Shown: one piece after another, positions 1-64,000 of the stretch
How positions within the stretch are numbered: the first letter of the stretch is position 1
Layout of the letters: each line of letters begins with the position of its first letter
Assembly: GCA_009886125.1 (NCBI GenBank)
Contig: VFJK01000090.1
Span: 1-64,000, forward strand
From: Geobacter sp.
Lineage (GTDB): Bacteria > Desulfobacterota > Desulfuromonadia > Geobacterales > DSM-12255
Direction: 5' to 3'
DNA length: 64,000 nucleotides
The notes under the pieces: model-generated
What the model saw: the letters and a program-made list of their open reading frames with translations, nothing else
The model's database searches: none
Told to the model about the DNA's origin: nothing
Program-made: the position numbers and the translations under genes

Positions 1-1545
1 TGTTGCCGGTGTTGCCGGTGCTGTCGGTTGGGCCGGACTATTGGGCTCTCCATGCTGTGCAGGAGTAGTTGGTTCTGTCGGTTGAGTCGTTGCTGCAGGT
101 TCCGCAGTCGGTGGTGTAGTTGCCGGTTCTGTGAGGGCTGCAGGCTCGGTTGAAGGTCTTGGCGCATCTGGCGGAGTGTTTGCCGAACCTTCGGGAACAG
201 GTGGGCTAGAGGGCGATGGCTCCGAGATCGGTGTTCCTGAGGGGATATTGGCAATTGATGGTGCAGAAGTGATAGGAGCTGTTAGTGCTGTTGCAGCAAC
301 AGGAACAATTCCAGCGGCACCTGCAGCAACAGCGGCAGTCGCAGCGGCTCCTGCAGCATAAGGAGTAAGCTCAGCGGCACCTGCAGCAACAGCAGCAGTC
401 GCAGCGGCACTTGCTGCAACTGGAGCAAGTTCAGCGGCACCTGCAGCAATAGCAGCAGCAATAGCAGCAGCACCTGCAGCAACAGGAACAGCTGCCCGGA
501 GGAGAGCAGGTATCAATGCTCCGCTCGAATCTTCCTTCTTTTCTGGTTCCGATGCTTGTGCAGGCGTATCAGGCTTGGGAGCAGGAGAAGTTCCAGGTTC
601 TGCGGGCTTCGGCGTGTCCGGCTTTACATCCTGTCCCTGTGGTGTGGGAGCCGGACTAGGATCAGGCGTTGATGCCGCCGGAGGAGTGTTCGTTCGTTCC
701 GGCTCAGCTGGTTTTGTCGAGGAATCCCCTGGCTGGACGGGGATAATCGCGGCACCGGTAGTATCCTGTTTGTCAGGTTCACCATCCTGCTCCGGTGCCC
801 CTGCATACGCAGGATCTGGTTGTTGCGCTGGTTGCCCGGTGAGAGCAGCAGGTTCCTGCTCTTGAGGAAGTCCTCTCGTTTCCGGCTGAGGCACCCCTTC
901 AGGTGGTTTCGTATCTGCAGGCAGCACGTTCACCGTGGTGGGCAAAACCAGAGAAGGTTCTGGATTGGTATCGTTTTTCTCCGGTTGCTGGCCTCCCTTA
1001 GTCGGGACAGCTCGTTCTGCAAGTTCGACAGCTGCTGCAGAGCTGATATTCGAGAACGGAATTATCCTGACAATTTTGCCCTTGATAGTGCCCTGTTCAG
1101 AGGTGGCAAACGACTTGGATTCGGGGATAATTGCGCCCGTTTGAGGTGAAAACGGGAGCACTCTGAAGGTGGCGACAAAGGGGATGCAGCCCTTGTTTTC
1201 ATCTGCTTGCCTATGCAGGTTCAGCAGCACAATTTTTGCGTTGGCATACTCATCGTACAACTGCTTCACATAGCGTTCATCGACGACGCTGAAGCGGTTG
1301 ACCATGAACCGGTACACGGCCCCGTTTGCTTTGGCCTTAGCCCGATCGACTGCCGACTTTTCATTCTCACTGTCCGGGCATACCTGGTCTTCGATCTCCA
1401 CATCCGCGGCATACTGCTCGGCCCGCAAGAGCGGGGGCAAAGTCAACAGCAACGCCATCAGGATTGCCACGCCGGATATCGACACTATGCGCGAGCATCC
1501 ACTCCAAGAACTGTATGTAGCTTGATGTCGGTTTTTTGAATACAT
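1..1545 (-). CDS. exported proline/alanine-rich protein, C-terminus beyond the window
   Basis: The frame is open for 515 codons from an ATG at 1545 to the window edge without a stop, so the C-terminus is missing. After about 20 basic and polar residues a hydrophobic stretch (VAILMALLLTLPPLL) looks like a signal peptide. A folded-looking segment follows (about residues 45-165, beginning EQYAADVEIEDQVCPD), then about 150 residues rich in Pro, Glu and Thr, then a very Ala-rich stretch (near residues 345-425) with two near-identical 20-25 residue units around the words AAELAPVAA and AAELTPYAA, then more Pro/Thr-rich linker. I recognise no family for the N-terminal segment. Pro/Ala-rich segments are typical of spacers that span the periplasm or cell surface. 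Same strand as the caspase cluster and probably its last member. The GC-rich repeats produce several misleading frames on the plus strand. Confidence 0.72.
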   Translation of the reverse strand, partial: MYSKNRHQATYSSWSGCSRIVSISGVAILMALLLTLPPLLRAEQYAADVEIEDQVCPDSENEKSAVDRAKAKANGAVYRFMVNRFSVVDERYVKQLYDEYANAKIVLLNLHRQADENKGCIPFVATFRVLPFSPQTGAIIPESKSFATSEQGTIKGKIVRIIPFSNISSAAAVELAERAVPTKGGQQPEKNDTNPEPSLVLPTTVNVLPADTKPPEGVPQPETRGLPQEQEPAALTGQPAQQPDPAYAGAPEQDGEPDKQDTTGAAIIPVQPGDSSTKPAEPERTNTPPAASTPDPSPAPTPQGQDVKPDTPKPAEPGTSPAPKPDTPAQASEPEKKEDSSGALIPALLRAAVPVAAGAAAIAAAIAAGAAELAPVAASAAATAAVAAGAAELTPYAAGAAATAAVAAGAAGIVPVAATALTAPITSAPSIANIPSGTPISEPSPSSPPVPEGSANTPPDAPRPSTEPAALTEPATTPPTAEPAATTQPTEPTTPAQHGEPNSPAQPTAPATPAT

Positions 1546-1692
1546 GATTCGCCACGCTTTAATAAGTTCAAGACAGCACATGATCATAAAAAATCACGGG
1601 AATAAAATCCCATCCTGCTATTTCAGGCCAGTTCTCGAGAAAAACTTTCAATATGTTATACTGGTAATTTTTACTGTGATTGTAGAGATTGT

Positions 1693-1860
1693 TTACCCTA
1701 AACTGTTGTATGCGCCAACAGCATAATAACCGGGAATGGTTACCCTGTATGGCGGGCGTACGAGTTCTCCCGCCCGATTGTATTTGTGGGCTTTTGCCAA
1801 GGCTTCAACCTCGGTATTACAATAGTAGATGTTATAAGTCAAACCTGACCTCGGAAGATG
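1693..1860 (-). pseudogene. remnant of a fibronectin-like C-terminal module
   Basis: Between the stop of the lipoprotein gene and the next gene, the minus strand encodes about 55 residues with no start codon, bounded upstream by an in-frame TAG (1861-1863). They include SGLTYNIYYCNTEVEAL and PPYRVTIPGYYAVGAYNSLG before a TAA at 1693-1695. This resembles the end of the neighbouring lipoprotein (GYNLYYGSSN and TPYFATVAGYYVVTAFNQFG). It is therefore most likely the last module of a second, decayed copy of that gene, or an old duplication of its 3' end. Confidence 0.6.
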
Positions 1861-1996
1861 CTAAAAAGCAAGGCTATTTTCAATTATGCGGAGTCCAAAG
1901 CAAGAAAGTCAAACCGTACACCCTCTCCCTGAAAACCGTGTTGAATGTATTTGAGCACTGCTTTTTACAAAGGCTAAACAGTGCCCACCTGCAATA

Positions 1997-3142
1997 CTAA
2001 TTCGGGACAATGGAAACAGCTGCTGAAGCCGGCCCTTCGCCAAACTGGTTGAATGCGGTAACAACATAATAACCCGCGACAGTTGCAAAATAAGGCGTAC
2101 GTACATTGGCAATTTTTGTTCCGTTAGCGGGGGTTACCGTATTCGAAGAGCCGTAATAGAGGTTATAGCCGGTAGCTCCATTTACAATATTCCAAGTGAG
2201 ACACTTTTTACCAGCAGGGGTAAACTGGTTATACAACCCATCCGAATACAGGGTAACGTCTCCAATTGGTGCTAATAATGGAGGTGCTTCAGTGGTAAAA
2301 GTGCACGTAAATGGAGCAATAGCTGCCCCGCTCATGTCTTTAACCTCAAGAATCGATAGCGTGTATTGAGTGGAATACGCTAAATTTGAAAGAGGACTCA
2401 AAAGAATCAGATCATTACGATAAGCGATAAAGTTAAGTGGAATTCTATTTCCCGATGCATCCGTAAGTTTGACCGTTCCAGATGTTATAGTAGATGGCTT
2501 TACATTTTGAGTGAAGCTAGTTGTAAACGTACTGGTTATCGGAATATTGGTGGTATTGGAAATGTAAGAGCCTGGTGATCTAACGTAAAGGGCAAAACCA
2601 GTGGGATCATAAAACTGCGGATACATATAACGAATATTGTCTACTTCAACGGTCGGATGAGCTAAAGCTTCGGTAAAAGCAAGAGTGACCGTACCAGCAT
2701 TTGTCGTTTGTCCTGCAGCTATATTGAGATTACGAACTTCGGCAACATACTTTTCGCCATATGCGGAATAGTTGCCCCATATTTCCATCTCAATCTTGAG
2801 CGTATACGTGCCTGGAGGGATGTTCCCTAACGAGGCGCTGTGACTGTTGCAATCTGCATAACTGGTTACCCCCAAACTGTTTGCATTTACAACATTACCT
2901 AATGAGTCCAGAAGCTTGAATTTAAGTTGAGGGTTGCCGCCAAGATCACTGCAAAGATCAGGCGCTGCAAGAGCGCTTGTGTTGTTAGTATATACAACAG
3001 CAGCGACTACCTTGTTCGACTGGCTTGGCAGGCGTAGCGACACCGTAATTGACCCGGTTTCCGATTTTTTCGCTCCACAGGCAGCGAGAAACAACAACAG
3101 AAAGAGTACCAGAAAGCTTCTGTAAAACGATTTCCGGATCAT
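1997..3142 (-). CDS. lipoprotein with an Ig-like (Big_5 type) domain and a fibronectin-like C-terminus
   Basis: 381 residues. The N-terminus is a lipoprotein signal with lipobox LAAC (Cys about residue 22), so the protein is expected to be lipid-anchored in the envelope. Residues about 30-160 form a beta-rich region with a carboxypeptidase-like extension (IPPGTYTLKIEM). Residues about 195-290 match the SbsA/Big_5 Ig-like pattern (FTQNVKPSTITSGTVKL ... STQYTLSILEVKDMSGA). The last 80 residues look like a fibronectin type III fold (TWNIVNGATGYNLYYG ... YYVVTAFNQFGEGPAS). A good ribosome site (GGAGGG) precedes the ATG at 3142. It lies 34 bp after the small glycine-rich gene on the same strand. 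Probably a structural or adhesive surface protein; no catalytic motif is seen. Confidence 0.72.
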   Translation of the reverse strand: MIRKSFYRSFLVLFLLLFLAACGAKKSETGSITVSLRLPSQSNKVVAAVVYTNNTSALAAPDLCSDLGGNPQLKFKLLDSLGNVVNANSLGVTSYADCNSHSASLGNIPPGTYTLKIEMEIWGNYSAYGEKYVAEVRNLNIAAGQTTNAGTVTLAFTEALAHPTVEVDNIRYMYPQFYDPTGFALYVRSPGSYISNTTNIPITSTFTTSFTQNVKPSTITSGTVKLTDASGNRIPLNFIAYRNDLILLSPLSNLAYSTQYTLSILEVKDMSGAAIAPFTCTFTTEAPPLLAPIGDVTLYSDGLYNQFTPAGKKCLTWNIVNGATGYNLYYGSSNTVTPANGTKIANVRTPYFATVAGYYVVTAFNQFGEGPASAAVSIVPN

Positions 3143-3176
3143 GCCATCCCTCCTGGAATAAGTTTATTGCGTTTTT

Positions 3177-3479
3177 TCACCAGTTGACGGTTGTCGTTCC
3201 GGTAGTTGATCCGCTACCGCCACCACCACCTCCTGAAAATGCAGCAGCCGCTCCTCCAGCCACCAGCACTCCGAGAATCACCCAGACCCATCTGGACATC
3301 CTGGTCTCCTTGATGATCGGAATATCTTCTGCCTGCACTGGTGCCTGTTCGGGCTGCTGTTCCGAAACGACGGCAACCGTAGGTTTTTCCTCCGCACCAA
3401 AAGCCGATATCGGCATCTGCGCCGTTACGGTGGAAACTACCAGCAGCAAAGCGATCAGGCGAATACGTCTATTGAACAT
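3177..3479 (-). CDS. small exported membrane protein with a glycine-rich tail
   Basis: I chose the ATG at 3479 because GGAGGA lies 6 bases upstream and the product then starts with a normal signal peptide (MFNRRIRLIALLLVVSTV); an in-frame start 14 codons earlier lacks this. 100 residues: signal peptide to about residue 28, a Glu/Gln/Pro-rich linker, one membrane segment (WVWVILGVLVAGGAAAA), then a run of glycines and a short Ser/Thr tail. No family recognised. It follows the DUF4384 gene by 22 bp and is very likely co-transcribed with it and with the caspase lipoprotein. Confidence 0.65.
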   Translation of the reverse strand: MFNRRIRLIALLLVVSTVTAQMPISAFGAEEKPTVAVVSEQQPEQAPVQAEDIPIIKETRMSRWVWVILGVLVAGGAAAAFSGGGGGGSGSTTGTTTVNW

Positions 3480-3501
3480 AAGCAGTCCTCCGTAACTAAT
3501 T

Positions 3502-4353
3502 TCAGTTGCGAACAATCTCATAGGGGAAGAAGCGTTCGGCCCGCTCAGCAGGAGGAAGATCGATAATCTCCCGCATCAGGTCGGTAATAAAAGCGGTTTT
3601 TCCGTCATAAAGCGTGCGCTGTCCTTCCTGATATCTCTCGGGATCGAAATGCACCGGACTCTTGGTAGCAAGGATATAAATCGCCTCGGCAGCGTGGTTC
3701 TTGCCATCCTCCAGTTCGACCTTCAGTGACACAGGACCCCGGTCATTCTCTTCGGCTGGAAACACCAGCGTGGTTCCGCCTTTCAAAAGGTTATCGCGAC
3801 TGATCTGGTTCGGGTAAAGGATAGAAACCTTGTCGTCTGCCATCAGATTGAAAATGGTGATGTAAGCATCGCGCGACGGCTTGACTTTAACCACCAGCTT
3901 GTCCATATGTTTCAGAGTTTGACGGTTGAGCCCACCCTCAATCCTGAAATAAGGGTCCGTTTCTCCCTTCTCTTTCACTACCTTTGCTTTGAGGCGCACT
4001 CGGTAGACCAGGGAGAGCTGACCAGACCTACCTTCGCCTCTCTGGTCAACACCATCTTCCAAAATCTCTTTCTCGACAACTTTGCCATAAGGTGCACTTT
4101 TGATGAAGTCACCGGTCAGCCTCATATTGACTACCAACGTCTCGGAAAGGATGCGAGTACCGACCACTTGCTCGACAGCCTTGCGCAGTGCGTCTTCTAT
4201 CGCCTTGTGCCGTGCCACTTGCGGGGTTACGTTATCGAGAGAGCAGCTCCCCTCAACCGTCACCCACTCGCCTGTAGCATCATATGCCGCATTGGACAAG
4301 CTCGCACAAAATAAAGCTGCGAGTGTCATTATAGTAAGCAGTCTTAAGATCAC
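3502..4353 (-). CDS. exported DUF4384 protein with a FlgT-like N-terminal region
   Basis: 283 residues starting at GTG 4353, whose G overlaps the TAG stop of the caspase gene (TAGTG), so translation is probably coupled. Signal peptide about residues 1-22 (LAALFCASLSNA). Residues about 28-75 (GSCSLDNVTPQVARHKAIEDALRKA in part) resemble the start of FlgT-type proteins, in which short repeated ARxxAIxDAL segments occur. Residues about 150-245 carry the DUF4384 pattern (DAYITIFNLMADDKVSILYPNQ). In established families DUF4384 is often fused or adjacent to caspase-like peptidases, as here. Function unknown; a periplasmic partner or substrate of the caspase protein is my inference. Confidence 0.75.
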   Translation of the reverse strand: MILRLLTIMTLAALFCASLSNAAYDATGEWVTVEGSCSLDNVTPQVARHKAIEDALRKAVEQVVGTRILSETLVVNMRLTGDFIKSAPYGKVVEKEILEDGVDQRGEGRSGQLSLVYRVRLKAKVVKEKGETDPYFRIEGGLNRQTLKHMDKLVVKVKPSRDAYITIFNLMADDKVSILYPNQISRDNLLKGGTTLVFPAEENDRGPVSLKVELEDGKNHAAEAIYILATKSPVHFDPERYQEGQRTLYDGKTAFITDLMREIIDLPPAERAERFFPYEIVRN

Positions 4354-5633
4354 TACTGGACCACCGTTGTTATAATAAAGTCGCCTGCTTTTGACGAATC
4401 CCCACCCTTGTTGAAAACCGGAGTCTGCGCCAGATTTTTTCTCCGCAGGGCGGTTTTAGCCACTTCGTCCTTGACGTAGCTTGTGAGTTCATTCAGTGAG
4501 ATATAACTGTCACTATTGGCATCAGCTTTTCCTCGAAGACCATTCAGCAAGAAATAGGTAAACAGCCCATGCTTTTTATCTGAGTAGGCGTTACTGATCT
4601 GATCCCCGGTAGATGACGCGAAAGAGGTGAGGTTTGCTGGAAGTTTTAACTGGTCATTCACGTGAAGCAGCGCCGGTCGCGCTCCGGCCACAAGCATCTT
4701 TGCAGACCGGGAAGAACCGCTGAAGCAGGAGTCTACGAATACTAAACCCTGCTTCACTCCCAACTTTGCGATATCATCATAAAACGCCTGAAGACGGTAG
4801 CCAGTGCTTGTGATAAAAAGAGGGTCACCATCATAGGGTATAAGATAGGGATCACCTTTCTCCAGATCCGGCAGCCCATGCCCGGCATAATAGACGAAAA
4901 GAACTGCATTCTTGCCGATGTTGTTCGGCAAATAACTTTTCAGGTACCCTTCAATTTGTGCACGTGATGCTTTGGCGTCGTTCAGAATAATGAGGTTCTT
5001 TTCCGGCACACCGATAACCTTCGTAAAATACTCCGCAATCGATGCAGAATCTCTTGCCGCGAACTCGACCGGCGGGAGCGATGCATAATTCTCGATCCCG
5101 ACAACAAGTCCCCAATAGTTAGCTTTCGGTTCAACTTTTGCTTTGAGCGGAGCATCGACATTCAACTCCTCAATCTCCAGATTTACCGTGAACTTACTCA
5201 CCAGCTTGGGTTCATCATCCAGCAGAACCCTGACTTTCCACTCTCCGGTCAGCTTGGCTGCCTTTTCATCCCGGATCGGCAAACGATGCCAGGTAGTCGT
5301 TGTACGTTGAAATTTACCGGGAGGAACCGATAACGGAAGTATCTGAGACTTCATGTACAGGTTGCCGTTGGGAGCATACCATTCCCAAACCAGCGAATGC
5401 TCTCCAGTCACATTTTCAAGAGCGACATTTGCAACGACCTCGGAATCCTCGGAAGTAAAGATGGGGGGAGCATTTATCAGAAGCATATCTGGAGTGACAT
5501 TTTTTATCGGAGTCGTCGAAAGGAGCAATCCGCCAACCTTTTGTTGCGGCGTTTTTGTGACATAGTCGGTGACACAACCACCCAAAAAAATACCCAAGAG
5601 AGAAAGAAAAAAAATGTGTTTAATTTTCATCAT
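4353..5633 (-). CDS. caspase-family (peptidase C14-like) lipoprotein with an EF-hand-like loop
   Basis: 426 residues. A lipoprotein signal ends in GGC (Cys20). Residues about 45-160 form a beta-rich domain. Residues about 172-350 are a caspase fold: YWGLVVGIENY, then VLFVYYAGHG with the catalytic His near 252, then LVFVDSCFSG with the catalytic Cys near 303. Residues 371-382 read DANSDSYISLNE, with acidic or polar residues at loop positions 1, 3, 5, 9 and 12 of an EF-hand, suggesting calcium binding. Peptidases of this family cut after basic residues in plants and protists (established for metacaspases); specificity here is unknown. First gene of the cluster, with a good promoter upstream and GGAG 5 bases before the ATG at 5633. 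Confidence 0.85.
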   Translation of the reverse strand: MMKIKHIFFLSLLGIFLGGCVTDYVTKTPQQKVGGLLLSTTPIKNVTPDMLLINAPPIFTSEDSEVVANVALENVTGEHSLVWEWYAPNGNLYMKSQILPLSVPPGKFQRTTTTWHRLPIRDEKAAKLTGEWKVRVLLDDEPKLVSKFTVNLEIEELNVDAPLKAKVEPKANYWGLVVGIENYASLPPVEFAARDSASIAEYFTKVIGVPEKNLIILNDAKASRAQIEGYLKSYLPNNIGKNAVLFVYYAGHGLPDLEKGDPYLIPYDGDPLFITSTGYRLQAFYDDIAKLGVKQGLVFVDSCFSGSSRSAKMLVAGARPALLHVNDQLKLPANLTSFASSTGDQISNAYSDKKHGLFTYFLLNGLRGKADANSDSYISLNELTSYVKDEVAKTALRRKNLAQTPVFNKGGDSSKAGDFIITTVVQ

Positions 5634-5669
5634 TAAGTCTCCGGATAAAAATGATGCTTTTGGGCGAAT

Positions 5670-5698
5670 AAATTATTGAAAAATAAAGATAATGTCAA
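5670..5698 (-). promoter_or_regulatory. sigma70-type promoter of the caspase cluster
   Basis: On the minus strand TTGACA (5693-5698) is followed after 17 bases by TAATTT (5670-5675), giving a start site near 5663 and a leader of about 30 bases before the caspase gene. It is the only strong promoter I see for the genes down to position 1. Confidence 0.6.
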
Positions 5699-5837
5699 TG
5701 CGGGATAATATTATTTATTTTACATTAATGTGACAGACGCAAAATCATGGAAATAAGTAAGGTGGGAAACTGAGGCTGGTGCGCGGTTTGGGGGGAAAAT
5801 GGGCTTAACCATCGGATATTTTGTTAAATGCAGCATT

Positions 5838-6164
5838 TTATAGCACTTCTGTTCTCTTCCCGGAGAAGTTGCCTGTAGCGACAACTGCTTCGTCAAGCAG
5901 TTGCCTGCCATGAATTACTGTGAGCACACTTATATCTCCATCCAGACGGTAGACTGCCCGATAGGATTTGTACACGATCTCCCGAATATCGGCACGCTTC
6001 ACCTCAGGAACAATCCTGTCGCTTTCCTGATAGCGGCCCAGCTTCGCAACAGTCTTTAACAGACCGCGAATCCAGTCTTCAGCCGCTGACGGCTTGTCCA
6101 TGGCAATATAGGCAGCGATTTCCTGTACTCGTTTCAGGGCAAGCGGGGACCAGACAATCTTCAT
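5838..6164 (-). CDS. ParE/RelE-superfamily toxin
   Basis: 108 residues. The sequence follows the ParE pattern: WSPLALKRVQEIAAYIA at the start, a central helix pair ending in LGRYQESDRIVPEV, then REIVYKSYRAVYRL and a final strand SVLTVIHGRQLL. ParE toxins poison DNA gyrase and RelE relatives cleave mRNA on the ribosome; this protein looks nearer to ParE. Its ATG overlaps the TGA of the 38-codon gene before it (ATGA), the usual arrangement for a toxin translated after its antitoxin. Confidence 0.83.
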   Translation of the reverse strand: MKIVWSPLALKRVQEIAAYIAMDKPSAAEDWIRGLLKTVAKLGRYQESDRIVPEVKRADIREIVYKSYRAVYRLDGDISVLTVIHGRQLLDEAVVATGNFSGKRTEVL

Positions 6165-6277
6165 CGTGCTACCGAGCTCAAGGCCTGCTTCAGCGCCTCA
6201 TCGTGCGGCATTCCTTCTCCGGCGGCCAGCTGGCATTCGGCAGCATGGATATCCTGAAGCAGATCAAGTCGTTCCAT
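6161..6277 (-). CDS. very small partner gene of the ParE-like toxin (putative mini-antitoxin)
   Basis: 38 codons from ATG 6277 with AGAGGTGG just upstream. The product (MERLDLLQDIHAAECQLAAG, ending KQALSSVAR) is acidic at the start and likely all helical. It overlaps the toxin start by 4 bases. It is shorter than usual ParD or Phd antitoxins and lacks a visible DNA-binding domain, so it is either a minimal toxin-binding peptide or the surviving C-terminal part of a longer antitoxin. Identification rests on position and coding quality, not on homology. Confidence 0.55.
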   Translation of the reverse strand: MERLDLLQDIHAAECQLAAGEGMPHDEALKQALSSVAR

Positions 6278-6306
6278 AATCCACCTCTTTTTTGTACATT
6301 ATTAAG

Positions 6307-6339
6307 CTCAATATTGAGTACAAAGAATTGAAATGTCAA
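6307..6339 (-). promoter_or_regulatory. promoter with overlapping palindromic operator of the ParE-like module
   Basis: Minus strand: TTGACA (6334-6339) and an AATATT -10 (6310-6315) with 18-base spacing. The perfect 12-base palindrome CTCAATATTGAG (6307-6318) covers the -10 element, and TGTACA lies nearby at 6293-6298. A dyad over the -10 is what an autoregulated toxin-antitoxin operon would have. Confidence 0.5.
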
Positions 6340-6420
6340 TACCGCTTTTCCATCAGATGTGGAGTCGTTATAATGGCGTGAGGCATTAATATCATAAGCT
6401 TCTTCAATAAAGGTTTTACT

Positions 6421-6452
6421 TTAACCATAGTTTAATACTATTGTGTGGTTAA
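6421..6452. promoter_or_regulatory. nested inverted repeat before the nucleotidyltransferase gene
   Basis: TTAACCA (6421-6427) and TGGTTAA (6446-6452) form an outer inverted repeat, and ATAGT/ACTAT an inner one. The repeat spans a potential GTG start at 6443, which argues for the ATG at 6473 as the true start and for an operator or leader hairpin here. Confidence 0.35.
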
Positions 6453-6472
6453 ATTACAAGGCGGGAACCAAT

Positions 6473-7510
6473 ATGCTCAACTGGCTATCAATTGAAACAC
6501 GGACTCTTCATGCCGAGATGATGGAGCGACTCGCCGTCAGGGAAGCACAAAGGAATATCTGTAGCCTGGCCGGGACATTCACAACGAAAACCATCAATGG
6601 CACCGAGTACGTCTATTTTCTTCATAGCTCCCCAGGTGGCACGAGGCGCAACATCTGCGTTGGCAAGAGGACGGAAACTCTGGATCAATTGCTGCACCAG
6701 CACAAGCTTGGCAGAGCTGAAGAAGCCGGTGACCCCATCGGAATCCGTGAGTTGAGTTTACAATTGAAAGCCGGTCGGGTTGCCACTGCTGACCATGCCA
6801 TTGCCCGCATTATCCGTGAACTTGCCGACGGCAGCGTTTTTCATGCCGGCGGCGTGCTGGTCGGCACACAATCGTTTGCCTGTATTGGTAATATACTGGG
6901 CGTTATCTGGGACAGGACAACGCTCGGCACCCAGGATATCGACATTGCGGCTGATAAAAACCTGTGCATTGCCATACCCGATATATCAGCAGATGTCCCG
7001 AAGATTCTTGAAAGCCTGAATATGGGGTTCTTCCCGGTTCCGACTCTCAACAGAAAGCATCCTTCAACATCCTTCTCGATCCGTAAAAGCCCTGTCCGGG
7101 TGGATATGCTTACGCCCATGCATAAAAACAATACCGAGCCGGTAAGGATCAGCCGTTTCAATGCCGCGGCTGCGCCTCTCCGCTTTCTGGACTACCTGAT
7201 AGAAGATCCAATACCCGGAGCCGTCATAAACGGCGATGCCATCGCAGTACGAATCCCCCAACCGATTCGATACGCACTCCATAAACTGATCGTCTCACAG
7301 GAGAGAGATGTTACCGCTGGAGCCAAGAAAAATAAGGACTTGTGGCAGGCCCACCAGATTTTGGAATACTTCAAATCCGAACGTCCGCTGGATATAATTC
7401 CGGCCTGGGATGATCTCATAGCCCGTGGTTCGGGTTGGCAAAAGAAAGCTTCTCGCGGGCTGACGGAAATGGAGGATATCTTTGGTCGTCTTGATGTTGT
7501 GAAGCTATAG
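6473..7510 (+). CDS. nucleotidyltransferase-fold protein of the GSU2403 type
   Basis: 345 residues from ATG 6473 (AAGGCGGGA upstream); an in-frame GTG at 6443 would add 10 residues. A helical N-terminal region contains a segment rich in aromatic and basic residues (TEYVYFLHSSPGGTRRNICVG). The central nucleotidyltransferase core has the helical-turn signature FHAGGVLVGTQSFACIGN followed by the acidic pair in TQDIDIA. The C-terminal half is helical (LHKLIVSQERD). In this fold GG/GS plus DxD bind nucleotide and metal. Several relatives act in toxin-antitoxin or phage defence; role here unknown. Single gene, divergent from the ParE-like module. Confidence 0.72.
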   Translation: MLNWLSIETRTLHAEMMERLAVREAQRNICSLAGTFTTKTINGTEYVYFLHSSPGGTRRNICVGKRTETLDQLLHQHKLGRAEEAGDPIGIRELSLQLKAGRVATADHAIARIIRELADGSVFHAGGVLVGTQSFACIGNILGVIWDRTTLGTQDIDIAADKNLCIAIPDISADVPKILESLNMGFFPVPTLNRKHPSTSFSIRKSPVRVDMLTPMHKNNTEPVRISRFNAAAAPLRFLDYLIEDPIPGAVINGDAIAVRIPQPIRYALHKLIVSQERDVTAGAKKNKDLWQAHQILEYFKSERPLDIIPAWDDLIARGSGWQKKASRGLTEMEDIFGRLDVVKL

Positions 7511-7527
7511 TCCAAATATATTCATTT

Positions 7528-9678
7528 TCAGCGCCGCTTCCGCCCGCCCCTGCCGCCGCTGTCACGCCGGGGCGTTTTCCCGCTGCGGGCAGGCCGCTCG
7601 GCAGCCTCCCCGACCGGCTTGAAACGACTCTTCCACCCCTCCGGTTTTTTCCCCTGGACCGGGACTTTTTTATACTCTTCTCCCGGCGCCCGGGCTGAAG
7701 CAACAACTCCGGCAAGAGTGAACTCGATCTGGCGCCGTTCCGGACTGGCTGCTGCCACGACGACCCTGACCGGGTCGCCGATCCGGTAGCTGACGCCGCT
7801 CCGCTCGCCGATCAGCCTCATCTCCGCCTCCACGAAGCGGTAGGAGTCGTGTTCGAGAGTCGTGACATGGACCAGCCCCTCGACAAAGACGTCAGCGAGT
7901 TCGACGAAGAAGCCGAAAGCAGAGACGCCGCTGACAACGCCGCTAAACTCTTCACCGATCTTCTTGACCATGAACTGGACTTTCTTCAGTTCGACGATGT
8001 CCCGCTCGGCCTCCATGGCCACCCGTTCGCGCTTGCTCGTATGCTCGCCGATATCGGCCAATGACGCCGGGAACCCGGGGAACGGCGATCCTTTCAGCTT
8101 CCCCCGGCCTGCAGCGCCGCTCTGCTGGTGCAGCCATTTGAGCAGGCGATGGACGACCAGGTCCGGGTAGCGGCGGATCGGCGAGGTGAAGTGCGTATAG
8201 CAGGGAGCTGCCAGGCCGAAATGGCCGAGGTTTTCAGCAGCGTAACGGGCCTGTTTCATGCTCCTGAGCAGCATACGGTTGACCAGCCGCTCTTCGGGTT
8301 TGCCGCTCGAAGCGGCAAGCAGGTTGCGGATATCCTCGGGCCTGATGCTGCGCTCTTCTGCAGGAAGATCATAGCCGAGCGGCCGCAGGTACTCGGCCAG
8401 CGCTGCCAGCTTGTCCTGATCCGGCAGTTCGTGGATCCGGTAGAGGGTCGGCACGTCGTGTCCGGTAAGATGAAGCGCCACTGCCTCGTTTGCCGCCAGC
8501 ATGAACGATTCGATGACCTTGTGGGCAAGGTTCCGTTCCGCCTTGAGGATTGCCTCTGCAGCACCGCTCAGGCCGATGACGAGCTCCGCCTCGGGAAGAT
8601 CGAAATCGATGCTGCCGCGGGCCGACCGCATCGCCGCAAGAGCTGCGGAAAGCTCTTTCATGAGCATCAGGTCGCTGACCAGCAGACTGTGGGCAGCCTT
8701 TGCCTCGCTGTCGTCGTGCTCGATGATCCGGCTGACGATCGTGTAGGTCAGGCGGGCGCAGCTTCTGATGATAGAGGGGTAGAACGAGGAAGCGAGCATC
8801 TCGCCGTCCGGATCGAAAAGCATCTCGGCTGTCATGGTCAGCCGGTCGACATCCGGGTTCAGCGAGCAGATACCGTTCGACAGCTCCTCGGGAAGCATCG
8901 GGATACAGCGGTCCGGGAAGTAGACTGACGTCCCCCGGATATAGGCTTCACGGTCGATCGGCGATCCGGGAGTGACATAGTGAGCCACATCGGCGATGGA
9001 TACCCATAAGCGGAAATTCCTCCCCTCTCTCCTGATCGAGACGGCGTCATCGAAATCCCGTGCCGTTTCGCCGTCGATAGTTACCGTAGTATTCCCCCGG
9101 AGATCGTTTCTCCCCTGGAGATCGGCATCGGAAAGAGTTTCGGGGACCCCTTTCGCGAATTTCAGGACTGCATCGGGGAACTCGAACGGAAGATCGAACT
9201 TCCTGATGATAGTCAAGACCTCGACTTGCGGATCATCCGGTGAACCGAGGATCTCGATGATCCTGCCGAAAGCCGGTTTACGGTCCTCGGGATAGGAGGT
9301 CAGTTCAGCGACCACGACCTCCCCGTCCCGGGCATTGCCGTATGCCGATGCCGGTATCAGTATTGACGGCAACCGTTCGTCATCGGGCTTTATGCTGCCG
9401 CCGCGGCGGCTCCAGGAAAAGAGGCCGGTGACCCGCTGCACACCGCGCTCTGTCGTCCTGACGATCCGCCCTTCCCTCTTCCCCCTGGGTGACTCGCCTT
9501 GAACAATGACCTCGACTTTATCTCCATGGAGATTTTCACGAAGATATCGGGCAGGGATGAATATATCCTCACCGCCACCGGCCGGAGTCACGAACCCGTA
9601 GCCATCCCGGTGAACCGAAAGCGTACCTGCCATCCCTTTCAGTTGACCACCTGCTTTTTTCTTCTGCCTTCCTGTCAT
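7528..9678 (-). CDS. rnr: ribonuclease R (RNase II/VacB family 3'-5' exoribonuclease)
   Basis: 716 residues. Order of domains: short basic N-terminus, cold-shock OB domains (about residues 15-150, HRDGYGFVTPAGGGEDIFIP), the RNB catalytic domain (about 190-530) with the metal-binding motif DGETARDFDDAVS and the downstream YFPDRCIPMLPEELSNGICS, then an S1 domain (about 570-660, FSGVVSGVSAFGFFVEL), and a Lys/Arg/Gly-rich tail. It degrades structured RNA and takes part in rRNA and tmRNA quality control. It lacks the extra N-terminal helix-turn-helix region of the longer E. coli enzyme. Monocistronic; a partial inverted-repeat element lies upstream. Confidence 0.95.
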   Translation of the reverse strand: MTGRQKKKAGGQLKGMAGTLSVHRDGYGFVTPAGGGEDIFIPARYLRENLHGDKVEVIVQGESPRGKREGRIVRTTERGVQRVTGLFSWSRRGGSIKPDDERLPSILIPASAYGNARDGEVVVAELTSYPEDRKPAFGRIIEILGSPDDPQVEVLTIIRKFDLPFEFPDAVLKFAKGVPETLSDADLQGRNDLRGNTTVTIDGETARDFDDAVSIRREGRNFRLWVSIADVAHYVTPGSPIDREAYIRGTSVYFPDRCIPMLPEELSNGICSLNPDVDRLTMTAEMLFDPDGEMLASSFYPSIIRSCARLTYTIVSRIIEHDDSEAKAAHSLLVSDLMLMKELSAALAAMRSARGSIDFDLPEAELVIGLSGAAEAILKAERNLAHKVIESFMLAANEAVALHLTGHDVPTLYRIHELPDQDKLAALAEYLRPLGYDLPAEERSIRPEDIRNLLAASSGKPEERLVNRMLLRSMKQARYAAENLGHFGLAAPCYTHFTSPIRRYPDLVVHRLLKWLHQQSGAAGRGKLKGSPFPGFPASLADIGEHTSKRERVAMEAERDIVELKKVQFMVKKIGEEFSGVVSGVSAFGFFVELADVFVEGLVHVTTLEHDSYRFVEAEMRLIGERSGVSYRIGDPVRVVVAAASPERRQIEFTLAGVVASARAPGEEYKKVPVQGKKPEGWKSRFKPVGEAAERPARSGKTPRRDSGGRGGRKRR

Positions 9679-9731
9679 CCGTGTCCCTTTTTCTCAACCT
9701 TGATTGATAGCTATGACATGCGCGGCGTTTA

Positions 9732-9776
9732 GCCCCGGCTGTTTCCGTTCGTTTCGGCTCTCACTGTCACGGATTC
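9732..9776. repeat. partial copy of the 166-bp inverted-repeat element (one end only)
   Basis: GCCCCGGCTGTTTCCGTTCG to TGTCACGGATTC matches one end of the full element at 13925-14090 (reverse orientation) with a few substitutions. The other end is not visible, so this copy appears truncated. It sits in the divergent gap between rnr and the transglycosylase gene. Confidence 0.6.
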
Positions 9777-9912
9777 ACACTCTAAGCAATAAGATGAACC
9801 AGCCTGAAATCAATCATAAATGTCGCCTCTTTGGATAATAATGTCAAATTCCTTTTGCCAACACGCTGATGAAGAGGCTAAACTCAGCAAAAAAGTCACC
9901 CCTGAGGGTTTC

Positions 9913-12006
9913 ATGCTTGTACGCTACTCATCCGTCATCTTCGCCACGCTCCTGCTCTCTCTTCCTGCTTCCGGGATCGAGGTGTCGCCAACAGCCCCTG
10001 ATCCACTCGCACCAGCAGCTGCGCAGATGAAACTGAAGAACTACTCATCCGCAGCAAAGCTTGCAATGGATTCTCCGGAGAGCGGACAGCGCGATCTTCT
10101 CACCGGGATCGCCGAACTGAAACGCAAACGGTATGACGATGCGTCAAAGTCGCTCGCAAAGGCGGCAAAAAGCTATCCGCTCCTTGCAGATTATGCCCTG
10201 TATTATCAAGCAGAGTCAGACCTACGGAGAGAGCAGAAAACAGAAGCTTTGACTTCACTGAGAACGCTCCTGAAAGAGTACCCGGAATCGCCTCTTGCAC
10301 GAAGAGCCCTGCTGAAACAAGGGGACCTGCTCTTCGACAGCGGGGATCACCTCTCTGCAAATGCTCTGTATCAGCAGTTTGTCGGGAAGTACGCTTCCGG
10401 AAACGATGCTGTCCAGGCATCGTACCGCTCTGCGATCTGCAAAGAGAAAACAGGTGACCCGGCAGGGGGAGCAGGGATACTCCGCTCGATATGGCTCAAC
10501 TCCCCGGCTACTCTGCAGGCAGCAAAGGCAGAAGAGGATCTGAATCGCCTTACCGCAGCAGGTACCGCTGTCGCTGTATACTCGTCACAGGAGCTCTTCA
10601 AACGGGCCGGCCTCCTGTACGATCAGCGCCGCTTCGAAGCAGCGCTTGCTGCTTTCCTCTTCATTGATGCGAACCCGGAGAAAAAGGAGTTCAAGGAGCG
10701 GCTTGCACTCAAGATCGGCCAGACCCTCCTGAAACTGCGCCGCTACAAGGAGGCTGAACAGAGTCTGAATGCTCTTGCCTCAGCCGATGCCGGGAAAGAG
10801 ACCAGATCCGAAGCTGCCTACCTGATGGCACGGGCAATCGAGAAAAACGGCAGGGACGACGATGCGATTGCCGCCTATAGTAAAGTCGCTGCGGATTTCC
10901 CGGACAGCGCTGAAGCAGACAGATCCCTTCTGGATGCCGCTTTTGTCAGAAAATTCCAGAACAGGCCGCTGGATGTGGTCCGACAGCTCCGGAAACTTCT
11001 CGACAGGTACCCGAAAACCACCCTGAAGCAGAGAATACTCTGGGAAAACGGCTGGGCCGAGTATCTATCCGGTAACAATCGCCCGGCAGCAGATCTGTTC
11101 AAAAAGCTTTTCAAGGCCGAGGAGTACCGTGAAAGGGCTCTCTACTGGCATGCACGGGCATCTGCTGCAGCCGGGGACAGCGCTCTGGCAGCGGAAAACT
11201 ATGCGACGCTCAAAAAAGATTTCCCGTATGGATTCTATACGCTCCGGGCCCCGAAGAGTTCTTCTGAACCTGCTGACGATTCGATACCGAAGCTCCCGGC
11301 TGACCCCAGGGAATCGTTCCCCATGCCGGATGGATTCGAGCGGGTAAAGGCTCTCATCAGTCTGGGTCTTTTAGACGATGCAGGGACCGAGCTCGCTTTC
11401 ATCAGGAAAAACCCGGGGAAAGTGAAGAACGAGCCGGGGCTTGCACGGCTCTATCTTGAGATCGGCAATCATAATGCTGCAATGGCTCTTTACAAATCCT
11501 CCCTGCTGAAACGGACATCCGAGAACAGAAAAGCCTGGACTGCCCTCTACCCGAAGGCATACGCTGATCTGATCCTGAAGTACTCTGAAAAAGCCGGTGT
11601 AGATCCAAACCTTGCGTTTGCCGTCATGCGTTCCGAAAGTGCCTTCGCGCCTTCTGCCACCTCGCCGGTCGGTGCACGCGGCCTGATGCAGCTCATGCCG
11701 CATACTGCCGCCCTGGTGCTCAAGGAGAAGAAGATCGATCCTGACCGGCTTTATGACCCGGAGCTGAACATCCGGCTCGGAACGAAACACTTACGGGAGC
11801 TGATCGACCAGTACAACGGGAATCTCGTGGCAGTCATAGCCTCCTACAATGCGGGCAGCCACAACGTGAACCGCTGGCTCAAGACCTACTCCGGACTGCA
11901 GACAGAAGAATTCATCGAAAGTATCCCGTTCGGAGAGACCCGGGACTATGTGAAAAAGGTCCTGGCAACAGCTGACCTGTATAAACGGCTCTACGGCTCG
12001 AAATAG
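9913..12006 (+). CDS. soluble lytic murein transglycosylase (Slt70-like) with TPR-type repeats
   Basis: 697 residues from ATG 9913, chosen because TGAGGG precedes it and the product begins with a signal peptide (MLVRYSSVIFATLLLSLPAS). A long alpha-helical superhelix of TPR-like repeats (about residues 30-520) precedes the SLT catalytic domain (about 545-680): VDPNLAFAVMRSESAF with the catalytic Glu, then GARGLMQLMPHTA, and AVIASYNAGSHNVNRW. The enzyme cleaves peptidoglycan between MurNAc and GlcNAc, making 1,6-anhydroMurNAc ends, in the periplasm. Single gene, ending before a palindromic repeat. Confidence 0.92.
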   Translation: MLVRYSSVIFATLLLSLPASGIEVSPTAPDPLAPAAAQMKLKNYSSAAKLAMDSPESGQRDLLTGIAELKRKRYDDASKSLAKAAKSYPLLADYALYYQAESDLRREQKTEALTSLRTLLKEYPESPLARRALLKQGDLLFDSGDHLSANALYQQFVGKYASGNDAVQASYRSAICKEKTGDPAGGAGILRSIWLNSPATLQAAKAEEDLNRLTAAGTAVAVYSSQELFKRAGLLYDQRRFEAALAAFLFIDANPEKKEFKERLALKIGQTLLKLRRYKEAEQSLNALASADAGKETRSEAAYLMARAIEKNGRDDDAIAAYSKVAADFPDSAEADRSLLDAAFVRKFQNRPLDVVRQLRKLLDRYPKTTLKQRILWENGWAEYLSGNNRPAADLFKKLFKAEEYRERALYWHARASAAAGDSALAAENYATLKKDFPYGFYTLRAPKSSSEPADDSIPKLPADPRESFPMPDGFERVKALISLGLLDDAGTELAFIRKNPGKVKNEPGLARLYLEIGNHNAAMALYKSSLLKRTSENRKAWTALYPKAYADLILKYSEKAGVDPNLAFAVMRSESAFAPSATSPVGARGLMQLMPHTAALVLKEKKIDPDRLYDPELNIRLGTKHLRELIDQYNGNLVAVIASYNAGSHNVNRWLKTYSGLQTEEFIESIPFGETRDYVKKVLATADLYKRLYGSK

Positions 12007-12057
12007 TTTTCTTCCTGATATTCATCTGGAGTTTCCACCTAAGAAAAACGTCCAAAC

Positions 12058-12134
12058 CCAACCCCCCTCAATCCCCCCTTGTCAGGGGGGAAGCCCATAA
12101 GCCTCCCTTGATAAGGGGAGGTTTGGAGGGGTTA
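12058..12134. repeat. C/G-run palindromic intergenic repeat, copy 1
   Basis: Two back-to-back hairpins: CCCCCCTT-GT-CAGGGGGG and CCTCCCTTGATAAGGGGAGG, flanked by CCAACCCCCCTC and GGAGGGGTTA. A near-identical copy lies at 55061-55135. Probably a REP-like element; it could also stop transcription from the transglycosylase gene. Confidence 0.7.
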
Positions 12135-12143
12135 CTTCACCAT

Positions 12144-12171
12144 TTGACAGCATACTGATAATCTGTATAAT
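12144..12171 (+). promoter_or_regulatory. sigma70 promoter of the MarR-efflux operon, with nearby direct repeats
   Basis: TTGACA (12144-12149), 16-base spacer, perfect TATAAT (12166-12171). Immediately downstream TTGCAT occurs twice (12171-12176 and 12182-12187), where a MarR-family repressor could bind its own promoter. Confidence 0.65.
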
Positions 12172-12216
12172 TGCATAACGGTTGCATTCCAATACGTTCC
12201 CATATTGAGGATCAGG

Positions 12217-12627
12217 ATGACTGAAGTATCCAAGAGCATCGGCTTTCTCCTGTCAAAGGCCTATCAGCGGGCATGTGCCCTCTACAAAGAGAAATTCGAC
12301 CACTACAATCTTACCCCCCAGCAGTTCGGACTGTTACGGTTCCTCTGGGAGGAGGACGGTATAACCCAGGTGGATCTTTCAACCAGGAGCCAGATCGACC
12401 GGACGACCATCGGCGGACTGATTGACCGGCTTGAACAGTCGAAGCTGCTCGTGCGGCTTCCTCACCCGGGTGACCGGAGAGCCTACCGGATCTCCCTGAC
12501 CGAATCCGGGAAAGGTCTTGAGAAGGAACTCACGCCTCTTGCTGAAGAGCTTCACAAAGCCATTCTTGCTCCTCTCTCTCCTGAAGAGGTCGTCTTCCTT
12601 ACAACCATCCTCCAAAAGCTCAGATAA
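12217..12627 (+). CDS. MarR-family transcriptional regulator
   Basis: 136 residues from ATG 12217 (GAGG 8 bases upstream); a TTG four codons earlier is less likely. Winged helix-turn-helix: LTPQQFGLLRFLWEEDGITQ, recognition region RTTIGGLIDRLEQ, then the wing PHPGDRRAYRISLTESG, with dimerisation helices at both ends. MarR proteins usually repress a neighbouring efflux operon and release DNA when they bind a phenolic or lipophilic ligand. It is the first gene of the operon with the TolC, EmrA and EmrB homologues, which fits that role. Confidence 0.9.
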   Translation: MTEVSKSIGFLLSKAYQRACALYKEKFDHYNLTPQQFGLLRFLWEEDGITQVDLSTRSQIDRTTIGGLIDRLEQSKLLVRLPHPGDRRAYRISLTESGKGLEKELTPLAEELHKAILAPLSPEEVVFLTTILQKLR

Positions 12628-12640
12628 GTACGGAGATCCC

Positions 12641-13918
12641 ATGGAACCCACCAAAACTACGTTCAGGATACTTGCAGGATCGGTTTCTTTGATCCTTTGT
12701 CTCGTCTCTGCAGCAGGAGCTGCACAGATCACCCTGAAGGAGTGCCTTGAGCAGGCGCTGCAGAACAATCCATCGCTCAAGGTCAGCCGCAATGACCGCC
12801 TGATCCAGTCGGAGAATGTCTCGATCGCTGACAGCAGCTACTATCCCCGGGTGGATCTTCAAGCCGGATACACTGCTCTGCTCGAGCCTCAGGCGATCAA
12901 GTCGGGCGGCGGCTCTTTTGAGACCCAGCAGCCCGATTTTGCGTTTGCGTCATTGAGCATCTATCAGACCCTCTACGACTTCGGCCGGAGAGAGCGGCGC
13001 AAAGAGCAGGCGTCCCTGCAGGAAGGGACCATCGATTCGAATTACACTGCCTTGAAGAAGGATGTATCTCTCCAGGTCATCAACAGCTACTACGCGGTCC
13101 TCCTTCAGGGGAGACTGCTTGCCGCGGCAAAGGACGAGGTCGCCCAGCGGGAACAGCACCTTAAAGTCGCGACCGCTCTGTATGAAGAAGGGGTCACGAC
13201 ACGGAACGACCTCCTCCAGGCGGAGGTAAAACTCTCTGCCAGCAGGCAGAAGCTTCTTTCTGCCGGCAATCAGCTGGGAAACAACTGGCTTCGCCTCAAC
13301 TATCTCACCGGGAATCCTCCTAAAAACCGGGCGACTCTCTCGGAAGAAGCCACTATTGAACCGCCGCAAACGAAGCCGCTCGAACCGGGAAAACGTGATG
13401 AGATCGCTGCCCAGCGATCTGTCATCAAGGCAGGTGAATCCCTGGTGGAAGAGAGCCGGCGTGAGATCTACCCGGAGCTGTTCCTGAAAGCCGGGATCGA
13501 TTACCTGCAAAACAGCAAGGTCGTCGAGCAGACCATGACAGGTGCGACCATCGGCCTGAAGGTCAACCTGTTCGACGGTATGGCGACAACGTCTCGCCAG
13601 AGGCAGGCGGTCAGGATGCTTGACCGGGAAAAAGAGCGCCTCAGATCCCTTGAAGAGAGCCTCTTGCTCGAAGTCAATACCGCCCGGAACGATCTGACTG
13701 TAGCTGGCGAGCGGATCAGCATGACGCAGACGGCGATCACCCAGAGCGAAGAAAACCTCCGGATCAACAGTGACCGCTACAGTGCGCAGGTCGGCACCGC
13801 TACCGAGGTGATCGATGCCCAGACCCTGCTCAGCCAGGCACGGAGCGATCATTACCAGGCCCTGTTCGACCTTCAGGTGGCCAGGGCACGGGTCAAGCGG
13901 GCGACCGGTGAGCTGTAG
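12641..13918 (+). CDS. TolC-family outer membrane efflux protein
   Basis: 425 residues from ATG 12641 (GGAG upstream), 13 bp after marR. Signal peptide (ILAGSVSLILCLVSAAGAA), then the typical double repeat of long helices: TLKECLEQALQNNPSLK near the start, and in the second half the matching segment around ATEVIDAQTLLSQARSDHYQALFDLQVARARVKRATG. TolC proteins form trimeric outer membrane channels used by tripartite pumps. The 208-bp gap to the next pump gene contains the 166-bp inverted-repeat element. Confidence 0.92.
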   Translation: MEPTKTTFRILAGSVSLILCLVSAAGAAQITLKECLEQALQNNPSLKVSRNDRLIQSENVSIADSSYYPRVDLQAGYTALLEPQAIKSGGGSFETQQPDFAFASLSIYQTLYDFGRRERRKEQASLQEGTIDSNYTALKKDVSLQVINSYYAVLLQGRLLAAAKDEVAQREQHLKVATALYEEGVTTRNDLLQAEVKLSASRQKLLSAGNQLGNNWLRLNYLTGNPPKNRATLSEEATIEPPQTKPLEPGKRDEIAAQRSVIKAGESLVEESRREIYPELFLKAGIDYLQNSKVVEQTMTGATIGLKVNLFDGMATTSRQRQAVRMLDREKERLRSLEESLLLEVNTARNDLTVAGERISMTQTAITQSEENLRINSDRYSAQVGTATEVIDAQTLLSQARSDHYQALFDLQVARARVKRATGEL

Positions 13919-13924
13919 CCGGCT

Positions 13925-14090
13925 GAATCCGTGACAATGAGAGCCGTATCGAACGTAAACAGCCGGGGCCGATCGCCGGCTATGAACGTGGAGAATCTAA
14001 GCCGGTAGATCTGTGAGGTAACCGGACAATCATCAGTGATGCAAAGGCAGAGGCGTTGCAGTGAGAGACGGCTCTCATTATCACGGATTC
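13925..14090. mobile_element. 166-bp MITE-like element with 23-bp terminal inverted repeats
   Basis: The ends GAATCCGTGACAATGAGAG (plus CCGT) and the reverse complement at 14068-14090 match at 22 of 23 bases. The interior has no gene. A diverged full copy in opposite orientation is at 59908-60076 and a partial copy at 9732-9776. No target-site duplication is obvious. It separates the TolC gene from its pump partners. Confidence 0.6.
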
Positions 14091-14126
14091 AAATGATATC
14101 TTAAAACCTCCAAAAAGGAGCAGATT

Positions 14127-15215
14127 GTGGGAACTGAAGATATCAATACTGAAGGGAAGAGTATCGCCCCGACCGGGAACGGGAAGAAAATAAGAGCGGG
14201 CATAATCCTCTCCATCTTCTTCGGAGTGATTATCGCTGTCTTGCTCTGGTGGTGGATACACAACATCAACCGGATCGCGACTGATAATGCTTTCATCGAA
14301 GCTCACCTTCATTCGGTTTCATCCAGGGTAGCCGGCAGGGTCGAGCGGGTCGCGGTCAAAGACAACCAGTTTGTCCGGAAAGGCGATCTCCTCTTCGAGA
14401 TCGATCAGGCAGACTTCCGGGTGAAGATCGACGAAGCTTCAGCGACTCTGGAGATGACACGAAACGAGACATCCGGAGATGTTGCCAAGGTCGATCAGAG
14501 CCGGGCTGAACTCGAGCAGAGCAAGGCACGGCTTCTTCAGGCCGGGAGTGACTTGAAGCGGGGAAAAGCCCTGTTCGCAAAGGAGGTCATCCCGCGGGAG
14601 CAGCTGGAACGGCTGGAGACAGCGTCAAAGGTAGCTGCTGCGCAGGTCGAGGAGAAGGAAGAGAACCTGAAGCGGACACGAGCCGAAGCAGGGATGAGCA
14701 GCAGCGGCAGCAGAGAGGCAAAAAGTGCCCAGCGCAAGGCGCAGCTCGAAGCAGCACGGCTGCAGGCCGGGTATACCAGAATAATCGCCCCGGCTGACGG
14801 TTTTGTGACACGAAAGAGCATCGAGCCCGGCAACTATATCCAGACCGGACAGCCGGCAATGGTCCTTGTCTCCCTTGATGATTCCTGGGTCACGGCAAAC
14901 TACAAGGAGAGCCAGCTGACCTGGGTAAAGCCGGGACAGAAGGTCGAGTTCAAAGTTGACACCTATCCGGGGAAAAAGTTCACCGGTTCGGTCGAAAGCA
15001 TCATGGCCGGGACCGGTTCGGTGTTCTCCCTCTTCCCGCCTGAAAACGCCACCGGCAATTATGTGAAGGTCGTGCAGCGTATCCCGGTCAGGATAGCCAT
15101 CGACCACAAAAGCGACCCGGAACACCTCCTCAGGGCCGGCATGAGCGTCGAGCCGACCATCTTCACTGGCCGTACGGTGAAAGACGCTCTTCACAACATG
15201 AACCCGTTCCGCTGA
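14127..15215 (+). CDS. HlyD/EmrA-type membrane fusion protein
   Basis: 362 residues from GTG 14127 (AAGGAG 6 bases upstream). Short cytoplasmic basic N-terminus, one membrane helix (AGIILSIFFGVIIAVLLWWWI), a biotinyl-lipoyl-like hairpin (VAVKDNQFVRKGDLLFEIDQADF), a long coiled coil (about residues 95-200, rich in Glu, Lys and Ala), then the barrel region (DGFVTRKSIEPGNYIQTGQPAMV). It bridges the inner membrane EmrB-type transporter to the TolC channel across the periplasm. Confidence 0.92.
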   Translation: MGTEDINTEGKSIAPTGNGKKIRAGIILSIFFGVIIAVLLWWWIHNINRIATDNAFIEAHLHSVSSRVAGRVERVAVKDNQFVRKGDLLFEIDQADFRVKIDEASATLEMTRNETSGDVAKVDQSRAELEQSKARLLQAGSDLKRGKALFAKEVIPREQLERLETASKVAAAQVEEKEENLKRTRAEAGMSSSGSREAKSAQRKAQLEAARLQAGYTRIIAPADGFVTRKSIEPGNYIQTGQPAMVLVSLDDSWVTANYKESQLTWVKPGQKVEFKVDTYPGKKFTGSVESIMAGTGSVFSLFPPENATGNYVKVVQRIPVRIAIDHKSDPEHLLRAGMSVEPTIFTGRTVKDALHNMNPFR

Positions 15216-15227
15216 CAAAACGAGATC

Positions 15228-15304
15228 CGTAGGGGCGCAGGGCCTGCGCCCTGACTTCGGCATAACCTTTATCTCCAAACGGGCGGACGCCGTCCGCCCC
15301 TACA
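15228..15304. repeat. GTAGGGGCG-family palindromic repeat, copy 1
   Basis: Outer ends GTAGGGGCG and CGCCCCTAC are inverted; inside are the hairpins GGCGCAGG-GCCTGCGCC and GGGCGGACG-CCGTCCGCCC. A second copy at 25092-25139 has the same ends. It lies between the EmrA and EmrB genes, only 13 bases before the latter, so it may affect translation or mRNA stability. Confidence 0.65.
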
Positions 15305-15317
15305 CACGGCAAATTGC

Positions 15318-16856
15318 ATGCAAACAGCGCAAAAAACTGTCAACAAGTGGCTCATCACGCTCGCCGTCATGCTCCCCACCATCATGGAGATCATCGACAC
15401 CTCGGTCGCCAATGTCGCCCTCCCCCATATGCAGGGGAGCCTCAATGCCGGCACCGATGAGGTCACCTGGGTACTGACCAGCTACCTTGTCAGCAATGCC
15501 ATAGTCCTGCCGATGACCGGCTGGCTGGCCCGGCTGTTCGGGAGAAAGCGGTTCCTCATCACCTGCATCATCCTCTTCACTCTCGCCTCTTTTCTCTGCG
15601 GAGCCGCTCCCAACCTGGGGATGCTGATCTTTTTCCGGGTCCTCCAGGGGGCTGCCGGCGGTGCGCTGATCCCGATCAGTCAGGCGATCATGATGGAGAC
15701 CTTCCCCCCGCATCAGCGGGGGATGGCAATGGCGATCTTCGGCATCGGCGCGATGTTCGGACCGATCATCGGACCGGCGCTTGGCGGCTGGATAACCGAC
15801 AACATGAGCTGGCGCTGGATCTTCTACATCAATATCCCGATCGGCCTGATCGCCGTCATCATGGCGACCGCCTTCATTCACGATCCGGCCTATTCGCAAC
15901 GCATAAAGATGAAGATCGACTACTGGGGGCTCATCTTCCTCTCCGTCGGCCTCGGATCTCTCCAGGTGGTCCTTGACAAGGGTCAGCAGGAGGACTGGTT
16001 CAACTCGCCGTTCATCCTGGCATTTGCCGCACTGTCGATCATCTCTCTGGTGCTGATGGTCCGGACCGAACTCCGCAATCCGCAGCCGATCGTCAACCTG
16101 CGCCTGTTCAAGAACATCTCCTACGCAGCCGGGACCTGCATCATGTTCGTCGTCGGCTTCTGCCTCTACAGTTCGATCATGCTGATACCGCTCTTCCTGC
16201 AGACGCTCATGGGGTACAATGCCACAAAAGCCGGGATGGTCCTGGCTCCGGGCGGTCTGGCGACACTCTTCACCATGCCGCTCGTCGGGACGATGCTGCA
16301 GAAGTACGACGGCCGGAAGATCGTCCTCTGCGGGCTTTCCATCGGAGCGATCGCCATGTTCCAGATGCGCGGTTTCTCCCTGGATGCCGCTTATCCCGAC
16401 TTTGTCTGGCCGCGGGTCGTCCTCGGGATCGGCCTGGCCATGACCTTTGTCCCGTTGACCACGATCACTCTGGCGACCATAGCAAAAGAGGAGATGGGGA
16501 ATGCGACCGGGATGTACAACCTGATGCGGAATATGGGCGGAAGTTTCGGCATCGCCATATCCACGACGGTCCTGGCCCGGGACAGCCAGTTTTTCCAGAC
16601 CCAGCTGGCCTCCGGTATCAACAGTTTCGGCACGAAGTACCGGATGGCCTATGAGAATATCAAAGCCGCCCTTCTCTATCGCGGCATCGACAGTTTCACA
16701 GCCGAGAAGCAGGCGACGACCATGATCTACAACAATCTCCGCCGGCACGCCGGCATGCTTTCCTACAACCACATCTTCTGGTATGTCGGCCTCGCGTTCA
16801 TCGGCATCATACCGCTGTTGCTCCTCCTCAAAAGGCCGCAGATGGAGCGGCATTGA
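15318..16856 (+). CDS. DHA2-family MFS multidrug transporter (EmrB/QacA type)
   Basis: 512 residues with about 14 predicted membrane helices. Signature segments: LPTIMEIIDTSVANVALPHM in helix 1 (motif D1 region), the motif A loop GWLARLFGRKRFL, and the antiporter motif C (GAMFGPIIGPALGGWI). Such transporters export lipophilic compounds by proton antiport and work with EmrA- and TolC-type partners, both of which are directly upstream under a MarR regulator. The substrate cannot be told from sequence. The ATG has no good Shine-Dalgarno site because a palindromic repeat lies just before it. Confidence 0.93.
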   Translation: MQTAQKTVNKWLITLAVMLPTIMEIIDTSVANVALPHMQGSLNAGTDEVTWVLTSYLVSNAIVLPMTGWLARLFGRKRFLITCIILFTLASFLCGAAPNLGMLIFFRVLQGAAGGALIPISQAIMMETFPPHQRGMAMAIFGIGAMFGPIIGPALGGWITDNMSWRWIFYINIPIGLIAVIMATAFIHDPAYSQRIKMKIDYWGLIFLSVGLGSLQVVLDKGQQEDWFNSPFILAFAALSIISLVLMVRTELRNPQPIVNLRLFKNISYAAGTCIMFVVGFCLYSSIMLIPLFLQTLMGYNATKAGMVLAPGGLATLFTMPLVGTMLQKYDGRKIVLCGLSIGAIAMFQMRGFSLDAAYPDFVWPRVVLGIGLAMTFVPLTTITLATIAKEEMGNATGMYNLMRNMGGSFGIAISTTVLARDSQFFQTQLASGINSFGTKYRMAYENIKAALLYRGIDSFTAEKQATTMIYNNLRRHAGMLSYNHIFWYVGLAFIGIIPLLLLLKRPQMERH

Positions 16857-17029
16857 CCATGAGTATTAGGGGAAAGACCGATTGCCCTGCAGGATTATAG
16901 CTCAAATACATCTTTCGCTCAGTTGCCTGAGCATGGTATAGATACTTCATATTTTCCGGCAATTCTCCCTGGTTGCGTCGCTGAAGCAGAGTAAAAAATC
17001 AGTGGGAATAGCTGCATGAGGCTCACAAA

Positions 17030-17203
17030 ATGGGACATTCTTCCTTGATGAAAGAAAACCGCGACGAGCAGCGTAACGAGATCATGAAAAAAACACCCGG
17101 AGAGCGGTTGCTGGCCGCGCTTGAGCTTTCGGATGCCTGCGCTGTTTTCAATAGTGCTTCCAGAAAGGCTCTGGAGGAAAAACGTGCTGCTGGAAAAGCT
17201 TAA
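17030..17203 (+). CDS. 57-residue protein preceding a nucleotidyltransferase gene
   Basis: 57 residues from ATG 17030, charged and helical, with a conserved-looking core (GERLLAALELSDACAVFNSA) and basic tail. It overlaps the next gene by 20 bases, and the ribosome site of that gene (GGAGG) lies inside this one, so the two are translationally coupled. No family recognised. The arrangement of a small protein plus a minimal nucleotidyltransferase resembles MNT-type toxin-antitoxin modules, but no HEPN signature is visible here. Confidence 0.6.
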   Translation: MGHSSLMKENRDEQRNEIMKKTPGERLLAALELSDACAVFNSASRKALEEKRAAGKA

Positions 17204-17693
17204 TCAGGCATTGGCTGTATTGACAGTCCTGCGCAACGAAGGACGCATCGGCGGATTTACCCTTATCGGCGGCTTGGCAGTTTCTGCCTGGAGTCCGCCC
17301 CGGGCAACCATGGATGTCGACCTGCTGGTCCTTGTCGAATCGAACAACCTGAACCATCTTGTGCAAGCGCTCTGCGCTGCAGGGATGGATGCAGAACTCC
17401 GGCGCGGCGACTTTGACGATCCCATCCCCTGGCTGATTCGCGCCGACTGCCTCGACATCATCGTCGCTACTAAAAAATACGAGGCAGAGGCCATTGAACA
17501 GAGCATTTCCGTTCGTATTGCGGGGAAGGATGTTCCGGTAGCATCTCCCGAATACCTCATCATTCTCAAGCTGAAGGCCGGCGGGCCGCGAGACCTTCTC
17601 GACGTTCAGGAACTTCTGGCAGCAAATCTCGTCGATCGGGTATTGCTTGCCGAACTTGCGTCACGCTTTCAGGTAGCGCTCAGTCCTGCGTAA
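17184..17693 (+). CDS. minimal nucleotidyltransferase-fold protein (AbiEii/DUF6036-like)
   Basis: 169 residues from GTG 17184 with GGAGG 8 bases upstream. Core motifs: GGFTLIGGLAVSAWSPPRAT followed by MDVDLLVLV, the two Asp residues being the likely metal ligands, then a strand with DCLDIIVATKKYE that could supply the third acidic residue, and a helical C-terminus (PEYLIILKLKAGGPRDLLDV) that matches the usual pattern in this group. These enzymes can modify tRNA or partner proteins with nucleotides. Coupled to the 57-residue gene upstream. Confidence 0.72.
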   Translation: MLLEKLNQALAVLTVLRNEGRIGGFTLIGGLAVSAWSPPRATMDVDLLVLVESNNLNHLVQALCAAGMDAELRRGDFDDPIPWLIRADCLDIIVATKKYEAEAIEQSISVRIAGKDVPVASPEYLIILKLKAGGPRDLLDVQELLAANLVDRVLLAELASRFQVALSPA

Positions 17694-17777
17694 CAGAAAA
17701 GGTTCTGGTTTTGATGGATGTTTTTGCCTTTCATCTCTGCCCCTTCCGCATCTCCGCTTGAACCCAAAAGGAGCACC

Positions 17778-18671
17778 ATGAAGAGCACCAATCCACTCTG
17801 CATCGACCTCGACCAGCCGGGACTGACCGGCTTTCGCCAGTTCATCAGCTCCTGGCTCTACCGCGGCAATGATCTCAACCTGCTGGTCGATCCCGGTCCG
17901 CTCTCGACCATACCGCACCTCATCGCCGAATTGCGGCGCCACGGGGTTGAACGGCTCGACTACATCCTCCTCACCCATATCCATATCGATCATGCCGGCG
18001 GCACCGGAGCGCTGCTGCAGGAATTTCCGGCTGCCAAAGTCATCTGCCATCCGGACGGCATCCGGCATCTGGTCGCCCCGGCAAAGCTCTGGGAGGGATC
18101 GCAAAAGGTTCTCGGCCCGGAACTGGCCGCTGCCTATGGGGAGATCGTCGCGGTGCCGGAGGGGAGTATCCTCTTCGAGGAGGTGATCGGCACGACCGGT
18201 GTCCGCGCCTTCCTGACCCCCGGCCATGCCCAGCATCACTGCTGCTACCTGCTTGGCGACCTCCTCTTTGCCGGTGAAGTCGCCGGCGTCCGCTCAGTCG
18301 TGCCGGACGGGATCCTGATCCGGCCGGCAACGCCCCCCCGTTTCATCCTGAAGATCGCTCTCGATTCGGTAGAGCGGATGCTGGCGCTCAAGCCCAGGCG
18401 GATGGTGTTTGCGCATTACGGGATGGTCGATACGGCGGTGAAGCATCTGAAGATTGCCAGAGATCAGCTACTGCTCTGGGTCAAAGGGGCAGAGGCCGTC
18501 GCAGCTGTTCCCGAAGCAGAGCGGGAAGAGGCCTTCTTCAACTGGCTGCAGGAGCATGACAAACATTACCGGAACATGGCGCAACTGCCTGAAGATATCA
18601 GGTCACGTGAACGGTACTTCTTCGGGAATACGTATCGGGGGATGGCGGAGTATGTTGCGGGTACTGCGTGA
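17778..18671 (+). CDS. MBL-fold metallo-hydrolase
   Basis: 297 residues from ATG 17778 (AAAGGAG upstream). Metal-binding motif THIHIDHAGG near residue 75, then a second His in TPGHAQHHCCYLLGDLLFAGE with the conserved Asp, and a final His in KPRRMVFAHYGMVD. This set of residues binds two metal ions in the metallo-beta-lactamase fold. The family includes glyoxalase II-like and lactonase-like hydrolases; the substrate is not evident. Convergent with the Hfq-like gene downstream. Confidence 0.87.
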   Translation: MKSTNPLCIDLDQPGLTGFRQFISSWLYRGNDLNLLVDPGPLSTIPHLIAELRRHGVERLDYILLTHIHIDHAGGTGALLQEFPAAKVICHPDGIRHLVAPAKLWEGSQKVLGPELAAAYGEIVAVPEGSILFEEVIGTTGVRAFLTPGHAQHHCCYLLGDLLFAGEVAGVRSVVPDGILIRPATPPRFILKIALDSVERMLALKPRRMVFAHYGMVDTAVKHLKIARDQLLLWVKGAEAVAAVPEAEREEAFFNWLQEHDKHYRNMAQLPEDIRSRERYFFGNTYRGMAEYVAGTA

Positions 18672-18691
18672 GGGTAAAAGGCAGGATGCTC

Positions 18692-18895
18692 TTATAGTAA
18701 TTGGCGGATAGAGTGTCTGAATATCAGGGTGGGGCTCTCCTGGCTCGGGTCAAGCAGCAAAATGCAAACGTCATCAAATGAACTCACAACCCCGCAGCAT
18801 GTTGTACCATTAAGGAGAACAACCGTTACAACCTTCCCTTCTTTTCGAGCCTCGTTTAGAAACGCGGCATAAACGTTGAACGCTACCTTAATCAT
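18692..18895 (-). CDS. divergent Hfq-like Sm protein
   Basis: 67 residues from ATG 18895 (GGAGAC 6 bases upstream). It aligns to Hfq along its length: AFLNEARKEG with the first helix (FLNALRRE in E. coli), VVTVVLLNGTTCCGVVSSFD with the Sm1 motif (VSIYLVNGIKLQGQIESFD), ILLL, and FRHSI with the Sm2 motif YKHAI. Differences: Gln8 position is Tyr9, Tyr55 and Lys56 of the RNA pore are Phe59 and Arg60 (His kept), three extra residues in the variable loop, and two Cys in Sm1. There is almost no C-terminal tail. Hfq binds U-rich RNA as a hexameric ring and pairs small RNAs with mRNA. It lies 81 bp after the HigA-type gene on the same strand and may share its transcript. Confidence 0.75.
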   Translation of the reverse strand: MIKVAFNVYAAFLNEARKEGKVVTVVLLNGTTCCGVVSSFDDVCILLLDPSQESPTLIFRHSIRQLL

Positions 18896-18976
18896 TGTAA
18901 TGTCTCCAGCTTTAACCCCTAACCCAACAGGTAAAGATTGGTTTTTTCGGTTTTCAGGTTTTATCCGCGTTCAGGA

Positions 18977-19264
18977 TCAGGCATGACGTATTTCGGCATG
19001 CAAATCCACACCCAGAGCCCTGATCACTTTCATAACCGTCTCGTAACGCGGTTTCGCGCCAGGAGAAAGCGCCTTGTAAAGGCTTTCCCGGCCTAAACCG
19101 GAATCTTTTGCCAACTGGGTCATGCCACGAGCACGAGCCACCGCTTTCACAGCCGTAAGAAATGCGTCAGGATCGGGGTCTTCCAGTGCAGCAGTCAAGT
19201 AGGCAGCAATTGTCTCTTCGTTGTCGAGGTAATCAGCACTGTCAAATGGAGTAAAATTGGTCAT
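18977..19264 (-). CDS. HigA-type addiction module antidote (XRE helix-turn-helix)
   Basis: 95 residues. N-terminal acidic region (FDSADYLDNEETIAAYLTAA), then a helix-turn-helix (RARGMTQLAKDSGLGRESLYKALS) and the typical end PRYETVMKVIRALGVDLHAE. This is the pattern of the putative addiction module antidote family. It starts 4 bases after the stop of the toxin gene, the toxin-first order used by HigBA-type loci. It should neutralise the toxin and repress the pair. Confidence 0.88.
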   Translation of the reverse strand: MTNFTPFDSADYLDNEETIAAYLTAALEDPDPDAFLTAVKAVARARGMTQLAKDSGLGRESLYKALSPGAKPRYETVMKVIRALGVDLHAEIRHA

Positions 19265-19268
19265 GGTA

Positions 19269-19568
19269 TTATTCCTTGGATAATGTACTCGCCATTTCTA
19301 TGGCATGCTTGATGTCACGTTTCTGAGTCGATTTGTTGCCACCCAGAAGCAGCAGGTAAATTACTGTACCCCGCCGGGTGAAATAGACACGATAACCGGG
19401 GCCAGAGTGAATCCGCATCTCGAAAACCCCTTCCCCCACCGGCTCGCAGTCACCAAAATTGCCTTTTACCGCACGATCAAGCCGCAAAAGAATCCGGGCT
19501 TTTCCAACGTGGTCTTTCAGCCCAGTCAGCCAGACATCAAATTCAGTGGATTTCTGGAATATGTTCAT
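19269..19568 (-). CDS. RelE/HigB-type addiction module toxin
   Basis: 99 residues from ATG 19568, chosen because the family usually starts with a short strand then FDxWLxGLKD, as in STEFDVWLTGLKDHVGKARI; an in-frame ATG nine codons upstream is possible. Further family marks: DCEPVGEGVFEMRIHSGPGY, YRVYFTRRGTVIYLLLLGG and the C-terminal NKSTQKRDIKHA. Related toxins cut mRNA at the ribosome. Partner antidote follows directly. Confidence 0.88.
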   Translation of the reverse strand: MNIFQKSTEFDVWLTGLKDHVGKARILLRLDRAVKGNFGDCEPVGEGVFEMRIHSGPGYRVYFTRRGTVIYLLLLGGNKSTQKRDIKHAIEMASTLSKE

Positions 19569-19718
19569 GACAATAGTGTATTCATTCGGATACATAAGTC
19601 AAGTCAATTACGGCGAAGTCTATCCTGAGGTGCCGCTGTCCCTAATCGGGAAAAGCGGATCAGGCAAAACAAGACACCTTTGATCACGCGACGACGCACC
19701 AGAAGTAGGCGCCTCTAT

Positions 19719-19892
19719 TTAAGCTCTGACATTCCGCAAACAGCTCCCCAAGGGTATCGGAATGACCTTCATCGGCGTCAGCACGATGCGGTTCTCCTCT
19801 ATCGTTACATCGAAAAGATCGATGCCGGGGAAATTGCTGACAATCTCCTTGGGCAGGGTTAGCTGGTTCTTGGATGTTCTCTTGGCAAGCAT
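19719..19892 (-). CDS. AbrB/MazE-family antitoxin, C-terminus likely truncated
   Basis: 57 residues from ATG 19892 with AAGGAG upstream. Swapped-hairpin AbrB pattern: RTSKNQLTLPKEIVSNFPG then FDVTIEENRIVLTPMKV. Intact relatives continue with a toxin-binding tail; here the frame runs into an unrelated ending and stops (TAA 19719-19721), while another frame stays open (GELFAECQSLNRG), which suggests a frameshift. No intact PIN toxin follows; only about 100 bp separate it from the HigB-type gene. Probably an orphan or decaying antitoxin. Confidence 0.6.
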   Translation of the reverse strand: MLAKRTSKNQLTLPKEIVSNFPGIDLFDVTIEENRIVLTPMKVIPIPLGSCLRNVRA

Positions 19893-19970
19893 GTCTTGTT
19901 CTCCTTACAGCAAGGAAACCTTACTTTACAAAAACAATCAAGCAGGGGGTTCGATTTGAGCTGTAAAAGA

Positions 19971-19995
19971 AAAAGGCGCCACCAGGGCGCCTTTT
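19971..19995 (-). terminator. intrinsic terminator after the CXGC redox gene
   Basis: AAAAGGCGCC, 5-base loop, GGCGCCTTTT on the minus strand, about 30 bp after the stop of the gene at 20026. It closes the greA side of the transcript. Confidence 0.85.
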
Positions 19996-20025
19996 CAAAT
20001 TCATCATAATGCTGCAAACAACGAT

Positions 20026-20223
20026 CTACGGCAGTTCGTTCAGATCCTTGAGCATATCGTTCACATCCAGCCCGTGAGCGTTTGCTCCCTGCTCGAGGGA
20101 CTCGTTCTGTGCTCCCATGCAGCCGATGCAACCGAGGTTGTACTTCCTGAGGACCTGTGCTACTTCCGGGTGTGTCTGCAGTGCCTGCGCAAATGTCATG
20201 TCCTTGTTGAATCTCTCACTCAT
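20026..20223 (-). CDS. DUF1858 redox-disulfide protein (hybrid cluster protein-associated type)
   Basis: 65 residues. The sequence DMTFAQALQTHPEVAQVLRK followed by YNLGCIGCMGAQNESLEQGA has the CxGC motif and short helical layout of the DUF1858 family, one branch of which is named for association with hybrid cluster (prismane) protein. It may bind a cluster or cycle a disulfide. A hybrid cluster protein gene is present at 43143 in this window, though not adjacent. It follows greA by 51 bp on the same strand. Confidence 0.82.
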   Translation of the reverse strand: MSERFNKDMTFAQALQTHPEVAQVLRKYNLGCIGCMGAQNESLEQGANAHGLDVNDMLKDLNELP

Positions 20224-20274
20224 GGCGTTTCCTCTCTTTTTTGATGGATAGTGTATCGTTCCCTGAAGACTTAG

Positions 20275-20757
20275 TTAACAGGTCACGTATTTGATCTCGA
20301 TGATCTCGTACTCTCTGGTCCCGGCCGGCACCTTGACTTTGACGCTGTCATCGAGCTTGTGCCCGATCAGAGCCTTGCCGACAGGTGAGGTGCAGGAGAT
20401 CTTGCCGAGCTTGATATCGGCCTCTTCCTCGCCGACGATCTTGTAGCAGACCTCTTCTTCGCTGGATGTATCGTAGAGTGTCACGGTCGCACCGAAGACG
20501 ACCTTGTCAGGCTTCAGATTCGAAAGATCGATGACATAGGCACGGGCAAGCTTGTCCTGAAGCTCCTGGATACGCCCCTCGATGAAACCCTGTCTGTTTT
20601 TGGCCGCATCATATTCTGCATTTTCCGAAAGATCGCCATGGGCCCGGGCTTCGGCAATATCCTGAATAACCTTGGGGCGCTCTTCGCGGATCATCCGCTT
20701 GAGCTCATCCTGCAGAGACTCATGACTCTCTTTTGTCATTGGTACCGAGTGTGACAT
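20275..20757 (-). CDS. greA: transcription elongation factor GreA
   Basis: 160 residues, normal length. N-terminal coiled coil with the acidic tip (about residues 8-75; RAHGDLSENAEYDAAKNRQG), then the FKBP-like C-terminal domain (VVFGATVTLYD, YKIVGEEEADIKLGKIS, SPVGKALIGHKLDDSVKVKVPAG). GreA enters the secondary channel of RNA polymerase and stimulates cleavage of backtracked RNA. AAGGAG precedes the ATG at 20757. Unusually, a terminator-like hairpin with a run of T ends right before that ribosome site (see 20781-20813), so greA output may be controlled by attenuation. Downstream of carB. Confidence 0.95.
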   Translation of the reverse strand: MSHSVPMTKESHESLQDELKRMIREERPKVIQDIAEARAHGDLSENAEYDAAKNRQGFIEGRIQELQDKLARAYVIDLSNLKPDKVVFGATVTLYDTSSEEEVCYKIVGEEEADIKLGKISCTSPVGKALIGHKLDDSVKVKVPAGTREYEIIEIKYVTC

Positions 20758-20780
20758 TAAATAGTGACTCCTTAAAAAAA

Positions 20781-20813
20781 ACTGCCGGGGCGGCAGTGAC
20801 TGCCATACCCCGG
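20781..20813 (-). promoter_or_regulatory. two alternative hairpins (terminator/antiterminator) between carB and greA
   Basis: Minus-strand order: CCGGGG (20808-20813), GGCAGT (20799-20804), ACTGCC (20792-20797), CCCCGG (20785-20790), GGCAGT (20781-20786) and eight T (to about 20773). ACTGCC can pair either with the upstream GGCAGT, extended by CCGGGG/CCCCGG, or with the downstream GGCAGT, which makes a terminator followed by the T run. The T run touches the AAGGAG of greA. The two folds exclude each other. Confidence 0.55.
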
Positions 20814-20842
20814 TGTAAGCAATATATATGAAATCATCTCAA

Positions 20843-23800
20843 TCAGGCAAGAAAATCTTGCAGCGCCTTGACGCTGAGGCCATCCTGCTGGATCGCGACG
20901 ATCGCATCGACACAGGCCCTTGCACCGGAAACGGTGGTAAAGTAGGTGACCCCGCTGATCAGGGTCTCTCTCCTGATGGAGAACGAGTCGACGACAGCCT
21001 GCGCTCCATGAGTCGTGTTGATGACCATGGCGATATCGCCGTTCTTGATCGCATCGACGATGTGAGGGCGGCCTTCGAGCACCTTGTTGACGGTCTGGAC
21101 CTTGATCCCCTTCTCCTTCAGGTAGACTGCCGTGCCGCGTGTGGCAATGATGTCAAACCCGGCACTGCAGAGATTGGCAGCGATCGGTACGAGATATTTC
21201 TTGTCGGAATCCTTGACGCTGATAAAGACCTTGCCGCTGGTCGGCAGCTTGACCCCTGCCCCGAGCTGGGCTTTGGCAAAAGCTTTGGCAAAGGTATCAT
21301 CGATCCCCATGACTTCGCCGGTCGATTTCATCTCCGGGCCGAGGATGGTATCGACACCGGGGAATTTGACGAACGGGAAGACCGACTCCTTGACCGCGAT
21401 ATGCTTGATGCTGATCTCCTCAAGGATCCCCTGCTCCTTGAGACTCCGGCCCCCCATAATACTGGCGGCTATCTTTGCCAGAGGTCTGCCGGTCGCCTTT
21501 GAGACGAACGGGGAGGTCCGTGATGCCCGCGGATTCACCTCAAGGATGAAGATCTCGTCGCCTTTCAGGGCAAACTGCACGTTCATGAGCCCCTTGACAC
21601 CCAGTTCAAGAGCCATGAGACGGGTCTGCCTCCTGATCTCGTCGACGACTTCTGCTGATATGGAGTAGGGAGGAAGCGAGCAGGCCGAGTCGCCGGAGTG
21701 GATCCCGGCCTCTTCGATATGCTCCATGATCCCGCCGATGACAAAATCGGTACCGTCGCAGAGAGCATCCACATCGATCTCTATCGCCTCGTCCAGGAAC
21801 TTGTCTATGAGGATCGGGTGCTCGGGAGAGACCAGAACCGCGGTCAGCATGTAGCGGCGCAGGTTATCGACATCATAGACGATCTCCATGGCCCGGCCGC
21901 CAAGCACGTAGGAGGGGCGGACAACGACCGGATAACCGATCCGGTCCGCGACCTTCTCGGCCTCTTCGAATGAGCGTGCCGTGCCGTTTTCAGGCTGTTT
22001 CAGGCCAAGTTTGTGCAGCATCTCCTGAAAACGCTCACGGTCTTCAGCCCGGTCGATCGAATCGGGTGACGTCCCGATGATCGGCACTCCGGCCTTCTCC
22101 AGCGCCACTGCTAGCTTCAGCGGGGTCTGGCCGCCGAACTGGACGATGACCCCGTAGGGCTTCTCGATATCGACGATGGAGAGGACATCCTCATAGGTGA
22201 GCGGCTCGAAATAGAGACGATCGGAGGTATCGTAATCGGTCGAAACGGTCTCCGGATTACAGTTGACCATGATGGTCTCATACCCGTCAGCAGCCAGGGC
22301 AAAGACCCCGTGGACACAGCAGTAGTCGAACTCTATCCCCTGCCCTATCCGGTTCGGACCGCCGCCGAGGATAATGATCTTTTTCCGGTCGGTCACCTCT
22401 GCCTCGCACTCGTCCTCGTAGGTCGAATAGAGATAGGGGGTGTAGGCGACGAACTCCGCAGCGCAGGTATCGACCCGCTTGAATACCGGCGTTACCCCGA
22501 GCGTAAGCCTGAGCTGACGGAGCTCTTCCTCGTTTTTACCCCAGAGCTTGCCGAGGAACTTGTCACTGAATCCATACTGCTTTGCCTCGCGCAGGATCGC
22601 CGCAAGTTTTTCTTTGGGAGTTCCCTCCAGCTTTACCGTTTTGAGCTCTTCTTCTTTCTCGATTATCTGCCTGATGTTGTGCAGGAACCAGGGGTCGATG
22701 GCGGTGATCTCGTGGATCTCCTCGACCGTCATCCCGGAGCGCAGGGCATCGCCGACGTACCAGAGGCGGTCACAGTTCGGGGTCCGCAGCTTTTCGTTCA
22801 GGGTCTGCTGCTCTTTTGTCGAAAGTGCCCTTCGTGTCTCGCTGGCAAGGTCGAACAGGCGGGATTCAAAGCCGGCAGAGCCGATCTCAAGGGAACGGAG
22901 CGCCTTCTGCAAAGACTCCTTGAAGGTCCTGCCGATCGCCATGACCTCACCGACTGATTTCATCTGGGTCGTCAGGGTCGCATCGGCAGCCGGGAATTTC
23001 TCAAAGGTGAACCGGGGGATCTTGGTGACCACATAATCGATAGTCGGCTCGAAGCAGGCCGGCGTTTCGCGGGTGATATCGTTGATGATCTCATCGAGCC
23101 GGTAACCGACTGCCAGTTTGGCAGCGATCTTGGCGATCGGGAAACCGGTCGCCTTCGATGCCAGGGCCGAAGAGCGCGACACGCGCGGATTCATCTCGAT
23201 GACCACCAGGCGGCCGTCAAGCGGGTTGATGCCGAACTGGATGTTGGAGCCGCCGGTATCGACCCCGATCTCGCGGATGATCTTCAGCGATGCATCGCGG
23301 AGGATCTGGTACTCCTTGTCAGTCAGCGTCTGTGCCGGGGCGACGGTGATGGAGTCACCGGTATGGACACCCATCGGGTCCAGATTCTCGATCGAACAGA
23401 CAATGACCACGTTGTCCGCCGTATCCCGCATGACCTCAAGCTCGTACTCTTTCCAGCCGATGACCGACTCTTCGACCAGGATCTCATCGGTCGGCGAAGC
23501 ATCTATGCCGGCCATCGCCATCCGCTCGTACTCCTGCATGTTGTAGGCGATGCCGCCGCCGGTGCCGCCAAGCGTGTATGACGGCCGGATGATAGCCGGA
23601 AAGCCGATCTCCTTGACCACCTCCATCGCTTCGACATAGTTATGCGCCAGACCGGATTTGGGGACGGCAAGATTTATCCGCTGCATGGCCTGCTTGAAGA
23701 GCGTGCGGTCTTCCGCCATCTTGATGGCAGGAAGCTTGGCGCCGATCAGCTCGACCCCGAATTTCTCCAGAATCCCCATCTCGGCAACAGCTACGGCTGT

Positions 23801-24091
23801 GTTCAGAGCCGTCTGCCCTCCCAGGGTAGGCAGCACCGCATCAGGACGCTCCTTCTCGATGATCTTGGCCAGCATCTCCGGTGTCACCGGCTCCACATAG
23901 GTGCGGTCGGCAAAATCAGGATCGGTCATGATAGTAGCAGGGTTGCTGTTCAGCAGCACGACCTCGTACCCCTCCTCCTTCAGTGCCTTGCAAGCCTGCG
24001 TTCCGGAGTAGTCGAACTCGCACGCCTGGCCGATGACGATCGGTCCGGCGCCGATGATGAGTATCTTATGTATGTCTGTACGTTTTGGCAT
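20843..24091 (-). CDS. carB: carbamoyl-phosphate synthase large subunit
   Basis: 1082 residues, full length. Two homologous ATP-grasp halves are visible (each with an RPSYVLGG or RPSYTLGG type motif and a NPR segment: [18 protein letters not shown] in the first, [19 protein letters not shown] in the second), and a C-terminal MGS-like allosteric domain with [11 protein letters not shown]. It makes carbamoyl phosphate from bicarbonate, ammonia from CarA, and two ATP, feeding both pyrimidine and arginine synthesis. In this cluster carA lies upstream, separated by a radical SAM gene. Confidence 0.97.
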
Positions 24092-24154
24092 TTACTGGTG
24101 ACTCCTTCTGGTAATTATCTGAAAGTGAATATTTGTAGTCGAGCGGGACCGTTC

Positions 24155-25081
24155 CTAAACCGATCCCCGGTCATCGTCAAGCTCCTGGACCCAGCCGTTC
24201 TCCAGCCCGTTCGCCTCAAGAGACGCTCGTGCTGCAGCATAATCCGCATGGGTCAACGGACGGTCGATCCCGTCGGTATGAGCGGCTGTATGGGCGGGAA
24301 AATACTGGCTCATCAGGGCGACATGGGTATCGACACCAGGATTTTCTGCTATCCATTCGAGTGTCTCACTGCTGCCGGCTTTCCCTTCCGGAAGGACCAG
24401 ATGACGGATGATCAGACCTTTGACAGCGATCCCGTCTTCATCGGTCTGCAGATGGCCCACCTGACGGAACATCTCCCTGACTGCCGGACGGTTCGCATCC
24501 TTATATCCATCAGCCGAAGAGATATCAGCTGCTACAGCATTGTCTGAATATTTCATATCCGGCAGATAGATAGAGACTATTCCTTCAAGCAGTTGTAAAG
24601 CATCGACCTTCTCGTAGCCGCTGGAGTTCCAGACGATCGGCAGACTGAATCCTTCCGGGACAGCCAGCCATACAGCAGCCAGGATCTGCGGCAGAAAATG
24701 GGTCGGCGTGACGAGGTTCAGGTTGTGCGCCCCGCGCCGCTGCAAGGCACACATCTTCTCTGCCAAACCCCGGGTGGTCAACTCACTCCCCGACCCGAGC
24801 TGGCTGATCGGGAAGTTCTGGCAGAACCGGCATTTCAGGGAGCAGCCGGTGAAGAATATCGTCCCCGAACCTCTGCTTCCCGATATGGGGGGCTCTTCCC
24901 CCTTGTGCAGATTTGCCGAGGCGATTTTCGGCTTCAGCCCTGACCGGCAGATACCCTGCTCGCCCTTGATCCGGTTGACCCCGCAGTCATGGGGGCAGAG
25001 ATCGCAGGAAGCAAGCCGGGCATAGGCAGCTTTCACCCGCTGCAGCAGCTCTCCTGAATTGTAAAGATCGATGTAGGTCAT
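24155..25081 (-). CDS. radical SAM protein related to pyruvate formate-lyase activating enzymes (COG1313-like)
   Basis: 308 residues from ATG 25081; an in-frame ATG at 25129 lies inside a palindromic repeat and is rejected. An N-terminal Cys set (CDLCPHDCGVNR, then GICRSG) precedes the radical SAM cluster motif GCSLKCRFCQN (CxxxCxxC, about residue 75), followed by the GTIFFTG and PTHFLPQI segments usual in this PflA-like branch. It should reduce SAM to a 5'-deoxyadenosyl radical; the substrate is unknown. It is inserted between carA and carB, a place where a pyrimidine gene would be expected. Confidence 0.85.
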   Translation of the reverse strand: MTYIDLYNSGELLQRVKAAYARLASCDLCPHDCGVNRIKGEQGICRSGLKPKIASANLHKGEEPPISGSRGSGTIFFTGCSLKCRFCQNFPISQLGSGSELTTRGLAEKMCALQRRGAHNLNLVTPTHFLPQILAAVWLAVPEGFSLPIVWNSSGYEKVDALQLLEGIVSIYLPDMKYSDNAVAADISSADGYKDANRPAVREMFRQVGHLQTDEDGIAVKGLIIRHLVLPEGKAGSSETLEWIAENPGVDTHVALMSQYFPAHTAAHTDGIDRPLTHADYAAARASLEANGLENGWVQELDDDRGSV

Positions 25082-25091
25082 TTTGATTACT

Positions 25092-25139
25092 CGTAGGGGC
25101 GGACGGCGTCCGCCCAGGGCGCATGCCATGCGCCCCTAC
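25092..25139. repeat. GTAGGGGCG-family palindromic repeat, copy 2
   Basis: Ends GTAGGGGCG/CGCCCCTAC enclose GGGCGGAC-GGC-GTCCGCCC and GGGCGCATG-C-CATGCGCCC. It shares ends and one hairpin with 15228-15304. The right end supplies the TAG stop codon of carA, so the element appears to have landed exactly at the gene end. Confidence 0.65.
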
Positions 25140-26257
25140 CGGTTCTTCTCCATCATTTCTACGAACCGTGCAAACAGATACTGCGAATCATGCGGCCCCG
25201 GTGACGCCTCCGGATGATGCTGTACCGAGAAGATCGGCAGTTCGCAGTGGCGGATACCTTCGACCGTCTGATCATTGAGGTTTATATGCCCCAGACAGGC
25301 CGTATCTCCAAGCGAATCGAGGTCAACAGCGAATCCGTGGTTCTGCGCCGTGATCTCCACTTTTTTGGTCGTCATATCCATAACCGGCAGGTTCGAGCCG
25401 TGATTGCCGAAAGGGAGCTTGACGGTCTTCCCGCCCAGTGCAAGACCGAGGAGCTGATGGCCGAGACAGATGCCGAAAACAGGTTTTTTGCCGACGAATT
25501 TCCTGATCTCCTCCTGAACCTTCACCAACGGCTCGGGGTCACCAGGTCCATTGGAAAGGAAAATACCGTCCGGATTCATCGCAAGAGCCTCTTCCGCTGG
25601 GAATGTGGCCGGGACAACGGTCACGTCACACCCAGCATCGACGAGACAGCGCAGGATGTTGAATTTGATCCCGAAATCGTAGGCGACGACCTTGTACTTG
25701 AGGGTTGCCGGATCGACCTGGGGATAGCCGCTCTCCAGATCCCACACCCCTTCAGTCCAGTGATACGGTCTTTCACAGGAGACGCCGCTTGCGAGGTCAA
25801 GTCCTGACATGCTCGGTGCGGCTTTCGCCTTGGCGACCAGGTTGGCATGATCATGGTCAACGGTAGAGATCACGCCGTTCTGTGCCCCCTTGTCACGCAG
25901 GTGGCGTGTAAGAGCCCGGGTATCGATCCCCTGGATGCCGACAACGCCGTTCTCTTTGAGATAGGCGTCAAGGCTCATGGTCGCCCGCCAGTTCGAATAG
26001 CAATCCAGATACTCCTTGACGATGAATCCGGACAGGAACAGCCCCCGGCTCTCGATATCCTCAGGATTTATGCCGGTGTTGCCGATCTGGGTATAGGTCA
26101 TGGTCACCATCTGCCCGCGATATGAAGGGTCGGTAAGGACCTCCTGGTAGCCTGACATGGCAGTATTGAAGACCACCTCTCCTGTTGCTTCGCCGGTCGC
26201 ACCGAACGATCTCCCCTCGAAAATGCGCCCGTCAGCGAGCGCAAGAATTGCTTTCAT
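25136..26257 (-). CDS. carA: carbamoyl-phosphate synthase small subunit (glutamine amidotransferase)
   Basis: 373 residues. N-terminal CPSase domain (LADGRIFEGRSFGATGEATG) and C-terminal class I glutaminase with the nucleophile Cys in VFGICLGHQLLGLALGG and the His-x-Glu of VQHHPEASPGP. It hydrolyses glutamine and passes ammonia to CarB. Follows pyrC by 22 bp; the stop codon lies in a palindromic repeat. Confidence 0.97.
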   Translation of the reverse strand: MKAILALADGRIFEGRSFGATGEATGEVVFNTAMSGYQEVLTDPSYRGQMVTMTYTQIGNTGINPEDIESRGLFLSGFIVKEYLDCYSNWRATMSLDAYLKENGVVGIQGIDTRALTRHLRDKGAQNGVISTVDHDHANLVAKAKAAPSMSGLDLASGVSCERPYHWTEGVWDLESGYPQVDPATLKYKVVAYDFGIKFNILRCLVDAGCDVTVVPATFPAEEALAMNPDGIFLSNGPGDPEPLVKVQEEIRKFVGKKPVFGICLGHQLLGLALGGKTVKLPFGNHGSNLPVMDMTTKKVEITAQNHGFAVDLDSLGDTACLGHINLNDQTVEGIRHCELPIFSVQHHPEASPGPHDSQYLFARFVEMMEKNR

Positions 26258-26279
26258 GTTTTAGTGCTCCAGTATTTAT

Positions 26280-27551
26280 TTATGCTTTGACCAGTTTTCC
26301 TGCAACGATTGTAGCAACAGCTTTTCCCTTCACCTTCCAACCGATAAACGGAGAGTTTTTCGACTTGCTGGAGAGCTTCTCCGCATCGACAGTCCACTCA
26401 ACTGCAGGATCAAAAAGAGTGATGTCGGCAACTGATCCGGCTTTGAGGCTTCCACGTGCAATGCTGAGTATTTTAGAAGGGTTGCATGACATCTTCTCAA
26501 CCAGTTGCTTAAGTGAGAGCACCCCTTCCTCGACAAGCGCAAGAGAGAGTGGCAAGGAGGTCTCAAGACCGATGATGCCGTTCATCGCTTCATTGAATTC
26601 GATATCCTTCTCATCAAGATGATGCGGGGCATGATCAGTAGCGATGCAATCGATCGTACCGTCTTTCAGTCCTGCCTTTATCGCTGCGACGTCATCTGCT
26701 TCCCGAAGCGGCGGGTTCATCTTGGCATTGGTGTTATATCCCCGGACCGCATCATCTGTCAGGGTGAAGTAGTGCGGTGCCGTTTCGCAGGTGACCTTCA
26801 CGCCACGAGCCTTTGCCTCCCGGATGATCCTGACCGAGTCTTTTGTGGAGACATGGGCGATATGAATCGGCGACCCGGTGTACTCCGCCAGCATCACATC
26901 CCGTGCAGTCGCGATATCCTCGGCAACTCGCGGGATCCCCTTCAGACCGATCTCGGTCGAGGTGAACCCTTCGTTCATGGCCCCTTCACCGACCAGGGAG
27001 AGGTCTTCAGCATGGGATATCACCATGATCCCCATGCCGCGGGCATACTCAAGTGAGCGCCTCATCAATTCTGAACTCACCACCGGCTTGCCGTCATCCG
27101 ATACCGCGACACAACCGGCTTCCTTGAGCTCTCCCATCTCGGACATCCGCTCACCGTTCATGCCGTAGGTGATAGACCCGACCGGAAAGACATTGCAGAA
27201 ACCTTCCGACTTCGCCTTGTTGATAATATAGCTGGCAATCGCCTTGTTATCGATGACCGGCTTGGTATTCGGCATGCAGCAGACCGAGGTAAAACCTCCG
27301 GCTGCAGCAGCACGTGTACCGGTAATGATATCTTCCTTGTACTCAAGACCCGGATCCCGCAGATGGACATGCATGTCGATCAGACCGGGAACGACACATT
27401 TGCCCGATGCATCGACGACTTCAACACCGGCAGGGGCAGAAAGCCCTTTACCGAGTTCCTTGATTACACCCCTTTCAACCAATACATCCAGCACCTCATC
27501 CAGACCCTGACTCGGGTCAATCACTCTGCCACCTTTTATCAGTAAACTCAT
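26280..27551 (-). CDS. pyrC: dihydroorotase
   Basis: 423 residues, class I amidohydrolase type. Metal motif [10 protein letters not shown] near residue 60, SHAEDLSL and [10 protein letters not shown] provide further His ligands, and ATDHAPHH the catalytic Asp. It closes carbamoyl aspartate to dihydroorotate, the third step of pyrimidine synthesis. Full length with an active-site set intact, so not the inactive pseudo-dihydroorotase found next to some PyrB proteins. Follows pyrB after a 164-bp gap that contains a strong palindrome. Confidence 0.95.
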
Positions 27552-27639
27552 TGTGTCACCTCGTTAAGAGAGTAATTTGTAATATCTTGCAGAACGGTCA
27601 ATTTTGCGCCGGATCAAGGCTGTCGAGGAGTTGCGCGGA

Positions 27640-27658
27640 GGCGTAGCGACGCTACGCC
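27640..27658. repeat. palindrome in the pyrB-pyrC gap
   Basis: GGCGTAGCG-A-CGCTACGCC is a perfect 19-base palindrome, extended imperfectly by TTGCGC and GCACAA. Probably a REP-like unit; it is not followed by T residues and so does not look like a terminator. Confidence 0.5.
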
Positions 27659-27715
27659 GCACAAGCGGCTCCGAAGACTTACGCCGAGCCGGCGGAAAAG
27701 TGGCCGTTCATCACC

Positions 27716-28648
27716 CTACTCCAGTTCGCCTCCGCAGACGTGATATAGCATCGCCATCCTCACCGCCACCCCGTTCTCCACCTGCTTCAGGATATGCGAC
27801 TGATCGCCGTCCACAACAGCAGAAGACATCTCGACGCCGCGGTTTATCGGGCCCGGATGCATGACCATGGCATCAGGTTTCGCAAACTTGAGATTGACCG
27901 GATTCAACCCGAAATAGCGTGAATACTCCCTCGTGTTGGGCATCAACGTTTTCCCCTGACGTTCCTGCTGTATCCTGAGCATCATGACAACATCGGCATC
28001 CTGGATCGCTTCTTTCATTGTTGCACAGGAGGTCACATTGCCAAGCTTCTCGACTCCCGGAGGAACCATGGTCGGTGGACCGGCAACGAAAATCTGGGAG
28101 CCCATCTTGGTCAGCCCCTGAATGTTGGACCGGGCAACACGGCTGTGGGTTATGTCGCCGACAATAGCGACTTTGAGCCCATCGAGCCTTCCGAAACGGT
28201 CCTTCATGGTCAACATGTCCAGAAGGCCCTGCGAAGGGTGTTCATGAGTCCCGTCACCGGCATTTATTATGGAGCAGTTCGGCATCTTCTTTGAGAGAAA
28301 GTAGTGGGAACCAGAGACGGCATGCCGCATGACAATGATGTCGGGCTTCATTGCCAGAAGGTTGAGTGCAGTGTCGGCAAGTGTCTCCCCCTTTGTCGAA
28401 GAACTGGAAGAAGTCGTAATATTGACCGTATCAGCCGAAAGCCGTTTCCCTGCGATTTCGAAAGATGTTCTTGTCCTGGTAGAGGCTTCATAAAAGAGAT
28501 TGATGATCGTTTTGCCCCGAAGCGTCGGTACTTTCTTGATGTCGCGGCTGTTTATCTCGCGCATGTTCTCTGCGGTCGATATCAGCAGCTCTATCTCTTC
28601 CTTTGTCAGATCCCTGAGTGCAATGATATCCTTGTGCCTGAACTCCAT
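27716..28648 (-). CDS. pyrB: aspartate carbamoyltransferase catalytic subunit
   Basis: 310 residues. Carbamoyl-phosphate motif [19 protein letters not shown] near residue 52, SSSTKGET loop, [11 protein letters not shown], and MHPGPINRG close to the C-terminus. It joins carbamoyl phosphate and aspartate. No regulatory subunit gene (pyrI) is nearby, so regulation is probably transcriptional through PyrR. Second gene of the operon, 44 bp after pyrR. Confidence 0.97.
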
Positions 28649-28692
28649 TGAATCCTCCCCCTCATATATAGTGGTTGCAGACGACTGACTCG

Positions 28693-29262
<570 letters not shown>

Positions 29263-29279
29263 CTAACGTACTGAAACAA

Positions 29280-29378
29280 AAGAGCCTTCCCGCGCAGATG
29301 CAGAAAGGCTCTTCTCAAAAGAAATGATAAAGATAGTTTCAGACACCTTTGCTAACCTCACGGGGTTATCTTAAAAGG
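29280..29378 (-). promoter_or_regulatory. PyrR-type attenuator in the pyr operon leader
   Basis: Minus strand, 5' to 3': a binding-loop-like hairpin at 29346-29378 (CCTTT ... AACC-CCGTGA-GGTT ... AGC-AAAGG, with a purine bulge TAAGAT), then about 30 bases on a terminator hairpin at 29280-29313 (AAGAGCCTT, 16-base loop, AAGGCTCTT, then TTTT). The hexaloop, the GNGAGGTTAGCAAAGG run and the internal bulge match what I know of the PyrR anti-antiterminator. UMP-bound PyrR would favour the terminator. Confidence 0.65.
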
Positions 29379-29445
29379 TAAATTTCTAGAGACAAAATAT
29401 AGCCGACGAGGATCTAAGTCAAGGCAATTTTTTGCCATGTAAAAA

Positions 29446-29477
29446 CAAAAAACGGCCGCCCATTTAAGAGTAGCCGT
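29446..29477 (-). terminator. intrinsic terminator after tRNA-Glu
   Basis: Minus strand ACGGC, 15-base loop, GCCGT followed by six T, about 12 bases after the 3' end of the tRNA gene. Confidence 0.7.
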
Positions 29478-29488
29478 CGATTTTCAAG

Positions 29489-29563
29489 TGGTGATCCCAA
29501 GGGGACTTGAACCCCTGTTACCGACGTGAAAGGCCGGTGTCCTAACCGCTAGACGATGGGACC
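29489..29563 (-). tRNA. tRNA-Glu (anticodon TTC)
   Basis: 75 bases including an encoded 3' CCA. On the minus strand the acceptor GGTCCCA pairs with TGGGATC (ending ACCA), the D arm is GTCTAGCGGTTAGGAC, the anticodon loop is CCTTTCACG with anticodon TTC, and the T arm is GGGGTTCAAGTCCCC. All four arms fold normally. It sits between pgsA and the pyr leader. Confidence 0.96.
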
Positions 29564-29650
29564 GTGACAAGTGCTTGACAGTCCTGTTTGCCAAGAAAAA
29601 TGTTTATAGCAGAGCAGAAAATTTGAGTCAAGCTTTTTTGAAAACCATGC

Positions 29651-30250
29651 TCATCTGGCGATGATTTTGATAAATTTGAACAGGTAGTCAACTCCGGACC
29701 AGACCGTGATGATAAAGGCAATCCAGAGATAAAACATCCCTACGTTGTGCATGTTTACCAGAAAGAGCGGATTGCTTGATGAAAAGAGCCAGGGATAATC
29801 GTAATGAAGCAGAAGAGCTATAATCGCTACAATCTGGAAAATGGTCTTGAACTTCCCGAGATCACTCGCTGCGATGACTATCCCTTCCGAAGAAGCGATC
29901 CCTCGAAGTCCGGTTATAATTATCTCGCGGCCCAGAATCACCAGAACCATCCATGCCGGAACTCGTCCCAATGGCGTAATCATTATCAGGGCAGCCATTA
30001 CTATCAGTTTATCGGCAATGGGATCGAGGAATTTGCCGAACACGGTAACAATCCCCATTTTCCGTGCGAGATACCCGTCAAGCCAGTCGGTAAATGAGGC
30101 GACAGAAAAGAGTGCTGAAGCCCAGAAACAGGGCTCTTTCTCACCGGTCATAAGCAGAAAGACCATAAGCGGAATAGCTGCTATGCGCATCAAAGTCAGG
30201 ATATTGGGAATGTTCCAAATTGAATTTGGCTTCAGAACTGATTCAGACAT
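29651..30250 (-). CDS. pgsA: CDP-diacylglycerol--glycerol-3-phosphate 3-phosphatidyltransferase
   Basis: 199 residues with about five membrane helices. The CDP-alcohol phosphatidyltransferase motif is complete: DWLDGYLARKMGIVTVFGKF followed by LDPIADK (DG-x2-AR-x8-G-x3-D-x3-D). It makes phosphatidylglycerol phosphate in the inner membrane. N-terminal NIPNILTLMRI is typical of PgsA. Followed by the tRNA-Glu gene on the same strand. Confidence 0.94.
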   Translation of the reverse strand: MSESVLKPNSIWNIPNILTLMRIAAIPLMVFLLMTGEKEPCFWASALFSVASFTDWLDGYLARKMGIVTVFGKFLDPIADKLIVMAALIMITPLGRVPAWMVLVILGREIIITGLRGIASSEGIVIAASDLGKFKTIFQIVAIIALLLHYDYPWLFSSSNPLFLVNMHNVGMFYLWIAFIITVWSGVDYLFKFIKIIAR

Positions 30251-30273
30251 CTGCCTACCGATCCCGGGATGTA

Positions 30274-30882
30274 TTAGTTGGACATATAGGATTTCTGATA
30301 ATTAAGGACCTTGGAGACATAGTTTCGAGTCTCCTCATATGGAGGGACACCGCCATATTTTGCAACTTTTGTAAGCCCTGCATTGTATGCGGCAAGGGCA
30401 AGTGTCACATCACCCTTGAACGTGTCCAGCAGGAACTTCAAGTATCTGACTCCTCCCCGGATATTATCGCTGGGGTTGAACGAGTCGCTTACCTTGAGGT
30501 GCTGAGCCGTACCCGGCATCAACTGCATGAGCCCGGCTGCACCCTTGCTCGAAACTGCGTTCGGATTATATCCCGACTCGGCATGAATGACCGCTTTCAC
30601 CAATGATTTTGGAACTCCGTATTGATTGGCATACGACGAAATAAGCGAGTCGAATTCAGCCGGGTTCCTGGAAAGCTTTCCTATGCCGAAGGTGGTCCTG
30701 AGCCTTTTGTCCTTTTCAATGTCGCGCATGAAGATCTTGAATTTCCGATCAGTGGGAGCATCGGTAAAATGGAGGGTTCCGTCCGGATCCTCGTACCGGT
30801 AGATGTCTGCAGACGAGCTTTGCGACAAAAGCAAAACTGCAAAGAGCATGACAACAGATGCGTGTAACCTGTAACCAACCAT
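30274..30882 (-). CDS. lytic transglycosylase with an N-terminal DUF4124 domain
   Basis: 202 residues. Signal peptide (VVMLFAVLLLSQSSSA), then a DUF4124-type segment (DIYRYEDPDGTLHFTDAPTD), then an SLT domain (about residues 80-195): SLVKAVIHAESGYNPNAVSS with the catalytic Glu, KGAAGLMQLMPGTA, and LALAAYNAGLTKV. It cleaves peptidoglycan glycan strands in the periplasm. This small membrane-exported type differs from the long Slt enzyme at 9913. Located 23 bp upstream of pgsA on the same strand. Confidence 0.92.
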   Translation of the reverse strand: MVGYRLHASVVMLFAVLLLSQSSSADIYRYEDPDGTLHFTDAPTDRKFKIFMRDIEKDKRLRTTFGIGKLSRNPAEFDSLISSYANQYGVPKSLVKAVIHAESGYNPNAVSSKGAAGLMQLMPGTAQHLKVSDSFNPSDNIRGGVRYLKFLLDTFKGDVTLALAAYNAGLTKVAKYGGVPPYEETRNYVSKVLNYQKSYMSN

Positions 30883-30970
30883 AAAACCACCTTGTTTCGT
30901 ATATATAGTCGAATTATACGCTTATTACAAGCTGCAATAAAGACGATAAATTTCTGGATGAAAAAAGGAT

Positions 30971-30999
30971 TTGACAAAAGAAGGCGAGAATATTTATAT
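30971..30999 (+). promoter_or_regulatory. promoter of the ArsR-family gene, with overlapping palindrome
   Basis: TTGACA (30971-30976), 17-base spacer, TTATAT (30994-30999). The -10 region lies in an A/T-rich imperfect dyad (ATATT-TATATATATG-AATAT, about 30990-31009), a typical place for an ArsR/SmtB autorepressor operator. Confidence 0.55.
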
Positions 31000-31030
31000 A
31001 TATGAATATGCAGGCTCAAAGGAGTTGATT

Positions 31031-31306
31031 ATGGCATTCAAGAAAGAGATGAACTTTGCCGAAGAGTCAGAAGTACTGAAAGTCCTTGGCCACCCTGTAC
31101 GGCTTAAAATTGTTACAGGGCTTTGCAGCAAGGAGTGCAATGTAAAGAACATATGGGAGTGCCTGGGACTTCCTCAGGCAACTGTTTCGCAGCATCTGGC
31201 CTTATTGAAGAACAAGGGGATCATAACCGGAAAGCGTGAAGGCGCAGAGGTTTTTTACTCCGTGATACATCCTCTTGCAATAAAAATAGTGGGAATTCTT
31301 TCCTAG
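31031..31306 (+). CDS. ArsR-family transcriptional regulator
   Basis: 91 residues from ATG 31031 (AAAGGAG upstream). Winged helix-turn-helix: VLKVLGHPVRLKIVTGLCSK, recognition helix LPQATVSQHLALLKNKGI, wing KREGAEVFYSVI. Three Cys (about residues 32, 36 and 44) lie just before the recognition helix, in the place of the alpha-3 metal or thiol site of this family, so metal, persulfide or redox sensing is plausible. No target gene follows: the stop codon lies in the end of a foldback element, and the next gene is on the other strand. Confidence 0.88.
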   Translation: MAFKKEMNFAEESEVLKVLGHPVRLKIVTGLCSKECNVKNIWECLGLPQATVSQHLALLKNKGIITGKREGAEVFYSVIHPLAIKIVGILS

Positions 31307-31470
31307 GAGTCTGTCGGACTTGGGAAATCGAAGCGAAAATTCGGATGGGCGTGGGCAGATTTTGTCGATTTTGAAGGTCAATAGTTGTTCTATTGACCAA
31401 GAAAGCGGCGAAATATGAACCGTCCAGACGGATTTGCAGCAGATTTATTCCAAGTCCGACAGACTCCTAG
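31303..31470. mobile_element. 168-bp foldback (MITE-like) element
   Basis: Perfect 21-base terminal inverted repeats, beginning CTAGGAGTCTGTCGG (31303-31323) and ending CCGACAGACTCCTAG (31450-31470). Inside is a second hairpin GGTCAATAG-TTGTT-CTATTGACC. It contains no gene. The end includes the TAG stop of the ArsR gene, and the other end abuts the stop of bioC, so it lies exactly between two convergent genes and could act as a bidirectional terminator. Confidence 0.75.
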
Positions 31471-31473
31471 AGT

Positions 31474-32286
31474 TCAACTCTTGAAGGCTTTACCGTATAT
31501 CACTTCGTAGGTAGCCGGTATACCGTTTACGGCACCAAATCTCTGCTGATACGTCCGAATCATCCCGACCATGACACTTCTGCCGGAAAGACCTCCAATC
31601 GCTTTTCCTGAAGCACTGCCAGCCCCGATCCCCTTCAAAGAGTTGAGAAGAGAATACACATCTCTATGGATCTCGACCTCGGTCTCACTTTTTGCAGAAG
31701 CATCTATGAATCCGGCTGTTAACAGGATATCCAGGACTTCTTTTAAAGTTGCAAATTGATGCGTTCTGTCAGGCAGCGCCTTGCCTGCAGTAGAAACAGC
31801 TGACGTATAAGACTCTCTGAGTTCAAAAAGAGTCCTTTCTCCAAACAGTGCAAAAGAGAACCAGCTCTGCGGTCTCAGAACACGAAAGACTTCGGTAAAG
31901 GCAGTCTCAAGTGGATCGATCCATTGATAGGTCGAAGTTGAAACCACAAGATCGAAACTTCCTTCACGAAAAGGGAGCGACTCCGCATCACCACATGCCA
32001 AAGAAAAATTACTACTGCCTTGAAAGCGTTTTTGAGCACAGGATGTCATCCCGAATGCAAGATCGACCCCTACCAGCTCACTCTGAGGGAACCTGGTATT
32101 CAATGACTCCATAAGCCTCCCTGTCCCGGCCCCTATATCAAGGATCGCTGCAGGTGGAGTCATATCCTCCGTCATCAGTTCGACAAATCGGTCAGTCACC
32201 CTCTTCTGTACAATGGCAAGTGAATCATATTGATCCGCATGACTGCTAAAGGCTTTTCTGACAATATCCCTTACAATGGCGCTCAT
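31474..32286 (-). CDS. bioC: malonyl-ACP O-methyltransferase
   Basis: 270 residues, class I SAM methyltransferase: FSSHADQYDSLAIVQKR start, SAM loop ILDIGAGTGRLMESL, acidic end of strand 2 (LVGVDLAFGM), and CGDAESLPFREGSFDLVVST. The AxxYDxxAxVQ opening and the position next to a BioH-type esterase and BioF identify it as BioC. It methylates malonyl-ACP to disguise it as a fatty acid primer in pimelate synthesis. Its start overlaps the esterase stop by 4 bases. Confidence 0.88.
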   Translation of the reverse strand: MSAIVRDIVRKAFSSHADQYDSLAIVQKRVTDRFVELMTEDMTPPAAILDIGAGTGRLMESLNTRFPQSELVGVDLAFGMTSCAQKRFQGSSNFSLACGDAESLPFREGSFDLVVSTSTYQWIDPLETAFTEVFRVLRPQSWFSFALFGERTLFELRESYTSAVSTAGKALPDRTHQFATLKEVLDILLTAGFIDASAKSETEVEIHRDVYSLLNSLKGIGAGSASGKAIGGLSGRSVMVGMIRTYQQRFGAVNGIPATYEVIYGKAFKS

Positions 32287-33080
32287 AGAGACTCAACAAA
32301 ACCTGTCATCAAAGTATTAAACTTTTCAGGCTGGGAAAGAAAAGGCGCATGGCCGGTGTTTTCAAAAAGTTCAAGATCAGCATCAGGAATTTTTGATGAC
32401 ATGAATTCGGATGCCCCTGGCAGACAGATCTTGTCATCCAGTCCATGGACAAGGAGGACAGGGGCTGAAATTTCCGGCAAAATGCCTCGTAGATCGGTAT
32501 CGATCAGTTCCTGCAAGGCAGATACTGCTATCCGGTAAGACGGCAATTTCCCGACTGTTTGAGCAGCTATCCCGGTCAGCTCGGATTTGCTTACCTCCCC
32601 GTTTGCGAACATCCCCTTGAAAAACTCCCCGGCGGTTGACACATACTCTCTTTTGAGTCTCAAGGAAATACTCCTGACTTCTGATAACGGAACACCGAAA
32701 ATATAATCGCTCTGCATACAGAAACAGGGAGTACCCGCAACAAGTATCATCCCGGCCACCCGGGAGCTCATTTCGTGATAAAACCGGATAGCGATCTGTG
32801 CCCCCATTGACCATCCAGCCAGCACTATCTGATCGATCATCAGATGATCCAGGAGTGTGACGATATCCTTCAGACAGCTTCCATAACTGAACTCGGTCTC
32901 ATTTGAGTCACCATGCCCCCTGAAATCGATTGTTATGATACGAAACTGCCCGGATAATGGCTGCTGAAACGACCAGACTTTACTGGACATCATCCAGCCG
33001 TGAAGAAACAGGACCGGAGTCCCTTCACCATGGTCGGAGTAGAGTATGACTGTTCCATCAGCAGAAACGAACTCGAACAT
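32283..33080 (-). CDS. bioH: alpha/beta hydrolase of the BioH type (pimeloyl-ACP methyl ester esterase)
   Basis: 265 residues from ATG 33080, which sits just past the TGA of bioF. Oxyanion segment FLHGWMMSSKVW, nucleophile elbow LAGWSMGAQIA (Ser), Asp in LLVHGLDDKICLP and His in ENTGHAPFLSQPEKF complete the triad. BioH releases pimeloyl-ACP from its methyl ester, ending the cycle begun by BioC. The name rests on fold plus operon position, since hydrolase sequence alone does not prove substrate. Confidence 0.8.
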   Translation of the reverse strand: MFEFVSADGTVILYSDHGEGTPVLFLHGWMMSSKVWSFQQPLSGQFRIITIDFRGHGDSNETEFSYGSCLKDIVTLLDHLMIDQIVLAGWSMGAQIAIRFYHEMSSRVAGMILVAGTPCFCMQSDYIFGVPLSEVRSISLRLKREYVSTAGEFFKGMFANGEVSKSELTGIAAQTVGKLPSYRIAVSALQELIDTDLRGILPEISAPVLLVHGLDDKICLPGASEFMSSKIPDADLELFENTGHAPFLSQPEKFNTLMTGFVESL

Positions 33081-33081
33081 T

Positions 33082-34254
33082 TCAGATAACACCGATTCTT
33101 TGTCCGGCTTCAACGAATTTTGACGCAGAAACTTCAAGGTCAGCCTTTGAATGAGTAGCCATAACCGTGCACCGTAGCCGACATTTCCCGGGCGGAACGG
33201 TTGGCGGGCGAATGCCCTGGGCAAAAATCCCGTTTTCAAACAGAATCCTGGAAAACTCCATCGTCTGCTCTGCACCACCCACCATGACAGGAATGATCTG
33301 AGTAGAGCTGTCAAGAGTATTAAAGCCGGCTGCTGAAAGAAGCCCGGAGAAAAGAACCCGGTTAGACTCCAGTGAACTTCTTAACCTGTCACCCTCAGGA
33401 GATGAAACGATATCTATGGCGGCGATGGATGCAGCCAGGACAGAGGGAGGGAGCGATGTGGAAAAGATGAAGCTCCGTGCCTTGTTACGGAGAAAATCTA
33501 TCAGTTCAGCAGATCCGGCTACATAAGCACCGAAACTGCCTAAACCCTTTCCCAACGTTCCCATCTGGATCTCGACCTGATCTGAAACTCCCATCAGATC
33601 GGCAGAGCCTCTGCCGTTGCAACCCATAACAGCGGTACCATGTGCATCATCGACCATAAGGAGAGCATCGAACTCGTTTTTGAGAGCGACTAACTCTCTC
33701 AGGGGTGCGACATCGCCATCCATACTGAAAACGCCATCTGTCACGATGAATTGACGCCCTTTCCCTTTGTGAGTCTCCAGTAAAGCTCTGAGCGCAGTGA
33801 CATCCTTGTGAGGATAGCGGATGTAGCGAGCTCTGGAAAGTAGAGCCCCATCGACAATACTGGCATGGTTGAGCCGGTCAGAGTAGATCGTATCCCCTCT
33901 ACCGGCAAGAGCCTGTATCACTCCGATATTTGCAGAGTACCCTGAGTTAAAAAGAATGGCTGATTCACATTTCTTGAATATTGCAATACATTTTTCAAGC
34001 TCCTCATGCAGAGTCATATTTCCTGAAACCAGACGTGCAGCGCCACTTCCCGTGCCATATAAAGACGTTGCGGAAATCGAAGCGTTTTTAAGTTGTGGAT
34101 GGTCTGCAAGCCCCAGATAGTTGTTCGAGCAGAGGAGAAGGACATCCCGTCCATCGATAATGACTCTTCCGCCCTGTGCAGACTCTACCTGCTTCAGAGA
34201 ACGATAAAGGTCGGACTTGATGAGCTCTTCAAGTGAATCGCGATAAAATGACAT
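33082..34254 (-). CDS. bioF: 8-amino-7-oxononanoate synthase
   Basis: 390 residues from ATG 34254 (AAGGG upstream; an in-frame start 19 codons earlier is unlikely). Alpha-oxoamine synthase fold: [44 protein letters not shown], and the PLP-binding Lys in [17 protein letters not shown]. It condenses pimeloyl-ACP with alanine. First gene of a tight three-gene operon with the esterase and BioC; bioA, bioD and bioB are not in this window. Confidence 0.93.
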
Positions 34255-34374
34255 AAGGGCCCTTGGAAATAGCAGTGCCAAGGTAGTAGCATAATACGAG
34301 AGGTTCGTCAACCAGGGGCGAAAACAAGGTTGACAACTTGAAAGAAACTTTGGAGAAGACTATCAGGGACTCTA

Positions 34375-34803
34375 TCAGGCGGGTAAAGAGATATTGTAGT
34401 TCAGCCAGTACCGGGTGGAGTTTACGATCATAGCCTGAAAGCTTGGGAAATCTATGGGCTTCACCAGATAACTGTTCGCGCCCAGACTATAGCACTCTTC
34501 GATATCACACTTCTGGCCTGATGATGTCATTACTATGACCGGTATTACTTTCGTCAATTCATGGGATTTAACTCTTCTCAGCACTTCAGGCCCGGTAATA
34601 CGGGGGAGTTTGATATCAAGGAAAATAACCTTCGGAAAATAACGCAATTTTACGTTCTCCAAATCATCAAACAGATAATTAATGGCATCTGCTCCGTCAC
34701 TCAGCAGCTTGATCCTTGCAGCCGGGTTATCCTGCCTTATGACCCTGATGGCAAGTTCAGCATCTTCCTGGCTATCTTCAACAAGTAAAATATCAGTTTT
34801 CAT
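34375..34803 (-). CDS. single-domain response regulator (Rcp1-like receiver)
   Basis: 142 residues. Acidic pair in ILLVEDSQEDAE, phosphoacceptor Asp in VIFLDIKLPRITGPEVL, Thr/Ser of VIVMTSSGQ, and Lys in SYLVKPIDFPSF. The longer loop before the phosphoacceptor and the YLFDDL segment match the Rcp1 group, which usually receives phosphate from phytochrome-like or hybrid kinases. No kinase gene is adjacent. Confidence 0.9.
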   Translation of the reverse strand: MKTDILLVEDSQEDAELAIRVIRQDNPAARIKLLSDGADAINYLFDDLENVKLRYFPKVIFLDIKLPRITGPEVLRRVKSHELTKVIPVIVMTSSGQKCDIEECYSLGANSYLVKPIDFPSFQAMIVNSTRYWLNYNISLPA

Positions 34804-34984
34804 TGCAGACTCCTTCTGAACAAAAGAAACAATACACTTGGGAAAAGTAAAAAATCAAAGCACCTCGGGTATTCATTGCAATAAACAGGATTTATGTTAA
34901 TGTAAGCAAAATTCAACAGGGAGATATTTACTTATCCATGTTTAAATATATAGCAATAAATATACCTTTAAAGCTGGAGCATAT

Positions 34985-35641
34985 ATGCCCATAGAAATAT
35001 TATCGGACAAATCAGGAATCGATTCTCAGATAGGAGAACGAATACGGCTTATAAGAAATACAAAACGGATGACCCAAAAGACTTTTGCCATCTCCTTAGG
35101 GATCGCCCAAGGATTTCTTTGTTCAATTGAACGGGGGAAGAAAACCCCTTCTCTCACCCTCATGATAGCCATTCAATACCGCTACAAAATCAACAGCGAA
35201 TGGCTGTATACGGGAACCGGAGAACCTTTCGAAAGACATCCCGATTATACTGAGGAGACACCTGCGACCGTCAAATCAATTCCACTCCTGAAAGCTCCTC
35301 CTTCAAGCATCGACAGCTTCTCTACCCATGAAATTGAGCGCTATATCTCTATTGCTCAGGTACCGGACAACTCTTTCGCATTTGAATACAGCGGAGAGTT
35401 TATGTCCCCTACGATAAGAGACCTGGATATTGTTATCATAAATCCTGAACAGATGCCTGTGTCAGGAGATATCGTGCTGATAGTGGGGAAATGGGGCGAC
35501 TCCTTTCTTCGCAGATACCGATCTATTGGTGATGATACATTTTTCTCTGCGGACAACTCTTCTTATTCAACTTTTAAAGCAGAAAAAGGCTCCAGAATTA
35601 TCGGCGTCGTTGACTCTGTATGGAGAAAGATTAAATACTGA
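34985..35641 (+). CDS. XRE-type repressor with a degenerate S24 (LexA/CI-like) C-terminal domain
   Basis: 218 residues. Helix-turn-helix about residues 15-72 (RLIRNTKRMTQKTFAISLGI, then LCSIERGKKTPSL), linker, and an S24-like domain about 125-218. The usual catalytic motif G-D-S-M-x-P reads GEFMSPT, so the Ser nucleophile is Phe139, and the Lys expected near residue 177 is Arg (FLRRYRS). It should be unable to cleave itself and is more likely a stable regulator. A dyad (TTTAAA arms, 34940-34975) lies upstream and may be its operator. Resembles regulators of Geobacter and phage C2 repressors. Confidence 0.82.
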   Translation: MPIEILSDKSGIDSQIGERIRLIRNTKRMTQKTFAISLGIAQGFLCSIERGKKTPSLTLMIAIQYRYKINSEWLYTGTGEPFERHPDYTEETPATVKSIPLLKAPPSSIDSFSTHEIERYISIAQVPDNSFAFEYSGEFMSPTIRDLDIVIINPEQMPVSGDIVLIVGKWGDSFLRRYRSIGDDTFFSADNSSYSTFKAEKGSRIIGVVDSVWRKIKY

Positions 35642-35802
35642 TCATACAAATATTGAGTTTCAGCTATTTGGCGGATTTCTTCAGCACCGTTTCAGCTATT
35701 TTTTCAACTTCGCATCACATAACCCTTTTCGCTTGACCCCTTATCCTCAATTAGGCTATATCCACATAATCTTGTTTGAATATCGCACAGGGGGTAAGTC
35801 TC

Positions 35803-36801
35803 ATGCATCTGATGGATACTATTAGAGAGAAGGCCAGAAAATATCTCAAGACGGTCGTATTACCGGAAAGCTATGATGAAAGGATGCTTTTTGCTGCTGA
35901 GAAAATTGTGGAACAAGGTTTGGCAAAAATCATCATTCTTGGCAATCCTGAAGAAGTCAGATCAGTCGCAAACTCAAAAGGCGTAAATTTATCCGGCGTC
36001 GAGATTGAAGACCCTTCAACATCCTCAAAGTTATCCGGATATATTGATGCCCTTGTGGACCTCAGAAAAAGCAAAGGTCTCACCAAAGATGAAGCAAAGA
36101 AACTTTTAACAGATAAGGATAATCTCTATTTCGCAGGGATGATGGTTCGTCAGGGGGATGCGGGTGGTCAGGTGGCAGGAGCTACAAGCACAACAGGGAA
36201 TGTACTCAAAGCCGCCTTCCAGACTGTGGGGACAGCTCCAGGGATAAAGACCGTCTCTTCATACTTCTTCATGATAACAAAAACACCCTCTTTTGGTGAA
36301 AATGGCATAATTCTCTTTGCCGACTGCGCTGTAAACCCGAACCCTGACGCACAAGCACTTGCCGAAATCGCTGTAGCTACCGCGCGTAACTGCAAATCCT
36401 TTCTTGACGTTGAAGCAAGGGTTGCGATGCTTTCGTTCTCTACAAAAGGAAGTGCAACCCACTCTGATGTAGATAAGGTCTTGGCTGCCATAGAGATTGC
36501 CAAGAAAATAGATCCCTCCCTTCAGATAGATGGAGAGCTTCAGGCTGATGCTGCACTCCTCCCCAAAGTCGGAGAGAAAAAAGCTCCTGGAAGTTCTGTT
36601 GCCGGAAAAGCTAACGTCCTTATTTTCCCGGACCTTGATGCAGGTAATATTGCGTACAAGCTTGTAGAAAGGGTCGCGGGAGCAGAAGCGATCGGTCCGG
36701 TCATCCAGGGACTGGCAAAACCGGTAAATGACCTCTCAAGAGGTTGCTCAGTCGAAGACATCGTTAACGTAGTCGCAATTACTGCCGTCCAGGCCCAATG
36801 A
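35803..36801 (+). CDS. pta: phosphate acetyltransferase
   Basis: 332 residues from ATG 35803 (GGGGG 8 bases upstream), the short single-domain Pta. Motifs: [19 protein letters not shown] at the start, [59 protein letters not shown], and [12 protein letters not shown]. It converts acetyl-CoA and phosphate to acetyl phosphate. Acetate-using anaerobes run it with AckA to activate acetate. Convergent with ackA across a shared terminator. Confidence 0.96.
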
Positions 36802-36835
36802 TGATTTAATAAATTCAAAAACACAAAAGCACAAA

Positions 36836-36867
36836 AAAACCCCGATGGAAGCACCATCGGGGTTTTT
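36836..36867. terminator. bidirectional terminator between pta and ackA
   Basis: AAAACCCCGATGG-AAGCA-CCATCGGGGTTTT, with A and T runs on both sides so it can serve both convergent genes. Confidence 0.92.
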
Positions 36868-36886
36868 AAATGAGATTGGGTCCCAA

Positions 36887-38152
36887 TCACTTTTTTACAA
36901 AATCAGCCCTGGAGAAGGTATAGTGAAAATTCATATGGTCAGTGTAGGTCCCATCGAGAATAGCTGCAACATCCTCAGTAAAAACGAGTTCCTCATCTGT
37001 AGGGATTACATAGACCTTTACCGGTGAGTCATCAGTTGTGATGAGCGTCTCTCGCTTTCTGGTCATAGCTCCCTTATTTCTCTCTTTATCCAGATATATC
37101 CCAAGATGCTCAAGCCCTTCGATCGCTTTTTCACGAATAGGCCACCCCATCTCGCCGACACCAGCAGTAAATACTACGGCATCAAGCTTTCCTATTATCG
37201 CCATGTAAGCGCCGATGTATTTTTTAAGCCGGTATGCTTCGATATCGAGGGAAAGCTGACAACGCTTGTCACCAGCATTAGCATGCTCTATCACATCACG
37301 TCTGTCTGTAAAACGGCCGGTAATCCCAAGCACTCCGCTCTTCTTGTTGAGAATGCCGTCAATCTCTTTTGCTGAAAGATTCTCCTTCTGCATCATGAAC
37401 GCCGGGATAGCCGGGTCTATATCGCCACAACGAGTCCCCATCATAGCTCCTTCAAGAGGGGTAAGGCCCATTGTTGTATCGACAGAAATCCCGTTTTTAA
37501 TAGCGCAGTGAGAAACACCGTTACCGATGTGCATAGTGATAATATTAGTATCTGATGACGGCTTCCCGAGTATCACTGCAGCCCTCTTGGAGACGTAAAG
37601 GTGAGATGTCCCATGAAAACCGTAGCGACGGACTCCGTGTGCCTCATACCACTCGTAAGGCACCGGATAGAGATAGGCATGTTCGGGCATAGTCTGATGA
37701 AATGCGGTGTCAAATATCGCTATATGCGGCACAGTAGGAAGCACGGCCTGGGCCGCTTCAATACCGGAAATGTTTGGTGGATTGTGAAGAGGCGCAAGAG
37801 ACTGAACCTCCTTTACCGCATCAAGGACACTCTCATCGATCATAACAGAGCAGGTGAACTTTTCCCCACCGTGAACAACACGGTGTCCTACAGCAGAAAT
37901 CTCGTTTATATCTGACAGGACTCCATGATTCGGGTCTGTGAGAGTCTTGATTATGAGCGCGATTGCGACCTGGTGATCAGGGCAATCAGATTCGTATCTG
38001 TACGCTTCGCGACCTGGTACTTCGTGAAGGATGAAAGAGTCTCCGATGATAACCCTTTCTACCATACCCTTTGCAACGACCTCCATCCTGCTCCAGTCAA
38101 AAAGTTGATATTTTACTGATGAACTACCACAATTAAGAGCCAGAATCTGCAT
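36887..38152 (-). CDS. ackA: acetate kinase
   Basis: 421 residues from ATG 38152 (GGAG 8 bases upstream; a GTG three codons earlier overlaps that site). Signature start ILALNCGSSSVKYQLFD, GHRVVHGGEKF, FDTAFHQTMPEHAYLYPVPY, FHGTSH, and the nucleotide-binding HIGNGVSHCAIKNG with DTTMGLTPLEGAMMGTRCGD. It transfers phosphate between acetyl phosphate and ADP. With Pta it links acetate and acetyl-CoA. Facing pta rather than in one operon with it. Confidence 0.96.
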   Translation of the reverse strand: MQILALNCGSSSVKYQLFDWSRMEVVAKGMVERVIIGDSFILHEVPGREAYRYESDCPDHQVAIALIIKTLTDPNHGVLSDINEISAVGHRVVHGGEKFTCSVMIDESVLDAVKEVQSLAPLHNPPNISGIEAAQAVLPTVPHIAIFDTAFHQTMPEHAYLYPVPYEWYEAHGVRRYGFHGTSHLYVSKRAAVILGKPSSDTNIITMHIGNGVSHCAIKNGISVDTTMGLTPLEGAMMGTRCGDIDPAIPAFMMQKENLSAKEIDGILNKKSGVLGITGRFTDRRDVIEHANAGDKRCQLSLDIEAYRLKKYIGAYMAIIGKLDAVVFTAGVGEMGWPIREKAIEGLEHLGIYLDKERNKGAMTRKRETLITTDDSPVKVYVIPTDEELVFTEDVAAILDGTYTDHMNFHYTFSRADFVKK

Positions 38153-38422
38153 TAAGTGCACTCCTTTTATAAAATCAAATATTATGTAACAGTATATAAT
38201 TGATGTTTTTTTCGATATCAGTAAAGAAGCAACCCCACAATTTAAGCCATAATAAAACTGCTTTTTATAATACCGAAGTAATTATCTCAATACAAGTTTT
38301 TTGTTAAAGCCGGTAAGCGGACACTTATTCATACATTTATATGTTTTTTTTATTGTTATTTTGCTGATTGATGTGGTAATTTTGCTGTTGACCAATAACC
38401 ATCCAACAAAGGGAGGATAAAC

Positions 38423-38845
38423 GTGAAGAAAATTGCTGTCGTTCTCGCTGTACTTGCACTCGCTGCTGCAGGGTGTCAAAAGAAAGAAGAAGGTCCTAAA
38501 GCTGGTGCTCCTCAGGCCGGCGCTCCTCAAATGCCAGCTGGCGCTGCTCCAGGTGGTGACCCGCACGCCGGGCTTAAGCCGATGGAAATACCTGCTGGTG
38601 CAGGTCACAAAGGCAAAGTCCTTCAGACAATGGATGCAGGCTCCTATACTTATGTAGAAGTTGAGGAGAAAGGCCAGAAACTCTGGATCGCTGTAATGAA
38701 GGAAGCTCTTGTTAAAGAAGGTGTAAAAGTTGGCGACACTATCGAGTTCCCGGATTCACCACCAATGGTTAACTTCCAGAGCAAGGAACTCAAGAAGACC
38801 TTTGATAAAGTGATCTTCTCTGCAGGACTTCGCAAAGTCAAGTAA
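38423..38845 (+). CDS. small lipoprotein with an NrfJ-like OB-fold domain
   Basis: 140 residues from GTG 38423 with GGGAGG upstream. Lipobox AAGC (Cys about 18), a low-complexity Ala/Gly/Pro linker (residues 25-50), then a domain GKVLQTMDAGSYTYVEVEEK ... LWIAVMKEALVKEGVKVGD ... MVNFQSKELKKTFDKVIFSAG that resembles NrfJ and related small OB-fold proteins near cytochrome c nitrite reductases. Function unknown. The 270 bp upstream are A/T-rich and hold its promoter; I see no gene there. Confidence 0.7.
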   Translation: MKKIAVVLAVLALAAAGCQKKEEGPKAGAPQAGAPQMPAGAAPGGDPHAGLKPMEIPAGAGHKGKVLQTMDAGSYTYVEVEEKGQKLWIAVMKEALVKEGVKVGDTIEFPDSPPMVNFQSKELKKTFDKVIFSAGLRKVK

Positions 38846-38869
38846 CTACCTGACAGGCATATGAATAAC

Positions 38870-38903
38870 AAAAAAAGCGAAACCAACTGGTTTCGCTTTT
38901 TTT
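38870..38903. terminator. bidirectional terminator
   Basis: AAAAAGCGAAACCA-AC-TGGTTTCGCTTTTT between the lipoprotein gene and the convergent NlpC/P60 gene. Confidence 0.9.
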
Positions 38904-38928
38904 GTCCGGTTATTCAAATCAATCTAAA

Positions 38929-39963
38929 TCAGGGCTTGCTCGCTACATCAACTCCCAGCAAATCATTCTTTTGTGCATCTTCCGGGATCTCTTCCTCAAC
39001 CCCGAGCAACAGTTCCTCAAGATTGAAGCTATCCGGTGATATCTTTGCTACGCGTTTTGCCCCTAAGTAACGTGACCGGTAATAAGGGGTATCAAAAGAA
39101 GAGATTACGACACGTTTATCACGCGATGAGGCATGGATCATCCTGTTCCCGCCAAGATAAATTCCGACATGAGACGGGAAAGAGGCATATGTCCTGAAAA
39201 AGACCAAGTCCCCCTTCTTCATGTCACCGCGAGTCACAATTTCACCACGCTCAAACTGCTCCCGCGCGGTCCTGGGCAAATTGACCTCCATCTCGTTAAA
39301 AACCTTCTGCACGAACGCGGAGCAGTCAAGTCCACTTCTGGAAGTGCCACCGAAACGGTAACGAGTGCCAAGAAATCCAAAAGCCTTGGTTTTGAGCAGC
39401 TTAATATTGTCAGCGGTGAAATCAGCTTCTTTCTCTGGGCGAAGATTTACCGTGTCATGATCCAAAAGGTCAGCAAGCGTCTGCTCGTACTCTTTTTCAC
39501 TGAGAAGATCGGCATGCCTGAGAGATGGCTTGGCAGCGACACGATTTCCGGACTTCATATCTGAATCCAGATCATGCAAGGCGAGTGTCTGACCAGGCTT
39601 GAGCTTTCCTTTTGCCAACCCATTCATTCTCTTAAGCTCGGCAATGGATACTCCTGTTTTCTTTGAAACCTTGGAGATCGTATCGCCTTTTCTCACCTTG
39701 TAAGTGGATGCGGTTTCGACTGAAGAGCCGGAGGACAAGGCTTTTGATGATCTGCGGGGTGGAATAACAAGTAAATCACCTGGATTGATACTTGAATTGA
39801 GCCTGTTATTAGCCTCTTTCAAGTCATTTACGTGGACATGATATTTTTTGGAAAGAGACGCGAGGGTCTCATTCTTTCTGACCTTATGCGTCTTTGCTGC
39901 GAAAGCTAGATTTGGAACCGCTAAAATTAGAGCCAGAAACAGTAAGTTTTTTCGACTGACCAT
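38929..39963 (-). CDS. LysM-NlpC/P60 cell-wall hydrolase
   Basis: 344 residues from ATG 39963 (GGGGGAGGA upstream; an in-frame start 11 codons earlier is less likely). Signal peptide (LLFLALILAVPNLAFA), two LysM peptidoglycan-binding repeats (THKVRKNETLASLSKKYHVH and STYKVRKGDTISKVSKKTGV), and a C-terminal NlpC/P60 domain with catalytic Cys in SGLDCSAFVQKVF and His in FPSHVGIYLGGNRMIHASS. It should cut peptide stems of peptidoglycan in the periplasm. Confidence 0.93.
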   Translation of the reverse strand: MVSRKNLLFLALILAVPNLAFAAKTHKVRKNETLASLSKKYHVHVNDLKEANNRLNSSINPGDLLVIPPRRSSKALSSGSSVETASTYKVRKGDTISKVSKKTGVSIAELKRMNGLAKGKLKPGQTLALHDLDSDMKSGNRVAAKPSLRHADLLSEKEYEQTLADLLDHDTVNLRPEKEADFTADNIKLLKTKAFGFLGTRYRFGGTSRSGLDCSAFVQKVFNEMEVNLPRTAREQFERGEIVTRGDMKKGDLVFFRTYASFPSHVGIYLGGNRMIHASSRDKRVVISSFDTPYYRSRYLGAKRVAKISPDSFNLEELLLGVEEEIPEDAQKNDLLGVDVASKP

Positions 39964-40067
39964 TCCTCCCCCTAAATGTTTTATTATCATACTCATAGTT
40001 CATCTTATTTATAACAATCGCAAACGAAAGTCAATAAGAACATCTCCTCAAAGACTTCCCAGCAGGA

Positions 40068-41465
40068 CTATCGATCTGAGACAGACAGCTTTACACTGAC
40101 CGTCTCTTCAGGCTTTAACTGAACCTGAGGCGATGGAGAAGTAAGTTTTACCTCATAACGCTGGCTCTTTCTGATAGAGCTAAAATCCAATGGCTCAGTA
40201 TATATTTGAGATACCTGATTGAGGGCTGATTCAGATCCGATCACCCTGACTCTCATGGGTTCGATGCTTATCGACCTCAACTTGAGACTATTGGGAAGAT
40301 GTCCTGTCTTTTTCAAAATAACCGGCAGGTCACGAAACGATTTCTTTTCAGCGATAATCTTCAACACTGACGGAGTAACCTTTGCAACCGAGACTCCGAG
40401 TGGAAGTTGAAAAGTTTTACTGTCGACCGGAATACTGTTTACACCCTCATGGATCTTTTCAAGATCAAAATCTGCGGATATCTCCATTTTTTTAGATGAG
40501 GAAAAAACTGTTGAGAGCACTTTTAGTTGTACCTCAATTTCACCAGGCAGATCATTTTTCAGGATCAGACTCTCAGGAAGATTATGAAACTTGACTTGAG
40601 CATTGACAGACTGAATTCCGCCCTGCTTTGCATTGATCAAAAGCCAGCAAACAATTACCAGCATCAAGGTTACAAATTTAGGAATAAGATTTTTGAAAAA
40701 CCTGTCCTTGATGGATACATTTCCGGTTTTAGTGGACTGGGTTATGAGATAGGATTCCAGAATGAATATCAGCTCTTCCGAAGAACCGACAATTAAGAGC
40801 TCTCCGGCTGAAGCAACAGAGACTGCACCACTCTCTTCTGAAACTACTATGACAATCGCATCTGTGCGTTCGGAAAGTCCAAGTGCAGCCCTGTGCCTTG
40901 TCCCGAGGTGTTGCGGCAAGTCGATACTGACGGAAAGGGGGAGATGAGAAGATGCCTCGGAAATCCTTCCGCTTCTGATGATGACAGCTCCGTCATGCAG
41001 TGGGGAACTATTTTCAAATATGCTTGAAATCAGTTGACTGCTGACGAGACAGTCCAGAGGCACGCCATGAATCAGATGATCGTCAAGCTTTTCCTGCCGC
41101 TCTATTACAATAAGAGCTCCCGTCTGAGTGTCAGCAAAAGCAAAAACAGCATTGGAAAGCTTTTGAATATCAAGGGAAGCAGATTCTTCGCTTCTGTTAA
41201 AGAAATTACGCAACAGACTGAACCGGTATAGTGCCTGCCGTATCTCACCCTGGAAAACTACTATTATAAGTATAAAGATGACGGTTCCCAGTTCCTGCAG
41301 AATCCAACTGGTCATGAAAAGGCCAAGATTCTTGGTCAGGATGTACATCAGAGCAACAGAGGCAAGTCCTAATACAACTTGCAAAGCTCGGGTCTTCCTG
41401 AACCAGATGTAAAGCTGGTACACAAGTACTGTCATTATAAGAATGTCTGCAATATCCTGAATCCG
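40068..41465 (-). CDS. cdaA: diadenylate cyclase (CdaA type) fused to YbbR (CdaR-like) domains
   Basis: 465 residues from ATG 41465, where CdaA proteins normally begin (MRIQDIADILIMTVLVYQLY); a GTG nine codons upstream is possible. Three membrane helices, then the DAC domain (about residues 90-230) with the catalytic motifs PLHDGAVII and LGTRHRAALGLSE. A fourth membrane helix (FVTLMLVIVCWLLINA) leads to two YbbR repeats (about 275-465) that would lie outside. In Firmicutes CdaA and its regulator CdaR are separate adjacent genes; here one protein carries both. It makes c-di-AMP from two ATP. Confidence 0.88.
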   Translation of the reverse strand, partial: RIQDIADILIMTVLVYQLYIWFRKTRALQVVLGLASVALMYILTKNLGLFMTSWILQELGTVIFILIIVVFQGEIRQALYRFSLLRNFFNRSEESASLDIQKLSNAVFAFADTQTGALIVIERQEKLDDHLIHGVPLDCLVSSQLISSIFENSSPLHDGAVIIRSGRISEASSHLPLSVSIDLPQHLGTRHRAALGLSERTDAIVIVVSEESGAVSVASAGELLIVGSSEELIFILESYLITQSTKTGNVSIKDRFFKNLIPKFVTLMLVIVCWLLINAKQGGIQSVNAQVKFHNLPESLILKNDLPGEIEVQLKVLSTVFSSSKKMEISADFDLEKIHEGVNSIPVDSKTFQLPLGVSVAKVTPSVLKIIAEKKSFRDLPVILKKTGHLPNSLKLRSISIEPMRVRVIGSESALNQVSQIYTEPLDFSSIRKSQRYEVKLTSPSPQVQLKPEETVSVKLSVSDR

Positions 41466-41590
41466 CATACTTAAAACCTGTAAAAATTTCACTGGAAAAA
41501 TGTGAAGTGTCTATGTGATACTTAAATATTAAACATAATCTGCATTAATCATTAGAAATTAGCATTTTTAGATGCAAAAGGACAGACTAA

Positions 41591-42310
41591 ATGTACCCAC
41601 TTTCGAATAAAGGGGAGCGGATTCGCGATATGTTCGACTCCATTGCTCCACGGTACGATTTTTTAAACCGGCTCTTGAGCCTCGGGATTGACAGGAAATG
41701 GCGCAGGTTTGCAGTCGAACAGATTCACTTCACAGAGGGTGGAAAGATACTAGATGTCGCAACTGGAACAGCGGATGTCGCTCTTGAGATTGCGGCTTTT
41801 ACGCCGTCATCAGTTACAGTCACTGGAATCGATTTTTCACAGCAAATGATAGATCTTGGCAGAGTAAAAGTTGCGGCATCCCGATTTGCAGAAAGAATAA
41901 CCCTTCACGTTGCCCCTTGCGAAGAAATCCCGTTTAAAGATAACAGCTTTGACTCTGCGACTATCGCATTCGGGATCAGAAATGTCGTCGATCGCTACTG
42001 TGGACTGAAGGAGATTCTCCGGACACTGAAGCCCGGAGGCAGACTTGTTGTCCTTGAATTCTCGAATCCTCGTTCAAAAACCTTCAAGGCACTTTACAAC
42101 TTTTACTTTTTGAAGATTCTTCCAGTGATTGGCGGGCTATTCTCAACATTCAGTGCATACAGGTATCTTCCAGACTCAGTACTTGAGTTCCCCTCACAGG
42201 AGGAGTTCAAAAGAATACTTGTTGAATCTGGCTTTGAAAATGTTTCTCATCATGATCTTACATTCGGGATTGCGACTGTCTATGCTGGAGAAAAAAAGCT
42301 CTGCACCTGA
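41591..42310 (+). CDS. ubiE: demethylmenaquinone/ubiquinone methyltransferase (UbiE/MenG)
   Basis: 239 residues. Start FDSIAPRYDFLNRLLSLGIDRKWR, SAM loop ILDVATGTADVALEIA, PFKDNSFDSATIAFGIRNV and LKPGGRLVVLEFSNPRS are the UbiE/COQ5 signatures. In an anaerobe the product is most likely menaquinone. Divergent from the diadenylate cyclase gene and convergent with the hypothetical gene at 42324. Confidence 0.94.
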   Translation: MYPLSNKGERIRDMFDSIAPRYDFLNRLLSLGIDRKWRRFAVEQIHFTEGGKILDVATGTADVALEIAAFTPSSVTVTGIDFSQQMIDLGRVKVAASRFAERITLHVAPCEEIPFKDNSFDSATIAFGIRNVVDRYCGLKEILRTLKPGGRLVVLEFSNPRSKTFKALYNFYFLKILPVIGGLFSTFSAYRYLPDSVLEFPSQEEFKRILVESGFENVSHHDLTFGIATVYAGEKKLCT

Positions 42311-42323
42311 TGCCGGAACAGCA

Positions 42324-42875
42324 TCATTTAAATTTTATTATGAATCTTGTCCCGAACTTCTCATCTCTCTCCTCAATTCCGGTCTTATCTGTTTTACCGA
42401 TTGTAGAGTTGTCATAAAAGAAATTCAGATTGACCCCTCCGGTAATCGGCACCCCGAGTTCGCTTCTCCATGAAAGTCGACCCGGCTTCTTCAAAAACTC
42501 CCCGCTTCCAGAACCTTCCTGGATGCTATTGTTTTCTGTTACCTCATAAGAATAGACTGGAATCCTTGTCACAGCGGTAAGAGATATATCCCCGCCCAGG
42601 TTAAGCTTGCCGCCTGCCTCGCCACGCACTTTGTGAAACTTCTGATTTACCCCGACCCCAACATTCTCCTCTCGAGAATCATGAGAAACTGAGAGTTGAG
42701 GTTCGAATATTGGCTGCGATGGAGTATTTTCCCTGCCGATTAAAAGCCTTTTACTGTCAAAGAAATTCTCATTCTGACGAGGTTCAGATATAGGAGGAGT
42801 TCCGAGGTCCAAAGCACCGGAAGTCATTGGAGTAAATACTATTAATGCAACTAATGAGATCAAAAGATATTTCAT
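42324..42875 (-). CDS. exported protein of unknown function, possible short beta-barrel
   Basis: 183 residues with a signal peptide (MKYLLISLVALIVFTPMTSG). The second half has alternating polar and hydrophobic strands ending in aromatic residues (NLGGDISLTAVTRIPVYSYE; GVPITGGVNLNFFYDNST) and finishes in a basic FIIKFK, which could be an outer membrane strand signal. Family not recognised. Single gene in the gap between ubiE and hcp. Confidence 0.55.
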   Translation of the reverse strand: MKYLLISLVALIVFTPMTSGALDLGTPPISEPRQNENFFDSKRLLIGRENTPSQPIFEPQLSVSHDSREENVGVGVNQKFHKVRGEAGGKLNLGGDISLTAVTRIPVYSYEVTENNSIQEGSGSGEFLKKPGRLSWRSELGVPITGGVNLNFFYDNSTIGKTDKTGIEERDEKFGTRFIIKFK

Positions 42876-42997
42876 TTGACTTGTTGCCTCTCATAGGGAC
42901 GCATACCAATGCGTGTATAGATATCATGCCCTTTTTTACATTTTATATCAGTTTGCGATAATAGTGCAATTTTACTCCAAAATCAAAAATGCCATTC

Positions 42998-43080
42998 TTG
43001 ACTCAGGTCAAGGAAGAACTCAGTCCAACATGATATTTCTTTTCATACCCAGTTGCACTGAAGACAAAAAGGGCTATCAT
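42998..43080 (+). promoter_or_regulatory. CRP/FNR-family (HcpR-like) site and promoter of hcp
   Basis: The dyad TTGAC-TCAG-GTCAA (42998-43011) matches the TTGAC-N4-GTCAA consensus described for HcpR regulators of hybrid cluster protein genes. A possible promoter follows: TTGCAC (43053-43058), 16-base spacer, TATCAT (43075-43080), placing the dyad near -82. No HcpR gene lies in this window. Confidence 0.55.
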
Positions 43081-43142
43081 TACTAATAATTCAGTGAACT
43101 TAATTAACGGCAATTAGTCTAAATTCAGACAGGAGGAGTACA

Positions 43143-44789
43143 ATGGGAATGTTCTGTAATCAATGTGAGCAAGCTGCCAACGGAGTCGGATGCAACATCT
43201 CTGGTGTATGCGGAAAAAAACCTGACGTAGCGGCACTGCAGGACCTGCTGCTCTTCGCCCTTAAAGGTGTTGCAATCTACGCCGTAAAAGCTCGCGAAAA
43301 AGGTGCAAAAGATGATTCAATCGATCGATTCATTGTTGAAGGTCTTTTTACAACTGTTACAAATGTGGACTTCGACCCGGCTAATCTCGAAAAGATCCTA
43401 AGAAAAGCCGCACTTATAAGAGACCAGGCAAAGGCACTTTACGAAGGCGCTTGCAAAGCCAAAGGGCTTTCAACAGACACTATCAGCTCCGCACAGGCGC
43501 TGTGGAACCCGGCAGCAGATCTTGCCGGGCTCGTAGTCCAGGGTGAACAACACGGCATCTCCTCCTATCATGTAAACGAAGACATCAGATCAGTTATTGA
43601 AATACTCACCTTTGGCCTAAAGGGGATGGCAGCTTATATGGATCATGCCCTGATTCTTGGCAAATCAAATGAAGAAGTTCTTGCCTTTTTCCACAGAGCC
43701 TTAGCGGCAACTACTGACCAGAATCTCGGGCTCATGGACTTCGTTGGTTTAAGTATGGAGTGCGGCAAACAGAACATAACAGCTATGGGACTCTTGAACG
43801 AAGGTCATGTCGAAAAATACGGGCATCCGGTACCGACAGCTGTACAGTTAGGCACTAAAGCAGGCAAAGCTATTCTGGTATCGGGACATGACCTTAAAAT
43901 GCTTGAAGAGCTTCTTAAACAGACTGAAGGGAAAGGTGTAAATATCTATACCCATGGTGAAATGCTCCCCGCTCATGGCTATCCAGGTTTGAAGAAATTC
44001 GGGCATCTTGCTGGAAATTTCGGCGGCGCATGGCAGGACCAGGCCAAAGAATTTGCAAACTTTCCCGGTGCTATCATCTTTAACACAAATTGCATCCAGC
44101 GCCCCTCAGACTCCTATAAGGACCGCCTATTTACATGGGGGCTGGTTCAGTGGCCGGATGTTACCCATATCGAAGGATGGGATTTTGCCTCAGTCATCGC
44201 AAAAGCACAAGAGATGCCAGGCTTCCCTGAAAATCCAGGGCAGGAGATTCTTACCGGATTTGGTCACAATGCTGTTCTCGGAGTTGCAGATAAGGTGATT
44301 GAGGCTGTAAAGGGTGGGGCGATAAAGCACTTCTTCCTTATCGGGGGTTGCGATGGTGCAAAGTCAGGACGAAACTACTACACCGAATTTGCCGAAAAAG
44401 TCCCGGCTGACTGCGTCATACTGACCCTCGCCTGCGGTAAATACCGCTTCAACAAACTGGAGTTCGGAGATATCGGCGGGATCCCGCGCCTCCTCGATAT
44501 AGGTCAGTGCAACGATGCCTACTCAGCGGTACAGATTGCCATAGCACTTGCCGGAGCTTTCAACTGCGGAGTAAACGACCTGCCACTCTCCTTCATCCTC
44601 TCCTGGTATGAACAGAAGGCAGTCGTCATACTTCTCTCGCTCCTGCATCTCGGGATAAGGAACATCAAACTCGGACCTACGCTCCCTGCATTCATAACAC
44701 CGACTGTTCTGAATTTCCTTGTAGAGAATTTCAATATCGGACCAATAACCACAGTCGATGCCGACTTGAAAGCAGCTCTCGGAGCCTAG
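43143..44789 (+). CDS. hcp: hybrid cluster protein (hydroxylamine reductase)
   Basis: 548 residues. The N-terminal cluster motif is CNQCEQAANGVGCNISGVC, that is Cys at 5, 8, 17 and 23 (CX2CX8CX5C, the class I spacing of strict anaerobes). Later segments carry the hybrid cluster ligands (HGEMLPAHGYPGLKKFGHL; NTNCIQRP; GGCDGAKSGRNYYTEFAEK; LACGKYRFNK). The protein reduces hydroxylamine in vitro and is now viewed mainly as a nitric-oxide reductase in nitrosative stress. GGAGG precedes the ATG; single gene, with an HcpR-like site upstream. Confidence 0.97.
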   Translation: MGMFCNQCEQAANGVGCNISGVCGKKPDVAALQDLLLFALKGVAIYAVKAREKGAKDDSIDRFIVEGLFTTVTNVDFDPANLEKILRKAALIRDQAKALYEGACKAKGLSTDTISSAQALWNPAADLAGLVVQGEQHGISSYHVNEDIRSVIEILTFGLKGMAAYMDHALILGKSNEEVLAFFHRALAATTDQNLGLMDFVGLSMECGKQNITAMGLLNEGHVEKYGHPVPTAVQLGTKAGKAILVSGHDLKMLEELLKQTEGKGVNIYTHGEMLPAHGYPGLKKFGHLAGNFGGAWQDQAKEFANFPGAIIFNTNCIQRPSDSYKDRLFTWGLVQWPDVTHIEGWDFASVIAKAQEMPGFPENPGQEILTGFGHNAVLGVADKVIEAVKGGAIKHFFLIGGCDGAKSGRNYYTEFAEKVPADCVILTLACGKYRFNKLEFGDIGGIPRLLDIGQCNDAYSAVQIAIALAGAFNCGVNDLPLSFILSWYEQKAVVILLSLLHLGIRNIKLGPTLPAFITPTVLNFLVENFNIGPITTVDADLKAALGA

Positions 44790-44805
44790 CAATTCAGATC
44801 AATAC

Positions 44806-44838
44806 ACAAAGGGCGCAGAATGACTCTGCGCCCTTTGT
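44806..44838. terminator. bidirectional terminator after hcp
   Basis: ACAAAGGGCGCAGA-ATGAC-TCTGCGCCCTTTGT between hcp and the convergent small membrane gene. Confidence 0.85.
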
Positions 44839-44840
44839 AT

Positions 44841-45107
44841 TTACGTGATTGACACCTGAGTAGCCGCACAGTATCTGCAGCTGGTCTCCTTCCACTTTAT
44901 CCATTCACCGCAACTAGAGCATTTTCTGAAATGTCCCTTTACTTCCTTTATCGGTTTCTCAAACCACACAATCATGATGCAGATTGGGAGAAAAGCCGAA
45001 AAAAAACCCCATAAAAGAAAGTTTCTACCTCGATTCGCTGCCATGACTCCGCCAGTGACAGCAAATATGATCGGGACAGCATAAACAAATAATGCCGGAT
45101 CTAGCAT
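44841..45107 (-). CDS. small membrane protein with a C-terminal zinc ribbon
   Basis: 88 residues: two membrane segments (ALFVYAVPIIFAVTGGVMAA and LLWGFFSAFLPICIMIVWF) followed by CSSCGEW and CRYCAAT, a four-Cys zinc ribbon facing the cytoplasm by the positive-inside rule. Family not recognised; similar small proteins are common and uncharacterised. Single gene, start at 45107. Confidence 0.65.
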   Translation of the reverse strand: MLDPALFVYAVPIIFAVTGGVMAANRGRNFLLWGFFSAFLPICIMIVWFEKPIKEVKGHFRKCSSCGEWIKWKETSCRYCAATQVSIT

Positions 45108-45161
45108 CTTTCCTCCGCTCGGATTATTTTTTTCCGATTGAGAGGATAATTGAGAGCCAGT

Positions 45162-45341
45162 TTAAATGCAATCCTCTTTCCACAGACAGTCTTCCTGACC
45201 GCACAGTTCGGCTTTTCCGGTTCCGAAGCATGCTTCGTTCCCCTCTGCAGACTGGACGGCCTGAACCAGTTCATTTTTTTTAAGCGAACCTGATTTAACT
45301 CCTCGCGACTTAGCTATCTCCTTGATCTGCTGCATATTCAT
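45162..45341 (-). CDS. 59-residue SAP-like protein with a Cys-rich tail
   Basis: 59 residues from ATG 45341 with GGAGGA 6 bases upstream. The first half (MNMQQIKEIAKSRGVKSGSL then KKNELVQAVQ) is a SAP or Rho-N-like helix-extended-helix motif that often binds nucleic acid. The second half has four Cys (ACFGTGKAELCGQEDCLWKEDC), perhaps a metal site. Small proteins of this build recur in Geobacter-type genomes. Coding is supported by the ribosome site, domain and codon use. Confidence 0.72.
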   Translation of the reverse strand: MNMQQIKEIAKSRGVKSGSLKKNELVQAVQSAEGNEACFGTGKAELCGQEDCLWKEDCI

Positions 45342-45538
45342 ATCGTCCTCCTGCGGTTAATACATTAGTGTCAATTGTTTTGTATCTATTAATATAGCAG
45401 ATAATTATTGAAAGACAAATTGAATCAACTTCATGCTCGACAAATTGAGTTTTTTCCAATATATTTCCGCCAATATTTTGTATACAACAGATACAAGCGA
45501 TGCTCGTTATTATATTAAATTGAAAGGAGTTCCAGAAT

Positions 45539-47164
45539 ATGTCCACAAAACCTTTTGTTTACCAGGATCCTTATCCTCTTGGCAAGGATCAGACAAAGTA
45601 CCGCAAGATAGAGGGTTCAGAAAAGTATGTAACGGTGGAGAAATTTGCCGGAGATGATGTAGTGAGAATCTGCCCTGAAGCTTTGACAATTATTGCAAAT
45701 GAGGCGATGAAGGATGTCTCCTTTCTGCTTCGGCCTGAGCATAACGAATCTGTCGCAAAAATACTTCGTGATCCTGAAGCTTCGATGAATGACAAGGGTG
45801 TTGCTCTTGCTTTTCTTCGAAATGCCGAAATATCAGCTAACTTTGAACTTCCGATCTGCCAGGACACCGGGACTGCAACTATCGTCGCTAAAAAGGGACA
45901 GCAGGTCTGGACTGGCGGCAAAGATGAAGAGTACCTGTCGAAAGGAGTCTACAAAACTTACACTGAGGAAAACCTCCGTTACTCCCAAACCGTAGCATTA
46001 GATATGTATGAAGAGATAAATACCGGGACCAACCTGCCTGCACAGATCGACATTCAGGCAGTCGATGGAGACTACTACAAATTTCTCTTCATGGCCAAAG
46101 GAGGAGGTTCAGCCAACAAGACTTCCCTCTTTCAGGAAACCAAGGCTCTCCTTACACCTGACGCTCTCCTTAAGTTCCTTGTAGGTAAAATGAAGTATCT
46201 CGGCACTGCTGCATGCCCTCCTTACCACATTGCAGTAGTTGTCGGCGGGACAAGTGCTGATGCCTGCCTGAAGGCGGTGAAGCTTGCAAGTGCCAAATAC
46301 CTTGATGAACTCCCCACAAAGGGCAACGAGCATGGACAGGCTTTCCGGGATATCGAGCTCGAAGAGAAACTGCTGCAGGAGGCGTACAAGCTCGGTATTG
46401 GTGCGCAGTTCGGAGGGAAGTATTTCGCTCACGACATACGGGTCATCCGTCTTCCGCGACATGGTGCTTCATGCCCTCTGGCAATGGCTGTCTCATGTTC
46501 GGCTGACAGGAACATAAAGGCCAAGATCACGCGCGAAGGTCTTTTTGTTGAGGAAATGGACCGGAATCCGGGACGTTTTATTCCTGAACAGTACCGGGGT
46601 AAGCATAGCCATGGCATTAAGATAGACCTCAATCAACCTATGAAGGATATCCTCGCTGAACTCTCGAAACATCCGGTCTCTACCCCGCTTCTTCTGAACG
46701 GTACAATTGTGGTAGGCCGTGACATTGCTCATGCAAAATTCAAGGAAATTATCGACGCCGGAAAACCTGTCCCAGAATATCTCCTCAAGCACCCGATCTA
46801 TTATGCAGGCCCAGCAAAGACCCCAAAAGGAAAACCGTCAGGATCTTTCGGGCCGACAACAGCTGGCAGGATGGACTCATATGTAGATCTCCTGCAGTCG
46901 AAAGGCGCAAGCTTGATCATGATAGCGAAAGGTAACCGGAGCCAGCAGGTCACCGATGCGTGCAAAAAATTCGGCGGGTTTTACCTTGGATCGATAGGTG
47001 GACCAGCGGCAGTGCTTGCAGAAGAGAACATCAAGAAAGTCGAATGTATCGACTTCCCTGAACTCGGTATGGAGGCTGTATGGAAGATTGAGGTGGAAAA
47101 CTTTCCTGCCTTCATCCTTGTCGATGACAAAGGGAACGATTTCTATAAACAGCTCGGACTTTAA
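45539..47164 (+). CDS. fumarate hydratase, class I (iron-sulfur)
   Basis: 541 residues in one chain, as in FumA/FumB of E. coli. The N-terminal alpha part has cluster ligands in [13 protein letters not shown], in [20 protein letters not shown] and in [17 protein letters not shown]; the beta part carries [19 protein letters not shown] and [20 protein letters not shown]. It hydrates fumarate to malate with an oxygen-sensitive [4Fe-4S] cluster. AAAGGAG precedes the ATG; followed by a clear terminator, so monocistronic. Confidence 0.96.
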
Positions 47165-47174
47165 CGTTAGCCCG

Positions 47175-47209
47175 AAAGCCCTTGGCCGACCCTGGTCAAG
47201 GGCTTTTTT
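47175..47209 (+). terminator. intrinsic terminator after fumarase
   Basis: AAGCCCTTG, 12-base loop partly paired (GCC/GGT), CAAGGGCTT followed by T residues. Confidence 0.88.
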
Positions 47210-47365
47210 GTTGGCTATGAAAGCTCTGCGAAATCCGGTTCCCAAACTCTGGGGAGCCTCGCATCATGCAGCAGATAAACCCTAACATACTGTACATTTA
47301 ACTGATTATCTGGTAGGTTGATTGAAAAAGATACTCAGGCTTTACCTGAAAAGGAGACTATAGGA

Positions 47366-47746
47366 ATGAATGAAGCATGTTCACTGATTTCAGCATTTCA
47401 TGAACTTAACAGGTCAGAGGATAGGACAGTTGCTCACTTTACACCTTCACTGATCGGCTTGTTCGGGTCTACAGGAATATTTGACTCGTTTCTTTCAGAA
47501 ATAGACTCTGCAGTGTCAACCAAAAATGTGCCGGCCTCTTTAAGAAAACGTGCTTCAAGCCTGATTTCCACATTCATCCCACAGGTTGCGGAATATAACG
47601 GGATCAAAAATCCATCTGAGCTGAAAGTCACAGCTGATGAATTAAAATCGATATCTGCCGGATCGCTTGAGAGCCGACGGAATGGTGCAAAAATTATCCT
47701 CTCATCTTTAATAAACATCCTGGATGAGGTTGCACGCATGAAGTAA
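47366..47746 (+). CDS. protein of unknown function, helical
   Basis: 126 residues from ATG 47366 with AAGGAG 9 bases upstream. No signal peptide or membrane segment. The sequence looks alpha-helical with amphipathic stretches (SLISAFHELNRSEDRTVAHF; RKRASSLISTFIPQVAEYNG; GAKIILSSLINILDEVARMK). I do not recognise a family. Convergent with the GAF gene, isolated between terminators. Confidence 0.6.
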   Translation: MNEACSLISAFHELNRSEDRTVAHFTPSLIGLFGSTGIFDSFLSEIDSAVSTKNVPASLRKRASSLISTFIPQVAEYNGIKNPSELKVTADELKSISAGSLESRRNGAKIILSSLINILDEVARMK

Positions 47747-47767
47747 TCATTACTATACGCCCTGACT

Positions 47768-48271
47768 CTAAATATACTCTCCGATCAATCCTGAAATATA
47801 GATCAACAGAGCAAGGTCAGCGGAACTAAAATCCGCGCCTGAACTGTCGCGGTCGGGACCTTTTCGTGCAGCCTGTATAACTCCTCTCAGAGTATCTTCA
47901 ATAATTATAGGCACACTCATGATTTTCTGAATAGGCACCCGCTTTGCCTTATCAGAGAGAAAGTGTTCGAACATATATAGATGAGGCGTCGAAGCAAATC
48001 CGTTGTCAAGCACCCCTTTTCTTTCGATTGCGGTCTTTGATACCAGGCAACGATGGGCGTTCAGAGGGATACTCCCGACACTTTTCAGTGATTGCGGCCA
48101 GATAAACACAAGCGCATCACGACTTATGTCATAAGAAAACAGTGCGACCTCATCTTCCTTAATGTTGAAAGCTGCTGCGACCGAAGCAGCAATCACTTCA
48201 TATTTTTGAATAGGTGAGGAAGCAGCGGCAATCGATTTTTCAAAAGATTCTCTAAAGATTTCAGGATTCAT
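47768..48271 (-). CDS. GAF-domain protein
   Basis: 167 residues from ATG 48271 (GGAGG upstream; a start 17 codons earlier is possible). A single GAF-like domain: VAAAFNIKEDEVALFSYD, LVSKTAIERKGVLDNGFAST, and IMSVPIIIEDTLRGVIQAARK at the end, the last being the most typical part. No output domain. It may sense a small ligand or partner with a kinase elsewhere. Divergent from the exported gene at 48323. Confidence 0.72.
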   Translation of the reverse strand: MNPEIFRESFEKSIAAASSPIQKYEVIAASVAAAFNIKEDEVALFSYDISRDALVFIWPQSLKSVGSIPLNAHRCLVSKTAIERKGVLDNGFASTPHLYMFEHFLSDKAKRVPIQKIMSVPIIIEDTLRGVIQAARKGPDRDSSGADFSSADLALLIYISGLIGEYI

Positions 48272-48322
48272 ATAACCTCCGTATGAGCAATGATACGTCA
48301 ACGTATATAAGAAGGATACCAC

Positions 48323-48667
48323 ATGAAAATCATTATCGGAACTCTCGTTGTTGCCATAACACTATTCGGTGCCAACTTCTCTAATTCAGGAGCAGAAGGT
48401 CTTCCAGTTGCAAAATACCTGGAAGATCCTGAACATAAAAACGAAATTGTCGGATTCTACCTGAATGCGGTTTTTTCGGGGATTTCACTTGCAAATGAGC
48501 GGGCAAATCCGCGCCTTTTCTGCATGAGCCAGGGGAATACAGAGTCACCATATGAAATGATAGACCGAAGGATTGCTCAACTTAAACAAGACAAGCGTCT
48601 TAAAGATGATTCAACCGTTGAAGAAATAATCATGGATATCCTTATCAAAGAGTACCCTTGCAGATAA
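48323..48667 (+). CDS. small exported protein, Rap1a/Tai-like fold possible
   Basis: 114 residues with a signal peptide (MKIIIGTLVVAITLFGANFS). The mature part has two Cys that could pair (LFCMSQG and the C-terminal YPC) around a helical core (GFYLNAVFSGISLANERAN; MIDRRIAQLKQ; VEEIIMDILIKE), the layout of Rap1a/Tai immunity-like proteins. Those proteins neutralise type VI amidase effectors in some bacteria, but many relatives have no such link, and no effector gene is near. The last 23 bases overlap the convergent response regulator gene. Confidence 0.6.
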   Translation: MKIIIGTLVVAITLFGANFSNSGAEGLPVAKYLEDPEHKNEIVGFYLNAVFSGISLANERANPRLFCMSQGNTESPYEMIDRRIAQLKQDKRLKDDSTVEEIIMDILIKEYPCR

Positions 48668-49043
48668 CATTCTCATGAAATAAAATACTTTCAATTTTTG
48701 CAACCATATCATCAGGAGTAAACGGTTTTCTTATATATCCATCAGAACCAGACTCTGCTGCAAGAGCAGCAAGATCATCCTCAGATTTTGACGACATAAG
48801 AAGAATCGGAATCTTTTTCGTAGAATCATCGTCCTTAAGAATCCTTGCTTTCTTATCCCCATCAAGCCTGGGCATCATCACATCAAGTATAATGACATCG
48901 GGCCTTGCACTGCTGTAGATAATCGCATCTGCTGCATGTGCGCTCAGCGCAGTAGACACTTCATACCCCCTACAAACAAGTGCTTCACGAGCTTTCTCAA
49001 GCACAGTTTCACTATCATCTACGACAAGCACTCTCGTTTTCAT
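48645..49043 (-). CDS. single-domain CheY-like response regulator
   Basis: 132 residues from ATG 49043 (GGAG 6 bases upstream). Acidic pair in VLVVDDSETVLEKA, phosphoacceptor Asp in DVIILDVMMPRLDG, Ser in ILLMSSKSE and Lys in GYIRKPFTPDD. Receiver only, so output must be through a partner. No kinase nearby. Upstream lies a 560-bp gene-free stretch. Confidence 0.88.
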   Translation of the reverse strand: MKTRVLVVDDSETVLEKAREALVCRGYEVSTALSAHAADAIIYSSARPDVIILDVMMPRLDGDKKARILKDDDSTKKIPILLMSSKSEDDLAALAAESGSDGYIRKPFTPDDMVAKIESILFHENVICKGTL

Positions 49044-49055
49044 CTGCTTCTCCAT

Positions 49056-49605
49056 AACCGGTTTTAATTTATATAAGAATTCAACTTTATTTGCATAATC
49101 AAAACAGCCTGCTGCTATTTAAAGCACAACTCACTACAAAATTAACGTAAAAACCGCTCCAACGCCTTATCAATTCAAATTGAGTAATACATCAACAAAT
49201 GCATCACTTCAATAAGAAAAACAAGGTTCTAAAATATTCAGGCCCTTGCCAGTCAATACAGTATTGAAAATCTCCCTCATACCATTCATTGATCTTGTAA
49301 ATAGTCACAAATTGTAACTGATTTATGAACTGACATTTTGCATTATTGCGATGTATTGCATATTTGCAAACAGCCCATCCTTATTAATTCCTCATGTTTT
49401 GAGGCACTTATACTCTACCTTGGAGCCTTATTCGCATTATTGCAAATCACAAGAACTGAATATGAATAAACTCTTTTGAGCTGCTACTCGCAACTAGCTG
49501 ATATTATTACCTCTTACCTTTATATATTTCCGTCTGTTACTGGCACGGTATTTGAGTATACAGCTTTGTAGTTTTGAGCCATCAAGCCAAGGAGGGAATC
49601 GTAAT
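49056..49605. promoter_or_regulatory. 560-bp gene-free region with repeated TTGC motifs upstream of the OFA transporter
   Basis: No coding frame is convincing here. GCATTATTGC occurs twice (49340-49349 and 49434-49443) and a dyad TTGCA-TATT-TGCAA lies at 49356-49369, suggesting binding sites of one regulator. Nearer the gene, TGGCACGGTATTTGA (49541-49555) is close to a sigma54 -24/-12 element but has GA where GC is expected. The transporter start is at 49606. Confidence 0.4.
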
Positions 49606-50973
49606 ATGTCAGGAAATTCGAAAAAAGGCTGGAGAGTCGTTGCTGCCGGAACTACCATCAATCTGGCGCTCGGCGTACTGTACGCATGGAGTATTTTTAA
49701 AGGAGCCATTAAAGCATCTATCGAAAAAGGAGGCCCAGACGCCTTCAAGTGGGATCTTTCCTCGATCAATGATCCGTATGCCTTGTGCTGCCTTACCTTT
49801 GCCTTCGCAATGATTGTTGCCGGGAAGTGTCAGGACAAGATAGGCCCTGCTAAAACTGCTCTTATCGGCGGGATACTCGTAGGTGCCGTTTTCAGCTTGA
49901 TGGCTTACAGCAACAGCTATGCCGCCTGGGTAACCGGTTTCGGGGTTCTCGCAGGGGCCGGGTTCGGTTTTGGTTACTCTGCTGCAACACCACCGGCGCT
50001 TAAATGGTTCTCTCCTTCTAAAACCGGGCTTATCGCCGGAATTGTAGTAGCCGGGTTCGGGCTTGCCCCTGTCTATATCGCACCTCTGTCTTCGTGGCTT
50101 CTCGGCGCTTTCGGCATTCAAAAATCAATGCTCGTGTTAGCAGCTGCCTTCACGATAATCGTCTGCGGGCTCTCATTCTTCGTTGTGAACCCGCCGGCAG
50201 GATATGTCCCCGCTGAACCGACTGATCCAGGTCCAGTTGCAAAACTGAACGCGTCCAAACAGGTTACTAACGCTACAGTCAGTGAGATCCTGCGCAACTA
50301 TAAATTTTATGTCCTCTGGGCGGCTTTCTTTATAGGTTCAGGTGCCGGCCTCATGGTCATAGGGAGCGTTGCTGGTCTTGCCAAGAAGAGTATGGGCCCC
50401 ATGGCTTTTGTCGCTGTTGCAATCATGGCATTAGGTAATGCAGCCGGCCGGGTTGTGGCAGGAATCCTTTCCGACAAGATCGGTCGTCGCGCCACCCTCT
50501 TCATCATGCTCTCCTTTCAGGCAGTACTCATGTTTGCAGCTATCCCGGTTGTAGGTGCTAACAATGCTGTGCTTCTTGTCATCCTTGCAACCTTTATCGG
50601 TTTTAACTATGGCTCAAATCTCTGCCTGTTCCCCTCTTTTGCCAAAGACTACTGGGGAACAAAGAACTATGGTCTTAACTATGGTGCGCTCTTCACTGCA
50701 TGGGGTGTCGGCGGATTTGTAATGGGGAAAGTTTCAGAAATGCTCAATGCCCAACCTGGAGGACTTTCAAAATCATTTGTGCTTGCCGGGACATTTCTCG
50801 CTGCCGGAGCAGCCCTGACTGTATTCCTCGCAGACCTGAAACCTGCCACGACTGCTGACGAAGTACCTTCCCAGTGGAAAGAGTTCTGGGCTGAATTCAT
50901 GCTGGGAGCCAAGGTTTTTGCCGGATTCGAAACACCTGTTGCACATTCACAGAGAGTGTCAGCTAAAGCATAG
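49606..50973 (+). CDS. MFS transporter of the oxalate/formate antiporter (OFA) family
   Basis: 455 residues from ATG 49606 (GGAGG 9 bases upstream), 12 predicted membrane helices. The start GWRVVAAGTTINLALGVLYAWSIF and the motif region ATPPALKWFSPSKTGLIAGI are typical of the OFA family (oxalate:formate antiporter OxlT and relatives). The two halves are joined by a loop (PTDPGPVAKLNASKQ). In Geobacter-type bacteria such transporters are candidates for monocarboxylate uptake; the substrate is not proved by sequence. Regulated from the long upstream region and followed by a terminator. Confidence 0.9.
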   Translation: MSGNSKKGWRVVAAGTTINLALGVLYAWSIFKGAIKASIEKGGPDAFKWDLSSINDPYALCCLTFAFAMIVAGKCQDKIGPAKTALIGGILVGAVFSLMAYSNSYAAWVTGFGVLAGAGFGFGYSAATPPALKWFSPSKTGLIAGIVVAGFGLAPVYIAPLSSWLLGAFGIQKSMLVLAAAFTIIVCGLSFFVVNPPAGYVPAEPTDPGPVAKLNASKQVTNATVSEILRNYKFYVLWAAFFIGSGAGLMVIGSVAGLAKKSMGPMAFVAVAIMALGNAAGRVVAGILSDKIGRRATLFIMLSFQAVLMFAAIPVVGANNAVLLVILATFIGFNYGSNLCLFPSFAKDYWGTKNYGLNYGALFTAWGVGGFVMGKVSEMLNAQPGGLSKSFVLAGTFLAAGAALTVFLADLKPATTADEVPSQWKEFWAEFMLGAKVFAGFETPVAHSQRVSAKA

Positions 50974-50990
50974 CATCTCTGCTATAAATA

Positions 50991-51023
50991 AAAAAAAGCC
51001 TGCAGAGATTGCAGGCTTTTTTT
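50991..51023 (+). terminator. intrinsic terminator after the OFA transporter
   Basis: AAAGCCTGC-AGAGATT-GCAGGCTTT followed by T residues. Confidence 0.92.
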
Positions 51024-51168
51024 ATTCTAGAAACAATATGAAATATTTTGAATCATGCAATAAGCAAGCCCTGATATTTCTCTGGGATACAGGAAGAGAA
51101 GCCGGATTTTCCTTGCCGGAAGAGCGCTGAGAATCTACTATCATGAAAAGGAATCTGCTGGAGGAACG

Positions 51169-51399
51169 ATGAAAAAGCTGAATGGCATGAAACTCGGGCT
51201 TGTGGCTCTGTCAGTCTATATTTTGGGTGGGATCGGGGTGTTTGGAGGGATCGGACTCATTGTGTTCATGAGAGGGAAAGACCTGTTTGGTCTAGGTCAC
51301 GGGCACACGATAGGCTATCTGCTGCTCTGCCTGGGTGCTCTCTTCTCGATACTTGGAGTTATACTCATGAGGATTTTCAGGAATCGCGGCCTGACTTGA
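51169..51399 (+). CDS. small membrane protein of unknown function
   Basis: 76 residues with GGAGG 5 bases before the ATG. Two membrane helices (LGLVALSVYILGGIGVFGGI and IGYLLLCLGALFSILGVILM) joined by a loop with His residues (GLGHGH). No family recognised. It stands alone between two terminators. Confidence 0.6.
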   Translation: MKKLNGMKLGLVALSVYILGGIGVFGGIGLIVFMRGKDLFGLGHGHTIGYLLLCLGALFSILGVILMRIFRNRGLT

Positions 51400-51409
51400 A
51401 ACGATTAAG

Positions 51410-51441
51410 AAAAAGGCGCCCTTATCAAGAGCGCCTTTTTT
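51410..51441. terminator. bidirectional terminator before argC
   Basis: AAAAGGCGC, 11-base loop, GCGCCTTTTTT; serves the small membrane gene and convergent argC. Confidence 0.88.
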
Positions 51442-51443
51442 GT

Positions 51444-52484
51444 CTACGGATAGTGCGGAATGAGATCCAGCCCCATGGTCTCGGGAAAACCACAGATGAT
51501 ATTCATGTTCTGGACAGCCTGTCCGGAAGCCCCTTTCACCAGGTTGTCCAGTGCAGAGACGATGATGATCCTGCCGCTCCGGCTATCAACCGCTAAACCG
51601 ATGTCACAGAAGTTACTTCCCCGCACAAAAGCAGTCGAAGGGAACTCCCCCTGCTTGAGAACCCTTACAAACGCCTCGCCGTCATAGTGCTCTTCATACA
51701 GCCGGTGAATATCGGCAGCCGAAACTGAAGCGACAGGGGTGGCGTAGAGTGTTGACAGTATTCCCCTGTCCATCGGGACCAGGTGCGGCGTAAAAGTAAT
51801 TGCTGTCTTTTCCCCGGCAAGAAGCGATATCTCCTGCTCTATCTCCGGAATGTGCCTGTGCACCCCCCCTACCCCGTATGCCTTGAATCCCTCATTCACT
51901 TCGCAGAAAAGAGTATCGACCTTGGCTCCACGCCCGGCACCCGATACCCCCGATTTTGAATCCGAGATTATGGAGGAAGGATCGATCAGCTTCTTTTTCA
52001 GTAAAGGCATAAGGCCGAGAATAATACTCGTTGGATAACAGCCCGGGTTTGCGATCAGCCGGGCAGCTGCGATCTCCGCTCTGCGCACCTCCGGCAGGCC
52101 GTATACCGCTTCAACCAAGAGTTCCGGATTCAGATGAGGCTCGTACCATGCTTCGTATTCATCAGCACTTTTAAGGCGGTAATCTGCAGAAAGATCGATC
52201 ACTTTCTTCCCTGTAGCAAGAAAGGTCGGAACGACCTGCATTGCAGCCTTGTGAGGGAGTGCCGTGAAGATGATATCGGCTTTCTCGGCAATCTTCTCAG
52301 GGACGAGAGACTCAAGCAGAATGTCGTAACGATTTCTCAAGGAGGGAAAGACATCTGACAGACGCTTCCCGGCACTCTGCTCGGAGGTGACAGAAGTGAC
52401 CAGTACCTCAGGGTGATTGTGAAGAATCCGGATAAGTTCAACCCCGGTATACCCGCTGGCTCCCACAACAGCGACCTTTAACAT
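51444..52484 (-). CDS. argC: N-acetyl-gamma-glutamyl-phosphate reductase
   Basis: 346 residues. Rossmann start [18 protein letters not shown], catalytic Cys in [13 protein letters not shown] near residue 148, and [11 protein letters not shown] plus the His in [11 protein letters not shown]. It reduces N-acetylglutamyl phosphate with NADPH in arginine synthesis. Follows rpsI on the same strand after a terminator, so it probably has its own promoter in the short gap or depends on read-through. Confidence 0.96.
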
Positions 52485-52498
52485 ATAACCTCCTTAAT

Positions 52499-52533
52499 AA
52501 AAAAAGGGACACCGCATGCGGAATCCCTTTTTT
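52499..52533 (-). terminator. terminator between rpsI and argC
   Basis: AAAAAGGGA, 14-base loop, TCCCTTTTTT; on the minus strand it ends the rplM-rpsI transcript. Confidence 0.82.
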
Positions 52534-52556
52534 CGTACCGAAACATTGAAGTCCGA

Positions 52557-52949
52557 TTAACGCTTGGAGAACTGGAAACTCGCTCTTGCAGCTTTTTTCC
52601 CGTATTTCTTACGCTCTTTAACTCGTGAATCACGGGTGATGAACCCGGCCTGCTTCAGAGTAGCGCGATATGCAACATCGACCTCAAGAAGAGCCTTGGT
52701 AATCCCGTGCTTGATAGCTCCAGCCTGACCGGAATCACCGCCACCCTTGACCGTTACGTAGATGTCGAACTTGTTGACATTCTCGGTAAGCTCCAGAGGC
52801 TGACGAATAACCATTTTTGATGTTTCACGCCCGAAGTAGGCATCTATCGTCTTGGTATTTACTGTGATGATACCTGTGCCGGGTGTCAGCCACACACGTG
52901 CTATCGAAGATTTTCTTTTACCGGTTCCGTAATATCTGGTTGCTGCCAT
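52557..52949 (-). CDS. rpsI: 30S ribosomal protein S9
   Basis: 130 residues, full length. [16 protein letters not shown] at the start, the central [19 protein letters not shown], and the ending [10 protein letters not shown] with the invariant C-terminal Lys-Arg that reaches the P site. 30 bp after rplM, the conserved pair. Confidence 0.98.
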
Positions 52950-52979
52950 GACTATCTCCTGATCTATTCGTAAAGTTGA

Positions 52980-53411
52980 TTAAATTTCAAAAACTTTAGG
53001 CGTCTGTGCCTTGTGCGGATGCGCTGTGCCGGCATAAATCTTCAGCTTGCTCAGCATATGAGTGGCAAGCTTGTTCTTGGGGAGCATCCCTTTGACAGCT
53101 TTCTTGAGAAGCTCTTCTGGCTTCTTCTCAAGGAGCTTGCCTGCGGTAACAGACTTGATGCCTCCAGCGTAACCCGAATGGCTGTAGTAAGTCTTGTCGG
53201 CAAGCTTGTTGCCGGTCAGTGCGATCTTCTCAGCGTTAATGACGATAACGAAATCGCCGGTATCAACACTCGGAGTGAAAATCGGCTTCTTCTTGCCGCG
53301 AAGAATGCTTGCAATCTCGGTCGCAACACGACCAAGAACCTTGTTCTCAACATCAACGAGATACCACTCTCTCGTGAATTCGCCTTCTTTTGCAACCTTT
53401 GTCGTCTTCAT
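52980..53411 (-). CDS. rplM: 50S ribosomal protein L13
   Basis: 143 residues from ATG 53411 (GAGG 5 bases upstream). Segments [31 protein letters not shown] and [11 protein letters not shown] are characteristic of L13. Leads the rplM-rpsI operon. The 229 bp upstream hold no gene; the leader may contain the promoter and an autoregulatory site, but I see no clear hairpin to claim. Confidence 0.98.
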
Positions 53412-53640
53412 CAAAACCTCACAACGTCTGTATAGTAAGCCCCGCTTTACGGAAAGTTTGTAAATTAGATGAATTAGCCGGGAGTGTCAAGAAAATTCTC
53501 GCTGCAGTTTCTGATTCGTCAGCATCCATACATGATCCGCCCTGTATCAAACAGTTTATACTGAAGAGAAGGAACAGATTACCACGGGGTTCAGGGTGCA
53601 ATCAGGATTGGACGGTGACTGCGGTTATGCGGATGATCTC

Positions 53641-54168
53641 CTACATTGCGCTGATTAGCCTGCCAAAGGATTCGACCTGCTGCCAGTCGGTGAACTCGAT
53701 AACTGCCGCAGGATCGGTCGGCCCTTTGGTCATCCACATGATCAGACGGATCATAAACCGGTCGACAGGCCGGTAGCTCGGGTAATCGATCTTGCCGGCA
53801 AAGACAGCCAGCTCACGCGGATGCCACGAGATCCGCCGGAGGAACTTCTGCAGATAGGGATTATCTTCCGGCCTGCTCTTTTCCGGTTTGCGGGCCACGA
53901 CATTCACCGAAAAAAAAGCGTTGGGCCTGCTCTCCAGAAGAGCTCTGTTTTTCTCGATGAAATCGACGATCAGCGGGCTGTGTTTCCCGTAGCGGATACT
54001 GGCGCCGATCACGATCTTATCGAAAGCCGCCAACTCGATCCGGGACACATCCTCAACAGGAACCCCCGTGGCCAGATGCCCCTGCAGCTCGATAACCTCC
54101 TGCAGCCGCCGGCTTATCTTTCTCGTCTGCCCGTCTGTTGTTGCGTAGATGATAAGGATACTGGACAT
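53641..54168 (-). CDS. HemG-type protoporphyrinogen oxidase / flavodoxin-like protein
   Basis: 175 residues with a long-chain flavodoxin layout: FMN loop IIYATTDGQTRKISRRL at the start, VIGASIRYGKHSPLIVDFI, and FFSVNVVARKPEKSRPEDNP, with a C-terminal MIRLIMWMTKGPTD helix as in HemG. E. coli HemG oxidises protoporphyrinogen using menaquinone, which would suit an anaerobe. Sits between rplM and truA on the same strand. Confidence 0.82.
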   Translation of the reverse strand: MSSILIIYATTDGQTRKISRRLQEVIELQGHLATGVPVEDVSRIELAAFDKIVIGASIRYGKHSPLIVDFIEKNRALLESRPNAFFSVNVVARKPEKSRPEDNPYLQKFLRRISWHPRELAVFAGKIDYPSYRPVDRFMIRLIMWMTKGPTDPAAVIEFTDWQQVESFGRLISAM

Positions 54169-54314
54169 TTTACTTAGGAGATCCCTCTCTATTTTAGTTT
54201 CTTAGCTGGCTCAGCAGCCTGGCTGGATCTGCACTACGCCGGGCTTCATCATAGTGACATGCTGAAATTGCGCCTTAGCCCTAACCCGTTTTTCAGGCTT
54301 GTGATGCAGGTGAG

Positions 54315-55046
54315 TCAATAATAAACCTCCATCAGGCAGAGCCCATGCGCCGGTGCGGTCGGCCCCGGTGTTGCTCCGGGTTCTGCAAGACATCTGCCGA
54401 CCTGCTCCGGCGGCATCTTCCCCAGACCTATCTGCACAAGGGTCCCGGCCATGATCCGCACCATGTTCCGCATAAAGCCCGAGCCGCAGACATCGATTCG
54501 GACCAGATCGCCGGAAGGGGAGATATCGACCGAGTCGATCCGCTTGACCGTGTTTTTGGCCGCACAGCCGCTGGTCCTGAAAGCCGAGAAATCGTGCTCC
54601 CCGATAAAAAAAGCCGCCCCTTCGCGCATCCGCTCCAGATCCAGCGTTTCCTTAAGATGCCATGACTGGAGCCGTGTCAGCGGACTGCGACGGGCAGAGC
54701 AGAGGACCGTGTAGCGATAATGCTTCCCCTTGGCATGGCGGCGCGGATCGAACTCCGGATGGACCTCTTCGGCTGAAATGATCGCGATGTCCGGCGGGAG
54801 CAGACAGTTCATCCCCTCGGTATAGGCGGTCATCGGCAGCAATTTCTCAGCCTTGAAACAGGCGACCATGGCTTTTGCATGGACACCGGCATCGGTCCGG
54901 CCTGAAGAGTGCACCCGGACAGTCTCGCTTTGAATCACAGCCAGTGCCTCTTCAACGACCTGCTGAACCGAGATGCCGTTCGGCTGATGCTGCCAGCCGA
55001 CATAGGCTGTGCCGTCATATTCGATTGTCAGTTTGACAGTGTGCAT
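54315..55046 (-). CDS. truA: tRNA pseudouridine(38-40) synthase
   Basis: 243 residues. KLTIEYDGTAYVGWQHQPNG at the start, catalytic Asp in VHSSGRTDAGVHAKAM, RYTVLC, DFSAFR and GSGFMRNMVRIMAGTLVQIG. It modifies uridines 38-40 in the anticodon arm. A palindromic repeat lies directly upstream of the start. Confidence 0.96.
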   Translation of the reverse strand: MHTVKLTIEYDGTAYVGWQHQPNGISVQQVVEEALAVIQSETVRVHSSGRTDAGVHAKAMVACFKAEKLLPMTAYTEGMNCLLPPDIAIISAEEVHPEFDPRRHAKGKHYRYTVLCSARRSPLTRLQSWHLKETLDLERMREGAAFFIGEHDFSAFRTSGCAAKNTVKRIDSVDISPSGDLVRIDVCGSGFMRNMVRIMAGTLVQIGLGKMPPEQVGRCLAEPGATPGPTAPAHGLCLMEVYY

Positions 55047-55060
55047 AAACCTTTAAAGAC

Positions 55061-55135
55061 AACCCCCCTCAATCCCCCCTTAACAGGGGGGAAGCTTTTA
55101 AGCCTCCCTTGATAAGGGGAGGTTGGGAGGGGTTA
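55061..55135. repeat. C/G-run palindromic intergenic repeat, copy 2
   Basis: CCCCCCTT-AA-CAGGGGGG followed by CCTCCCTTGATAAGGGGAGG, flanked by AACCCCCCTC and GGAGGGGTTA. More than 90 percent identical by eye to 12058-12134. It lies between truA and asd. Confidence 0.7.
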
Positions 55136-55150
55136 GATTTTGAATCAAAG

Positions 55151-55180
55151 AAAAAAGCGCCCTCTAAAAAGAAGGCGCTT
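55151..55180 (-). terminator. intrinsic terminator after asd
   Basis: Minus strand AAGCGCC, 12-base loop, GGCGCTT followed by T residues, about 20 bp after the asd stop. Confidence 0.85.
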
Positions 55181-55202
55181 CGGTTTCAGGATCGAGATGA
55201 AA

Positions 55203-56303
55203 CTACTTTTCTACCAAAATGCGCAGCATCCTTCTGAGCGGCTCCGCCGCCCCCCACAACAGCTGATCGCCACAGGTGAACGCCTGAAGGTACTGCGGTC
55301 CCATCTTCATCTTACGCACCCTGCCGATCGGCACGGTCAGGGTCCCGGAGACTGCTGCCGGGGTAAGGCCTGCCAGTGAGTCGGCCTTGTTGTTCGGAAT
55401 CAGCTTGACCCACTCGTTGTCATTGGCAATGAGTGCTTCGATCTCCGCAATCGGCAGATCCTTGTTGAGCTTGATCGTGATCGCCTGACTGTGGCAGCGC
55501 ATGGCACTGACGCGAACGCAGATGCCGTCAACCGGGATCGGCGTGCTGTTCCCGAGGATCTTGTTGGTCTCGGCAAAACCTTTCAGCTCTTCACGACTCT
55601 GACCGTCCTCGACCTCTCGGTCGATCCAGGGAAGCAGGTTTCCTGCCAGCGGAAAGCCGAACTCTTTGGTCGGCATGGAGCCGTCACGCAGGGCGGCAGT
55701 CACTTTCCTGTCGATATCCAGGATTGCAGAACCGGGATGTTTGAGCTCTTCAGCAACGACACCGTTCAGAACACCCATCTGGGAGAGCAGTTCACGCATG
55801 TTCGGTGCTCCCGCACCGCTGGCTGCCTGATAGGTCATAGTAGAGATCCATTCGACAACACCTGCCCGGAACAGACCGCCCAGTGCCATCAGCATCAGGC
55901 TGACCGTGCAGTTGCCGCCTATGAAATCCTTCTGTCCGTTTGCCAGAGCCTTGTCGATGACGTTCCGGTTGACCGGGTCGAGGATGATGACGGCATTATT
56001 CTCCATCCGCAGGGTCGAAGCGGCATCGATCCAGTAACCGTTCCACCCCTGCTTGCGCAGCTCCGGATGGACTGCCTTGGTATAGTCGCCACCCTGACAG
56101 GTGATGATGATATCGAGTTTCTTCAGTTCGGCGATATCTTCGGCGCTCTTCAGCGTCCCGGCATTCATGGGTGCAGGCTGACCGGCCTGGGAGGTCGAGA
56201 AGAAGACCGGCTCGATGCCGATGTTGAAATCCCCCTCCTCCACCATCCGCTGCAGGAGTACCGAACCTACCATACCGCGCCATCCGACGATTCCGACTTT
56301 CAT
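55203..56303 (-). CDS. asd: aspartate-semialdehyde dehydrogenase
   Basis: 366 residues from the second ATG at 56303, since AAGGAG is 7 bases from it but only 1 base from the first [21 protein letters not shown] Rossmann start, catalytic Cys in [17 protein letters not shown], and His in [13 protein letters not shown]. The length and motifs match the Gram-negative (E. coli) class rather than the shorter Gram-positive class. It makes aspartate semialdehyde for lysine, threonine, methionine and diaminopimelate. Confidence 0.96.
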
Positions 56304-56357
56304 AGTCATGCTCCTTATCCACTAGTAAATGATTACGTTAGCTTTAAATACCTTTTT

Positions 56358-56456
56358 CACCGCAAAGCCGCAAAGAGCGCCGGGAACTGCCGCAAAGAAC
56401 AGCGAGAAAAACAGGGTATAAGCTCTTTGCGTTCTTTGCGTTCTTTGCGTCTCGCT
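56358..56456. repeat. CGCAAAG/CTTTGCG repeat cluster
   Basis: Three tandem TTCTTTGCG units (56424-56450) face several CGCAAAG words (56363-56398), so the region can fold into a long imperfect hairpin. It lies in the 211-bp gap between leuB and asd. No gene is visible; probably a dispersed intergenic repeat. Confidence 0.5.
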
Positions 56457-56514
56457 TAGAAGCGCCTGCTTTTGGTGAGTGACAGCAGGGAGCGGGCGGT
56501 TCAAAGGTTATGCT

Positions 56515-57603
56515 TTAGAGTGCCGCAATAATCGCGTCGCCCATTTCCTTGGTGTTCACGAGTTTCTCTCCAGTCAGTTTCTGATAAATGTCCCGCGTCC
56601 GATAACCCTGATCCAGAACTTTTGCCACAGCATTATCAATGGCATCGGCAGCTTCCAGCATGCCGAAGGAGAACTTGAGCATCATCCCCATGGAGAGGAT
56701 CTGGGCGATCGGGTTGGCGATCCCCTGACCGGCTATGTCCGGTGCAGAGCCTCCTGACGGCTCGTACATCCCGAAGGTCCCTTCCGCCAGGGAGGCAGAG
56801 GGGAGCATGCCGAGCGAACCGGTCAGCATGGCGGCCTCGTCGGAAAGAATGTCGCCGAACATGTTCTCGCAGAGGATGACATCGAACTGCTTCGGCCACT
56901 TGACCAGCTGCATGGCAGCATTGTCGACATACATATGGGAAAGCTCGACGTCCGGGTACTCTTTGGCAATGCCGGTGACGATCTCGCGCCAGAGGACTGA
57001 GGAGGAGAGGACATTCGCCTTATCTATGGAGCAGACCTTTTTGCCGCGTTTTCTGGCAGCCAGAAATGCAACATGAGTGATCCGCTCGATCTCCGGTACA
57101 CTGTAGCGCATGGTATCGATCCCCACCCGCTCGCGTCCGACCCCTTCGATCCCTTTGGGCTGGGAAAAATAGATGCCGCCGGTCAGTTCGCGGATGACCA
57201 GGATATTGAAGCCGCCGCCGATCACCTCTTCCTTCAGCGAGGAAGCGCCGGTCAGCGAAGGAAAGATGATTGCCGGACGGAGGTTCGCATACAGGCCGAA
57301 TATTTTTCGCAAAGGGAGCAGTGCGCCGCGCTCGGGCTGTTCGTCAGGAGGAAGCGTCTCCCACTTCGGGCCGCCGACAGAGCCGAACAGGATCGCGTCG
57401 GCAGACTTGCAGATATCGATCGTCGTCTGGGGAAGCGCCTTCCCTTCGAGATCGATCCCTGCACCGCCGACATTGGCATGAGTCCGTGTGAATTTTACCG
57501 CATACCTGCTCTCAACAGCATCAAGGGCCCTGAGAGCTTCATTCATAACCTCCGGGCCGATACCGTCGCCCGGAAGAACCGCGATCTTGTGCTCAACTGG
57601 CAT
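56515..57603 (-). CDS. leuB: 3-isopropylmalate dehydrogenase
   Basis: 362 residues from ATG 57603 (GGAGGG 4 bases upstream; a start four codons earlier is possible). [19 protein letters not shown], the substrate Arg set ([14 protein letters not shown]), and the metal/NAD site [20 protein letters not shown] then [11 protein letters not shown], and [18 protein letters not shown]. It oxidises 3-isopropylmalate in leucine synthesis. Upstream of asd, a common pairing in this group of bacteria. Confidence 0.97.
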
Positions 57604-57682
57604 TACACCCTCCAAAAATATGGATTAAAATGAGTAATTTATTAAGAGCTGCGCCGGATTGTCAACAAAAAAGGATGGAGTC

Positions 57683-58639
57683 TTACATGAACAGCTCTTC
57701 CACCTTATCGAAATGGGAGCTTTTCAGATATTCAGCCAATACAAGAAAAGGGGCTATCCAGAGAGCAGCTATGAATATGTCCCCCACGATCGCCATGGCA
57801 TAGTAGCTGAAAGATGCTGAAGAGGACGCTCTTTCGAAGCTGAAGATGATATCGGTCAACTTCATGATGATGACAAGGAGTATCCCTGTCCAGGCACCGA
57901 TCTCCATAGGTTTCACGAACTGCTTTTTCATACGCAGAAACTGTGACCCGATGACCAGCATGACGACTGAGTAAAAAGCAAAGAGAAGCGGGGCAAAAAG
58001 AAACCCGAAGAAGATGACAGCCTTTGATTGAGGCTCTTCATTTGCGACAACAGCAGCTGCTGCCTCTTTCAGTTTTTCAACATATTCGAAAATACCGGTA
58101 CCTGCAAAAACCATAAGGAGAAGGGATACGACGACAGTTCCCCAACCTGCAAGCGTAACCGGTAAGGGGACATCCATCGAGACATGAGATACGGACGGCT
58201 CGACTGTTTCAACAGTCCCCGGGGGCTTGTCCAGACCGAATTTTCTTCTGGCTTCTTCGTCCCTGAGTCGCTGCTCGTCCGTCAGCCTGACGGCTTCCCC
58301 GGACGGCTCTTCCCTCTGCCGGTGTCCTTGCTGCTGAGCAGGCTGCTGGCCCTGCTGACGGGCAGCAGTGGGTTTTCTGTATTCAAGCTGCTGTTTCTGA
58401 TACTCGGCAACATTCAGACCGCACTTCGGGCAGTCGGCAAACTTTTCCTCCGAGAATGTAGCGTACTGGCATACGGGGCAGGTATCGCGCATTGCCCGTA
58501 ACGCTTCCGTCCCTATTGCCGGAGGCTCGGCAATGAACTGTATTTTGCACCTGGGGCAGTTCATGGAAAGACCTGTCGCCGGAACTCTTGAATCATCAAT
58601 ATTACCGACCAGATGGCAGCCGGGGCACTCTATTCGCAT
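57683..58639 (-). CDS. zinc-ribbon (MJ0042-type) membrane protein
   Basis: 318 residues. N-terminal finger RIECPGCHLVGNIDDSRVP ... MNCPRCKIQF matches MJ0042-type ribbons. A second pair (DTCPVCQYATF ... ADCPKCGLNVAEY) follows. A Gln/Arg-rich linker (about residues 85-150) leads to four membrane helices (170-310). No enzyme motif is seen; function unknown. Lies between leuB and the hopanoid gene, all on the minus strand. Confidence 0.68.
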   Translation of the reverse strand: MRIECPGCHLVGNIDDSRVPATGLSMNCPRCKIQFIAEPPAIGTEALRAMRDTCPVCQYATFSEEKFADCPKCGLNVAEYQKQQLEYRKPTAARQQGQQPAQQQGHRQREEPSGEAVRLTDEQRLRDEEARRKFGLDKPPGTVETVEPSVSHVSMDVPLPVTLAGWGTVVVSLLLMVFAGTGIFEYVEKLKEAAAAVVANEEPQSKAVIFFGFLFAPLLFAFYSVVMLVIGSQFLRMKKQFVKPMEIGAWTGILLVIIMKLTDIIFSFERASSSASFSYYAMAIVGDIFIAALWIAPFLVLAEYLKSSHFDKVEELFM

Positions 58640-58687
58640 AAAAGCTCCTGTCTTTTTACAAGTGAGAATTATAGTGCGCTCACTGTA

Positions 58688-59839
58688 TCAGGGCAAGGGA
58701 TTTCCCGTCACCCGCCTGATTTTTCCTCCGGTTCCGAGTTCGAAGAGATCCCCGCGCCACCTGACGCGATTACCAATGAATGCCATCCCCCAGGTAACGA
58801 ATGAGACCAGATCCCGCACGGGCAGCAGCCAGAGATATTTCGGGCAGAGCAGGTCCTTTACCAATAATCTGCTGAACAGGTTCACAATCGTGAAGCGGAA
58901 CAGATAGTAGACCGCTGCCGATAAAAGGGTCAGTGCTGAAAAATCCGCTGTCAGCAGAAAGATGAGCAGACCCGGAATCGGATGAACGATCCCTGATGCC
59001 AGATACCCTCCGGGCCTTGAGACCCGCATCGTCCTGCACCAGCGGATCTGACGCGACAGAATCGATGAGAAGCTCTCTTTCCCGAGCACACTCTCGACAA
59101 AGTCTCCTGAAAGCTCAATGCGCCACCCGGCTTTATGTATCCGGTAGCCGAGCTGATAATCATCCGCAAGATAATCGACCAGGGGAGTGAATCCGCCAAT
59201 GCTCTCAAGAGCCGTGCGCCTGAGCGCCATAGAAGCGCCCAGAGCGAACGAAAGTCCTTCGAGCTTTTCTGCAGCAAGGACATTCGGGACCATCTCCGCC
59301 GTAAAGCCGAGCGCCTCCAGAGCGGTAGATGCTCCATGCACGCGGCTGCACCGGTAAAGAGAGGTCACCAGTCCGGTCTCCGGATTTTCAAAAAAACCGG
59401 AAAGATTCTGCAGGTAGTCAGGTCCGACCCTGATATCACTGTCCGAGATCACGATAATGTCGTGCAGTGCAGCCCGGAAACCATTCAGCAGGTTGCAGAC
59501 CTTCCTGTTCTCGCCGTACACGGTCGGATCGACAACCAGGTCGATCAGCACCAGTGGATACGCTTCCATAAGACGTTGAATGACCGGTATGGAGGGATCA
59601 TCTGCTGAGGAGACCGCAAAAACTATCTGGAACTGCGGATACTCCTGACAGCAGAATGATGCAAAGTTCTCGAAGGTATCGGGATCAGCCCCCTTGACCG
59701 GCTTCAGGACCGTGATCGGCGGCTGAGAGCCTACGGCTTGAGCCGGGCGGCTGAAGAACCGTGATGCAGAGTAAAGAGTAAGAAGTGAATACAAGGACGC
59801 CGGGAGGAGAAACAGGTATGGAAGAAGGGAGTTAAACAT
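58688..59839 (-). CDS. hpnI: HpnI-type glycosyltransferase (hopanoid side chain), GT21 family
   Basis: 383 residues from ATG 59839, where the first membrane helix begins; an in-frame GTG 21 codons earlier adds a poor N-terminus. Family 2/21 fold: ITVLKPVKGADPDTFENFAS, DSDIRVGPDYL with the metal-binding Asp pair, and LADDYQLGYRIHKAGW then QIRWCRT (the D-x-D, D and Q/RxxRW set), with C-terminal membrane helices. It resembles ceramide glucosyltransferase and HpnI, which adds GlcNAc to bacteriohopanetetrol. No other hopanoid gene is in the window. Confidence 0.85.
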   Translation of the reverse strand: MFNSLLPYLFLLPASLYSLLTLYSASRFFSRPAQAVGSQPPITVLKPVKGADPDTFENFASFCCQEYPQFQIVFAVSSADDPSIPVIQRLMEAYPLVLIDLVVDPTVYGENRKVCNLLNGFRAALHDIIVISDSDIRVGPDYLQNLSGFFENPETGLVTSLYRCSRVHGASTALEALGFTAEMVPNVLAAEKLEGLSFALGASMALRRTALESIGGFTPLVDYLADDYQLGYRIHKAGWRIELSGDFVESVLGKESFSSILSRQIRWCRTMRVSRPGGYLASGIVHPIPGLLIFLLTADFSALTLLSAAVYYLFRFTIVNLFSRLLVKDLLCPKYLWLLPVRDLVSFVTWGMAFIGNRVRWRGDLFELGTGGKIRRVTGNPLP

Positions 59840-59907
59840 ATTTTCGGAGATTACCACCGAGGAGTAAAGGCTGCAAGGAGCAAAAATTTTAAATATCTGC
59901 ACGATCT

Positions 59908-60076
59908 GAAGCTGTGACGGTGGGGGGAGCCTAATCTCACTGCAACGCCTCCGCTTCTGCGGGAACGGCGGTTTATTCAGCAGCAGTGAAGATCAGTGGG
60001 ACTGAAAATTGTGGCAACATATGGCCATGTGCTCCGGCTGTTTCCGTTCGATACGACTCCCCCCACCGTCATGGCA
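59908..60076. mobile_element. diverged full copy of the 166-bp inverted-repeat element (opposite orientation)
   Basis: Left end GTGACGGTGGGGGGAGCC and right end GACTCCCCCCACCGTCATGG are inverted repeats of each other. Inside, CACTGCAACGCCTC and GCTCCGGCTGTTTCCGTTCG correspond to the interior of 13925-14090 read in reverse. The ends have co-varied (stem kept, bases changed), which suggests selection on the fold or independent drift with correction. It fills most of the gap between hpnI and the amidase gene. Confidence 0.6.
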
Positions 60077-60155
60077 TGAAAGATATCATCAGCTGAATTG
60101 CATTGACCTCTTCTCTGTGATACTTTTGCAAAAAATCAGCCCCAAGGAGCTGCAC

Positions 60156-61010
60156 ATGGATTTCACCGTTGCGCTGGCGCAGATCAAACCGAAACTCGGC
60201 TGTCTCACCGAGAATCTCGAAACGATCGAAGCGTATATCGAACGTGCCAGAAAAGATAACAACGATCTGATCGTCTTCCCTGAGCTTGCTCTCACCGGCT
60301 ACTTCCTGAAGGACCTCGTCCCGGATATCGCCATCTCTCTTGACTCCCCGGAGATCGCACGCCTTAAGACGCTCTCCAGAGATATCGCGATAGCAGTCGG
60401 CTTTGTCGAGGCAACAGCCGACTACCGCTTCTACAACAGCTCGCTCTTTCTGGACAAAGGGGAGATCGTCCACCTGCACCGCAAGGTCTACCTCCCGACC
60501 TATGGCCTGTTCGACGAACAGCGGTACCTTGCACGCGGTGACCGGTTCCGGGCATTCGACAGTCGCTTCGGCAGGATCGGCATGCTCATCTGTGAAGACA
60601 TGTGGCACCTCTCGGCGCCGTACATCCTTGCCATGCAGGGCGCAACGACGATCATCTGCCTCTCCAGCAGCCCCGGACGCGGACTTACCGATGACGAACG
60701 TCTCGGCTCCACCATCGCCTGGCAGCGACTGAATGCGACGACAGCGACTTTTCTGAATGCCCGTATCCTTTACTGCAACCGGGTCGGTTACGAAGACGGC
60801 ATCAATTTCTGGGGCGGCTCGGAAGCTGTCGCACCCTGCGGTACCTCCCTCTCCAGAGCCAAACTTCTGGAAGAGGATTTTGTAAGTGCCGTCATGAAAG
60901 AGGGGGAACTGCGAAGAGAGCGGATCCTCTCACCCCTTATGCGGGATGAAAACCTGCCCCTCACCATCCGTGAGCTTCAGCTTATCGAGTATGAAAGGGG
61001 GTGCCCTTGA
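60156..61010 (+). CDS. nitrilase-superfamily amidase, glutaminase subunit of NAD synthetase (putative)
   Basis: 284 residues from ATG 60156 (AAGGAG 6 bases upstream). The C-N hydrolase triad is complete: Glu in [11 protein letters not shown], Lys in [11 protein letters not shown] and Cys in [10 protein letters not shown]. In most bacteria this domain is the N-terminus of glutamine-dependent NAD synthetase; here it is a separate gene whose stop overlaps the start of nadE (TTGA). It would release ammonia from glutamine for NadE. Established fused forms support the pairing; physical interaction is inferred. Confidence 0.85.
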
Positions 61011-61828
61011 GTCGTCTGTCAGTAAACACGAAACTGCTCAGAAAGATACTCGTAGATTTCATCCGCGAAGAGGTCTGCAAAACCGGGATTTCGAAAGGGG
61101 TTCTCGGGCTGTCAGGAGGGATAGATTCTGCACTGGTTGCTTTTCTGGCAGCAGAAGCTCTTGGCCCTGAAAACGTCCATGCGGTCTGCATGCCGTACCG
61201 GACAAGCAATCCCGAAAGCGAGGCTCATGCCCGGATTGTGGCAGAGGCCTGCGGCGTCCGTTATTCAATTGTCCAGATAACCCCGATGGTCGATGCCTAT
61301 TTCGAGCTGTTCCCGGATGCCGACAACATGCGCCGCGGCAACAAGATGGCGCGTGAGCGGATGACCATCCTTTTCGACCACTCGGCACTCCACCGCGCCC
61401 TCGTTCTCGGAACCAGCAACAAGACCGAGCTGCTGCTCGGCTACGGTACCCTGTACGGCGACATGGCCAGCGCTCTCAACCCGATCGGCGACCTGTACAA
61501 AAGCCAGATCTGGCAGCTTTCCGAAGAGATGGGGATCCCGCGCGAGGTCATCGACAAGAAGCCCTCGGCCGATCTCTGGGCCGGCCAGACAGATGAACAG
61601 GAGCTCGGCTTCACCTACCGCGACGTCGATGAACTGATGTACCGGATGATAGATCTCCGGATGACCGATGAAGAGCTCGGCAAGGAAGGCTTCACTCCGG
61701 CGTTCATCGCCAAGATACGCGACAAGATCAAGAACTCCCACTTCAAGCGCAGGCTGCCGATCATCGCCAAAGTATCCAACCGGACGATCGACCGCGACTT
61801 CAGGTACTCCCGTGACTGGGGGAAATAA
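61007..61828 (+). CDS. nadE: NAD synthetase
   Basis: 273 residues from TTG 61007 (GAAAGGGGG 5 bases upstream); GTG at 61001 is an alternative two codons longer. PP-loop ATP pyrophosphatase: [40 protein letters not shown], and [19 protein letters not shown], then [17 protein letters not shown]. It adenylates nicotinate adenine dinucleotide and replaces the carboxyl with an amide. Overlaps the amidase gene upstream and the YraN gene downstream. Confidence 0.94.
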
Positions 61829-62237
61829 ACCCGAAAACTCTGGAAAAGACGAGACTCCCTCCGGCCGGGGCCATCAGAACCTCGGCCTGGGAAATCGCGG
61901 CGAAGAGCTGGCCACGGCCTTTCTGGAACGGAACGGGATGAAGATCGTCGAGCGCAACTTCCGCTGCAAAGGGGGCGAAGTAGACATCATCGCCAAAGAC
62001 GGCAAAACCCTCGTCTTTATCGAGGTAAAAAGCCGCCGAACCCTCACCTACGGAGTCCCCCAGCTCGCCGTGACCCCCTTCAAGCAGCGGCAGATCAGCA
62101 AAGCCGCCCTCACCTGGCTCTCGAAAAACCGACTGCACGACTCCCCTGCCCGCTTCGATGTTATCGCTATCCTGCTCGATCACACCTACTCACATCAGAT
62201 CGAACATATCAAAAACGCCTTTGATCTGGCGTACTGA
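61812..62237 (+). CDS. YraN family (UPF0102) nuclease-fold protein
   Basis: 141 residues from GTG 61812, overlapping nadE by 17 bases. [20 protein letters not shown], then [20 protein letters not shown] and VFIEVKSRR: the Glu/Asp/Glu-x-Lys set of a PD-(D/E)xK-like fold. End [18 protein letters not shown] matches the family. The biochemical role is unsettled. Last gene of a three-gene overlapping cluster. Confidence 0.88.
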
Positions 62238-62474
62238 AGCCACCTGCACCCGAATAATGGCATTAACACCCCATTAATCCTTGCCACGTCAGGTCTTGAT
62301 GTGTTAAATGCACCTCTGGTGGCGCGGGCTCTCGAACATTACGAAACGAAAAATATCGATTTTATCGACGGCTATATCGCCGCTGTCATGGAAAAACAGG
62401 GGATAACGGAGCTGTATTCCTTCGACAGGAAACATATCTCCCGGATACTGGCGATTTCCCGCAAAGAACCTTAA
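62238..62474 (+). pseudogene. remnant of a PIN-domain (VapC-type) toxin gene
   Basis: In-frame after the yraN stop there is an open frame with no good start, ending TAA 62472-62474. It reads LILATSGLDVLNAPLVARAL then KNIDFIDGYIAAVMEKQGIT and ELYSFDRKHISRI, which match the middle and end of PIN domains, including the late Asp residues (FID and SFDR). The N-terminal part with the first Asp is missing. A truncated toxin gene whose antitoxin is gone. Confidence 0.65.
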
Positions 62475-62759
62475 AAAACATTCTTCACTCCCGTTTTTAG
62501 CAATCCCCTCGCCATGCCATTTCTGCCATCGTCTTGACCATGTTTTTCACATCTCACCTTATCCTGCTCTCGCTCCTTTCCCATGCATTTTAGTCCACGT
62601 TAAAACATTGTTAAAATCATTGACTTGAATAAACAAAAATGCCATTAAAGTTAATCAATTATAGGCTGGCGGTCATTTTTTAATTAATGCAATTTATCAG
62701 GTTGTACAGCCGGCATTTAAAACGGTTTGTTCTATCTGATATCCACTGAGAGGGAAGAG

Positions 62760-64000
62760 ATGTTAATTGATTCTTCAGTTTTGCCGGGCAAGGTTTTCCG
62801 ACGCTGGCTGTGTTCGCTGCTCATACTCGGATGCATGGTCTTTTATTCCGCCTCCGGTGCTACAGCACCGACTGTTACCGCAAAAACACCTGCAGCCGGA
62901 GCAACTGACGTTCCGGTTACCACCACGATCAGCACAACTTTCAGCGATCCCATGGATCCGGCAACCATAACCCCCGGTAGCGTTACCCTGTCGCAAGCGG
63001 TCCGGATCAGAGCCGTCGCTGGCGGCCACAACTACACGGTAGCGCTCAGGGACAACGGCACAGTTACCGGTTGGGGCTACAACGGCTCCGGCCAGACCAC
63101 CGTGCCGAACAGCCTTGTCGAAGTCATTGCCATCACCGCCGGAAGCAATCACGCTGTAGCATTGAAGAACGACGGAACAGTTGTTGCCTGGGGGGGGAAT
63201 ACGTCGGGTCAGTCTGCCGTACCGGACGGGCTTGCCGGGGTGACTGCCGTCGCCGCGGGAATGAATTTCACGCTTGCCCTCAAAGCCGACGGAACCGTTA
63301 TCGCCTGGGGTGAGAATTCCGGTGGGCAGACCACTATTCCCGGCGGACTGTCAGGGATTACCGGTATAGCCGCAGGAGCCAGTCATGCTCTTGCTCTGAA
63401 GAGCGACGGAACGGTTGCTGCCTGGGGGGCCAACGCCTCCGGTCAGACGGCGGTTCCACCCGGACTTTCCGGAGTAACTGCCGTTGCAGCAGGTTTCGAC
63501 CACTCGGTGGCACTGAAAGCTGACGGCACCATCGTCGCCTGGGGAGCAAACAGCTACGGCCAGCTCACACTTCCGGCCGGACTCTCTGGAGTCATAGCCA
63601 TTTCGGCCGGATCAAACTATACCCTCGCCCTTAAAAATGACGGCACCGTTATCGCCTGGGGTGACAACAGTTCAGACCAGACAGTCATCCCTGCCGGACT
63701 TTCCGGCATTACGGCCATTGCCGCGGGCTACCAACATGCCGTGGTTTTGAAAGACGACGGGACTTTGGCCTCATGGGGAGAAAACTCCTGCAGCCAGACC
63801 ACCCTTCCGACCGGGCTTTCGGGAGTAACAACCGTGGCCGCAGGGTCCAGTCATACGGTGGCGCTGAAGAACAACGGCACACTTTTCGCCTGGGGTTACA
63901 ACAGCAACGGGCAGTCTTCCATACCGGCAGGACTCTCAGGTGTTACCGCGGTTGCAGCAGGATTCGCCCATACCGTTGCCCTCAAAAATGACGGAACTGT
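62760..64000 (+). CDS. exported RCC1-repeat protein, C-terminus beyond the window
   Basis: Open for 413 codons from ATG 62760 (GAGGGAAG upstream) to the window end. A hydrophobic segment near residues 18-36 (CSLLILGCMVFYSASGATA) is a signal peptide, possibly a lipoprotein. Residues about 37-82 are the start of a Big_5 Ig-like domain (TPAAGATDVPVTTTISTTFS, then DPMDPATITPGSVTLS), which breaks off and continues as RCC1-type repeats of 39 residues: eight complete and a ninth cut by the edge, each like GVTAVAAGxxHTVALKxDGT then VxAWGxNxxGQTTVPAGLS. Such repeats form beta-propeller blades. Probably a large surface protein; the upstream 285 bp hold no gene. Confidence 0.85.
   Translation, partial: MLIDSSVLPGKVFRRWLCSLLILGCMVFYSASGATAPTVTAKTPAAGATDVPVTTTISTTFSDPMDPATITPGSVTLSQAVRIRAVAGGHNYTVALRDNGTVTGWGYNGSGQTTVPNSLVEVIAITAGSNHAVALKNDGTVVAWGGNTSGQSAVPDGLAGVTAVAAGMNFTLALKADGTVIAWGENSGGQTTIPGGLSGITGIAAGASHALALKSDGTVAAWGANASGQTAVPPGLSGVTAVAAGFDHSVALKADGTIVAWGANSYGQLTLPAGLSGVIAISAGSNYTLALKNDGTVIAWGDNSSDQTVIPAGLSGITAIAAGYQHAVVLKDDGTLASWGENSCSQTTLPTGLSGVTTVAAGSSHTVALKNNGTLFAWGYNSNGQSSIPAGLSGVTAVAAGFAHTVALKNDGT

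Follow-up and report, generated by a model that had tools for sequence, protein, structure and literature searches.

The window analysed here is a stretch of 64,000 nucleotides of Geobacter sp. DNA. Near its beginning, five open reading frames (ORFs) lie on the minus strand, four of which form a core set spanning 5633-1997 in the ORF listing (Table 1). The genes of this set are separated by -1, 22 and 34 nt, and all four products carry export signals recognizable in their sequences, as the preliminary description had claimed for every product of the locus. That description also placed a single promoter in front of the genes. Its -35 element is perfect, but its -10 element is poor (3/6 positions), and the match falls under the threshold of the promoter scan.

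Table 1. Genes and other features at the start of the window.
Feature	Position	Strand	Evidence
Caspase-like lipoprotein, 426 aa, exported	4353..5633	-	ORF, Pfam, conserved residues, structure model
FlgT_N-like + DUF4384 exported protein, 283 aa	3502..4353	-	ORF, Pfam
Gly-rich one-helix protein, 100 aa	3177..3479	-	ORF with ribosome site, alignment
Ig-like (Big_5) lipoprotein, 381 aa	1997..3142	-	Pfam, alignment, structure model
Decayed FN3-like repeat, outside any ORF, past the lipoprotein stop	1695..1850	-	38% identity to lipoprotein residues 326-368
Terminator-like hairpin, separating the Pro/Ala-rich ORF from the four-gene set	1596..1613	-	Pattern match only
Promoter-like match	1912-1883	-	Promoter scan
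Promoter-like TTGACA - 17 nt - TAATTT, from the preliminary description	5670..5698	-	Sequence; absent from the scan list
Pro/Ala-rich exported ORF, incomplete at contig end	1..1587	-	Outside the set

The Pro/Ala-rich ORF had been counted as a fifth member of the set. It begins about 0.4 kb past the lipoprotein stop, and the gap holds the hairpin, the scanned promoter-like match and the decayed FN3-like repeat. The ORF is incomplete because the window begins at base 1 of the contig. Its N-terminal domain is an orphan, with no relative in 57 genomes, and matches of the Pro/Ala region are compositional and were rejected as homology. Given the orphan domain and the separate position behind the terminator-like hairpin, we do not regard this ORF as a member, which leaves four of the five proposed parts.

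The caspase-like lipoprotein and the DUF4384 protein

The caspase-like protein has a lipobox (LGGC) with the lipid-bearing Cys20, followed by an N-terminal β-sandwich (residues 32-151) and a Peptidase_C14 domain (residues 176-408). The Pfam match (PF00656, E=6.4e-16) extends over profile positions 5-224 of 233 and covers the p20/p10 region. The structure model shows a caspase fold, with the MALT1 paracaspase and metacaspases as the closest solved folds (E down to 1e-12). The catalytic dyad, His252 and Cys303, is invariant in 26 of 26 sequences; the protein is not a pseudo-variant, and the earlier assignment as an exported peptidase holds. The putative S1 residues Asp195 and Asp301 are likewise invariant in these 26 sequences. 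Judged from the DxC motif and the Asp in helix 1, they probably correspond to Asp95 and Asp211 of TbMCA2, which have been tied to the S1 pocket (PMC4357240). From the invariant dyad and the two S1 acids, cleavage after Arg or Lys is predicted. The caspase fold, the His/Cys dyad and the acidic S1 residues are shared with the orthocaspases and metacaspases (Peptidase_C14, MEROPS C14B); in prokaryotes, a signal or helix at the N-terminus is frequent in such proteins (PMC3501461). In contrast to these proteins, the window caspase is a lipoprotein with a β-sandwich of its own and a fixed extracytoplasmic gene neighbourhood.

The second gene starts with a GTG within the stop codon of the caspase gene (1-nt overlap). 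Its product matches DUF4384 (E=1e-14) and, short of Pfam's cut-off, FlgT_N (4e-4). The association of caspase and DUF4384, put forward as known in the preliminary description, is real and recurrent: in 18 neighbourhoods chosen around caspase/DUF4384 matches (L131-L148), the two genes are co-oriented and no more than 5 kb apart, mostly within 0.5 kb. Among cyanobacterial orthocaspases, DUF4384 is a recorded accessory domain (PMC7475262). The adjoining of the two genes is common to both systems, but here DUF4384 is part of a separate exported protein with an FlgT_N-like part. Relative to the common caspase-DUF4384 loci, which lack a one-helix gene, the window set is extended by a one-helix protein and a lipoprotein.

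The one-helix protein and the Ig-like lipoprotein

The one-helix gene starts at the ATG at 3479, which has a good ribosome site, and not at 3521. The protein consists of a signal peptide, a Pro/Glu linker, an RWVW-helix, a poly-Gly segment and a strand-like C-terminus, GTTTVNW-COOH. Tails found across loci are GTTTVNW, GTSTVTW, GSVTVGW, GTVTFSW and GQISAEW; the L162 protein lacks the W tail, and the L243 protein ends in Tyr. An origin of the terminal Trp as a by-product of overlap with the next start codon was rejected. Such overlaps are absent from the window, L161, L163 and L164, and those apparent in L199, L202 and L165 are GTG starts that the ORF caller placed inside TGG-stop.

The lipoprotein is lipidated at Cys22 and has a conserved N-domain (approximately residues 29-160) that begins with TGSITVSL and contains Cys64 and Cys98. 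The outer parts are a Big_5 domain (195-284, E=2e-11) and a C-terminal FN3-like repeat (305-380). In the structure model, a loop of low confidence (residues 42-59, pLDDT<50) that contains Lys44 comes after the first strand (residues 30-37). Profile and fold searches gave no convincing sequence or fold link between the N-domain and solved structures; the single hit to a Bacteroides adhesion protein (4h40) aligns at a TM-score of 0.17.

The tail pattern, GxxTVxW-COOH, is similar to the strand with which the partner lipoprotein begins, TGSIxFxL, which across loci reads GSITVSL, GSVSFGL, GSVSFNLEW and GAITFGIKW. Scored on a profile of the lipoprotein strands with the Trp excluded, eight tails rank in the top 0.14-4.5% of 726 ORF C-termini. 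Similarity between tail and strand is no better within loci than between them (p=0.087, not significant). Pairs of tail and lipoprotein also occur without a caspase, behind CsgG-type proteins, in L199, L202, L205 and L210.

Recurrence of the four-gene set

Conservation of the gene order across Geobacterales, as envisaged in the preliminary description, was not found: the four-gene set is missing from all 57 relatives sampled, down to order level. The genes thus do not stay together inside the order, but loci from a second phylum and from other classes overturn the conclusion that they do not belong together. A search of genome contigs with the window caspase as a single sequence found nothing, and relatives were recovered only with an alignment of full-length relatives as query. 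Full-length relatives were found at six loci in five genomes (Deltaproteobacteria, Nitrospirae and Proteobacteria MAGs). The one-helix gene lies directly, or one gene, 3' of the caspase in all six (L161-L165 and L243), including L164 and L165, where DUF4384 is absent, and it is missing from all of about 30 other caspase neighbourhoods. The order caspase, DUF4384, one-helix, lipoprotein is found in the window, L161 and L243, so a caspase/DUF4384 set with structural surface proteins, as first noted here, recurs in other lineages. L161 shares a contig with L131, and in L243, fragments of an RHS core and a zincin-like protein adjoin the lipoprotein. In the caspase tree, five of the seven unit caspases, those with DUF4384, fall on one branch (85/91). 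A further candidate in Neomarinimicrobiota (L166) was rejected, being an 88-aa match that lacks a caspase unit.

Because the set recurs elsewhere, chance clustering of the four genes can be rejected, and their joint presence in unrelated bacteria makes us highly confident that they form one conserved extracytoplasmic unit. It is probably an undescribed unit for processing proteins at the cell surface.

A possible working of the unit

A proteolytic surface-assembly system is the best reading of the locus. The unit would consist of a lipoprotein protease of caspase fold, an accessory protein of DUF4384/FlgT type, a strand protein tethered to the membrane and a presumed surface lipoprotein whose N-domain is conserved and whose outer domains vary. 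The gene linkage, homology, export signals, conserved catalytic residues, likeness of tail and first strand and recurrent pairing are observed; the Arg/Lys specificity, the substrate of the caspase, the exchange of strands and the surface location are inferred. The protease, anchored in the membrane through its lipid and with its predicted preference for Arg/Lys, would cut the flexible loop that comes after the lipoprotein strand TGSITVSL and contains Lys44. We tentatively favour such proteolysis-linked donor-strand exchange, by analogy with type V fimbriae, as possible rather than probable; the unit and this working taken together are the best overall explanation, which we place somewhat below an even chance.

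In the Mfa1 fimbriae, the precursor is a lipoprotein that loses strand 1 to a clan CD protease specific for Arg, after which a strand from a C-terminus takes the vacated position (PMC5789003). In outline, the window set would work like the type V (FimA/Mfa1) fimbriae and Arg-gingipain, with a lipoprotein precursor, a first strand just past the lipid Cys, a putative flexible loop bearing Arg/Lys, a clan CD protease of predicted Arg/Lys specificity, a C-terminal strand that might fill the empty position and a conserved Trp near the C-terminus (PMC4789730, PMC5789003). In contrast to type V, the protease belongs to C14 and not C25 and is encoded with its partners, the donor strand would be on a separate one-helix protein, and the phylum is another; the window set is known from its genes, a polymer being seen only in type V. 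No Pfam or NCBIfam match to the FimA/Mfa families was obtained, the N-domain profile finds no fimbrillin in the PDB, and the fold search gave no convincing match to type V fimbrillins.

Several observations constrain strand exchange, among them the missing W tail in L162, the terminal Tyr in L243 and a likeness of tail and strand that is no greater within loci than between them. Since the pair of tail and lipoprotein exists without a caspase, cleavage cannot be general. Arg or Lys is present in the post-strand loop of nearly all these lipoproteins, with or without a caspase, and therefore does not discriminate between the two groups. A helix that crossed the inner membrane once the signal had been removed would put the tail on the cytoplasmic side, which would argue against the mechanism.

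Alternative explanations

The caspase might instead cut the one-helix protein at the basic residue before its helix ([KR]W), so that its exported part is released as a signal or the DUF4384 protein is set free, and the lipoprotein would be a structural neighbour or a sensor. No partner accompanies the caspase more constantly than the one-helix gene, and a basic residue directly precedes the Trp in five of the six proteins of alignment A3 (SRW, SKW, SKW, YKW and HKW); L163 has SGW and L243 has LKW. However, a basic residue beside a membrane helix is ordinary, and neither the conserved tail nor its caspase-free recurrence with the lipoprotein is accounted for. We consider this rather unlikely.

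Somewhat less likely still is that the C-terminal strand serves for recognition or sorting at the outer membrane (as a BAM-type β-signal or CTERM-like tag), with the caspase maturing or anchoring proteins like the clan CD sortase PorU. The alternating pattern and terminal Trp or Tyr resemble the C-termini of outer-membrane proteins, likely barrels in L201 and L202 score high on the strand profile, and an adjacent barrel-like protein in the L199 and L202 sets ends in Phe. Yet the tails occur on one-helix, CsgG-type and PEGA proteins, none of which is a barrel, one strand by itself cannot form a barrel in the membrane, and there was no match to a CTERM-type family.

A cell-death or defence device, in which an extracytoplasmic caspase triggered by envelope damage or a rival acts on neighbours or its own envelope, appears improbable. 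The PADLOC model for caspases recognizes the protein (E=1e-13), a role in death or fratricide has been suggested for exported metacaspases (PMC3501461), and the RHS-core and zincin-like fragments of L243 would fit. But Pfam and PADLOC scans of the neighbouring genes revealed neither gasdermin nor STAND/NACHT proteins, and no effector or further PADLOC partner, and the plasmids searched held no full-length caspase relative and the phages no match. In bacterial gasdermin-caspase modules, a caspase-like protease lies beside its presumed partner and the components are cytoplasmic, whereas every component here is exported.

A functional caspase-DUF4384 pair beside which common envelope genes settled by chance is equally improbable: caspase-DUF4384 adjacency is widespread in the phylum and the order of the window has many proteins like the FN3-like parts of the lipoprotein, but only 12 of 297 genomes have the lipoprotein N-domain, and this explanation is largely refuted because the one-helix gene tracks the unit caspases and not other caspases.

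Implications

More speculatively, strand exchange in the window may belong to a donor-strand assembly system outside Bacteroidota, independent of type V, in which the GxxTVxW tail is a general docking partner of the lipoprotein N-domain (TGSIxFxL) and the outer domains are interchangeable. One branch would have added a lipoprotein caspase for switching or release by cleavage. We regard this extension as doubtful.

Exported prokaryotic caspases have mostly been discussed as death proteases. The four-gene set couples such a caspase to defined surface partners, which provides named candidate substrates and makes its role testable. If the proposed correspondence of tail and strand is true, a simple two-part code of C-terminal strand and N-domain may serve several envelope proteins, unrelated to one another, in recruiting surface lipoproteins, and protease-triggered strand exchange would have had an independent origin.

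Organization of the unit

The five minus-strand open reading frames (ORFs) that the preliminary description grouped as one set are all present in the window, and the first four are packed tightly. The DUF4384 gene has a GTG start within the caspase stop codon, and the one-helix and lipoprotein genes, each behind a good ribosome site, follow after gaps of 22 and 34 nt. The one-helix gene exists as proposed, with its start at 3479 instead of 3521. We excluded the Pro/Ala-rich ORF, the supposed fifth member, by its position, ~0.4 kb beyond the lipoprotein gene with a promoter-like match and a hairpin resembling a terminator in between, and by its non-repetitive N-domain, which has no relative among 57 genomes. 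This ORF is truncated because the window starts at base 1 of its contig. The promoter claimed for the set (perfect -35, weak -10) is an unproven candidate. Farther upstream, a ParE-type toxin gene has the same direction as the caspase gene.

Positions of the unit genes and of neighbouring features
Feature	Position	Strand	Remark
Pro/Ala-rich ORF	1-1587	-	excluded
Ig-like (Big_5) lipoprotein	1997-3142	-	unit
One-helix protein	3177-3479	-	unit
FlgT_N-like/DUF4384 protein	3502-4353	-	unit
Caspase	4353-5633	-	unit
Candidate promoter	5670-5698		
ParE-type toxin and putative antitoxin	5838-6277	-	toxin: PF05016, E=7e-15
Putative antitoxin	6161-6277		very short ORF (38 aa), upstream of toxin gene
NTP_transf_8 nucleotidyltransferase	6443-7510	+	PF12281, E=8e-55; strand opposite to ParE pair
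Frameshifted lipoprotein start, then RHS-core fragment	L243:6103-7055	-	Nitrospirae MAG, after the unit; zincin-like HETSH motif

The caspase has a lipobox (LGGC), an N-domain predicted as a beta-sandwich (residues 32-151, mean pLDDT 82) and a Peptidase_C14 domain (E=6e-16) with MALT1 and metacaspases as closest solved folds. Catalytic residues are intact in 26 of 26 caspase sequences, and from S1 acids in positions equated with Asp95 and Asp211 of TbMCA2 (PMC4357240) we infer cleavage at Arg/Lys.

Distribution

The proposed comparison of gene order found the four-gene set in none of 57 relatives down to order level. A full-length caspase scan gave five true loci. L161, in a Deltaproteobacteria metagenome-derived genome (MAG; G178), has all four genes in the window's order; its caspase shows 39-40% identity across almost the full length, and its lipoprotein has the same N-domain. 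L162 (Deltaproteobacteria MAG) and L163 (Nitrospirae MAG) have the caspase, DUF4384 and one-helix genes in that order, and their contigs end shortly beyond the last of these. In L164 (Desulfobacteraceae MAG, G383) and L165 (Proteobacteria MAG) the one-helix gene directly follows the caspase gene, and the lipoprotein with the same N-domain is encoded upstream in L164 and after it in L165. In L243, a second locus of the Nitrospirae genome, the four-gene order recurs, and the caspase and lipoprotein genes are frameshifted. Caspases of units with DUF4384 form a single branch (85/91), which excludes the long-branched caspases of L164 and L165. Found in seven loci only, mostly on MAG contigs, the unit is spread patchily over phyla, which suggests transfer or repeated loss. 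The literature on caspases, DUF4384 and donor strands, partially covered, yielded no description of the set, which is weak evidence of novelty.

Arrays of several tandem caspase genes, some with ankyrin-like N-terminal parts, beside a DUF4384 gene (L141, L138, L246) are common in parts of the window's phylum and in Nitrospirae.

The lipoprotein and the one-helix tail

The lipoprotein combines a Big_5 domain with an FN3-like repeat at its C-terminus, and a decayed further repeat lies downstream of its gene. The shared N-domain starts with TGSIxFxL just after the lipid Cys and has two further cysteines conserved in unit members; the outer domains vary freely (Big_5/FN3, BACON, cadherin-like and beta-helix, FGE-sulfatase). 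A flexible basic loop is predicted at residues 42-59, in a model (mean pLDDT 55.6) that is poor outside the N-domain. The one-helix protein comprises a signal peptide, a short acidic/Pro linker, [KR]WW, the helix, poly-Gly and a terminal GxxTVxW, which resembles the first lipoprotein strand. Exceptions are L162, near a contig end and without the W tail, and L243, ending GTINVNY.

Proposed mechanism

Gene linkage, export signals, intact catalytic residues and the tail/strand resemblance were observed. We tentatively prefer a protease-linked strand exchange, in which caspase, lipoprotein and tail would take part and the substrate assigned to the caspase is putative, because the arrangement resembles that of Mfa1 fimbriae. 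In those fimbriae strand 1 is cut off by Arg-gingipain, and the crystal structure of the mature form shows the C-terminus extending into the vacated position (PMC4789730, PMC5789003). The unit likewise appears to have a lipoprotein precursor, strand 1 beside the lipid, a predicted flexible basic loop, a clan CD protease and a strand-like C-terminus. We did not file it as a type V fimbria, since a test of its sequences for membership of that family was negative. If the one-helix protein sits in the inner membrane, its tail would end up on the cytoplasmic side, contrary to strand exchange.

We rank strand exchange first. That the caspase cleaves the one-helix protein seems unlikely, and a sorting function of the tail is less likely still. 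A role in death or defence is improbable. Equally improbable is a mere caspase-DUF4384 pair with bystander genes. Such pairs are common at phylum level, but the one-helix gene lies downstream of the caspase in all of L161-L165 and is absent from ~30 other caspase and caspase-DUF4384 neighbourhoods.

Similar tails at other loci

Searching with the lipoprotein N-domain revealed further loci in which the gene before the lipoprotein (in L205, three genes upstream) ends alike: CsgG-type or CsgG/PEGA proteins end GSIDFEW, GRIRVQW, GKVSYQW and GSATVRW, and a FecR protein GDVVVHY. Among 735 ORFs in fetched loci, an ORF script, which overlooked the short genes in the window, L161 and L163, flagged six W tails, five of them ahead of a lipoprotein of this kind. 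With the W excluded, a profile built from the lipoprotein strand placed eight tails among the best 0.14-4.5% of 726 C-termini, a supporting and not independent result because the CsgG-type tails were partly chosen by the same motif; tails do not match their own-locus partner significantly best (p=0.087).

In L169 and L170, the gene immediately preceding a multihaem cytochrome gene encodes a PEGA-type protein whose helix/poly-Gly tail is similar (TSVSF, GVNF). In L199, L202, L205 and L210, exported CsgG-domain proteins, some with PEGA, end in a strand-like GxxxhxW tail; the lipoprotein gene is next, save in L205, where two small genes intervene, and in L199 and L202 a barrel-like protein adjoins too. 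The CsgG-type tail and the lipoprotein are possibly a general surface-display pair.
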